Assembly (NCBI GenBank): GCA_012512925.1 | Contig: JAAZDE010000072.1 | Span: forward strand, 1-33,419 | Origin: Desulfuromonadaceae bacterium | Lineage (GTDB): Bacteria > Desulfobacterota > Desulfuromonadia > Desulfuromonadales > JAAYDE01 | Length of the DNA: 33,419 nucleotides | Direction of reading: 5' to 3' | In this document: positions 1-33,419 of the stretch, one piece after another | Position numbering within the stretch: the first letter of the stretch is position 1 | Layout of the letters: each line of letters opens with the position of its first letter | Made by a program: the position numbers and the translations under genes | Notes under the pieces: model-generated | The model's input: the letters and a program-made list of their open reading frames with translations, nothing else | What the model was told of the DNA's origin: nothing | The model's database searches: none

Positions 1-35
1 CCATTCAAGCGCTCTCCCAGCTGAGCTATAGCCCC
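1..35 (-). tRNA. tRNA-Ala (GGC probable), 5' part only
   Basis: Read on the minus strand from base 35, the sequence begins GGGGCTATAGCTCAGC and continues through a standard D arm (GCTC/GAGC) to the anticodon stem CTTGA and loop ATGG, where the window ends. This 5' half matches bacterial alanine tRNAs. Position 33 is T and the first two anticodon bases are GG, so GGC (Ala) is the natural reading. The third anticodon base, the T arm and the acceptor 3' strand lie outside the window, so the G3:U70 identity pair cannot be checked. Confidence 0.85.
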
Positions 36-96
36 TTTGCAGGTGACAGTTTATAGCAAAGTCGCGCCGCAACTGTCAATTGTTTTTTGGAAAGGG

Positions 97-996
97 TCAG
101 CCGGCACACTTTTTCTCAAACCCTTCAGGATAAGGACCGGTGACGGTCGGATTCTCGGGGTAGGAACTCCATTCGGTGAAGGACCCCTCGTAGATTTTCA
201 CGCTGGGATAACCGAGGTAGTACTTCAGAAGAAGGAACTGGTTAGTCGCCTCCCGCCCGGTGCCGCAGGAGCAGATGATCGAGCGGCGGGGTTGAACCTC
301 GTTCTTATCCAGGATATCGAGAACCTCGTTTTTGGGTTTGAGCAGAGCGGGATTTTCATCGGTCATAAGGATCCGCCAGGGAACATTGATGGCACCGGGG
401 ATATGGCCCGGCCTGATCCATGGTCCCTGGCCCTGATAGATCTCCGCAGGCCGGGCGTCGATCACCAGGGTTTCTTCTTTTTCGCTGAGCATGCGGAATT
501 CGGCGTAATCGACATAGAAATCGCGCTGCACCTCGACCACGAAATCGGATTCCTCGATCTTGGGAAATTCCTGGGAGAGAGGGCGCTTCTCCGCTTTCCA
601 CTTGTCGATGCCGCCGTCCAGAATGTATACGTCCTTGTGGCCGAAGCGAAGCAGGGAATAGGCAACCATGGTCTGCCCCAAGCCGTCACCCCACCCCTTG
701 TTGGCACCTTTGCCCGTGTAGACCACCACCGGCACGTCGGCTCGCACTCCGATACGGCGGAACAACATCTGGATCGCTTCCGGGGGAATGTACTGCCCCG
801 GCAGGCCGCGCAGAGGAATCCTCAGCAGCCCCTCGTCGAACTGAACCGCGCCGGGGATATGTTCCTGAAAATAATCATGGATATTCGGCTGAGCATCGAT
901 GATCAGCAGTTTCGGGTCATTCAGGTGGTCCTGGAGCCATTCCGTCGAAACCAGTTTGGCCGGCCCCTTTTTACCGTACAAGACATCAATCGCCAT
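97..996 (-). CDS. Sulfurtransferase (two-domain rhodanese)
   Basis: Predicted thiosulfate/3-mercaptopyruvate sulfurtransferase of 299 residues, moving sulfane sulfur onto an acceptor through an active-site cysteine persulfide. Two rhodanese domains are visible: an N-terminal one (about 15-135, with LLIIDAQ and HIPGAV) and a catalytic C-terminal one (about 155-285, with LVIDARP and HIPGAIN). The catalytic loop is CSCGTG at about 242-247, the first Cys being the likely nucleophile. The N-terminal domain lacks a comparable Cys loop, as usual for the family. I start at the ATG at 996 rather than the TTG two codons upstream, because AGGAGG lies 6 bases before this ATG. No signal peptide is seen, so it is probably cytoplasmic. 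It stands alone on the minus strand between the tRNA and the divergent cyd operon. The true donor cannot be told from sequence. Confidence 0.9.
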   Translation of the reverse strand: MAIDVLYGKKGPAKLVSTEWLQDHLNDPKLLIIDAQPNIHDYFQEHIPGAVQFDEGLLRIPLRGLPGQYIPPEAIQMLFRRIGVRADVPVVVYTGKGANKGWGDGLGQTMVAYSLLRFGHKDVYILDGGIDKWKAEKRPLSQEFPKIEESDFVVEVQRDFYVDYAEFRMLSEKEETLVIDARPAEIYQGQGPWIRPGHIPGAINVPWRILMTDENPALLKPKNEVLDILDKNEVQPRRSIICSCGTGREATNQFLLLKYYLGYPSVKIYEGSFTEWSSYPENPTVTGPYPEGFEKKCAG

Positions 997-1092
997 ATTC
1001 AACCTCCTGTATTTATGGGCGGTTCCGTTAATTGAGTGGGAACGCCTCCGCGAAGCATCCCGCCAATACGGAACAACGGTGTTTAAATAATC

Positions 1093-1101
1093 ATTATAGC
1101 A
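1093..1101 (-). promoter_or_regulatory. Extended -10 promoter of the rhodanese gene
   Basis: On the minus strand the sequence TGCTATAAT is a perfect -10 box with the TGn extension. No good -35 box is seen at the right distance, which is acceptable for an extended -10 promoter. It would start a leader of about 90 bases before the gene at 996. Confidence 0.5.
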
Positions 1102-1227
1102 GGAGAATCAAGGCTTCCTCGACTCCGATAAAGTTTTTCACCCTCTTTTTCTCTTTTCAAACCTGCCTCCAATGATAGAATTCACCCGTTGCGCCCTCCG
1201 ATACCAAGAAATGGAAAGCGGAAAAAA

Positions 1228-1461
1228 ATGACAGCACTGACCCGTATCTGGCATTTCTACAGGGATGGTTTCCGCGGCATGACCCTGGGGAAAACCTTGT
1301 GGACGGTGATCCTGATCAAGATCATTGTCCTTTTCGGCTTTCTGAAACTTTTTTTCTTCCCCGATCTATTGGGAACCCGCTTCGACAACGACCACGACCG
1401 CGGCGCCTTCGTCCTCGAGCATCTTGTGGAGAGCGCCCCCGGTAATAGGAGCCGACCATGA
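1228..1461 (+). CDS. DUF4492-like small membrane protein, first gene of the cyd operon
   Basis: A 77-residue protein with a charged, aromatic N-terminus (RIWHFYRDGFRGMTLGKTLW) followed by one hydrophobic helix (about 23-44, ending LKLFFFPD) and a polar acidic tail. This arrangement matches, as I remember it, the DUF4492 family of small proteins encoded just before cydA in several anaerobes and Epsilonproteobacteria; their function is not established. The start is the ATG preceded by GGAAAGCGGAAAAAA; an upstream in-frame ATG at 1189 lacks support. Its stop overlaps the cydA start (ATGA), so the two are translationally coupled and it most likely serves assembly or stability of the oxidase. That role is inference from position. 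Confidence 0.75.
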   Translation: MTALTRIWHFYRDGFRGMTLGKTLWTVILIKIIVLFGFLKLFFFPDLLGTRFDNDHDRGAFVLEHLVESAPGNRSRP

Positions 1462-2990
1462 TGGAAGCCTTCGATCCGGCAGCGGTCAACTGGGCCCGCG
1501 CCCAGTTCGCCCTGACTGCGATGTATCACTGGATGTTCGTCCCCCTGACCCTGGGGCTCTCCTTTCTGTTGGCTTTTTTCGAGACCTACTACTACAAAAC
1601 CGGCAATCCTGAATGGAAACAGATCACCCGTTTCTGGATGCGGCTTTTCGCCGTCAACTTCGCCATCGGCATCGCCACCGGCCTGATCCTCGAATTCCAG
1701 TTCGGCACCAACTGGTCCAACTATTCGTGGATGGTGGGGGATATCTTCGGCGCGCCGCTGGCCATCGAGGTGCTCTTTGCCTTCTTCATCGAAGCCACCT
1801 TTTTCGCGGTGATGTTTTTCGGCTGGGACCGGGTCACACCCCGCTTCCATCTCTTTTCCACCTGGATGGTGGCCATCGGATCGAGCCTGTCGGCGGTCTG
1901 GATCCTGGTCGCCAACGCCTGGATGCAACGCCCCGTCGGCATGGTCTTCAACCCCGATCTGGCCCGCTTCGAGATGCAGGACATCGGCGCCGTGATCAGC
2001 TCCCCCGTGGCCGTCAACCATTTCCTCCACGCCACCAGCACCAGCTTCGTATTGTCCTCACTCTTCGTCCTCAGCGTTTCCTCCTGGTATCTGCTAAAAG
2101 GGCGCCATCTGCGCCTGGCGGTACGCAGCATTCTGGTCGCCGCCGTTTTCGGTCTCCTCTTTTCCTTTCTGGTCATCCTCTCGGGGGATCAGGCCGCTTA
2201 TCAGGCCGCCCGCTTTCAGCCGATGAAACTGGCCGCCATGGAAGCCCTCTACAAAGGAGAAAGAGGTGCCGGACTGGTCGCTGCCGGGCTGCTCAATCCG
2301 GACAAGAAGCCGGGGGACGACCGCCCTGTCTTCCGCCAGGCCATTCACTTCCCCTATCTTTTATCGCTGCTCGCCAACCGCCGGCTCGATTCCTTCGTTC
2401 CCGGCATCGACGATCTGGTCTATGGCAACGCCGAAGAGAACATCGTCGGGGTTACGGAGAAGATGGCCCTGGGCAAGGAAGCCCTGGATCAACTCACCCG
2501 CTACCGCCGGGCCCGCCGGGAAGGAAACGAGGAAGCCGCCGCCCATCTGGCAGCCTTCAAAAAGGTCGAGGACCACCTCGGCTTCGCCTACCTCGCCAGA
2601 GCGGAGGAGGCGGTTCCTCATGTGCCGACCATCTTTTACGGCTTTCACGTTATGGTGGCCCTGGGTTTTCTCTTCCCGCTGGTTTTTCTTCTCTATCTTG
2701 TCCTGGCGCTGAAAGACAGGATTTTCCGTCACCGCTGGCTGTTGCGCTTCGGTCTGCTGTTGGTGCCGCTGGGCTTTCTCGCCTCCCAGCTTGGCTGGGT
2801 GGTGACCGAAATGGGCAGGCAGCCGTGGGCCATCCATCACATCCTGCCGGTCAAGGTGGCCCAGTCGAATCTGGCGGCAAACACCGTCCAGTCCACTTTT
2901 TTCATCTTCCTGGTGCTGCTGACCCTATTGTTCATCGCGGAGGTCCGCATCATGTTCAATCAGATCCGCATCGGACCAGAGGAGAAATGA
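1458..2990 (+). CDS. cydA: Cytochrome bd ubiquinol oxidase subunit I
   Basis: Large haem-carrying subunit of cytochrome bd oxidase, which oxidises quinol and reduces oxygen to water in the inner membrane. The 510 residues align throughout with E. coli CydA. The conserved pieces are the N-terminal QFALTAMYH with haem ligand His24, EFQFGTNW at 79-86, Glu104 and Glu112 of the proton/haem path, His191 and Met399 (equivalents of the haem b558 ligands His186 and Met393), and GRQPW at 453-457 preceded by Glu451 (equivalent of Glu445). The quinol loop between about 243 and 393 is long, of the E. coli (L) type rather than the short type. The start overlaps the upstream small gene by 4 bases and cydB follows after 1 base. 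In an organism expected to be anaerobic the likely role is oxygen scavenging and protection. Confidence 0.97.
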   Translation: MMEAFDPAAVNWARAQFALTAMYHWMFVPLTLGLSFLLAFFETYYYKTGNPEWKQITRFWMRLFAVNFAIGIATGLILEFQFGTNWSNYSWMVGDIFGAPLAIEVLFAFFIEATFFAVMFFGWDRVTPRFHLFSTWMVAIGSSLSAVWILVANAWMQRPVGMVFNPDLARFEMQDIGAVISSPVAVNHFLHATSTSFVLSSLFVLSVSSWYLLKGRHLRLAVRSILVAAVFGLLFSFLVILSGDQAAYQAARFQPMKLAAMEALYKGERGAGLVAAGLLNPDKKPGDDRPVFRQAIHFPYLLSLLANRRLDSFVPGIDDLVYGNAEENIVGVTEKMALGKEALDQLTRYRRARREGNEEAAAHLAAFKKVEDHLGFAYLARAEEAVPHVPTIFYGFHVMVALGFLFPLVFLLYLVLALKDRIFRHRWLLRFGLLLVPLGFLASQLGWVVTEMGRQPWAIHHILPVKVAQSNLAANTVQSTFFIFLVLLTLLFIAEVRIMFNQIRIGPEEK

Positions 2991-2991
2991 C

Positions 2992-4119
2992 ATGACTCTG
3001 GATCATTTTCAGTTGCAGCAGTTCTGGTGGATCATTCTTTCGCTGGTGGGCGCCCTCTTTCTCTTCATGACTTTCGTCCAAGGGGGGCAGACCCTCCTTC
3101 TGACGACAGCTCGCGGAGAGCAGGAAAAAGACCTCATCGTCAACTCCCTGGGACGCAAATGGGAACTGACCTTCACCCTGCTGGTACTTTTCGGCGGCGC
3201 CTTTTTTGCCGCCTTTCCGCGTTTTTACGCCGTCAGCTTCAGCGGCGCCTACTGGGTGTGGATGCTGATCCTCATCACTTTCGTCCTGCAGGCGGTGAGT
3301 TTCGAGTTTCGGACCAAGGCGGGCAACCTTTTCGGCCGCCGCATCTACGAGGGGTTTCTTTTCATCAACGGCAGCCTCGGCATTTTCGCCCTCGGCGCCG
3401 CCGTCGGAACCCTCTTTACCGGGGGAAATTTCATAATCGATGACCTCAACCTGATCCGCTGGGGGAACCCCTGGCACGGGCTGGAGGCACTTCGGGTCCC
3501 GTTCAATGTCGCTTTCGGCCTACTGTTGGTCTTCCTGGCGAGGGTGCTCGGCGCCCTCTATCTGGTCAACTCCCTCGACGCCCCCAAACTGACCGAACGT
3601 CTGCGCAGGGCCGCCTGGAAGAACCTGATCCCTCTCTTCATGGTGATCCCTTTCCTCCTCCTCAACTGGCAGAAAATGACGGGTTACGGCTACGGGGAGA
3701 GCGGCGACATCTTGGCAATACCGGGAAAACACTTGGAAAACCTGTTCAGTCTGGGGCTTTTCGGCATCGGCTTTTTAATCATAGGAGCGGCTCTGCTGGC
3801 GGGAGGAGCGGGACTGGCCCGCTTTACCCTTTCCACAAAAGGGATCTGGCGTTCCGGAGTTGGAACCAGCCTGATCGGATTGGCCACATTCTTCATCCTC
3901 GGCCTCAACCAGACCGCTTTCTACCCTTCCCTGCTCGACCCGGCCAACAGCCTGACCATCCGCAACGCCTCCAGCAGCCGCTATACGCTGGCGACGATGA
4001 CCTGGGTGGCGTTGGCGGTTCCCGTCATTCTCGCCTATGTCGCCTACGTCTGGCGGCTGATGAACTCCAGACCGCTGTCCAGCGACGACATGAAGAAAGA
4101 CCCGCATCACATCTATTGA
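2992..4119 (+). CDS. cydB: Cytochrome bd ubiquinol oxidase subunit II
   Basis: Second structural subunit of the bd oxidase, 375 residues and hydrophobic throughout, with about eight to nine predicted membrane helices. Family features are the N-terminal FWWIILSLVGALFLFMTFVQGGQ segment and the NSLGRKWELTFTLLVLFGGAFFAAFP stretch. The conserved basic/aromatic segment EFRTKAGN follows at about 105-112. GAGGA lies 7 bases before the ATG, and the gene begins one base after the cydA stop. CydB is known to bind no haem in E. coli but holds the complex together. The final residues (SSDDMKKDPHHIY) form a polar tail. A 30-codon gene follows after 12 bases. Confidence 0.96.
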   Translation: MTLDHFQLQQFWWIILSLVGALFLFMTFVQGGQTLLLTTARGEQEKDLIVNSLGRKWELTFTLLVLFGGAFFAAFPRFYAVSFSGAYWVWMLILITFVLQAVSFEFRTKAGNLFGRRIYEGFLFINGSLGIFALGAAVGTLFTGGNFIIDDLNLIRWGNPWHGLEALRVPFNVAFGLLLVFLARVLGALYLVNSLDAPKLTERLRRAAWKNLIPLFMVIPFLLLNWQKMTGYGYGESGDILAIPGKHLENLFSLGLFGIGFLIIGAALLAGGAGLARFTLSTKGIWRSGVGTSLIGLATFFILGLNQTAFYPSLLDPANSLTIRNASSSRYTLATMTWVALAVPVILAYVAYVWRLMNSRPLSSDDMKKDPHHIY

Positions 4120-4131
4120 AAGGGAAGCCCG

Positions 4132-4224
4132 ATGTTTTATCTGTGGATTCTGCTCTGGCTGGTGCTGTTGATGGCCTCCCTCAAGGGGACGGAATATCTG
4201 TTGAGGAAAACAGGAAACCTATAA
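4132..4224 (+). CDS. CydX-like 30-residue membrane protein
   Basis: This small gene starts at an ATG 12 bases after the cydB stop and ends at TAA 4222-4224. The product begins MFYLWILLWLVLLMASLKG, a single hydrophobic helix of about 16 residues with aromatic residues near the start, followed by a charged tail (E, R, K). Size, position directly after cydB and topology match the CydX/CbdX accessory subunits, which bind CydA and stabilise the haems. There is no clear sequence signature I can use for proof, and the ribosome site (AGGGAAG) is only fair. It is followed by a terminator at 4280, so it is the last gene of the operon. Assignment to the bd oxidase is inference from context. Confidence 0.6.
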   Translation: MFYLWILLWLVLLMASLKGTEYLLRKTGNL

Positions 4225-4279
4225 TGTTCCGCGGAACAAGAAAGGATCAGTGACGGGTTTTAAAACTTTCTTAAAAAAG

Positions 4280-4304
4280 AAAAGGAGCCTTTCGGCTCCT
4301 TTTT
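4280..4304. terminator. Two-way intrinsic terminator between cyd operon and NifU-like gene
   Basis: A 10-bp stem, AAAAGGAGCC paired with GGCTCCTTTT around a TTTC loop, is followed by T residues on the plus strand and by CTTTTTT on the minus strand. It can end both the plus-strand cyd operon and the convergent minus-strand gene at 4341-4562. Confidence 0.85.
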
Positions 4305-4340
4305 ATCATCAGACATCATTTTTTAAACAACCAGTTTCAT

Positions 4341-4562
4341 TCAGACCTGAACTACCTCTTTGACTTCGGGGATCTTGGCCTTGAGGGTCTTCTCGATCCC
4401 CATCTTGAGGGTCATGGTGGCCATGGGGCAAGAACCGCAAGCCCCTTTCAGCCTCACCTTGACGGTGCCGTCCTCTTCCACATCCACCAGTTCCACATCG
4501 CCGCCGTCAGCCTGCAGATAGGGGCGAACCTGATTCAATACCTCTTCTACCTTCTCACGCAT
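4341..4562 (-). CDS. NifU C-terminal domain (Nfu-type) Fe-S scaffold protein
   Basis: A 73-residue protein made of a single NifU C-terminal domain. It has the N-terminal [17 protein letters not shown] block and the cluster-binding motif CGSCP (about 42-46), whose two cysteines bridge a [4Fe-4S] cluster in the dimers of known family members. It probably carries or delivers Fe-S clusters in the cytoplasm; many enzymes of this window, such as IspH, need them. The ATG at 4562 is chosen because AGGAGG lies 8 bases upstream; an in-frame ATG nine codons earlier has no support. It is a single-gene unit with its own promoter at 4589-4618. Confidence 0.92.
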
Positions 4563-4588
4563 AAAATAGACCTCCTGAATTTTGATCA

Positions 4589-4618
4589 ATTATAAGTCAG
4601 GGTCGGGGAAAAAGTCCA
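4589..4618 (-). promoter_or_regulatory. Sigma-70-type promoter of the NifU-like gene
   Basis: On the minus strand TGGACT (4613-4618) is separated by 18 bases from a perfect TATAAT (4589-4594). The transcript would start about 20 bases before the ribosome site of the gene at 4562. Confidence 0.55.
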
Positions 4619-4693
4619 TGCGGCAGGAAATCTTTCGCAAAGAAACTCTGTCATTGGCCAACGGAGAAGGTGGTCCCCCGCCGCCGACGCACT

Positions 4694-4972
4694 TCAACCA
4701 TCGACCAGTTCTCGCAATTCCTTGCCGGTTTTGAAAAAAGGAACCTTCTTGTCGGGAATGTTGACCGCTTCACCGGTTTTGGGATTCCGAGCCTGGCGCG
4801 CATCCCTCTCGCGGATGCTGAAGGAACCAAAACCGCGGATTTCCACCCGTTCCCCCTTGGCAAGAGCTTCACGAATGCTGTCAAAGACACAATTGACGAC
4901 CAACTCGGCCTCCTTTTTATTCAGGGTTCCGGTCTGCTCGGCAAGATGTTCACAAAGTTCACTTTTGGTCAT
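4694..4972 (-). CDS. ihfB: Integration host factor beta subunit
   Basis: DNA-bending protein of the HU/IHF family, 92 residues from the MTKSEL start. The match to E. coli IhfB is best at the start (MTKSEL.E.LA), in GERVEIRGFGSFS (about 44-56), at the RNPKTGE arm tip and in the C-terminal VPFFKTGKELRELV. These favour IHF-beta over HU; the partner IHF-alpha is not in this window. IHF bends DNA at specific sites for transcription and recombination. AAGGAG lies directly against an in-frame ATG at 4984 and 12 bases before the ATG at 4972. I prefer 4972 because the family begins at MTKSEL, but 4984 is possible. It is the last gene of the rpsA-sppA chain, 19 bases after sppA; rpsA-ihfB linkage is also seen in Gammaproteobacteria. 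Confidence 0.88.
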   Translation of the reverse strand: MTKSELCEHLAEQTGTLNKKEAELVVNCVFDSIREALAKGERVEIRGFGSFSIRERDARQARNPKTGEAVNIPDKKVPFFKTGKELRELVDG

Positions 4973-4991
4973 GGTGCCGTCCATCTCCTTG

Positions 4992-5876
4992 TCAGTACCC
5001 TTTCCAGATATAGTTCAAACCAACAGCATCTTCGGGGAACAATTTCTTCAAACGGGTCTGCCCCTGATTCAGGAAGAACTCCCAGAGTCCCATGGCTTCA
5101 CGGGGGGGATAAACCACTTTTGGTTCTCCCTCGATACCGGCCAAACGGGCCGCATGACCGATGGCATCCTGCAGATTACCCAACTCATCGACCAGTCCGG
5201 CCTTTAGAGCCTGTTCGCCGGAAAAGATCCGCCCATCGGCCAGAACTCTGACCTTGGTTTCGTCAAGAGAACGATTCTCGGCCACAGCCCGGACAAACTG
5301 GGAATGAACATTCTCAATAAACTCCTGAAGTAGTCGTCTCTCCTCGGCGCGCAGGGTGCGGGTGGGCGAACCCATGTCCTTGTGCTCCCCGCTCTTGATG
5401 ATCTGGACCTTGAAACCGATTTTCCCGAACAACTCTTCCAGATTAACGAACTCCAGGAGGACACCGATACTGCCGGTGATGGTACCCGGATTGGCGAAAA
5501 TCCTCTTTCCCGGCACGGCGACATAATACCCCCCCGAAGCGGCAACCGAGCCCATGGAAACCACCAGCGGCTTGATCTTCGCAGCCTTTTTCAGTTCTTC
5601 ATAGATCTCCTGAGAGGGTCCCACCCCGCCACCCGGAGAGTCGATGCGCAGGACAATGGCCCTGACGGAGGGATCGTCACGAAACTCAATCAGATGCTCG
5701 ATGGTTTTTTTGGAGGAAGCGATGATCCCCTGTATCTCGAGAACCGCCACCTTTTCCCCTCCGGGGAAAAAACCATCCCCTTTCCCCTTCATGGGAACAA
5801 AAAAGACGAGGGCTACAAAAAAAAGAAAGATGGCTCCAAAGACGCCAAGGGCCATCGAAAAAGGTCTTTTCCCCAT
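4992..5876 (-). CDS. sppA: Signal peptide peptidase SppA (S49)
   Basis: Membrane-anchored serine protease that degrades cleaved signal peptides, 294 residues, of the short single-domain type as in Bacillus. An N-terminal membrane anchor spans about 8-28. The S49 domain shows RIDSPGG at 77-83, the nucleophile Ser114 in VAASGGYY, and the general base Lys166 in KSGEHKDMGSPTR; the spacing of 52 matches the Ser147/Lys199 pair of B. subtilis SppA. TITGSIGV at 132-139 is also typical. The gene sits between rpsA and ihfB on the minus strand. No strong ribosome site is seen before the ATG at 5876. Upstream lies a strong hairpin (5889-5923) that may tune read-through from rpsA. Confidence 0.94.
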   Translation of the reverse strand: MGKRPFSMALGVFGAIFLFFVALVFFVPMKGKGDGFFPGGEKVAVLEIQGIIASSKKTIEHLIEFRDDPSVRAIVLRIDSPGGGVGPSQEIYEELKKAAKIKPLVVSMGSVAASGGYYVAVPGKRIFANPGTITGSIGVLLEFVNLEELFGKIGFKVQIIKSGEHKDMGSPTRTLRAEERRLLQEFIENVHSQFVRAVAENRSLDETKVRVLADGRIFSGEQALKAGLVDELGNLQDAIGHAARLAGIEGEPKVVYPPREAMGLWEFFLNQGQTRLKKLFPEDAVGLNYIWKGY

Positions 5877-5888
5877 ATAATACGAGTT

Positions 5889-5923
5889 TTCGGGCAGGTC
5901 ACCGATTTGGCAACCTGCCCGAA
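5889..5923 (-). terminator. Strong hairpin between rpsA and sppA (possible weak terminator or processing site)
   Basis: An 11-bp perfect stem, TTCGGGCAGGT paired with ACCTGCCCGAA, closes a 13-base loop. On the minus strand it follows the rpsA stop by about 25 bases and is followed by AAAACTCG, not a T run. It is therefore not a textbook terminator; RNA 3'-end protection or partial attenuation would fit better. Confidence 0.55.
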
Positions 5924-5947
5924 GTCTTTGTTTTTAAAAGGTTATTA

Positions 5948-7693
5948 CTACTCGTCCTGTTCCTTGTTAGCTTTTTCCATCGCGCCCTGGAGAAGAACAC
6001 CGAGGTTGGAGGTGGCATTGTTCTGGGAGCCGAGAAAGGACTCAACGTTGGCTTTCTCCTTGCGGTCTTCCAGGTGCTTGATCGACAGGGCGATCTTGCG
6101 TTCCCCGGTGTCGACGTTGAGGACGACTGCTTCCAGTTCGTTGCCGACCTCGGTAAAACCTTTGGGAGAATCCAGTTTTTCCTTGCTGATCTCGGAAACG
6201 TGGATCAACCCTTCGATCCCTTCTTCGATCTCGAGGAAAATACCGAAATCGGTGACCGAAGTCACTTTGCCGCGCAGTACGGTCCCCGGCCGATAGCGGG
6301 TGGGGATGGTGCTCCAGGGATCGGGAGTAAGATGTTTGATGCTGAGGGAGAAGCGCTCGTTTTCGCGGTCGATATTGAGAACCACGGCCTTGACCATGTC
6401 CCCCTTCTTGTACATTTCCGAAGGATGTTTGACCCGTTTCGTCCAGGAGATATCGGAGATATGGACCAGACCGTCGATACCCTCCTCGACGCCGACGAAG
6501 AGACCAAAATCGGTGATGTTTTTGACCTGTCCCTCGATGATCGTTCCGGGAGGGAACTTCTCGCCGATGACATCCCAGGGATTCGGCTCGATCTGCTTGA
6601 GTCCCAGGGAAATGCGCCGGTTGGGGATATCCAGGGCAAGAACCAGGGCTTCCACTTCTTCGCCGAGATTTAGGATCTTGCTGGGGTTCTTGACTCGCTT
6701 GGTCCAACTCATCTCAGAAACATGGATCAGCCCCTCGACTCCTTCTTCCAGTTCGATGAAGGCGCCGTAATCAGTCAGGCTGACAACCTTGCCATGAACC
6801 CGCTGGCCGACCTGGTACTTGTTTTCCACTTCCGCCCAAGGATCGGGAATCAACTGTTTGAGCCCAAGGGATACGCGTTCTTTCTCCCGGTCGTATTTGA
6901 GTACCTTGACTTGGATCTTGTCTCCCACGGAAAGACGCTCCGAGGGATGGTTGACCCGTCCCCAGGAAATATCGGTGATGTGGAGCAGGCCGTCAATGCC
7001 ACCCAGATCGATAAACGCCCCGTAGTCGGTGAGATTTTTGACGACGCCGTCCATGACCTGCCCTTCGGCGAGCGCATGGAGGGTGTCCTTGCGCAACCGA
7101 TCCCGTTGTTCTTCCAGCAGGGTACGACGGGACAGAACAATATTCCCACGCCGCTTGTTGAGCTTGATGATCTTGAATTCCAGAGTCTGACCAAGCAGTT
7201 TGTCCAGATTGCGCACCGGCCGCAGGTCAACCTGTGAGCCGGGAAGGAAGGCGTTGACCCCTATATCGACGGAGAGCCCGCCCTTGACCCGGGCCAGGAT
7301 CCGTCCTTCGGTGGTCATCCCCTCTTCCAGGGAACTCCAGATTTTCTGCCGGTCGGCCTTGGTCTTGGACAGGCTGATCAGGCCATTCTCATTCTCGGTG
7401 CTTTCGATGAAGACATCGAACTGATCCCCAACCTGGATGGCCTGGGCCATATTCCCATGTTCATCCTTGAACTCATGAATCGGTATCAGTCCTTCGGATT
7501 TCCCGCCCACATCAACCACAAGAGAATCCTCATTGACCTGGACGATGGTGCCTTTGACAACGTTGCCGGGAACCAATTCCTTAAGGCTGTTTTCAAAGAG
7601 ATCGGCGAAGCTTTCCTCCATTTCGCCGCTCTCGGCATCATAAACATCCATCATTTCTTCTTCGTCGTTGAACTGCTTTTTTTTATCAACCAT
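5948..7693 (-). CDS. rpsA: 30S ribosomal protein S1
   Basis: Ribosomal protein S1, 581 residues, which binds mRNA leaders and helps load them on the 30S subunit. Six S1 (OB-fold) domains follow one another from about residue 42 to 555. The four C-terminal ones carry clear repeats of V.NLTDYGAF..L.G.DGL.H.SDISW, as in six-domain Proteobacterial S1. The N-terminus is acidic (FNDEEEMMDVYDAESGEMEE). The start at 7693 (MVDKKKQ) has GAGGGGG about 10 bases upstream; the frame is open 29 codons further but that part holds hairpins and no family similarity. It lies 102 bases after ispH, in line with the frequent ispH-rpsA pairing. Confidence 0.97.
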   Translation of the reverse strand: MVDKKKQFNDEEEMMDVYDAESGEMEESFADLFENSLKELVPGNVVKGTIVQVNEDSLVVDVGGKSEGLIPIHEFKDEHGNMAQAIQVGDQFDVFIESTENENGLISLSKTKADRQKIWSSLEEGMTTEGRILARVKGGLSVDIGVNAFLPGSQVDLRPVRNLDKLLGQTLEFKIIKLNKRRGNIVLSRRTLLEEQRDRLRKDTLHALAEGQVMDGVVKNLTDYGAFIDLGGIDGLLHITDISWGRVNHPSERLSVGDKIQVKVLKYDREKERVSLGLKQLIPDPWAEVENKYQVGQRVHGKVVSLTDYGAFIELEEGVEGLIHVSEMSWTKRVKNPSKILNLGEEVEALVLALDIPNRRISLGLKQIEPNPWDVIGEKFPPGTIIEGQVKNITDFGLFVGVEEGIDGLVHISDISWTKRVKHPSEMYKKGDMVKAVVLNIDRENERFSLSIKHLTPDPWSTIPTRYRPGTVLRGKVTSVTDFGIFLEIEEGIEGLIHVSEISKEKLDSPKGFTEVGNELEAVVLNVDTGERKIALSIKHLEDRKEKANVESFLGSQNNATSNLGVLLQGAMEKANKEQDE

Positions 7694-7723
7694 TAAAATG
7701 TTACCCCCTCGAGATATCCTTTT

Positions 7724-7760
7724 CGTCGCTTCTGCGACGTCATGGTGCTGCCACCATGAC
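7724..7760 (-). promoter_or_regulatory. Paired hairpins in the rpsA leader
   Basis: Two abutting perfect hairpins lie 31-67 bases before the S1 start codon. The first (on plus-strand coordinates 7739-7760) has a 9-bp stem GTCATGGTG/CACCATGAC with a 4-base loop. The second (7724-7739) has a 6-bp stem CGTCGC/GCGACG with a 4-base loop. No T run follows. Their position in a ribosomal-protein mRNA leader suggests an operator for S1 autoregulation or an mRNA stabiliser; that is inference. Confidence 0.5.
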
Positions 7761-7795
7761 TGGCGACGATAGCATAACAAAAAGGATAAAACAAA

Positions 7796-8647
7796 TTATT
7801 TCCCATCATATAGATCAATAGTTTGCACTTTTCCCAGCACCTCTTCAATGATCCAGTGAGGGGTGGAAGCCCCCGCCGTCACCCCTACCGTGACCGCGCC
7901 AACGAACCAACGGAGATCGATCTGAGCCGCCGTTTCGATGTGGTGGGTCCGTGGAGTTATGTCGCGGCAGATGGTCGCCAGCCGGGTCGTGTTGGCGCTG
8001 TTGTAGCCGCCGATGACCAGCATCACGTCAACCTGGCCGGCGATCTCCCGGGCCTCGTTCTGGCGCACCGCCGTGGCGTCACAGATGGTTTTGAAAACCC
8101 TCAGCTCACAGCACCGGTTCAGGCAGATCTCGGCAATCCGTCGTAGATTTTCGTAGGATTGGGTGGTCTGGGCGACCACTCCGATCCGCTGGGCCACAGG
8201 AATTTCCAGCGCCTCCTCGGGGTTGGCCACCACATGAACCCTGCCCTGGCGGGCATAAGAGACGATCCCCTTGACTTCGGGGTGTTCCCGCTCGCCGACC
8301 AAAACCAGGGTGTATCCTTCCGAATCGAGCAGCCTGGCGTAATCCTGCGCCTTCTTGACGAAGGGACAGGTGGCGTCGATGATACCGAGACCGCGTTCAG
8401 CGATCCTCTCCATCTCCTCAACGGTGACCCCGTGCGAGCGGATAATAACAGCGCCCTCCTCGGCCTGGTCGACATCATCAATGACCCGGACCCCTTTATT
8501 TTCCAGTTTTGCCACCATCTGCGGAGAGTGAATGATGGGGCCCAGAGAGTAAATTCTGCCACTCCCCGAAGCAGCCTCGAGAGCCATGGTGGTGGCCCGC
8601 TTGACGCCAAAACAGAAACCAGCGCTTTTGGCCACAATCACTTTCAT
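7796..8647 (-). CDS. ispH: 4-hydroxy-3-methylbut-2-enyl diphosphate reductase
   Basis: Last enzyme of the methylerythritol phosphate route, reducing HMBPP to IPP and DMAPP with a [4Fe-4S] cluster. The 283 residues carry all expected ligands: Cys12 (AKSAGFCFGV), Cys94 (DATCPFV) and Cys189 (ICDAT). The substrate histidines His40, His72 (RSHGV) and His122, and Glu124 of GEREHPEVKG, are also present. Length is normal for the stand-alone enzyme; it is not fused to S1 as in some Firmicutes. The start is fixed by AAGGA just before the ATG, 3 bases after the cmk stop, so the two are co-translated. Confidence 0.97.
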   Translation of the reverse strand: MKVIVAKSAGFCFGVKRATTMALEAASGSGRIYSLGPIIHSPQMVAKLENKGVRVIDDVDQAEEGAVIIRSHGVTVEEMERIAERGLGIIDATCPFVKKAQDYARLLDSEGYTLVLVGEREHPEVKGIVSYARQGRVHVVANPEEALEIPVAQRIGVVAQTTQSYENLRRIAEICLNRCCELRVFKTICDATAVRQNEAREIAGQVDVMLVIGGYNSANTTRLATICRDITPRTHHIETAAQIDLRWFVGAVTVGVTAGASTPHWIIEEVLGKVQTIDLYDGK

Positions 8648-8650
8648 TCC

Positions 8651-9364
8651 TTAATCCTTCCACAAGGATTTTTCACAGGTCGACACAAAAGCGGAATGGC
8701 GGCGGATGATCTCCAGCATCCGTCCCAAAACCTCCTCGATAGAAAGGGCGGTGGAATCGATAACCACGGCATCGGCCGCCACCGTCAGCGGACTGTCTTC
8801 CCTTTCCTGATCCGCCCGATCGCGGGATTCCATATCGGCAATGGTCTGCTGCGGATCGACCTCGATCCCTTTGCCTTTCAATTCCCGATAGCGGCGCATA
8901 CCTCTTTCAACGGCGCCCGCATCGAGAAAGAACTTGATGTCGGCGTCAGGGAAAACCATCGTCCCCGTATCCCGCCCCTCCAGCACCACCCCACCTGCGG
9001 CACCGATCTCCTGCTGGCGGCGCACCAGGGCCCGGCGCACCCCGCGACAGCGGGAAACGCGGGAGGAAAGGAGACTGATCTCGGGGGTGCGGATCGCTTC
9101 GGAGACATCCTCACCATCGAGCAGCACCTGCTCCTTTCCTTCCCCCCGGCTAAAATCGATCTGAATCGCTGCACAGAGTTTTTCCAGAACAGAGCAGTCC
9201 TCGCCGTCGAAACCGCGGCGGGCGGCGGCCAAAGCCACGGCGCGGTACATGGCGCCGGTGTCGAGAGCCACATAACCAAGCAGTTCAGCCAGCTTTCTGC
9301 ACAGGGTACTTTTGCCGGCGCCGCTCGGTCCGTCGATGGTGACAATCAGCCCTTTTTTGTCCAC
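8651..9364 (-). CDS. cmk: Cytidylate kinase
   Basis: Phosphorylates CMP and dCMP with ATP. The P-loop is GPSGAGKST at 12-20, followed by LDTGAMYR, GRDTGTMVFPDAD and the LID region RDRADQEREDSPL, all diagnostic of Cmk. The frame is open to a TTG at 9406 inside aroA. I choose the GTG at 9364, because GGGAGAGA lies about 6 bases upstream and the protein then starts close to the P-loop (237 residues, near the family's usual 220-230). With this start cmk does not overlap aroA, whose stop is 28 bases upstream. The aroA-cmk-rpsA order is widespread in Proteobacteria. Confidence 0.94.
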   Translation of the reverse strand: MDKKGLIVTIDGPSGAGKSTLCRKLAELLGYVALDTGAMYRAVALAAARRGFDGEDCSVLEKLCAAIQIDFSRGEGKEQVLLDGEDVSEAIRTPEISLLSSRVSRCRGVRRALVRRQQEIGAAGGVVLEGRDTGTMVFPDADIKFFLDAGAVERGMRRYRELKGKGIEVDPQQTIADMESRDRADQEREDSPLTVAADAVVIDSTALSIEEVLGRMLEIIRRHSAFVSTCEKSLWKD

Positions 9365-9392
9365 AGATTCTCTCCCGCTCACTTTGCTACCT

Positions 9393-10697
9393 TCAATGCC
9401 CCTCAAACCCCGCCAAACGTCCCAACAGCACCCAGAAGCCGGGGAAAGAGGTTGCCGTACAGGCGATATCCTCGACCTCCACCGGTGACAAGGCGCGCAG
9501 ACCGGCCACCGCCATACTCATGGCGATGCGGTGATCCCCGTGGGAAAGGACCTTGCCCCCTTGCAGCCGCTCCCGGCCGGTGATGACCATGCCGTCCGGC
9601 CGAGCCTCGACCTCCCCTCCCAGTTTGGTCAACTCCGAGGTCATGGAGGCAATGCGGTCGGTCTCCTTGACCCGCAGTTCCTGGGCGTCGCGGACCACGG
9701 AGGTCCCTTCGGCCAGAGCCGCCGCCACGGTAAAAACCGGAATTTCGTCGATCATCCGGGGAATCAGGGAACCACCGATCTCGATCCCCTTGAGACGGCT
9801 GCCGCGAACCAGGATATCGGCCACCGGTTCCCCGGCCGCCAGCCGCTCATCGACCAGTTCCAGATCGCCCCCCATGCGCCTCAGAGCCTCAATGATGCCA
9901 TCTCGGGTCGGATTGACACCGACATTGCGGATCAGCAGCTCCGAATGGGGCACGATAAGGGCGGCCACCATGAAAAAGGCCGCCGAGGAGATATCCCCGG
10001 GAACGGTCACCTCACAGCCATGAAGCCGCGGCCTGCCGGTCAAGGCCACCCCTCCCGCCACGGGATGCAGGTCGGCACCAAAGAAAGGCAGCATCCGCTC
10101 AGTGTGATCGCGGGAGAGGCACGGTTCGCGGACGGTGGTCACCCCGTCGCAGTAAAGCCCCGCCAGCAACAGCGCCGACTTGACCTGGGCGCTGGCGATG
10201 GGGGAATCGTAGCTGATGGGACGCAGTCGACCGCCGTGAATAGCGAGGGGCGGCAGATCTCCTTGCGAACGCCCCCAGATGCGCGCCCCCATTTCGCTCA
10301 GCGGTTTCACAACCCGTTTCATGGGGCGTTTGCGTAAATACTGATCGCCGGTCAGCACCGAAAAGAAGGGCTGGCCCGCCAGCAGGCCGCTAAGCAGGCG
10401 GATGGTGGTGCCGGAGTTGCCGCAGTCGAGAACGTCCTCGGGCTCCTTCAGCCCATCGAGACCCCGTCCTTGGATCCGGAGAAGGTTGTCCCCCTTCTCT
10501 TCAATAGGCACCCCCATGCGACGGAAAGCTTCGACGGTCCTGTAGTTATCCTCGCCGCAGAGGAAGTTGCGCACATACGAGGATCCCTCGGCCAGGGAGG
10601 AAAAGATCACCGCCCGGTGGGAAACCGATTTATCCCCCGGAATAGTGACCTCCCCCCGCAGGCCGCCCCTGGCCGGATCGATTTCACAGCGGTTCAT
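9393..10697 (-). CDS. aroA: 3-phosphoshikimate 1-carboxyvinyltransferase (EPSP synthase)
   Basis: Sixth step of the shikimate pathway: joins phosphoenolpyruvate to shikimate 3-phosphate. The 434 residues show the S3P-binding GDKSVSHRA at 21-29 with Lys23 and the PEP-site block LDCGNSGTTIRLLSGLL. The catalytic IPRMIDEIPV and the C-terminal KETDRI and GDHRIAMS blocks are also present. This is the usual two-lobed enzyme. AAGGAG precedes the ATG. It overlaps the end of tyrA by 4 bases (ATGA), which indicates tight translational coupling. The block around residue 93 (CGNSGTT) resembles the class I/II common motif; herbicide class cannot be decided by eye. Confidence 0.97.
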   Translation of the reverse strand: MNRCEIDPARGGLRGEVTIPGDKSVSHRAVIFSSLAEGSSYVRNFLCGEDNYRTVEAFRRMGVPIEEKGDNLLRIQGRGLDGLKEPEDVLDCGNSGTTIRLLSGLLAGQPFFSVLTGDQYLRKRPMKRVVKPLSEMGARIWGRSQGDLPPLAIHGGRLRPISYDSPIASAQVKSALLLAGLYCDGVTTVREPCLSRDHTERMLPFFGADLHPVAGGVALTGRPRLHGCEVTVPGDISSAAFFMVAALIVPHSELLIRNVGVNPTRDGIIEALRRMGGDLELVDERLAAGEPVADILVRGSRLKGIEIGGSLIPRMIDEIPVFTVAAALAEGTSVVRDAQELRVKETDRIASMTSELTKLGGEVEARPDGMVITGRERLQGGKVLSHGDHRIAMSMAVAGLRALSPVEVEDIACTATSFPGFWVLLGRLAGFEGH

Positions 10698-11578
10698 GGA
10701 CTCTCCTTCTGTTTGACAATCGCGTCGCGGCTCGCCTTGGAACGGACGAAAAAATCCTGCAGCCGTTCGCCGTCACCGGCGGCGATATCCGCTTTCAATT
10801 CAACGAAAAAAGTTTCGAAGCAGGCCATCATCTCCAGCAGCGCCTCCCGGTTGGTCAGGGCGATGTCGCGCCACATGACCGGATCGCTCGAGGCGATGCG
10901 GGTAAAATCCCGAAAGCCGCCGGCGGAATATTCGAGGATGTTTTCCTGAAAACGTTCGCAGGAACTGACGGCGTTGACCAGGGCGTAGGCGACCATGTGA
11001 GGCAGATGGCTGATGGCCGCCAGCACCCGGTCGTGGCGCTCCACATCCATCAGCACCACCCGGCTGCCGGCCAGTTCCCACAGCCGCGTCACCAGCACCA
11101 GCGCCTGGGGATCGGTGCGGGAAGTAGGAGTGAGGATGCAGTTGCGATCCCTGAAAAGGGTGGCGAAGGCCGCCGCCGCGCCGCTCTTTTCGGTACCGGC
11201 GATGGGGTGCCCCGGAACCAGATGGACATGGGGGGGAAGCAAGGGTTCCAACTGCCGGACCACCTCAGCCTTGACGCTGCCGGCATCGGTGAGTACGACC
11301 CCGTTCTTGAGATGAGGGAGAATGACTTCGGTGACCCGCCGCATGGTCAACACCGGCGTGGCGAGAAAGACCAGGTCGGCGTCCTTCACCCCGGCCGCGG
11401 CATCGTCGGTCACGGAATCGGCGATGCCCAGTTCGAGAGCCGCGTCGAGATTGGCGCGGCTGCGGCCGATGCCCACCACGTCCTTTACCGCCCCGGCTTT
11501 TTTAAGGGCCAGAGCGAAGGAGCCGCCGATGAGACCGACACCGATAACGGCAAGTTTTCCAACCAACGGTTGCGTCAT
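10694..11578 (-). CDS. tyrA: Prephenate dehydrogenase
   Basis: Oxidative decarboxylation of prephenate (or arogenate) towards tyrosine. The 294 residues have the N-terminal dinucleotide fold GVGLIGGS at 13-20 and VFLATPV, followed by GHPIAGTEKSG, the catalytic-His region SHLPHMVAYAL and the C-terminal GGFRDFTRIASSDPVMW block. No chorismate mutase or ACT domain is fused, so this is the stand-alone bacterial type. The ribosome site before the ATG at 11578 is weak (CGGAT). It follows pheA after 194 bases that hold the heptad arrays, so its expression could be partly independent of pheA. NAD or NADP preference cannot be told. Confidence 0.94.
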   Translation of the reverse strand: MTQPLVGKLAVIGVGLIGGSFALALKKAGAVKDVVGIGRSRANLDAALELGIADSVTDDAAAGVKDADLVFLATPVLTMRRVTEVILPHLKNGVVLTDAGSVKAEVVRQLEPLLPPHVHLVPGHPIAGTEKSGAAAAFATLFRDRNCILTPTSRTDPQALVLVTRLWELAGSRVVLMDVERHDRVLAAISHLPHMVAYALVNAVSSCERFQENILEYSAGGFRDFTRIASSDPVMWRDIALTNREALLEMMACFETFFVELKADIAAGDGERLQDFFVRSKASRDAIVKQKESP

Positions 11579-11661
11579 ATCCGAAAAACCATGTAAACCT
11601 TTCAGCCCAAAGTATGAGGTACCCCGAAATCTTGATTGGTGGGGATGGCTCCCGGCACTTT

Positions 11662-11689
11662 GTGACTAGTGACTGGTGATTGGTAACTG
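11662..11689 (+). repeat. Heptad repeat array, plus orientation (4 units)
   Basis: Four consecutive 7-base units on the plus strand: GTGACTA, GTGACTG, GTGATTG, GTAACTG, followed by GT. They face a longer array of the same repeat on the other strand at 11719-11760, with a 29-base A-rich spacer. A 17-base part (11675-11691) pairs with 11724-11740 with only one G-T pair, so the two arrays can form a long hairpin. Confidence 0.8.
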
Positions 11690-11718
11690 GTTAAAATCAA
11701 AACCAAAATTCCATCTGC

Positions 11719-11760
11719 CAGACACCGGTTACCAATCACCAACAACCAGTCAACGGTTAC
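11719..11760 (-). repeat. Heptad repeat array, minus orientation (6 units)
   Basis: Six consecutive 7-base units on the minus strand, read from 11760 downward: GTAACCG, TTGACTG, GTTGTTG, GTGATTG, GTAACCG, GTGTCTG. The consensus is about GTNACTG, the same as in the facing array. It ends 12 bases after the pheA stop codon. Such arrays do not code for protein; function is unknown. Confidence 0.75.
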
Positions 11761-11772
11761 CTGCCGCCGGCC

Positions 11773-12861
11773 TCACTCCTGGCGCAGGGTAATGGTGCGG
11801 GGATAGGAGCCGAGAACCTTGACGAACTGGCAGTGGCTGCGCAGTTCTTCCACCGCGGCGGCGATTTCCGGTTGCGAGAGATGTCCTTCCAGGTCGAGGA
11901 AAAAGACATACTCCCAGGCCTTCTTTTTGATCGGCCGACTCTCGATCTTGGTCAGATTGATGTTGCGCTTGCGGAACGGTTCCAGCATCCGGCAGAGGAT
12001 GCCGGGAGCGTCGCGGACGCTAAACATCAGGGAGGTTTTGTCATGGCTGCTCGGCTGCGGAGAAGTTCGGGCAATGACCAGAAATCGGGTGAAGTTGTTG
12101 GGGTTGTCCTCGATCTTGCGCTGCACCACCCGCAGGCCGTAGAGGGTGGCGGCCATCTCGCTGGCCAGAGCGGCACAGTCGCCATCCTCCATGGCCATCT
12201 CGGCAGCGCGGGCGGTGCTGGAAACATCCACCTGAGGGACCTCGGGAAGGTTCTCCTCCAGCCAGTTGCGGCATTGGGCCAAGGCATGGGGATGGGAGAC
12301 GACCTTCCTGACATCCTCCATCCGCCCCGACAGGGAGAGCAGACTCTGGGTGACCTCGAGGAGGATCTCGGCATAGATCTTCAGCTCCGAGTCGAGAAAC
12401 ATATCGAGGGTATGGGAGACAATCCCCTCGTTGGAATTCTCCACCGGCACCACGCCATAATCGGCCCTTGCCCGGTTCACTTCGTCGAAGACCGCGGGGA
12501 TGCTTTTGGCGGGGACGAAACGGGCCGACAGCCCGAACTGGCGGATGGCGGCTTCCTGGGTGAAGGTCGCCTTCGGTCCCAGATAGGCGACGCTGAGAGG
12601 CTGTTCCAGGGAAAGGGAAGCGGAGATGATCTCCCGGTAAACGCTGCGGATGGCGCTGGAAGGAAAAGGGCCGGGATTGTTGGCCGCCAGGCGGTCGTAG
12701 ATGGCCCGTTCCCGGCTGGGCACGAAAAAGGGGAGCCCGTTGGCCGCCTTGAGACGGCCGACCTCGATCACCAGCGCAGAGCGCCGGTTGAGCAGTTCCA
12801 GGATCTGATCATCAATGGCGTCGATTTTTTGCCGGAGGTTGTCGAGCTTCCGATCGTCCAA
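11773..12861 (-). CDS. pheA: Chorismate mutase / prephenate dehydratase (P-protein)
   Basis: Bifunctional enzyme making phenylpyruvate from chorismate by way of prephenate. Domain order, numbered from the upstream ATG at 12867: AroQ chorismate mutase (about 5-85, with IDAIDDQILELLNRR), prephenate dehydratase (about 92-270, with VENSNEGIV and the catalytic NNFTRF at 257-262), then an ACT domain (about 278-360) with ESRP at 309-312, the phenylalanine-sensing motif, so feedback inhibition is likely. AGGAG lies directly against the ATG at 12867 but 6 bases before the TTG at 12861, so TTG is the better start (MDDRKLDNL). It is the first gene of the long minus-strand chain, with its promoter at 12905-12932. 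Confidence 0.95.
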   Translation of the reverse strand: MDDRKLDNLRQKIDAIDDQILELLNRRSALVIEVGRLKAANGLPFFVPSRERAIYDRLAANNPGPFPSSAIRSVYREIISASLSLEQPLSVAYLGPKATFTQEAAIRQFGLSARFVPAKSIPAVFDEVNRARADYGVVPVENSNEGIVSHTLDMFLDSELKIYAEILLEVTQSLLSLSGRMEDVRKVVSHPHALAQCRNWLEENLPEVPQVDVSSTARAAEMAMEDGDCAALASEMAATLYGLRVVQRKIEDNPNNFTRFLVIARTSPQPSSHDKTSLMFSVRDAPGILCRMLEPFRKRNINLTKIESRPIKKKAWEYVFFLDLEGHLSQPEIAAAVEELRSHCQFVKVLGSYPRTITLRQE

Positions 12862-12904
12862 TATCATCTCCTCTGGTCAACGGAACGGGTTGGTAAAGAA
12901 ATTC

Positions 12905-12932
12905 AATATAACAGAGGCGGAAAAATGGACAA
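12905..12932 (-). promoter_or_regulatory. Sigma-70-type promoter of pheA and the downstream chain
   Basis: On the minus strand TTGTCC (12927-12932) and TATATT (12905-12910) are 16 bases apart. The transcript would begin near 12898, about 37 bases before the start of pheA. Confidence 0.55.
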
Positions 12933-12964
12933 AGAGCAATTTTACCACGTCACCAAAAGTCTCC

Positions 12965-12993
12965 TTGACCCTCAGGAAAGGGATGTTTACACT
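12965..12993 (+). promoter_or_regulatory. Sigma-70-type promoter of the aminotransferase gene
   Basis: TTGACC (12965-12970) and TACACT (12988-12993) are separated by exactly 17 bases. Transcription would start near 13000, about 54 bases before the ATG at 13054. It lies back to back with the pheA promoter and supports the short start of the aminotransferase. Confidence 0.6.
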
Positions 12994-13053
12994 TTTTCGT
13001 CACTCGTCAATTGTCACAAGATGTCAATGGGGCACACCAAGGAGAAGAGAGAA

Positions 13054-14247
13054 ATGGCCATCGCCGATAAAATCAGCGCCTGTCTGGAAAAAGCCTCCTG
13101 GATCCGCAGGATGTTCGAGCAGGGAAACGCCCTGCGCAAAATTCATGGAGATGGAAACGTCTTCGATTTCACCCTCGGGAACCCGGCGGTGGAACCGCCG
13201 GAAGCCTTCCGCCGGGAGTTGCTGGAGTTGGCCCAAAATCCCCTCCCCGGCATGCACCGCTACATGAGCAACGCCGGCTATGAAGAAACCCGCCGGGCCG
13301 TCGCCGAACTTCTTTCCAAAACCGCTCCCCAAAAAGTCGAAGCCGGCCATATCGTCATGACCTGCGGCGCCGGAGGGGCGCTCAACGTGGTTTTAAAAAC
13401 CATCCTCAACCCCGGTGAAGAGGTCATTATCCTCAATCCTTTCTTCGTCGAATACAAATTTTACATCGACAACCACGGCGGCGTGCCCCGTGAGGTCTCC
13501 ACCGATCCGGAAACCTTCCTCCCCGATCCTGAAGCCATCGAAAAAGCGATCGGCGCCAACACGCGGGCCATTATCCTCAACTCCCCCAACAACCCCACCG
13601 GGGTCATCTATTCCGCGGCGGACCTGGAGAGGATCGGCCAGGTTCTCGACCGCAAGGGGCGCGAACTGGACCGCACCCTCTACCTCATCTCCGACGAGCC
13701 CTACGCCCGCATCGTCTACGATGGCGGCACCATTCCAAATGTTTTCAACCATGTCCGCAATGCGGTGATCGTCACCTCCCACTCCAAGGATCTGGCCCTG
13801 CCCGGCGAACGGATCGGCTACCTGGCCGCCAACCCGGCCATGGCAGAGGTCGAGCGGTTCATGGAGGGGGCCATCTTCTGCAACCGCATCCTCGGCTTCG
13901 TCAACGCCCCGGCCCTGATGCAGCGTCTGGTGACCGGCCTCCAGCGAGAATCGGTGGATATCGCCGCCTACCAGCGCAAGCGTGACATCCTCTACGGCCA
14001 CCTCACCTCTTTAGGCTTCCGCATGGTCAAGCCGGGAGGCGCCTTTTATCTCTTTCCCCGCTCGCCGCTGGCCGACGACGTGGAATTTGTCCGCCTCGCT
14101 CTCAAGCATCTGATCCTGGTGGTCCCCGGCGCCGGCTTCGGCATGCCGGGATTCTTCCGCATCGCCTACTGCATGGAACAGGAGATGATCGAACGCAGTC
14201 TGCCGGCTTGGGAGAACTTGGCGGGGGAACTTGATCTCAAAGGATGA
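13054..14247 (+). CDS. Class I/II pyridoxal-phosphate aminotransferase
   Basis: A 397-residue fold-type I aminotransferase. Visible motifs are the N-terminal FTLGNPAVEPP (39-49), NSPNNPTG (176-183) with the cofactor-contacting Asn180, SDEPY (213-217) with Asp214 and Tyr217, and the Schiff-base Lys245 in SHSKDLALPGERIGY. FFRIAYC near the end holds the substrate-carboxylate Arg. The frame stays open far upstream, but GGAG lies 9 bases before this ATG, the family begins near here, and promoters for this gene and for pheA occupy the upstream part. Placement opposite pheA-tyrA suggests transamination of aromatic keto acids, but aspartate or other substrates are equally possible from sequence. It converges with recJ, only 21 bases away. 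Confidence 0.9.
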   Translation: MAIADKISACLEKASWIRRMFEQGNALRKIHGDGNVFDFTLGNPAVEPPEAFRRELLELAQNPLPGMHRYMSNAGYEETRRAVAELLSKTAPQKVEAGHIVMTCGAGGALNVVLKTILNPGEEVIILNPFFVEYKFYIDNHGGVPREVSTDPETFLPDPEAIEKAIGANTRAIILNSPNNPTGVIYSAADLERIGQVLDRKGRELDRTLYLISDEPYARIVYDGGTIPNVFNHVRNAVIVTSHSKDLALPGERIGYLAANPAMAEVERFMEGAIFCNRILGFVNAPALMQRLVTGLQRESVDIAAYQRKRDILYGHLTSLGFRMVKPGGAFYLFPRSPLADDVEFVRLALKHLILVVPGAGFGMPGFFRIAYCMEQEMIERSLPAWENLAGELDLKG

Positions 14248-14268
14248 GGGATATGCGGGAGGGGTTTT

Positions 14269-16083
14269 TCAGAAGATAGAGGCATCCTCAACAGCGGCGA
14301 CTACCCGCAGTTGCAAAGAGCGCTGACCACGGAATCGATTGTCGCCGAGCCGATAGACCAAGGTCGCCGTCCTCCCCCTGACGACGCCGCAGACGGCGGC
14401 TTTTGCCTCGGTGGTGTTGAACCAGACGGCGGCAAAACGCTCTCCATCCTTTTCCACCTGCAACCGAATATGAGCGCCGCCTCCCATTCCGTGGACAGAA
14501 AGGACGGTGAAACGGCCGTAAAGCACCGGCGCCGGGAAATCCTTCCCCCAGGGGTCCAGAACGGTCAGCACATCCAGAGTATCCAGAGAGAGCAACTCCG
14601 CCGGCCAGTCGGCATCGACCCAAAGGATGGGGCGCAGAGGCTCCTCCCCCAGCTGCTCACGGACCGCCACTTCGAACAGTTCGGCGAAGCGGGGAATGTC
14701 GTCAACCGCCAAGGTCGCCCCCGCCGCCCCTTCATGCCCGCCGAAACCGCGCAGCAGGCCAGGATGGCGGTCGGCCACCGTCTGCAGAGCGTTTCTCACA
14801 TGGAAACCGGGCACCCCCCGGAAACTCCCGGAAGCCATCATTTCGCCGTCATCCGCCGGCACACCGACATTTCCAGCCTCGCCCCCATGCCCTTTCGGGG
14901 CGAACAGGACCGTCGGCTTGCCGAAGGTCTCCACCAAACGGCTGGCGGTGATGCCATGAACGCCGCAGTGACCGTCGGCGAAGTAAAGGACCAGAGACTG
15001 GGTCTCCATGGCCGCCGCCTGAAGCAGCGCCCGCTCCCGCAACTCCTTTTCGATCCGGCGGCGCTCCCGGTTTTCCCCCTTCAGGATCTGCCACTGTCCG
15101 GCAGCCGTCTCAGGATCGGATGCTGTGAGAAAAAGAAATCCGGCGTCGGGCCAGTCGAGGCGGCCGCTGGCGGCAATCGGCGGCGCCAGGCCGAAAGCCA
15201 CCGTTTCAGCGGTCACCGGACCTTCCACTTCATCGCAAAACACCTGCCAGGCTGGTCTTTTTTGCTGATTGAGCAGAACCAGACCGTGGTGCACCAGGAT
15301 TCGGTTTACGTTACTCCGATCCGGCCGCAGGGCCACGCAATCGGCAACGGTGGCTACCGCAACGTAATCGAGCAGGCCGCGGAGGCTGGGGATATCCTTT
15401 TTGAGGACCACCTCCCGCAACCGCTCGCGCACCTTCCACATCAGCAGAAAAGCCACGGCGGCACCACAGACATGGGGATCGTAGCCAGCCTCACTGCAAC
15501 TGGGATTGATTACGGCAAAGGCTGAAGGGGGTGGACCCTCAACCGGCAACATATGGTGATCGGTGACGATGACATCGAGGCCCGCCGCGCTCAGGCGATG
15601 AATCCTCTCCTCGTCGCCGCTGCCCTTGTCGGCGGTGATGACCAGGGTGGCGCCGGACTCCAGAATCCGCTCCACCACCGGCCCGGTCAGGCCGTACCCT
15701 TCCGTCAGCCGATGACTGGTCACCACCTGCAGTTTTTCCTCGGAAACCCCGAAACAGCCGGTGAAGGCTTCCCACAGTACGGCGGCCGAGGCGGTCCCGT
15801 CCAAGTCATGGTCGCAGGCGAAAATCACCTTCTCTTCGTCAGTGATCGCCTGCACCACCCTGGCTGCGGCCCGGTCCAGAGAAGGAATCACTCCGGGATC
15901 AGGAATCGCCGCCAGCGAGGGGTGGCTGATTCCCTGCCAGGAAACCGGCTTCTCCAGACGGCGGGCAAGAATATCGGCCAGCCAGGGAGGAACCCCCTCG
16001 TTTACCAGGGATCGGTAGACCGGTTCCCGGCAAGGGCGAATCCGAAACAATGGCAAGGGTAACGGGACGGCATCAGCGGACAT
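14269..16083 (-). CDS. recJ: Single-strand-specific exonuclease RecJ (divergent)
   Basis: DHH-family 5'-3' single-strand DNA exonuclease used in repair, 604 residues from the ATG at 16083. Order of motifs: DHDLDG (91-96, usually DYDVDG), EGYGL (about 128-132), ADKGS (about 151-155, usually VDNGIS), DHH at 175-177, CGAAVAF, VADCVAL (with Asp248), PPIAASGRL (usually PRLNAAGR), a DHHA1 domain with GVHGITASRL, and GGHEGAAG at about 448-455. The metal-binding Asp and His residues are kept but surrounding residues differ from the common RecJ, so this could be a specialised paralogue. The start is uncertain: a TTG at 16137 is in frame, but it lies in an inverted repeat and neither start has a good ribosome site. 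It follows secF, as in many genomes. Confidence 0.87.
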   Translation of the reverse strand: MSADAVPLPLPLFRIRPCREPVYRSLVNEGVPPWLADILARRLEKPVSWQGISHPSLAAIPDPGVIPSLDRAAARVVQAITDEEKVIFACDHDLDGTASAAVLWEAFTGCFGVSEEKLQVVTSHRLTEGYGLTGPVVERILESGATLVITADKGSGDEERIHRLSAAGLDVIVTDHHMLPVEGPPPSAFAVINPSCSEAGYDPHVCGAAVAFLLMWKVRERLREVVLKKDIPSLRGLLDYVAVATVADCVALRPDRSNVNRILVHHGLVLLNQQKRPAWQVFCDEVEGPVTAETVAFGLAPPIAASGRLDWPDAGFLFLTASDPETAAGQWQILKGENRERRRIEKELRERALLQAAAMETQSLVLYFADGHCGVHGITASRLVETFGKPTVLFAPKGHGGEAGNVGVPADDGEMMASGSFRGVPGFHVRNALQTVADRHPGLLRGFGGHEGAAGATLAVDDIPRFAELFEVAVREQLGEEPLRPILWVDADWPAELLSLDTLDVLTVLDPWGKDFPAPVLYGRFTVLSVHGMGGGAHIRLQVEKDGERFAAVWFNTTEAKAAVCGVVRGRTATLVYRLGDNRFRGQRSLQLRVVAAVEDASIF

Positions 16084-16108
16084 GGCGGAAATGGCTTTTC
16101 TTGGTCGA

Positions 16109-16143
16109 CATGGATTGCCGGAAGCGGACGCCGGCAATCCATG
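16109..16143. repeat. Perfect 13-bp inverted repeat between secF and recJ
   Basis: CATGGATTGCCGG and its exact complement CCGGCAATCCATG flank a 9-base loop. The hairpin sits in the 115-base gap between the secF stop and the chosen recJ start. Neither side has a T run, so it is not a normal terminator; it could be a REP-like element or a processing/attenuation site. Confidence 0.75.
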
Positions 16144-16198
16144 CTTGGCGGGAAAATTTCTTCAGGCGGATCTTGGGGAAGGGCCGGTGAGAAAACCC

Positions 16199-17134
16199 TC
16201 AGGCGCTTCTGGCCGTTGCAACTTTGGTCTTGCGGCGCTTGCCGACATATTCCTCCCAGACGATGAGCAGGGGACTGGCGATGAAAATAGAGGAGTAGGT
16301 CCCGATCAAGATCCCGATCAGCAACGCGAAGGCGAAATTATTGATGACCCCGCCGCCGAAAATAAACAGGGCCAGAATCACGATCATGGTGGTCCCCGAA
16401 GTGAGCAGGGTACGGGAAAGGGTCTCGTTGATGCTGTGGTTGATGATGGAAGGGAACGGCTCCTTGTTGTATTTGCCCATGTTCTCCCGGATCCGGTCAT
16501 AGACGATGATGGTGTCGTTGAGGGAGTAGCCGACGATGGCCAGAAAGGCGGCGATGACCGGCAGATCGATTTCCCGGTTGGTCAGGGAAAAGGCGCCCAG
16601 GGTGATGAGGATATCGTGAATGAGGGCGAGAATCGCTCCCACTGCGAAGCGCAGCTCGAACCGCCAGGTGACATAAATCAATATTCCGATCATGGCATAG
16701 CAAATGGCCCAGAACCCTTTTTTTCGCAAGTCCTTGCCCACCTGAGGACCGACCATCTCGGCACGGCGGATATCGACCTTGCCGGCGCCGTAGTGGGTCT
16801 CCAGCAACTCCAGGGTCCTCTGGGAAAAGCCCTTCAGCTCGGAACTGGTCTTTTGCGCCCTGACCAGAAACTCATTGGCTTCTTCGCCGAATTGCTGCAC
16901 CGTAAAAGTGCCGATGTCGAGATCCTTTAAGGCCTCTTTGATATCGGCGGCATTGGTCGATTCGGCAAACTGCAGTTGAATCAGGGTGCCCCCCGAGAAA
17001 TCGATGCCGAAATTGGGTCCTCCCTTGAGAACCAGAGAAAAAAGCCCGATCAAAATCAGTACCGCAGAAAAAATCAGGACGATGCGGCGCTTGCCGATGA
17101 AATCCAGATTGATGTCCGGCCGGATGATTTCCAT
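16199..17134 (-). CDS. secF: Protein translocase subunit SecF
   Basis: Membrane partner of SecD in the SecDF complex that uses the proton gradient to pull proteins across the inner membrane after SecA-SecYEG. The 311 residues show one N-terminal helix (about 17-36), the motif FGIDFSGGT (42-50), a short periplasmic domain, then five helices with the conserved GYSLNDTIIVYDRIREN and NETLSRT..TS. AAGGAG lies 6 bases before the ATG. It is 10 bases after secD, and the two form one unit with yajC. The C-terminus is basic (GKRRKTK). Confidence 0.97.
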   Translation of the reverse strand: MEIIRPDINLDFIGKRRIVLIFSAVLILIGLFSLVLKGGPNFGIDFSGGTLIQLQFAESTNAADIKEALKDLDIGTFTVQQFGEEANEFLVRAQKTSSELKGFSQRTLELLETHYGAGKVDIRRAEMVGPQVGKDLRKKGFWAICYAMIGILIYVTWRFELRFAVGAILALIHDILITLGAFSLTNREIDLPVIAAFLAIVGYSLNDTIIVYDRIRENMGKYNKEPFPSIINHSINETLSRTLLTSGTTMIVILALFIFGGGVINNFAFALLIGILIGTYSSIFIASPLLIVWEEYVGKRRKTKVATARSA

Positions 17135-17144
17135 TCCGATCTCC

Positions 17145-18740
17145 TTAGATGCTCAACTGCTTTATCTGACGTTTTTCGAAGAAATAATCAAAGATCACCC
17201 GGGAGACAAAGATCGCCGTAAACAGAGAACAGACAATCCCCACGGATAGGGTGACGGCAAAGCCTTTGACCGGTCCGGTCCCGAACTGGAAAAGGACCAG
17301 GGCGGCTATCAGCGTCGTCACGTTGGCGTCAACAATAGTCAGAAAAGCCTTGGCGAAACCCTCTTCGAGCGCCAGGCGGGGGCTCTGACCCCGGCGCAGT
17401 TCCTCCCGGATGCGTTCAAAAATCAGCACATTGGCATCCACGGCCATCCCCACCGTGAGAACAATACCGGCAATGCCGGGAAGGGTGAGGGATGCCTTGA
17501 ACAGAGCCAGCAGGGTGAGGATGAAAACCAGATTGAGCAGCAGAGCGACATTGGCCACCAGGCCGGCCAGGCGGTAATAGACGAACATGGCGATAATCAC
17601 CAGAATGCCGCCGACCAGGACGGAGAAAATCCCCTTGTTGATGGAGTCGCGCCCCAAGGAAGGCCCGACGGTGCGATCTTCCAGGATCTTCACCGGCGCG
17701 GGTAGTGACCCGGCCCGCAGCACGATGGCCAGATCGGTGGCCTCCTGTTCGTTAAAGGCTCCACTAATCTGAGCGCTTCCACCGGAGATCCGCTCCCGAA
17801 TCACCGGTGCCGAATAGACGGTATCGTCGAGAATGATGGCCAATCGCTTACCGACGTTGGCGGCGGTAATCTGATCGAAACGCTTGGCGCCCAGCGAATT
17901 GAAATCGATGGATACATAGGGCTCGTTGAAGCGGTTGTCGATCCTCACCTGGGCATCAGAGAGAAGGTCTCCGGTAAGAATCGTTTTGTCGAAAACCACG
18001 ACCGGCAGCTCGGTTACCGCTCCGGTCTGACGGTTGACCCGTTTTTCATAAAGCAGTTGGGTTCCGCCCGGCAGCAACCCCTTGACCGCGTCCTCCGGCG
18101 GCACATCGGCCACAAGTTTGAACTCCAGACGGGCGGTCTTGCCGATCAGATCAATGGCTCGCTGCGGATCCTTCACACCTGGCAGCTGGATCAGAATGCG
18201 GTCATCGCTCTGCCTCTGCAGAACCGGCTCGGTAACGCCGAACTGGTCGATGCGGTTGCGCATCGTCTCCACCGCCTGACGTACGGCATAGCTCCGGATA
18301 TGTTCCACCTCATTGTCGCTGAGGCGGAAATTTTTCTGGGGATAATCGTCGGAACGGCTCTCCTCGGCCTGCTCCAGCGTCGGAAACTGCTTCTTGATCA
18401 TGGCATTGACCTGACCGGCCGCCACATCGTCGTAAACAATGACCGAAACGGTGCCGTCTCCACCCCGCAGCACCCTCTTGAAGACGATATCATCCTCCCG
18501 CAGCAGGGTTTCCAATTCGTCGGCGATACTGTCGAGGCGGCTTTCCACCGCCTTTTCGACGTCAACCCCCAGAACCAGATGAATACCACCCTGCAGATCC
18601 AGGCCGAGATGTATCGGATCGAAGGTGTTCCGCCACCAATCCGGAAGGCGCTCCTGAAACAAGGTCGGAGCGAGGGCAACCAACGACAGCGAAACAAGAA
18701 CCATCACCAGGATGGCCCGAAATTTCAGGTTTCTAGACAT
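17145..18740 (-). CDS. secD: Protein translocase subunit SecD
   Basis: Large SecDF subunit, 531 residues. One N-terminal helix (about 8-28) is followed by the start motif LGLDLQGGIHLVLGVD, a large periplasmic P1 region (about 50-340, with RNRIDQFGVTEP and RILIQLPG) and five C-terminal helices. The conserved VGMAVDANVLIFERIREE and AFLTIVDANVTT are present; the Asp of the first is the proton-relay residue of SecD proteins. The ribosome site AAAGGAG is 12 bases from the ATG. It follows yajC by 68 bases and precedes secF by 10. Confidence 0.97.
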   Translation of the reverse strand: MSRNLKFRAILVMVLVSLSLVALAPTLFQERLPDWWRNTFDPIHLGLDLQGGIHLVLGVDVEKAVESRLDSIADELETLLREDDIVFKRVLRGGDGTVSVIVYDDVAAGQVNAMIKKQFPTLEQAEESRSDDYPQKNFRLSDNEVEHIRSYAVRQAVETMRNRIDQFGVTEPVLQRQSDDRILIQLPGVKDPQRAIDLIGKTARLEFKLVADVPPEDAVKGLLPGGTQLLYEKRVNRQTGAVTELPVVVFDKTILTGDLLSDAQVRIDNRFNEPYVSIDFNSLGAKRFDQITAANVGKRLAIILDDTVYSAPVIRERISGGSAQISGAFNEQEATDLAIVLRAGSLPAPVKILEDRTVGPSLGRDSINKGIFSVLVGGILVIIAMFVYYRLAGLVANVALLLNLVFILTLLALFKASLTLPGIAGIVLTVGMAVDANVLIFERIREELRRGQSPRLALEEGFAKAFLTIVDANVTTLIAALVLFQFGTGPVKGFAVTLSVGIVCSLFTAIFVSRVIFDYFFEKRQIKQLSI

Positions 18741-18808
18741 ATTTGAAGCCGTCTCCTTTCAGCCTCGGAGCATCGTGACGCATGAACATTCCGGCAACGG
18801 CGCGGGAA

Positions 18809-19171
18809 TTACTGTTTTTCCTGCTTGTCCTGTTTTTCCTGCTTATCTTTTTTTTCGAGCGGATTCTGGTTGTTGACGATGGCAGAGCGGTTGACCCTGA
18901 TCCGCACGCCGGTAGCCACCTCCAGAGAAAGAATTTCCTCCTGGATGCCGGCCACCCGGCCGTGGATACCCCCGGCTGTCACCACCTGGTCACCGATTTT
19001 GAGCGAATCGATCAGTTCCTTGTGCTGCTTGGCTCTTTTCTGCTGGGGACGGATGAGCAGAAAGTAAAAAACCGCGACCATCAGCACCAGCATGATGACC
19101 GTTTCATATCCCGGACGCCCTCCCTGCTGCGCGGCGGCGTTTCCCGCCATTGCGAACGCTTCACTGACCAT
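18809..19171 (-). CDS. yajC: Preprotein translocase accessory subunit YajC
   Basis: Small single-helix protein associated with SecDF, 120 residues. A short periplasmic or lumenal N-terminus is followed by one membrane helix (about 23-41, ending FYFLLIRPQQKRAK) and the cytoplasmic YajC domain with LKIGDQVVTAGGIHGRV. The start at 19171 is fixed by GGGAGG 9 bases upstream; the in-frame codons before it are not needed. The last residues are a charged Lys/Glu/Gln tail encoded by an 18-bp tandem repeat (18812-18847). Such tails vary between species. Confidence 0.95.
   Translation of the reverse strand: MVSEAFAMAGNAAAQQGGRPGYETVIMLVLMVAVFYFLLIRPQQKRAKQHKELIDSLKIGDQVVTAGGIHGRVAGIQEEILSLEVATGVRIRVNRSAIVNNQNPLEKKDKQEKQDKQEKQ
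18812..18847. repeat. Two-copy 18-bp tandem repeat at the end of yajC
   Basis: CTGTTTTTCCTGCTTGTC is followed directly by the same 18 bases with one change (GTC to ATC). On the coding strand it specifies the repeating D/Q-K-Q-E-K tail of YajC. It is in frame, so copy-number change would lengthen or shorten the tail by six residues. Confidence 0.85.
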
Positions 19172-19235
19172 AGGATTAAACCTCCCTTGTATTGAAAAAA
19201 GTTTTATTTTCCATTCAGGCTGTCTTGCCGTCACC

Positions 19236-19244
19236 GTTATAGCA
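19236..19244 (-). promoter_or_regulatory. Extended -10 promoter upstream of yajC
   Basis: Minus-strand TGCTATAAC fits an extended -10 box. It lies in the 129-base gap between tgt and yajC, giving a start near 19229 and a leader of about 58 bases. It would let yajC-secD-secF-recJ be transcribed apart from queA-tgt. Confidence 0.4.
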
Positions 19245-19300
19245 GAAATTCCCGGAAAAAAAAATTAATCCGGAAAAAATCGGGGAATTTTTGCCGGTGG

Positions 19301-20422
<1,122 letters not shown>

Positions 20423-20499
20423 TCACTCCGCAAAAATTTTCCGCCACGGTCAGGACCATTCCTCCATCGGCAGGATATTGAAAAAAAGTCAACATCCCC

Positions 20500-21534
20500 T
20501 CACAGAATCAGCATGCAATCCCCATAGCTGTAAAAACGGTAGCGTTCCTCGCAGGCTTTTTTGTAGGCATCGAGGATCAATTCGCGGCCGGCAAAGGCGG
20601 CAACCAGCATCAACAGGGTCGACTTGGGGAGGTGGAAATTGGTGATCAGGGCATCGATGATGCGAAAACGAAATCCCGGGTAGATGAAAAGCCGGGAAAC
20701 ACCCTCTCCCCCGATCAGACGCCCCTCAACGTCCACAGCCGTCTCCAGGGCACGGGTCACCGTGGTACCAACGGCGAAAACCCGCCCACCCTCCCTTTTG
20801 GTCCGGTGGATGCTCTCCAGGGTGGCCGCCGGGATGGCGAAATATTCGCCATGCATTTCATGCTCGAGAGGATCGTCGCTGCGGACCGGCAGAAAAGTGC
20901 CGATCCCGACATGAAGTGTCAGGGAAGAAATTCCCACTCCTTTGGCAGACAGGAGATCCAGAACGGCGGGGGTGAAATGAAGACCCGCGGTAGGAGCCGC
21001 TACTGCACCCGCATGATGGGCGAAAACGGTCTGATAGCGTTCCCGGTCGAGAAGAGTGTCCTGGCGCCGGATATACGGGGGAAGCGGAATTCGTCCGGTC
21101 TTTTCCAGAACCTGCTGAAAATCCCCCCGGAAATGAAAACGCAGGAGCAGCAGGGATGCCTCCCCTTCCCCGATAACCTCAGCAGCCAGTTCATCCCCCA
21201 GCCTGAGGATCGAGCCGGTACGGGGACGTTTGGAGGAACGACACAGACAGCTCCAGATTTCCTCCGCCCCCTGTTCGCGGTGCACCAGGAAAATCTCCAC
21301 CCGGCCGCCGCTTGTTTCCTTGCGGCCGAAAAGTCGGGCCGGAATCACCCTGGTATCGTTGACAACAAGCAGGTCGCCGCCACGCAGGTAGGCGCCGATG
21401 CCGCCGAAGCAATCATGATCGATGGCGCCGCTACTGCGGTTTACCACCATCATGCGGGACTCCCCGCGGCAAGGCGGAGGGTATTGGGCGATCAACTCAC
21501 CGGGGAGGGAATAATCGAAATCACTGAGTTGCAT
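20500..21534 (-). CDS. queA: S-adenosylmethionine:tRNA ribosyltransferase-isomerase
   Basis: Transfers and isomerises the ribose part of SAM onto preQ1-tRNA to give epoxyqueuosine. The 344 residues are full length and carry the family blocks FDYSLPGELIAQYP at the start, DLLVVNDTRVIPARLFG, HHAGAVAAPTAGLHFT (about 192-207), HVGIGTFLPVRSDD and the C-terminal NFHLPKSTLLMLV. GAGGAG lies 9 bases before the ATG. It directly precedes tgt and follows the small DUF2065 gene by 39 bases. Confidence 0.97.
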   Translation of the reverse strand: MQLSDFDYSLPGELIAQYPPPCRGESRMMVVNRSSGAIDHDCFGGIGAYLRGGDLLVVNDTRVIPARLFGRKETSGGRVEIFLVHREQGAEEIWSCLCRSSKRPRTGSILRLGDELAAEVIGEGEASLLLLRFHFRGDFQQVLEKTGRIPLPPYIRRQDTLLDRERYQTVFAHHAGAVAAPTAGLHFTPAVLDLLSAKGVGISSLTLHVGIGTFLPVRSDDPLEHEMHGEYFAIPAATLESIHRTKREGGRVFAVGTTVTRALETAVDVEGRLIGGEGVSRLFIYPGFRFRIIDALITNFHLPKSTLLMLVAAFAGRELILDAYKKACEERYRFYSYGDCMLIL

Positions 21535-21573
21535 GGCAAGGCTCTCCTCGGACGGAATCGGCGACAGAATCCG

Positions 21574-21759
21574 TCAGCCTCTGATCAGGTAGACCAGAAG
21601 AAGCCCGCCAAGCATAGCGGAGAGACCCATAAAGCGGAGATGACGCTCCGGAAGAATCAGCATCTGGGCGTAAACCTTCTTGATGGTGGATGGAGATAGA
21701 AACCAGGGGATTCCCTCGAGAATCAGCACCACTCCCAGAACCGTCAACAAAAGTTCCAT
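21574..21759 (-). CDS. DUF2065 (YjeT-type) small inner-membrane protein
   Basis: A 61-residue protein with two hydrophobic helices (about 2-19 and 42-60) joined by a short loop with PSTIKKVYAQMLILPERHLRFMG. The pattern LEGIPWFLSPSTIKK..AQ...LP...LR..GL matches DUF2065 proteins such as E. coli YjeT, whose function is unknown. The start at 21759 is supported by AAGGTGG 4 bases upstream. It precedes queA by 39 bases and may share its transcript. Confidence 0.85.
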   Translation of the reverse strand: MELLLTVLGVVLILEGIPWFLSPSTIKKVYAQMLILPERHLRFMGLSAMLGGLLLVYLIRG

Positions 21760-21800
21760 CTGCCCACCTTGAAATCTGTATTTATTTGCTGTCAGCTCGC

Positions 21801-21818
21801 TGAAAAACCGGAGTCCGG
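21801..21818 (-). terminator. Probable intrinsic terminator after argC
   Basis: On the minus strand AACCGGA and TCCGGTT form a short stem with a minimal loop, followed by TTTCAG, so the stem merges into five T residues. It lies about 110 bases after the argC stop and would separate argC from the DUF2065-queA-tgt unit. Confidence 0.5.
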
Positions 21819-21926
21819 TTCCCTGTCCCTGGCCAAGGAGCGGGCGGCTTGAATCCTGGGATCCCAATAGTTATTGCTTTTTTAGGCGCGGCATAAAGGC
21901 CAAACGCGCGGTCCTTCAAAAACCTG

Positions 21927-22967
21927 CTAAGGGAACAGGGGAACTACCTCCAGGCCCAACCCCTCATCGAATCCTTCCATGATGTTCATGTTCTGGATCG
22001 CCTGGCCGGAGGCTCCCTTGACCAGATTGTCGATAGCGGAGAGGACGATCACCCGTCCGGTGCGGCAATCGCTCACCACCCCGATATCGCAATAGTTGCT
22101 CCCCTTGACCATGGCGACATTGGGAAGTTCACCCGCCGCACAGACACGGACAAAGGGCTCGTCGCGGTAGAAGTCGCTGAAAAGTTCCGCCAGTTCCTTC
22201 CCTTCCAGCACTTTTTTCATTTGGGCATAAGAGGTGGACAGGATGCCGCGGCTGATAGGCAGCAGGTGAGGAGTGAAATTGACAATCACCGGGGTTGCCG
22301 CCAGATCGCCGAGGATCTGCTCGATCTCGGGGGTATGGCGGTGAGTTCCCACACCATAAGCTTTGAACCCCTCGTTGACCTCACAGAAGAGGCTGCCGAG
22401 GCGAACCGAACGTCCGGCGCCGGTGGCGCCCGATTTGCTATCGATGATCAGGGTCCGCAGATCGATCAGATCGTGGCGAAGCAGGGGAGCCAGGGCCAGA
22501 ATGGCGCTGGTCGGATAACAGCCGGGATTGGCCGTCAGGCGGGCGCCGCGGATCTTTTCCCGATAGAGTTCGGGGAGACCATAGGCGGCCTCGGCAACCA
22601 GTTCCGGGCAGGTATGCCGCTGATACCATTTTTCGTAGACGTCGACATCCTTGAGACGGAAATCGGCGGACAGATCGATCACCTTTTTGCCGGCAGCGAG
22701 AAAATGGGGAACCACCCCCATGGCCGCCTTGTGAGGAAGGGCGGTGAAAATGATATCCGCCGCGGCGATCACTTTCTCCACATCCAAAGCTTCGAGGCAA
22801 AGGGACAACTTCCTGGGCAGGGAAGGAAAGACCCGTGAGACCGGGGTGCCGACATCCTCGAGGGATGTCAGACAGGTCAGCTCGACCTGCGGATGAAGGG
22901 AGAGCAGCCGGATCAATTCCACGCCGGTGTAACCTCCGGCCCCGATAATCGCCACTCGGCGGGCCAT
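21927..22967 (-). CDS. argC: N-acetyl-gamma-glutamyl-phosphate reductase
   Basis: Third step of arginine synthesis, reducing N-acetylglutamyl phosphate with NADPH. The 346 residues show the dinucleotide fold [12 protein letters not shown] at 9-20, [10 protein letters not shown] at 98-107, the catalytic Cys150 in NPGCYPTSA and the [11 protein letters not shown] block with the catalytic His. It is the usual single-domain enzyme with no fusion to acetylglutamate kinase. AGGAGG lies 5 bases before the ATG. It follows rpsI, but a strong terminator lies only a few bases before its ribosome site, so its expression may depend on read-through. Confidence 0.97.
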
Positions 22968-22986
22968 TTCAGCCTCCTCTTAAAAA

Positions 22987-23018
22987 GAAGACAGGAAACC
23001 GGTCCGGTTTCCTGTCTT
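22987..23018 (-). terminator. Strong intrinsic terminator after rplM-rpsI
   Basis: A near-perfect palindrome, AAGACAGGAAACCGG and CCGGTTTCCTGTCTT around one central base (15-bp arms), is followed on the minus strand by CTTTTTA. It lies 64 bases after the rpsI stop and ends only 20 bases before the argC start codon. Confidence 0.85.
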
Positions 23019-23081
23019 ACCTTGCTTGAAATCAGGTTGTCGCAAGTACAAGGCGACCACAGCCGCCAATCCAAACCGGTG

Positions 23082-23474
23082 CTAACGTTTGGAGAACTGG
23101 AAGCGGGCGCGGGCAGCGCGGCGACCGTACTTTTTCCGTTCCTTGACGCGGCTGTCGCGGGTGATGAAGCCGGCCCGTTTGAGCGTTGGTCGCAGATCGA
23201 GGCTGTACTCCATCAACGCCTTGGAAATGCCATGCTTGATGGCACCGGCCTGCCCGGTGTGCCCACCACCGCAGACATTGACATCGATATCGAATCTGCC
23301 CATGGTTTCGGTGAGGGCCAGCGGCTGCTCGATCACCATGCGCAGAATCGCCCGGCCAAAATAATCATCCAAGGGCTGTTTGTTGACAGTAATCGCCCCG
23401 GAGCCATCCCGGAGCCAAACACGGGCCACGGAGGTTTTCCGTTTTCCGGTCGCATAATATTTCCGCTCGGCCAT
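23082..23474 (-). CDS. rpsI: 30S ribosomal protein S9
   Basis: Ribosomal protein of the small-subunit head, 130 residues. The family start [16 protein letters not shown], the central [19 protein letters not shown] and the very basic end [21 protein letters not shown] are all present; the final KR tail reaches the P-site tRNA in known ribosomes. AGGAGAGAGACG precedes the ATG. It follows rplM by 23 bases, the usual order. Confidence 0.98.
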
Positions 23475-23497
23475 CGTCTCTCTCCTAACTCTGCCGT

Positions 23498-23926
23498 TTA
23501 AAACTCGAGCACATGAGGTTTCTGGGCGGAATGAGGGTGGTTCCCGCCGATATAAACCTTCAGTTTAGTGAACATCTGCCGTCCCAATTTGTTTTTGGGA
23601 AGCATTCCCTTGACCGCCTTGCGGATCAATTCTTCAGGTTTCCGCTCAAGCATCTTACCCGCCGGAGTGGTGGTCAGGCCACCGGGATAACCGCTGTGGC
23701 GGTAATACATCTTGTCGGCCAGTTTGTTGCCGGTGAGACGAACCTTTTCGGCGTTGACCACGATGACAAAATCACCGGCATCCATGTGAGGCGCGAAACA
23801 GGGCTTGTTCTTCCCTCGCAGAACCTTGGCGATCTCGGAGGCGGCACGGCCGAGAACCTTCCCGTTCAAGTCCACGATATGCCATTTCTGGTCGATATCC
23901 GCCTTCTTGACGATTTGCGTACTCAT
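23498..23926 (-). CDS. rplM: 50S ribosomal protein L13
   Basis: Large-subunit protein of 142 residues with the family blocks [43 protein letters not shown] and the C-terminal [23 protein letters not shown]. The ATG at 23926 is chosen over the TTG directly before it, since GAGAGG lies 6 bases upstream of the ATG. First gene of the rplM-rpsI operon, with a leader of about 78 bases from the promoter at 24012-24039. Confidence 0.98.
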
Positions 23927-24011
23927 CAAAACCCTCTCTTTACCATGAAATTACTATGAAATATTTTTATAGTGGTAATCAATGACAGGCCGGTCGGCCA
24001 CGAAAATGTAG

Positions 24012-24039
24012 ATTTAACGAAAAACAGGCCACTTGTCAA
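24012..24039 (-). promoter_or_regulatory. Sigma-70-type promoter of rplM-rpsI
   Basis: A perfect TTGACA (24034-24039, minus strand) and TTAAAT (24012-24017) are 16 bases apart. It lies back to back with the promoter of the MerR-like gene. Confidence 0.6.
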
Positions 24040-24085
24040 GGACCTTTTTGCCCGAGCGATAGGCTTGCCCCGCGGGAAACGGTGA

Positions 24086-24114
24086 CGGACAGATCAACAA
24101 GGATACGCTATAGT
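24086..24114 (+). promoter_or_regulatory. Probable promoter of the MerR-like gene
   Basis: CGGACA (24086-24091) and TATAGT (24109-24114) are 17 bases apart. The start would fall near 24121, about 41 bases before the ATG at 24162. Confidence 0.4.
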
Positions 24115-24161
24115 TGTTTATATAAAAAATCTTTTCCGACCAGCCAAGGGAGGCGAGTCCC

Positions 24162-24344
24162 ATGTCCGTAGGCAAAACCTGGTTCACTCTGGAAGAAGCC
24201 CAGCACAAATTCGGGATCGCCAGATCGGTCATCCTCGAATGGGTCAGCGAAGGACTGGTCCGGGCGGAGCGGGAAGAGGGCCGGATCGTCCGTATCAATG
24301 TCGATGACCTGCAGCTTCAGGTGGACGACCTGACCCATCGCTGA
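24162..24344 (+). CDS. Small MerR/excisionase-like DNA-binding protein
   Basis: A 60-residue protein with a helix-turn-helix of MerR type: WFTLEEAQHKFGIARSVILEWVSEGLV (about 7-33), followed by a short basic/acidic wing (RAEREEGRIVRINVDDLQLQVDDL). There is no effector-binding or coiled-coil domain, so it is shorter than true MerR regulators and resembles the stand-alone DNA-binding modules of this group. GGGAGG lies 8 bases before the ATG. It diverges from rplM and converges with the DAHP synthase. No phage or mobile genes are near, so excisionase activity is unlikely; its target is unknown. Confidence 0.8.
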   Translation: MSVGKTWFTLEEAQHKFGIARSVILEWVSEGLVRAEREEGRIVRINVDDLQLQVDDLTHR

Positions 24345-24478
24345 CAGGGTGCGAAAAAACTGCCGCCATGATCCTGCCGCGACGTTCGGATCCGGGCATC
24401 TCACGCCGCGCTCCCAGGCCGGCTCTGCCCTAGCAACGCCTTGTCAGCAAAGCCAGTTCCTGTTTCCTTCACCCCATG

Positions 24479-25555
24479 TTACAGGGGCCGTCCGCCCATC
24501 TCCCGCAGTTTTTTTGCGGCATACCGCAACATTCGCTCCGTCGCCTCCCAGCCCACGCACTTGTCGGTGATGGAAACCCCATACTCGAGATCGGCGGAAT
24601 TGCCCGAAATTTTCTGGCTCCCCGGCTTGAGACAGCTTTCAATCATCAGTGCGGCGATGGATTTCTCACCCGCGCCAATCTGCTCCATCACATCGATCAG
24701 CACTTCCTCCTGCCGCTCATGATCCTTGAAGGAATTGGCATGACTGCAGTCCACCATGAGGCCTCGACCGAGACCCGCCTTGGTGAGCATCCCCACCGCT
24801 TTGGCGATGTCATCCGGGTGATAGTTCGGCTTGTCGTTACCACCGCGCAGCACCAGGTGCACGTCGGGGTTGCCGGTTGTGCCGACGATGGAGGTCCGTC
24901 CCTCGCGGTTGATGCCGAGAAAGGTATGAGAATGAAGAGCCGCTGCCATTCCGTCGATGGCGACCTGCAGGTTGCCGTCGGTGCCGTTTTTGAACCCGAC
25001 GGGAAAAGAGGAGCCGCTGGCCAGTTCCCGATGGGTCTGAGACTCGGTGGTGCGGGCGCCGATCGCCCCCCAGCTGATCAGATCGGAAAGATACTGGGGA
25101 GTGATCGGATCGAGAAGCTCGGTGGCCACGGGAAGTCCCAATGCATTGATGGCGCAGAGCAGCTGACGGGCGATGCCAAGCCCCTTGGAAATCTGATGGC
25201 TGCCGTTAAGATCGGGGTCGTTGATCAGTCCCTTCCAGCCGATAGTGGTGCGCGGTTTCTCGAAATAAACCCTCATCACTACAAAAAGTTGCTCCTGGAT
25301 GGCGCGGCTCAGCTCGGCCAGTTTGCCGGCATATTCCAAGGCCGCTTTCGGATCATGGATCGAACAGGGCCCCACCACGACCATCAGGCGGCGGTCCCTT
25401 CCATACAGGATATCCTTTATCTGATTACGGGCGCTGCTGACAAATTCGGCGATCTCATCGCTCAAGGGGAATACCTGCGCCAGGTCGGCAGGTGCAATAA
25501 TCGGATTCAGCTTGCTGACATAGAGATTGTTGGTCCGTGCTCGGCCCTTATTCAT
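24479..25555 (-). CDS. aroF: 3-deoxy-7-phosphoheptulonate (DAHP) synthase, class I
   Basis: First shikimate-pathway enzyme, condensing phosphoenolpyruvate and erythrose 4-phosphate. The 358 residues match the E. coli AroF/AroG/AroH type, with all four metal ligands: Cys64 (VGPCSIHDP), His272 (DCSHANS), Glu306 (IESCL) and Asp331 (SITDKC). The NPDVHLVLRGG and GARTTESQTHRELASG blocks are also kept. An N-terminal extension of about 40 residues is present, as in feedback-sensitive members; whether it senses Tyr, Phe or Trp cannot be read by eye, so the symbol is nominal. The ATG at 25555 is preferred to a TTG at 25591; a GGGAAG site lies 8 bases upstream. It is a single-gene unit with a good -10 box at 25600-25605. 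Confidence 0.94.
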   Translation of the reverse strand: MNKGRARTNNLYVSKLNPIIAPADLAQVFPLSDEIAEFVSSARNQIKDILYGRDRRLMVVVGPCSIHDPKAALEYAGKLAELSRAIQEQLFVVMRVYFEKPRTTIGWKGLINDPDLNGSHQISKGLGIARQLLCAINALGLPVATELLDPITPQYLSDLISWGAIGARTTESQTHRELASGSSFPVGFKNGTDGNLQVAIDGMAAALHSHTFLGINREGRTSIVGTTGNPDVHLVLRGGNDKPNYHPDDIAKAVGMLTKAGLGRGLMVDCSHANSFKDHERQEEVLIDVMEQIGAGEKSIAALMIESCLKPGSQKISGNSADLEYGVSITDKCVGWEATERMLRYAAKKLREMGGRPL

Positions 25556-25599
25556 GGTTTGAGCTTCCCGCCTCCTCTCCAAAGATTTCAAAGTTGGTT

Positions 25600-25605
25600 A
25601 TTATA
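25600..25605 (-). promoter_or_regulatory. -10 box of the DAHP synthase promoter
   Basis: A perfect TATAAT on the minus strand lies 45 bases before the start codon. No convincing -35 box is seen at 16-19 bases, so an activator or a weak promoter is possible. Confidence 0.45.
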
Positions 25606-25699
25606 GCTTTCAATTTCCAATAGTTCCACAACAACTTTCGACAGTTGGGGAAATTCCTTGGCAAAGGGTGATACGGCCTGCCCCCCCGCCCATAATGAT

Positions 25700-25728
25700 T
25701 TGACACCCCGAGACGATTTCTGTATAAA
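25700..25728 (+). promoter_or_regulatory. Strong sigma-70-type promoter of yggT-divIVA-DUF167
   Basis: A perfect TTGACA (25700-25705) and TATAAA (25723-25728) are 17 bases apart, giving a start near 25735 and a leader of about 42 bases. Confidence 0.7.
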
Positions 25729-25776
25729 ATCAAGGGAGTTTTTAAACTTCTATCAGCGGAAACGGAACTGACAACG

Positions 25777-26073
25777 ATGATGATCCTCAGGGAAATTTTT
25801 CTTGCTTTCGCACAGATCTTCGACCTGATCATCCAGCTTTATATCTTTATCGTGATTGCCCGGGTCATCCTCTCCTGGGTCAATCCCGATCCCTACAATC
25901 CCATAGTCCGGTTCCTCTGCTCCGTCACTGATCCGGTCCTTTATCGTCTGCAGCGCCTGGTCCCTCTCCAGTTCGGCGGCATCGACTTCTCCCCTTTCGT
26001 CCTGCTCCTGGGCCTGACTTTTCTCAAAAGGATCGTTTTTGCCGTCTTTCTCCAGCTTGCCTCCTACTTATAG
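25777..26073 (+). CDS. YggT family membrane protein
   Basis: A 98-residue inner-membrane protein with two hydrophobic segments (about 10-33 and 72-96). Between them lies the family motif VILSWVNPDPYNPIVRFLCSVTDPVLYRLQRLVP. YggT proteins are linked to osmotic shock tolerance and, in some bacteria, to cell-division machinery. Here it is directly followed by divIVA, and yggT-divIVA linkage is known in several phyla. Start at the first of two adjacent ATG codons; the second (25780) is equally possible. First gene of a three-gene unit. Confidence 0.93.
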   Translation: MMILREIFLAFAQIFDLIIQLYIFIVIARVILSWVNPDPYNPIVRFLCSVTDPVLYRLQRLVPLQFGGIDFSPFVLLLGLTFLKRIVFAVFLQLASYL

Positions 26074-26096
26074 CCCCGTAAAGCGATAATACCGCC

Positions 26097-26663
26097 ATGG
26101 AAATCACCCCTATCGAAATACAGCAGTATCATTTCAAAAACCGCCTGCTGGGGTATGACAAGGCGGCCGTCGACCGCTTTCTTGAAGAGGTCGCCACCGA
26201 GATGGCCAAACTGCACCGGGAAAACCAGGAGTTGAGGGAAAATCTGGCCCGGGCTCGCGCCAACATGGAGGAAATGCGGGAACGTGAGGCGGTCCTCAAG
26301 GACACCCTCATGACAACCCAGAGAATAACTGACGACCTGAAGCAGAATGCCCGTCGGGAAGCCGACCTCATTATCCGGGAGGGGCGGGTGAAAGCGGAAA
26401 AAATCATCCGCAGCGCCGAGGAAAAAAGGTTCCTCATCCTGGACGAAATCAATGAACTCCACCGCCAGAAGATCGCCTTCCAAACTACCTTTGGCTCCCT
26501 GCTCGAACGCCACCGCAAGATGCTGGAACTGGATGCCCACCACACGGAAAACAGCGATTCGTACCTCCAGCTGGAGGATCAGCCGGAAGTCATGCTGATT
26601 GATGAGGTGGACAGATTTCCGGAGCAGGTCGACTGGCAAACGGGAGAGCAAAGGGAGAAATGA
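26097..26663 (+). CDS. divIVA: DivIVA domain protein
   Basis: A 188-residue coiled-coil protein. The N-terminal lipid-binding segment ITPIEIQQYHFKNRLLGYDKAAVDRFLEEV (about 3-32) is the DivIVA/GpsB signature, followed by a long coiled coil rich in Glu, Arg and Leu (about 32-150). The C-terminal 40 residues are acidic. DivIVA proteins mark curved membranes and cell poles and organise division or growth. No clear ribosome site precedes the ATG, which lies 23 bases after yggT. It overlaps the next gene by 4 bases (ATGA). Confidence 0.92.
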   Translation: MEITPIEIQQYHFKNRLLGYDKAAVDRFLEEVATEMAKLHRENQELRENLARARANMEEMREREAVLKDTLMTTQRITDDLKQNARREADLIIREGRVKAEKIIRSAEEKRFLILDEINELHRQKIAFQTTFGSLLERHRKMLELDAHHTENSDSYLQLEDQPEVMLIDEVDRFPEQVDWQTGEQREK

Positions 26664-26962
26664 ACGGATTTCTGAAGCCGGAAAAGGATGGAGTGTCGCT
26701 CCATATCCGGGTGCAACCCCGAGCCAGCAGGAACGAGATCATCGGTCCGCAGGGGGACGAGCTCCGGATCCGGCTGACCTCCCCCCCGGTGGAGGGCGCC
26801 GCCAACCAGGCCTGCCGGGAATTCTTTGCCGCCCTTCTAGGCATAGCCAAAAACCGGATCACTATCGCCCAGGGGGAAAAATCCCGTCACAAACGGCTAC
26901 TGATCCGCACCCAGGACCTCGATGCCATCCGCGGCAAACTGGCCGAATGGCTCGAGGGATAG
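26660..26962 (+). CDS. DUF167 (YggU) family protein
   Basis: A 100-residue protein of the DUF167 family. Motifs are VQPRASRNEI (about 18-27), LRIRLTSPPVEGAANQAC (about 35-52) and the C-terminal GEKSRHKRLLI. The E. coli homologue YggU has a known fold but no known function. Linkage to yggT is conserved widely (yggT-yggU). The start overlaps the divIVA stop and has GGGAGAA directly upstream. Confidence 0.93.
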   Translation: MNGFLKPEKDGVSLHIRVQPRASRNEIIGPQGDELRIRLTSPPVEGAANQACREFFAALLGIAKNRITIAQGEKSRHKRLLIRTQDLDAIRGKLAEWLEG

Positions 26963-26975
26963 GATCTCATGTCCG

Positions 26976-26992
26976 TCTGATTCCGGATCAGA
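26976..26992. other. Small hairpin between convergent genes
   Basis: TCTGAT and ATCAGA form a 6-bp stem with a 5-base loop, spanning the stop codon of the minus-strand gene at 26988. No T run follows on either strand, so it can only be a weak terminator. Confidence 0.3.
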
Positions 26993-27251
26993 TGTATCCA
27001 CCCCCCTCCTCATCTTCCTTCCTGTGCAGATTCGCCGTGTAATTGAAAAGAAATCCGACAAAACCGACGACAATCCCTCCGGCAAACCTCAGGATGGCCC
27101 GCGTCGCTCCAATCTTGGTTTCGATATTCGTTATCGGCATATCGGCCACCTCATCATAAATCAGGTAGGCGCTAAAGAAAATGCCCAGCGCCGCCAACGC
27201 CAGCGCCAGAGCGACGCACTTGTAAACGACGATCTTTGTTTTTCTCTCCAT
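26988..27251 (-). CDS. Small two-helix membrane protein of unknown function
   Basis: I do not recognise this gene. The 87 residues have a basic start (MERKTKIVVYK), a first hydrophobic helix (about 9-30), a polar linker with YLIYDEVADMPITNIETKIGATRAILRF, a second helix rich in Gly, Val and Phe (about 54-70) and a charged tail (LHRKEDEEGGG). The Lys/Arg distribution suggests both ends are cytoplasmic. GAGGGAGAAAA lies directly before the ATG at 27251, which supports the start and that it is a real gene. Codon use looks like that of its neighbours. It converges with the yggT operon and diverges from the DMT exporter. Confidence 0.7.
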   Translation of the reverse strand: MERKTKIVVYKCVALALALAALGIFFSAYLIYDEVADMPITNIETKIGATRAILRFAGGIVVGFVGFLFNYTANLHRKEDEEGGGYI

Positions 27252-27331
27252 TTTTCTCCCTCTCTCCGGCGGCCGGTGCATTCGCACCTAAAAACCGCAC
27301 CAATGGTCCCTCCATAACCGTTTCCCTGTTG

Positions 27332-27414
27332 CCGTAGCCTTGCCGGCAAAGGCAGGTACGGTTTGAAGGAAGTAGTTCCTGGGATTAAAACCCAACGTCT
27401 GTTCCCAGGCAAGG
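27332..27414 (+). promoter_or_regulatory. Structured stretch upstream of the DMT exporter, alternative pairings
   Basis: The gap 27252-27535 has several pairing segments. CCGTA (27332-27336) pairs with TACGG (27357-27361), and AGGAA (27367-27371) with TTCCT (27376-27380). A different set excludes these: CCTTGCC (27338-27344) with GGCAAGG (27408-27414), and CCTGGGA (27378-27384) with TCCCAGG (27403-27409), followed by TTTTT. It could be an attenuator-like leader, but it matches no riboswitch class I know, and the best promoter lies downstream of it. Confidence 0.25.
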
Positions 27415-27468
27415 TTTTTCCTCCCGCCCGAAAAGGATCGGCGAGCCCCCGGCTAACAGGTTGGAGCG

Positions 27469-27497
27469 TTGTCATTTGTCGCGGATTGCTGTATAAG
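27469..27497 (+). promoter_or_regulatory. Sigma-70-type promoter of the DMT exporter gene
   Basis: TTGTCA (27469-27474) and TATAAG (27492-27497) are 17 bases apart, giving a start near 27504 and a short leader of about 32 bases. Confidence 0.55.
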
Positions 27498-27535
27498 GTC
27501 CTGTTTTTTTCAATTACCCTTTTTTTGGAAATTTT

Positions 27536-28435
27536 GTGTCGATAAATCCCAAAATCGTTCGCGCCAATCTGTTGCTGTTACTGGTGGCCCTGATCTGGGG
27601 CTCTACCTTTGCCGCCCAGCGGGTGGGGATGCGCCATGTCGGCCCCTTTACCTTCAATTCCGTCCGCTTCCTGCTGGGAGCGGCGGCCCTTTTGCCCTTT
27701 GCCCTGAAAACGTGGCGAAATTCCCTTCCGTCAACGGAAGGAACGGTTGCGGCACGCTGGCTTCCACTTTGGGGCAGTGCGCTGGCGGGACTGATGCTGT
27801 TCATCGGCATCAACCTGCAACAGATCGGGCTGATAACGACCAGCGCCGCCAACGCCGGCTTCATTACCGGCCTCTATGTCATCATTGTGCCCATGATCGG
27901 CTTTTTTTTCGGTGTGCGTTGCGGTCCCGGCGTGTGGACAGGGGCGCTGCTCGGTGTCATCGGACTCTATCTGCTGAGCATCGCGGACACCCTGACCCTT
28001 TCTTCCGGTGACGCCTGGATCCTTGCCGGCTCCTTTGCCTGGGCCGGCCACGTTTTGATAATCGGCTGGCTCTCACCCAAAATCTCTTCTTTTTATCTCG
28101 CCTTCGGCCAGACCCTGGTCTGCGCCCTGCTGAGTCTTGTCGCCGCCCTGGTCATGGAAAAGATCGAACCGGCGGGGATCTTGGCCGCCGCCATGCCCCT
28201 GCTGTTCAGCGGCGTTGTCACCACCGGCATCGCTTTCACCCTGCAGGTCATCGCCCAGAAGGATTCACCACCGGCCCATGCCGCTCTGATCATGCAGATG
28301 GAAACCGTTTTTGCCGCCCTGTCGGGTTGGCTGCTCCTCGGCGAAATGATGACCGGTCAGGGAATCGGGGGCGCCGCTCTGATCATGGCCGGAATGCTGA
28401 TCGCCCAGTTCTGGCGCCGCGATGGCATCGCTTGA
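27536..28435 (+). CDS. EamA-family (DMT) transporter
   Basis: Ten-helix drug/metabolite transporter of 299 residues, made of two EamA repeats (about 8-142 and 155-292). The first begins LLLLVALIWGSTFAAQRVGM and the second is recognised by SSGDAWILAGSFAWAGHVL and the ending LIMQMETVFAALSGWLLLGE. The members with this signature usually export amino acids or small metabolites; the substrate cannot be told. The start is GTG at 27536, with GGAAATTTT upstream as a weak ribosome site. It is a single gene between a divergent small gene and the ABC importer. Confidence 0.9.
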   Translation: MSINPKIVRANLLLLLVALIWGSTFAAQRVGMRHVGPFTFNSVRFLLGAAALLPFALKTWRNSLPSTEGTVAARWLPLWGSALAGLMLFIGINLQQIGLITTSAANAGFITGLYVIIVPMIGFFFGVRCGPGVWTGALLGVIGLYLLSIADTLTLSSGDAWILAGSFAWAGHVLIIGWLSPKISSFYLAFGQTLVCALLSLVAALVMEKIEPAGILAAAMPLLFSGVVTTGIAFTLQVIAQKDSPPAHAALIMQMETVFAALSGWLLLGEMMTGQGIGGAALIMAGMLIAQFWRRDGIA

Positions 28436-28500
28436 CAGTGCCGCAACCCGATCCGGAAAATCCCCCATGGAAATTTTTTTTGCTTTAGCCGGATTGCCAA

Positions 28501-28530
28501 TTGCCAATTCAGACAAAGGGATGCTAAAGT
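28501..28530 (+). promoter_or_regulatory. Probable promoter of the amino-acid ABC importer
   Basis: TTGCCA (28501-28506) and TAAAGT (28525-28530) are 18 bases apart. The -35 box is part of a direct repeat (ATTGCCA twice in 28493-28506). Confidence 0.45.
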
Positions 28531-28582
28531 CCCTCTGTTTAAACCGTAACCAACAAGTTTTACGATGATCAAAGGAGGAAAT

Positions 28583-29326
28583 ATGTTGAGAAAAAGCCTT
28601 TTGCTGCTCCTGGGTGTTTTCCTTGCCGCCAACACCGCTCTGGCCGCCGAGAAGGTCATTGTTTTCGCTACCGACGCCACCTGGCCCCCCATGGAGTTCG
28701 TGGACGCCAACAAAGACATTACCGGCTATTCCATCGATTACATGAAGGCCGCCGGCAAAGAGGCCGGATTTACCCCGAAATTCGTCGCCGTGGCCTGGGA
28801 CGGCATCTTTGCCGGTCTTAATGTCGGCAAATACGACGCCATCTCCTCCTCGGTCTCCATCACCGATGAGAGAAAGAAAGTGATGGATTTCAGCGAGCCC
28901 TATTTCCGCGTCCGCCAAGCACTGATCGTCAGGAAGAATTCCAAAGTCAAGGATCTCAAGGAACTGGTCGGCAAACAGGTCGGCTCCCAGATCAGCACTA
29001 CCGGTACTTTTGCCGTCAAGGCCGTAAAGGGCGTCATCTCCAAAACCTATGATGAAGTCGGCCTGGCTATCGAAGACCTCCACAACGGCCGCATCGAAGC
29101 GGTTGTCTGCGATGATCCCGTAGCCGCCAACTACGCACTGCAGAACGAAAAATACGCCAAGTCCCTGAAAATAGCCAAGGTCATGGAATCTGCCGAAGTG
29201 GAATACTACGGCATCGCCGTGAAGAAAGAGAACAACGGAACCCTCGAACTGATCAACAAGGGGATCCAGGCCGTCAAGGCCAAGGGACTCGACAAGGAAC
29301 TCCAGGCGAAATGGATTGGCCAATAA
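28583..29326 (+). CDS. Polar amino-acid ABC transporter, periplasmic binding protein
   Basis: Family 3 solute-binding protein (247 residues) that captures a polar or basic amino acid in the periplasm and delivers it to the permease. A signal peptide (about 1-21, LRKSLLLLLGVFLAANTALA) is followed by the mature domain with FATDATWPPMEF and the family blocks DITGYSIDYMKA, VAWDGIFAGLNVGKYDAI, ERKKVMDFSEPY and KQVGSQISTTG. The start at 28583 has AAAGGAGG 4 bases upstream; an ATG six codons earlier is not needed. There is no lipobox Cys, so it is a free periplasmic protein. A terminator follows directly, then the permease and ATPase genes. Confidence 0.94.
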   Translation: MLRKSLLLLLGVFLAANTALAAEKVIVFATDATWPPMEFVDANKDITGYSIDYMKAAGKEAGFTPKFVAVAWDGIFAGLNVGKYDAISSSVSITDERKKVMDFSEPYFRVRQALIVRKNSKVKDLKELVGKQVGSQISTTGTFAVKAVKGVISKTYDEVGLAIEDLHNGRIEAVVCDDPVAANYALQNEKYAKSLKIAKVMESAEVEYYGIAVKKENNGTLELINKGIQAVKAKGLDKELQAKWIGQ

Positions 29327-29341
29327 TATCCGTATTCAAAG

Positions 29342-29369
29342 GGGCTCGCTTTCGCAGCGAGCCCTTTTT
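29342..29369 (+). terminator. Intrinsic terminator/attenuator between binding protein and permease genes
   Basis: A 9-bp perfect stem, GGGCTCGCT paired with AGCGAGCCC around a TTCGC loop, is followed by TTTTTC. It lies inside the ABC operon, so it should make more binding-protein mRNA than permease mRNA. Confidence 0.85.
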
Positions 29370-29406
29370 CTTGTTCCTTATTCTTGTTCTTTCTGTTGTC
29401 TGAACC

Positions 29407-30178
29407 ATGCCCGAAAAAAAAGTGACCATCGACATCGGTGACGGAGCGGCCATACCCACCAAAAAGGACCGCGGCCTTCTCTCGGCCTGGCGGCTCGCCT
29501 TTTTTGGCGCGGTCGGCGCCCTGCTCTATCTGATCCTGTTTCACCCGGACCCCTATCTTCGTCTGCTCAAGTTTCTCCCCGACGGCATCCTCATCACCTT
29601 TCAGGTCACCTTCTCCTCCATAGCTCTGGCGCTGGTGGTGGGACTGATCACGGGCCTCGGCCGCATATCCCGCAACGCCACCATCAACCTGATCGCCTCG
29701 ACCTATGTGGAGGTAGTGAGGGGGATTCCGCTCCTTGTCCAACTCTTTTACATTTACTACGCTTTGGGACAATTCGTCCGCGTTCCCGACATGCTGGCGG
29801 CGATCCTCGCCATGAGCTTTTGCTATGGGGCCTATATGGGAGAGGTCTTCCGGGCCGGCATCGAATCGATCGACCGCGGTCAGCGGGAGGCCTCCTTCTC
29901 TCTCGGCTTCAACCGCACCCAGACCATGTTTTACGTGATTCTGCCACAGGCACTGCGCACCATCCTGCCGCCGGTGGGAAACGAGTTTATCGCCCTGCTC
30001 AAGGACACCTCCCTTGTTTCGATCCTGGCCGTCTCCGATCTGCTGCGCCGCGGCCGGGAATTCGCCTCGGAAAGTTTCTTGTATTTCGAAACCTACACCA
30101 TGGTGGCGATCATTTATCTGATCATCACTCTGATCCTCTCCAAAATAGTCGGGATCATGGAAGAAAGGATGGGAGGCC

Positions 30179-30192
<14 letters not shown>
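29407..30192 (+). CDS. Polar amino-acid ABC transporter, permease
   Basis: Inner-membrane permease of the HisMQ family, 261 residues. A polar N-terminus of about 25 residues, longer than usual, precedes five to six helices. The family block [24 protein letters not shown] and the ATPase-docking EAA loop ([35 protein letters not shown], about 151-185) are clear. One permease is present, so it would act as a homodimer. No ribosome site is visible before the ATG. It overlaps the ATPase gene by 14 bases. Confidence 0.94.
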
Positions 30193-30919
<727 letters not shown>

Positions 30920-30922
30920 TAC

Positions 30923-30958
30923 AACCAAAGCCCATCGGAAAACCGCTGGGCTTTGGTT
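30923..30958 (+). terminator. Strong hairpin after the ABC operon
   Basis: A 12-bp perfect stem, AACCAAAGCCCA paired with TGGGCTTTGGTT, encloses a further CGG/CCG pair with an AAAA loop. It begins 3 bases after the ATPase stop. The following bases are ATCCGC, not a T run, so it may end transcripts with help from Rho or protect the 3' end. Confidence 0.6.
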
Positions 30959-31084
30959 ATCCGCTCAACCGTCACGTTCCCCCCACTTTTCACCACAGTC
31001 CGAGTATTGTGGTAGATTTAAAACATTCCCAAGCCGCCAACAAATCCGTCACTGGCCTCCCTTTTACCAAGGACAGGTCCGAGC

Positions 31085-31567
31085 ATGGAAGAATACGAGT
31101 ACGGAGGACGGACCACCGACGAGCACGGATCCTTCGCCGCCGAACAGAAAGATCCACTGATCCGTTTTCTCCACCAGGTCATCCGCCAGGCGGTGCGGCT
31201 GCTGGCCATCCTCATGGTCCTGGTGATCCTGTGGGGTATCGGAGATATTTTTCTGGTCCTTTATCAGCGTCTGAATGCCCCTCCCTTTCTGCTGTTGAAG
31301 ATCGATGACCTGCTGGCCACCTTCGGCGCCTTCCTGGCAGTGCTCATTGCCATCGAAATCTTTCTCAACATCACCCTATATCTCCGTGATGATGTCATCC
31401 ATGTCAAACTGGTCATCGCCACCGCACTGATGGCCATCGCCCGCAAAGTCATCGTTTTTGATTATACCTCCCTGGATTACCGATATGTGTGGGCAACCGC
31501 CGCCCTGCTTCTGGCCCTGGGAATCACCTACTGGCTGATTTCCACCAAGCTGAAAAAAAACTCATAG
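31085..31567 (+). CDS. PsiE-like (phosphate-starvation-inducible family) membrane protein
   Basis: A 160-residue membrane protein with a polar N-terminus of about 30 residues and four predicted helices (about 38-62, 72-97, 108-121 and 131-152). The segment YLRDDVIHVKLVIATALMAIARKVIVFDY is typical of PsiE-family proteins. Members are common next to unrelated genes and their function is not known; the name comes from one E. coli member. No Pho box is seen upstream. A weak GGA precedes the ATG at 31085. Single gene between the ABC operon and the M48 peptidase. Confidence 0.8.
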   Translation: MEEYEYGGRTTDEHGSFAAEQKDPLIRFLHQVIRQAVRLLAILMVLVILWGIGDIFLVLYQRLNAPPFLLLKIDDLLATFGAFLAVLIAIEIFLNITLYLRDDVIHVKLVIATALMAIARKVIVFDYTSLDYRYVWATAALLLALGITYWLISTKLKKNS

Positions 31568-31678
31568 CAGCTCCTTTTTGGGACTATCCTCCGATTTGTT
31601 CGACTGAACACCCATCGAGATGTCCCATGGCCGTGTTGAGTCTCGACCAGAATTCATGATTCGGGTAGGATTAAAGAC

Positions 31679-32938
31679 ATGAAAACTCTTTTATTGGGAA
31701 GTTATCTGCTGGTCCTGGCGTTGGAGATGGTGCTGCGGCTTATCGACTGGTGCCACCAGCGCCGTTGCCAGGGCCAGGTTCCGCCGGGTTTCGAAGCGGC
31801 GGTCACGGCGGAGACCCTGGAGCAGGCCGGCGACTACACCCTGGGCCGAAAGAAACTCGAGTTGGTGGAGAGTGTGGCGGGAGAAACCCTTTTTCTGCTG
31901 TTTTTGTTTACGCCGCTGCTGACCGGATATGACCGGCTGGCTTCCAGCCTCTCGAACTCCCCCGTTTGGGGCGGTATGCTGTTCTTTCTCGGTCTGTTCG
32001 GGCTGCGCTGGCTGCTGGATGTGCCCTTCTCCTGGCATCGCACCTTCCGCCTGGAGGAACGCTTCGGTTTCAACCGCTCCACCCTCCGTCTATGGCTGGC
32101 CGACCAAATCAAGTCCCTTTTGCTGGCGATGATCCTGATCGCTCTGCTGGCGGTGAGCAGTTTGTGGCTGGTGACGGCCACCGCCCATTGGTGGCTGTGG
32201 GTATGGGGGTTGTGGATTGCCGTCAGCCTGTTCCTGATGGTCCTTTCCCCCTATGTAATCGAGCCGCTGTTTTTCAGCTTCAAGCCGCTGGCCGACGAGG
32301 AGCTGGCCCAGAGGGTGCGCCGTTTGATGGAGCGTGCCGGGCTTCAGGCCGGCATGGTGCTGCAGGTGGATGCCTCGCGCCGCAGCGGGCACTCCAACGC
32401 CTATTTCACCGGCATCGGCAAGGTCAAGCGCATCGTGCTCTTCGACACCTTGCTGGAGCAGATGGACAGGGAGGAGGTCGAGGCGGTGTTGGCCCACGAG
32501 ATCGGACATTGGCGCCTGCGCCACATCTTCAAGCGCCTGGTCCTTTCGGCGCTGGTGTCGCTCGGCGGGTTCTTTCTGGCCTACCGTCTCATCGCCTGGG
32601 AAGGTCTCCCGTCTCTGGTCGGCGCTGACGATCTGTCCTTGGCCGGCCAGTTCCTGGTGCTGTTTGTGGCCGCCCGCATCGCCAACTTCTTAACAACCCC
32701 GCTGAGCGCCGCCTGGTCGCGCCACCACGAAAACGAGGCAGACGATTTCGCGGCGCAGCTGACCCGCCGGCCCCAGGCTCTGGCGGGAGCCCTCATCAAG
32801 CTGGCCAGGGAAAACCTTGCCAACCTCTTCCCTCATCCCTACTACGCCTGGTTTTACTACTCCCATCCTCCCCTGATGGAAAGGGTGGCCCGACTGCAAA
32901 AGTTGCGGAGCATCTCCCCGGAACCGCCACAAGCTTGA
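31679..32938 (+). CDS. M48 family (Ste24-like) membrane metalloprotease
   Basis: A 419-residue membrane zinc protease. The first 200 residues hold several helices with DVPFSWHRTFRLEERFGFN, typical of the Ste24/CAAX-prenyl protease N-terminal region. The zinc motif HEIGH is at 273-277, and the third ligand is probably Glu353 in ENEADDFAAQL. Bacterial members are thought to work in membrane protein quality control; bacteria lack prenylated CAAX substrates. Two more helices follow the motif (about 286-304 and 321-337). AGGATT precedes the ATG. It is a single gene, with a weak hairpin at 32963-33001 downstream. Confidence 0.93.
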   Translation: MKTLLLGSYLLVLALEMVLRLIDWCHQRRCQGQVPPGFEAAVTAETLEQAGDYTLGRKKLELVESVAGETLFLLFLFTPLLTGYDRLASSLSNSPVWGGMLFFLGLFGLRWLLDVPFSWHRTFRLEERFGFNRSTLRLWLADQIKSLLLAMILIALLAVSSLWLVTATAHWWLWVWGLWIAVSLFLMVLSPYVIEPLFFSFKPLADEELAQRVRRLMERAGLQAGMVLQVDASRRSGHSNAYFTGIGKVKRIVLFDTLLEQMDREEVEAVLAHEIGHWRLRHIFKRLVLSALVSLGGFFLAYRLIAWEGLPSLVGADDLSLAGQFLVLFVAARIANFLTTPLSAAWSRHHENEADDFAAQLTRRPQALAGALIKLARENLANLFPHPYYAWFYYSHPPLMERVARLQKLRSISPEPPQA

Positions 32939-32962
32939 CCGGACTGTCGCTAATAAACCGAT

Positions 32963-33001
32963 GGGAAGGTCTGACGAAAATATCCCGTCAGGTTCTTTCC
33001 C
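32963..33001 (+). terminator. Possible terminator hairpin after the M48 peptidase gene
   Basis: CTGACG (32971-32976) pairs with CGTCAG (32986-32991), extended outward by GGGAA/TTCCC after an internal loop. No T run follows. Confidence 0.35.
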
Positions 33002-33028
33002 GAATCAAAGGAAACAAGGAGATATTCT

Positions 33029-33067
33029 ATGGATATCGAGATTCTGAGCAACATTTTTCACCCCTGA
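33029..33067 (+). other. 12-codon reading frame with an ideal ribosome site
   Basis: AAGGAG lies 7 bases before an ATG that opens a 12-codon frame (MDIEILSNIFHP) ending in TGA at 33065. It sits between the convergent M48 peptidase and haem genes. It could be the remnant of a lost gene, a tiny protein, or chance. Confidence 0.25.
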
Positions 33068-33074
33068 TATCCTT

Positions 33075-33419
33075 TTACTTTCTTTTGACCAAAAATTTAA
33101 AAACCCTTTCCGCCACCTCTTTGGAAGCCCGCACGCAATCGTTGATCCCCACTCCGAAAAAAGCGTTGCCGGTGAAGAAAAATCCAGGACAGGCCGCCGC
33201 CCGTTCCTCCAAGGCGGCCAACCTGGCGGCGTGCCCGGTGCGATACTGGGGAATGGCCCGGGGATGGGGGTAGATACGGACGAAGTCGGGTTCTTCGGTA
33301 ATCCCCATGACGGTTTTCAGATCAGCCATGACCCGCCGTTTGACCTCGGCTTCGGAAAGGGACATCACCTCTGGCCAGGTGGCCCCGCCCAGCATGGAAC
33401 GGAGCAGTACATGTCCCTC
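33075..33419 (-). CDS. hemG: Protoporphyrinogen oxidase (C-terminal part, cut by the window edge)
   Basis: The last 114 residues or so of the FAD-dependent protoporphyrinogen oxidase, which aromatises protoporphyrinogen IX in haem synthesis. The visible part starts EGHVLLRSMLGGA at the window end. It continues with the DLKTVMGI block, IPQYRTGHAARL and the C-terminal FAD-binding FFTGNAFFGVGINDCVRAS (about 30 residues before the end), all typical. The stop is TAA at 33075-33077. The start and N-terminal FAD domain lie beyond base 33419, so an ATG seen near 33395 is internal. Haem supply suits the haem-containing bd oxidase of this window, though they are far apart. Confidence 0.92.
   Translation of the reverse strand, partial: EGHVLLRSMLGGATWPEVMSLSEAEVKRRVMADLKTVMGITEEPDFVRIYPHPRAIPQYRTGHAARLAALEERAAACPGFFFTGNAFFGVGINDCVRASKEVAERVFKFLVKRK

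Follow-up and report, generated by a model that had tools for sequence, protein, structure and literature searches.

The hairpin between pheA and tyrA in this Desulfuromonadaceae genome is probably one copy of a dispersed intergenic element, in which degenerate arrays of the heptad GTRAYTG face each other around a short A-rich loop. Such an element would grow by slippage, arrive at a site as a unit and be tolerated between genes. It is present in many copies in this genome, it lies between genes, its arrays are biased towards facing each other, and the pheA–tyrA site is empty of it in relatives.

Anatomy of the hairpin and its surroundings

The window, i.e., the whole stretch of 33,419 nucleotides that was analysed, holds the following features at this locus (strands are those of the window):

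11662–11689, plus strand: array of four heptads, GTGACTA, GTGACTG, GTGATTG and GTAACTG (read from the sequence; TRF, period 7, 4.3 copies)
11690–11718, no strand: A-rich spacer (loop) of 29 nt, gttaaaatcaaaaccaaaattccatctgc (read from the sequence)
11719–11760, minus strand: array of six degenerate heptads, GTAACCG, TTGACTG, GTTGTTG, GTGATTG, GTAACCG and GTGTCTG, given from outside to inside (11760 down to 11719; read from the sequence)
11674–11741, no strand: core hairpin, in which 11674–11691 pairs with 11724–11741 over 18 pairs, one of them G-T on the plus strand (helix search and folds)
11579–11772, minus strand: pheA–tyrA intercistronic gap of 194 nt, larger than in 30 relatives (gap comparison)
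11773–12867, minus strand: pheA, chorismate mutase–prephenate dehydratase–ACT (Pfam PF01817, PF00800 and PF01842), with its stop 12 nt before the hairpin
10694–11578, minus strand: tyrA, prephenate dehydrogenase (Pfam PF02153 and PF20463), with its start 83 nt after the hairpin

A sequence-only reading of this DNA had described four plus-strand heptads facing six minus-strand heptads over a 29-base A-rich spacer, and its coordinates were exact. The unit is degenerate (consensus GTRAYTG), and the 7-base phase, which that reading held to be kept throughout, withstood randomization: the period-7 self-match of the 194-nt gap was equalled in 4 of 5000 dinucleotide-preserving shuffles, with all periods from 4 to 12 considered. 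At this locus TRF reported the plus array and not the minus array. The 17-base pairing proposed across the arrays is real and amounts to 18 pairs, the longest unbroken helix; 300 shuffles averaged 9.1 pairs and reached 15 at most. Its single G-T pair, on the other hand, belongs to the plus strand only; the minus strand, which is the sense strand of pheA and tyrA, has a C-A mismatch there. The predicted RNA folds reach −49.2 kcal/mol on the minus strand (z −3.3) and −46.2 kcal/mol on the plus strand (z −5.5), and the suggestion of a folding element is backed by these predictions together with the facing layout.

Relative to GTGACTG, 101 of 131 heptad changes are C:G to T:A transitions at positions 3, 5 and 7. 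G runs in the GTRAYTG arrays are of two at most, so that the arrays carry no quadruplex-capable G-tracts. A sigma-70-like match (9/12) lies inside the plus array (window 11669–11697, plus strand), antisense to the operon, and is probably a side effect of the spacer being A-rich.

After tyrA, Pfam identifies aroA, cmk, ispH and an S1 protein gene. An open frame of 804 aa runs antisense to pheA and beyond it (window 11833–14247, plus strand); the hexamer-based gene caller favoured this frame over pheA, and Pfam backs pheA.

There is no T-tract 3′ of the stem on the gene strand, where the minus-strand sequence past the hairpin is CAAAGTGCCGGGAG. The hairpin does not have the make-up of an intrinsic terminator, i.e., a stem and then a T-tract on the gene strand. 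The terminator scan returned a short stem at 11751–11769 as its sole terminator-like match, at chance level, in agreement with the earlier view that no terminator explains the arrays. Rfam 15 gave no match above the gathering score anywhere in the window.

Distribution in the genome, in relatives and in distant bacteria

The genome is a draft of 2.6 Mb in 213 contigs. That the arrays could be a dispersed repeat had been guessed from the locus itself and was borne out here: BLAST of the segment against the genome gave 82 matches, and, when up to two mismatches were allowed, three units matched 182 times, against 10 for the reversed control. Our census of elements covered 503 kb of contigs, picked mostly for carrying matches and annotated with home-made gene calls. 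It yielded 33 elements, all 33 intergenic, in sequence that is about 86% coding by the hexamer-based gene call. Close array pairs in the sampled contigs, with gaps of 14–29 nt, were facing in 10 cases (one of them a near-copy on an overlapping contig end), direct in 3 and diverging in none, and shuffled sequence contained no close pairs. Folds of 12 element regions (13 folds) were all stabler than their shuffles, with z from −2.2 to −11.9.

The copies also have sequence outside the heptads in common. The first 13 bases of the spacer, GTTAAAATCAAAA, recur on the loop side after several other arrays of the genome, and ACTGGTTARAATCAAAA with up to two mismatches matched 16 times, against once for the reversed control. 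An outer border, AAAAGCR, precedes part of the arrays, and the same border is seen in three families of the order. Some arrays of the genome have no facing mate. The unit-by-unit match of the two arms in own-genome copies was not above that of shuffled units (p 0.31), and there is therefore no sign in this genome of the pairing itself being maintained.

Elements lie within 15 nt of a stop codon in 11 of 30 cases, where 6.6 are expected (p 0.037, home-made gene calls), and some copies overlap stop codons. By translation, the forward strand of GTGACTG stops all frames, so that a forward array fits only at or after a gene end; this may account for the overlapping copies.

Other heptad dialects were observed in composite arrays of the same genome, namely GTGGCTC/GTAGCTC, GTGACGA and AAACTTA/AAACCTA. 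All have period 7 and they are often joined by TAAAAAGC (L092:12229–12417; L093:344–573 and 6479–6723; L094:2868–3089; L096:18726–18828). At L088:1–92 and L102:195–286, the gene end, terminator and first heptads are 100% identical and the two sequences then diverge inside the array, either because strains vary here or because the assembly forked at the repeat.

The pheA–tyrA gap measures 194 nt here; it is 34 nt in a genome of the same genus and does not exceed 109 nt in any of 29 further relatives. The GTRAYTG repeat is found in the gap of none of these 30 relatives with a measurable gap, and the hairpin is probably a recent gain at this site. At a second element (L100), the whole hairpin is absent from the same-genus genome, where the flanking genes align up to the gap. 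The same-genus comparison covered these two orthologous sites, and neither empty site shows a clear target duplication. Across the order, three-unit arrays occur in 27 of 136 genomes, with rich and empty genomes within one genus; the same-genus genome carries a different dialect, GTCATTG. Two genomes of another family, G010 and G030, hold heptads of the GAATTCT or TTTTGAATT type in the pheA–tyrA gap (L141 and L151), facing each other in G030 (L151), so the gap seems open to heptad sequences of any unit.

Facing GTGACTG pairs, sought in 84,980 species genomes, turned up in 42 stretches, distributed over Desulfuromonadales, Betaproteobacteria, Bacteroidota, Caldilineaceae (Chloroflexota), Verrucomicrobia and others; longest ORFs, being unreliable in GC-rich DNA, were not used to assign gene context to the far loci. 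One orthologous facing hairpin is present in five Burkholderiales-type genomes (L238:1132; L253:3442; L258:5127; L249:2810; L247:7770), with arm lengths that differ by 7- and 14-nt indels. These indels are the best evidence that arms change by whole units, and the five genomes show that heptad hairpins can outlast speciation. Over 42 facing pairs from other genomes, the arm-to-arm unit match was 0.910; swapping arms between loci lowered it to 0.870. This difference carries little weight because the search pattern fixes one unit per arm and several loci are orthologous.

When tandem arrays and inverted mates were sought blind to sequence, the own-genome sample, which is selection-biased, had all 8 of its inverted pairs at period 7. 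Unbiased 400-kb samples scanned over periods 4–12 had most arrays at period 7 in G006 (9) and G022 (15), with none in G043; inverted pairs numbered one at period 7 (G006) and one at period 9 (G022). The period-9 pair of G022, at L300:18134–18244, consists of inverted tandem arrays of the 9-bp unit CACGAAGGA. Phylum-wide scans with strict patterns found 5 facing and no diverging pairs, all from the genome analysed here, because the draw consisted mostly of other classes.

Origin and possible roles

We hypothesize that slipped-strand mispairing, seven bases at a time, lengthens and shortens the arms. The hairpin would have reached the pheA–tyrA gap as a unit, after the split from the nearest sequenced relative, and may persist by virtue of lying between genes and leaving both reading frames whole. 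The common loop sequence and the AAAAGCR border hint that the copies may descend from one another. Pure slippage does not explain these shared parts, which count against our reading, as do the arrays that lack a facing mate and the own-genome arms that match no better than shuffled units.

An alternative is a non-autonomous mobile element (MITE- or REPIN-like), recognised and copied by a transposase in trans, to which the heptad arms would be secondary. In its favour, the inner border is conserved and AAAAGCR partly so in three families; however, a typical MITE is far less variable in length and unit sequence than these copies are. Whole hairpins are present or absent at pheA–tyrA and at L100, as mobility would have it, but neither empty site carries a clear target duplication. 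The patchy distribution across phyla also suits such an element. On the enzyme side, the roughly 1.5 kb to each side of the genome's single Y1 transposase contain no heptad array, and Y1 genes, the type tested, were found in 22 of 22 genomes, whether array-rich or array-poor. We regard a mobile element of this kind as rather unlikely.

Less probable still, in our judgment, is that selection maintains a regulatory RNA or a protein-binding element at the pheA–tyrA junction, as an attenuator, a processing site or a binding array that sets tyrA expression. The sequence-only reading had raised an action on the aromatic operon, for which the predicted hairpin, strong and 12 nt past the stop of pheA, would speak, and this part of it found no backing. 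The junction lacks the repeat in 30 relatives, including one of the same genus, the same element stands beside many other genes, and its copy number shifts between species. Nor is there a T-tract, a terminator above chance or an Rfam family at the site. In principle, a protein could bind repeatedly along a period-7 array, but a 7-bp phase does not place binding sites on one face of B-DNA, which counts against a protein-binding array.

Chance local duplication unrelated to other sequences is practically excluded: the site is indeed not conserved in relatives, one of the two observations that had been said to point to chance, but the other, absence elsewhere in the genome, is contradicted by dozens of copies with the same unit and facing layout, and shuffles do not produce the pattern. 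Support was found neither for an element dedicated to the aromatic operon nor for a chance duplication.

For the dispersed element that we favour, an effect of the hairpin on pheA or tyrA expression is possible, whereas a dedicated regulatory role in the aromatic operon is unlikely. If there is any effect at the locus, the likeliest would be REP-like, with an RNA hairpin after the pheA stop altering mRNA decay, processing or pheA–tyrA translational coupling. We give this a minor chance; otherwise, the hairpin is neutral. The case advises caution in the aromatic operon, since a hairpin may stand out between biosynthesis genes without being a regulatory device.

More tentatively, heptad hairpins could form a general bacterial class that conserves its 7-base phase and facing layout rather than its sequence, and that is made and spread by one shared process, either step-7 hairpin-aided slippage or a hairpin-copying enzyme; we hold this to be doubtful as yet. 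Candidate dialects of such a class would be GTRAYTG, GTGGCTC/GTGACGA, GTTTYAR and GAATTCT (in the order Desulfuromonadales), GGGAATC (in Xanthomonas) and the Nostoc intron stems. With one heptad facing in Desulfuromonadales, Betaproteobacteria, Bacteroidota, Chloroflexota and Verrucomicrobia, origin and spread become testable via sister strains.

Relation to known heptad repeats and hairpins

REP/REPIN sequences, associated with RAYT transposases, are short dispersed intergenic hairpins that often lie after genes. To our knowledge REPs have no heptad periodicity, and, unlike REP/REPIN with RAYT, no Y1 transposase gene is flanked by the repeat here. A literature search by the letters of the repeat returned no paper on the GTRAYTG unit.

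The heptameric GGGAATC repeats of Xanthomonas have a degenerate 7-bp unit, often in about four units; they are 89–93% intergenic, lie close to the preceding gene's stop codon or overlap it, form 70–75 convergent inverted pairs per genome and accompany random gene classes (Rehm et al. 2015, PMC4692102). The GTRAYTG element likewise is a tandem 7-bp unit in many intergenic copies with close convergent inverted pairs. Adjacency to a stop codon, as in Xanthomonas, holds for the pheA copy (12 nt) and is at most a weak tendency among the sampled elements (11 of 30, p 0.037). In contrast to the Xanthomonas sites, 83% of which are kept between two species (PMC4692102), the GTRAYTG site at pheA–tyrA is absent from the same-genus genome, and the A-rich loop common to GTRAYTG copies is a further difference. 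Nostoc/Anabaena heptamers are GGGGA(C/T)T repeats (Rehm et al. 2015, PMC4692102). Unlike the Xanthomonas and Nostoc units, where G-tracts of three or more are used for quadruplexes, GTRAYTG has none. We treat such G-tracts as a property of the published units and not of the heptamer kind. A unit family without G-tracts is thereby added to the heptameric intergenic repeats, and a G-quadruplex therefore cannot be the general reason for period 7 and the facing layout.

The class of intergenic heptameric simple sequence repeats takes in the repeats of Rehm et al. 2015 and the long SSRs of Mrazek, as cited in PMC4679880. TAACTGA direct repeats are known from Beggiatoaceae, cyanobacteria and Bacteroidetes (MacGregor 2015, PMC4679880); they are intergenic and patchy over distant phyla, have no known spreading mechanism and lie directly ahead of start codons (one case is inverted), and every frame of their forward strand meets a stop within 18 nt. 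Rotated, TAACTGA becomes ATAACTG, one base from the GTAACTG variant seen here. The GTRAYTG element differs in its unit, in its facing pairs and in not being placed at start codons (83 nt before tyrA). In the P6b region of the Nostoc tRNA-Leu(UAA) intron, a stem has two complementary 7-nt repeat motifs as its arms, with varying repeat number and with different unit classes yielding the same structure (PMC4476775 and works cited there). Those stems have a fixed place in a group I intron, whereas GTRAYTG copies are free and intergenic. Taken together, we read the GTRAYTG hairpins as a new family of a known kind, nearest to the Xanthomonas GGGAATC heptamers, with the TAACTGA repeats and the Nostoc tRNA-Leu intron stems next closest.
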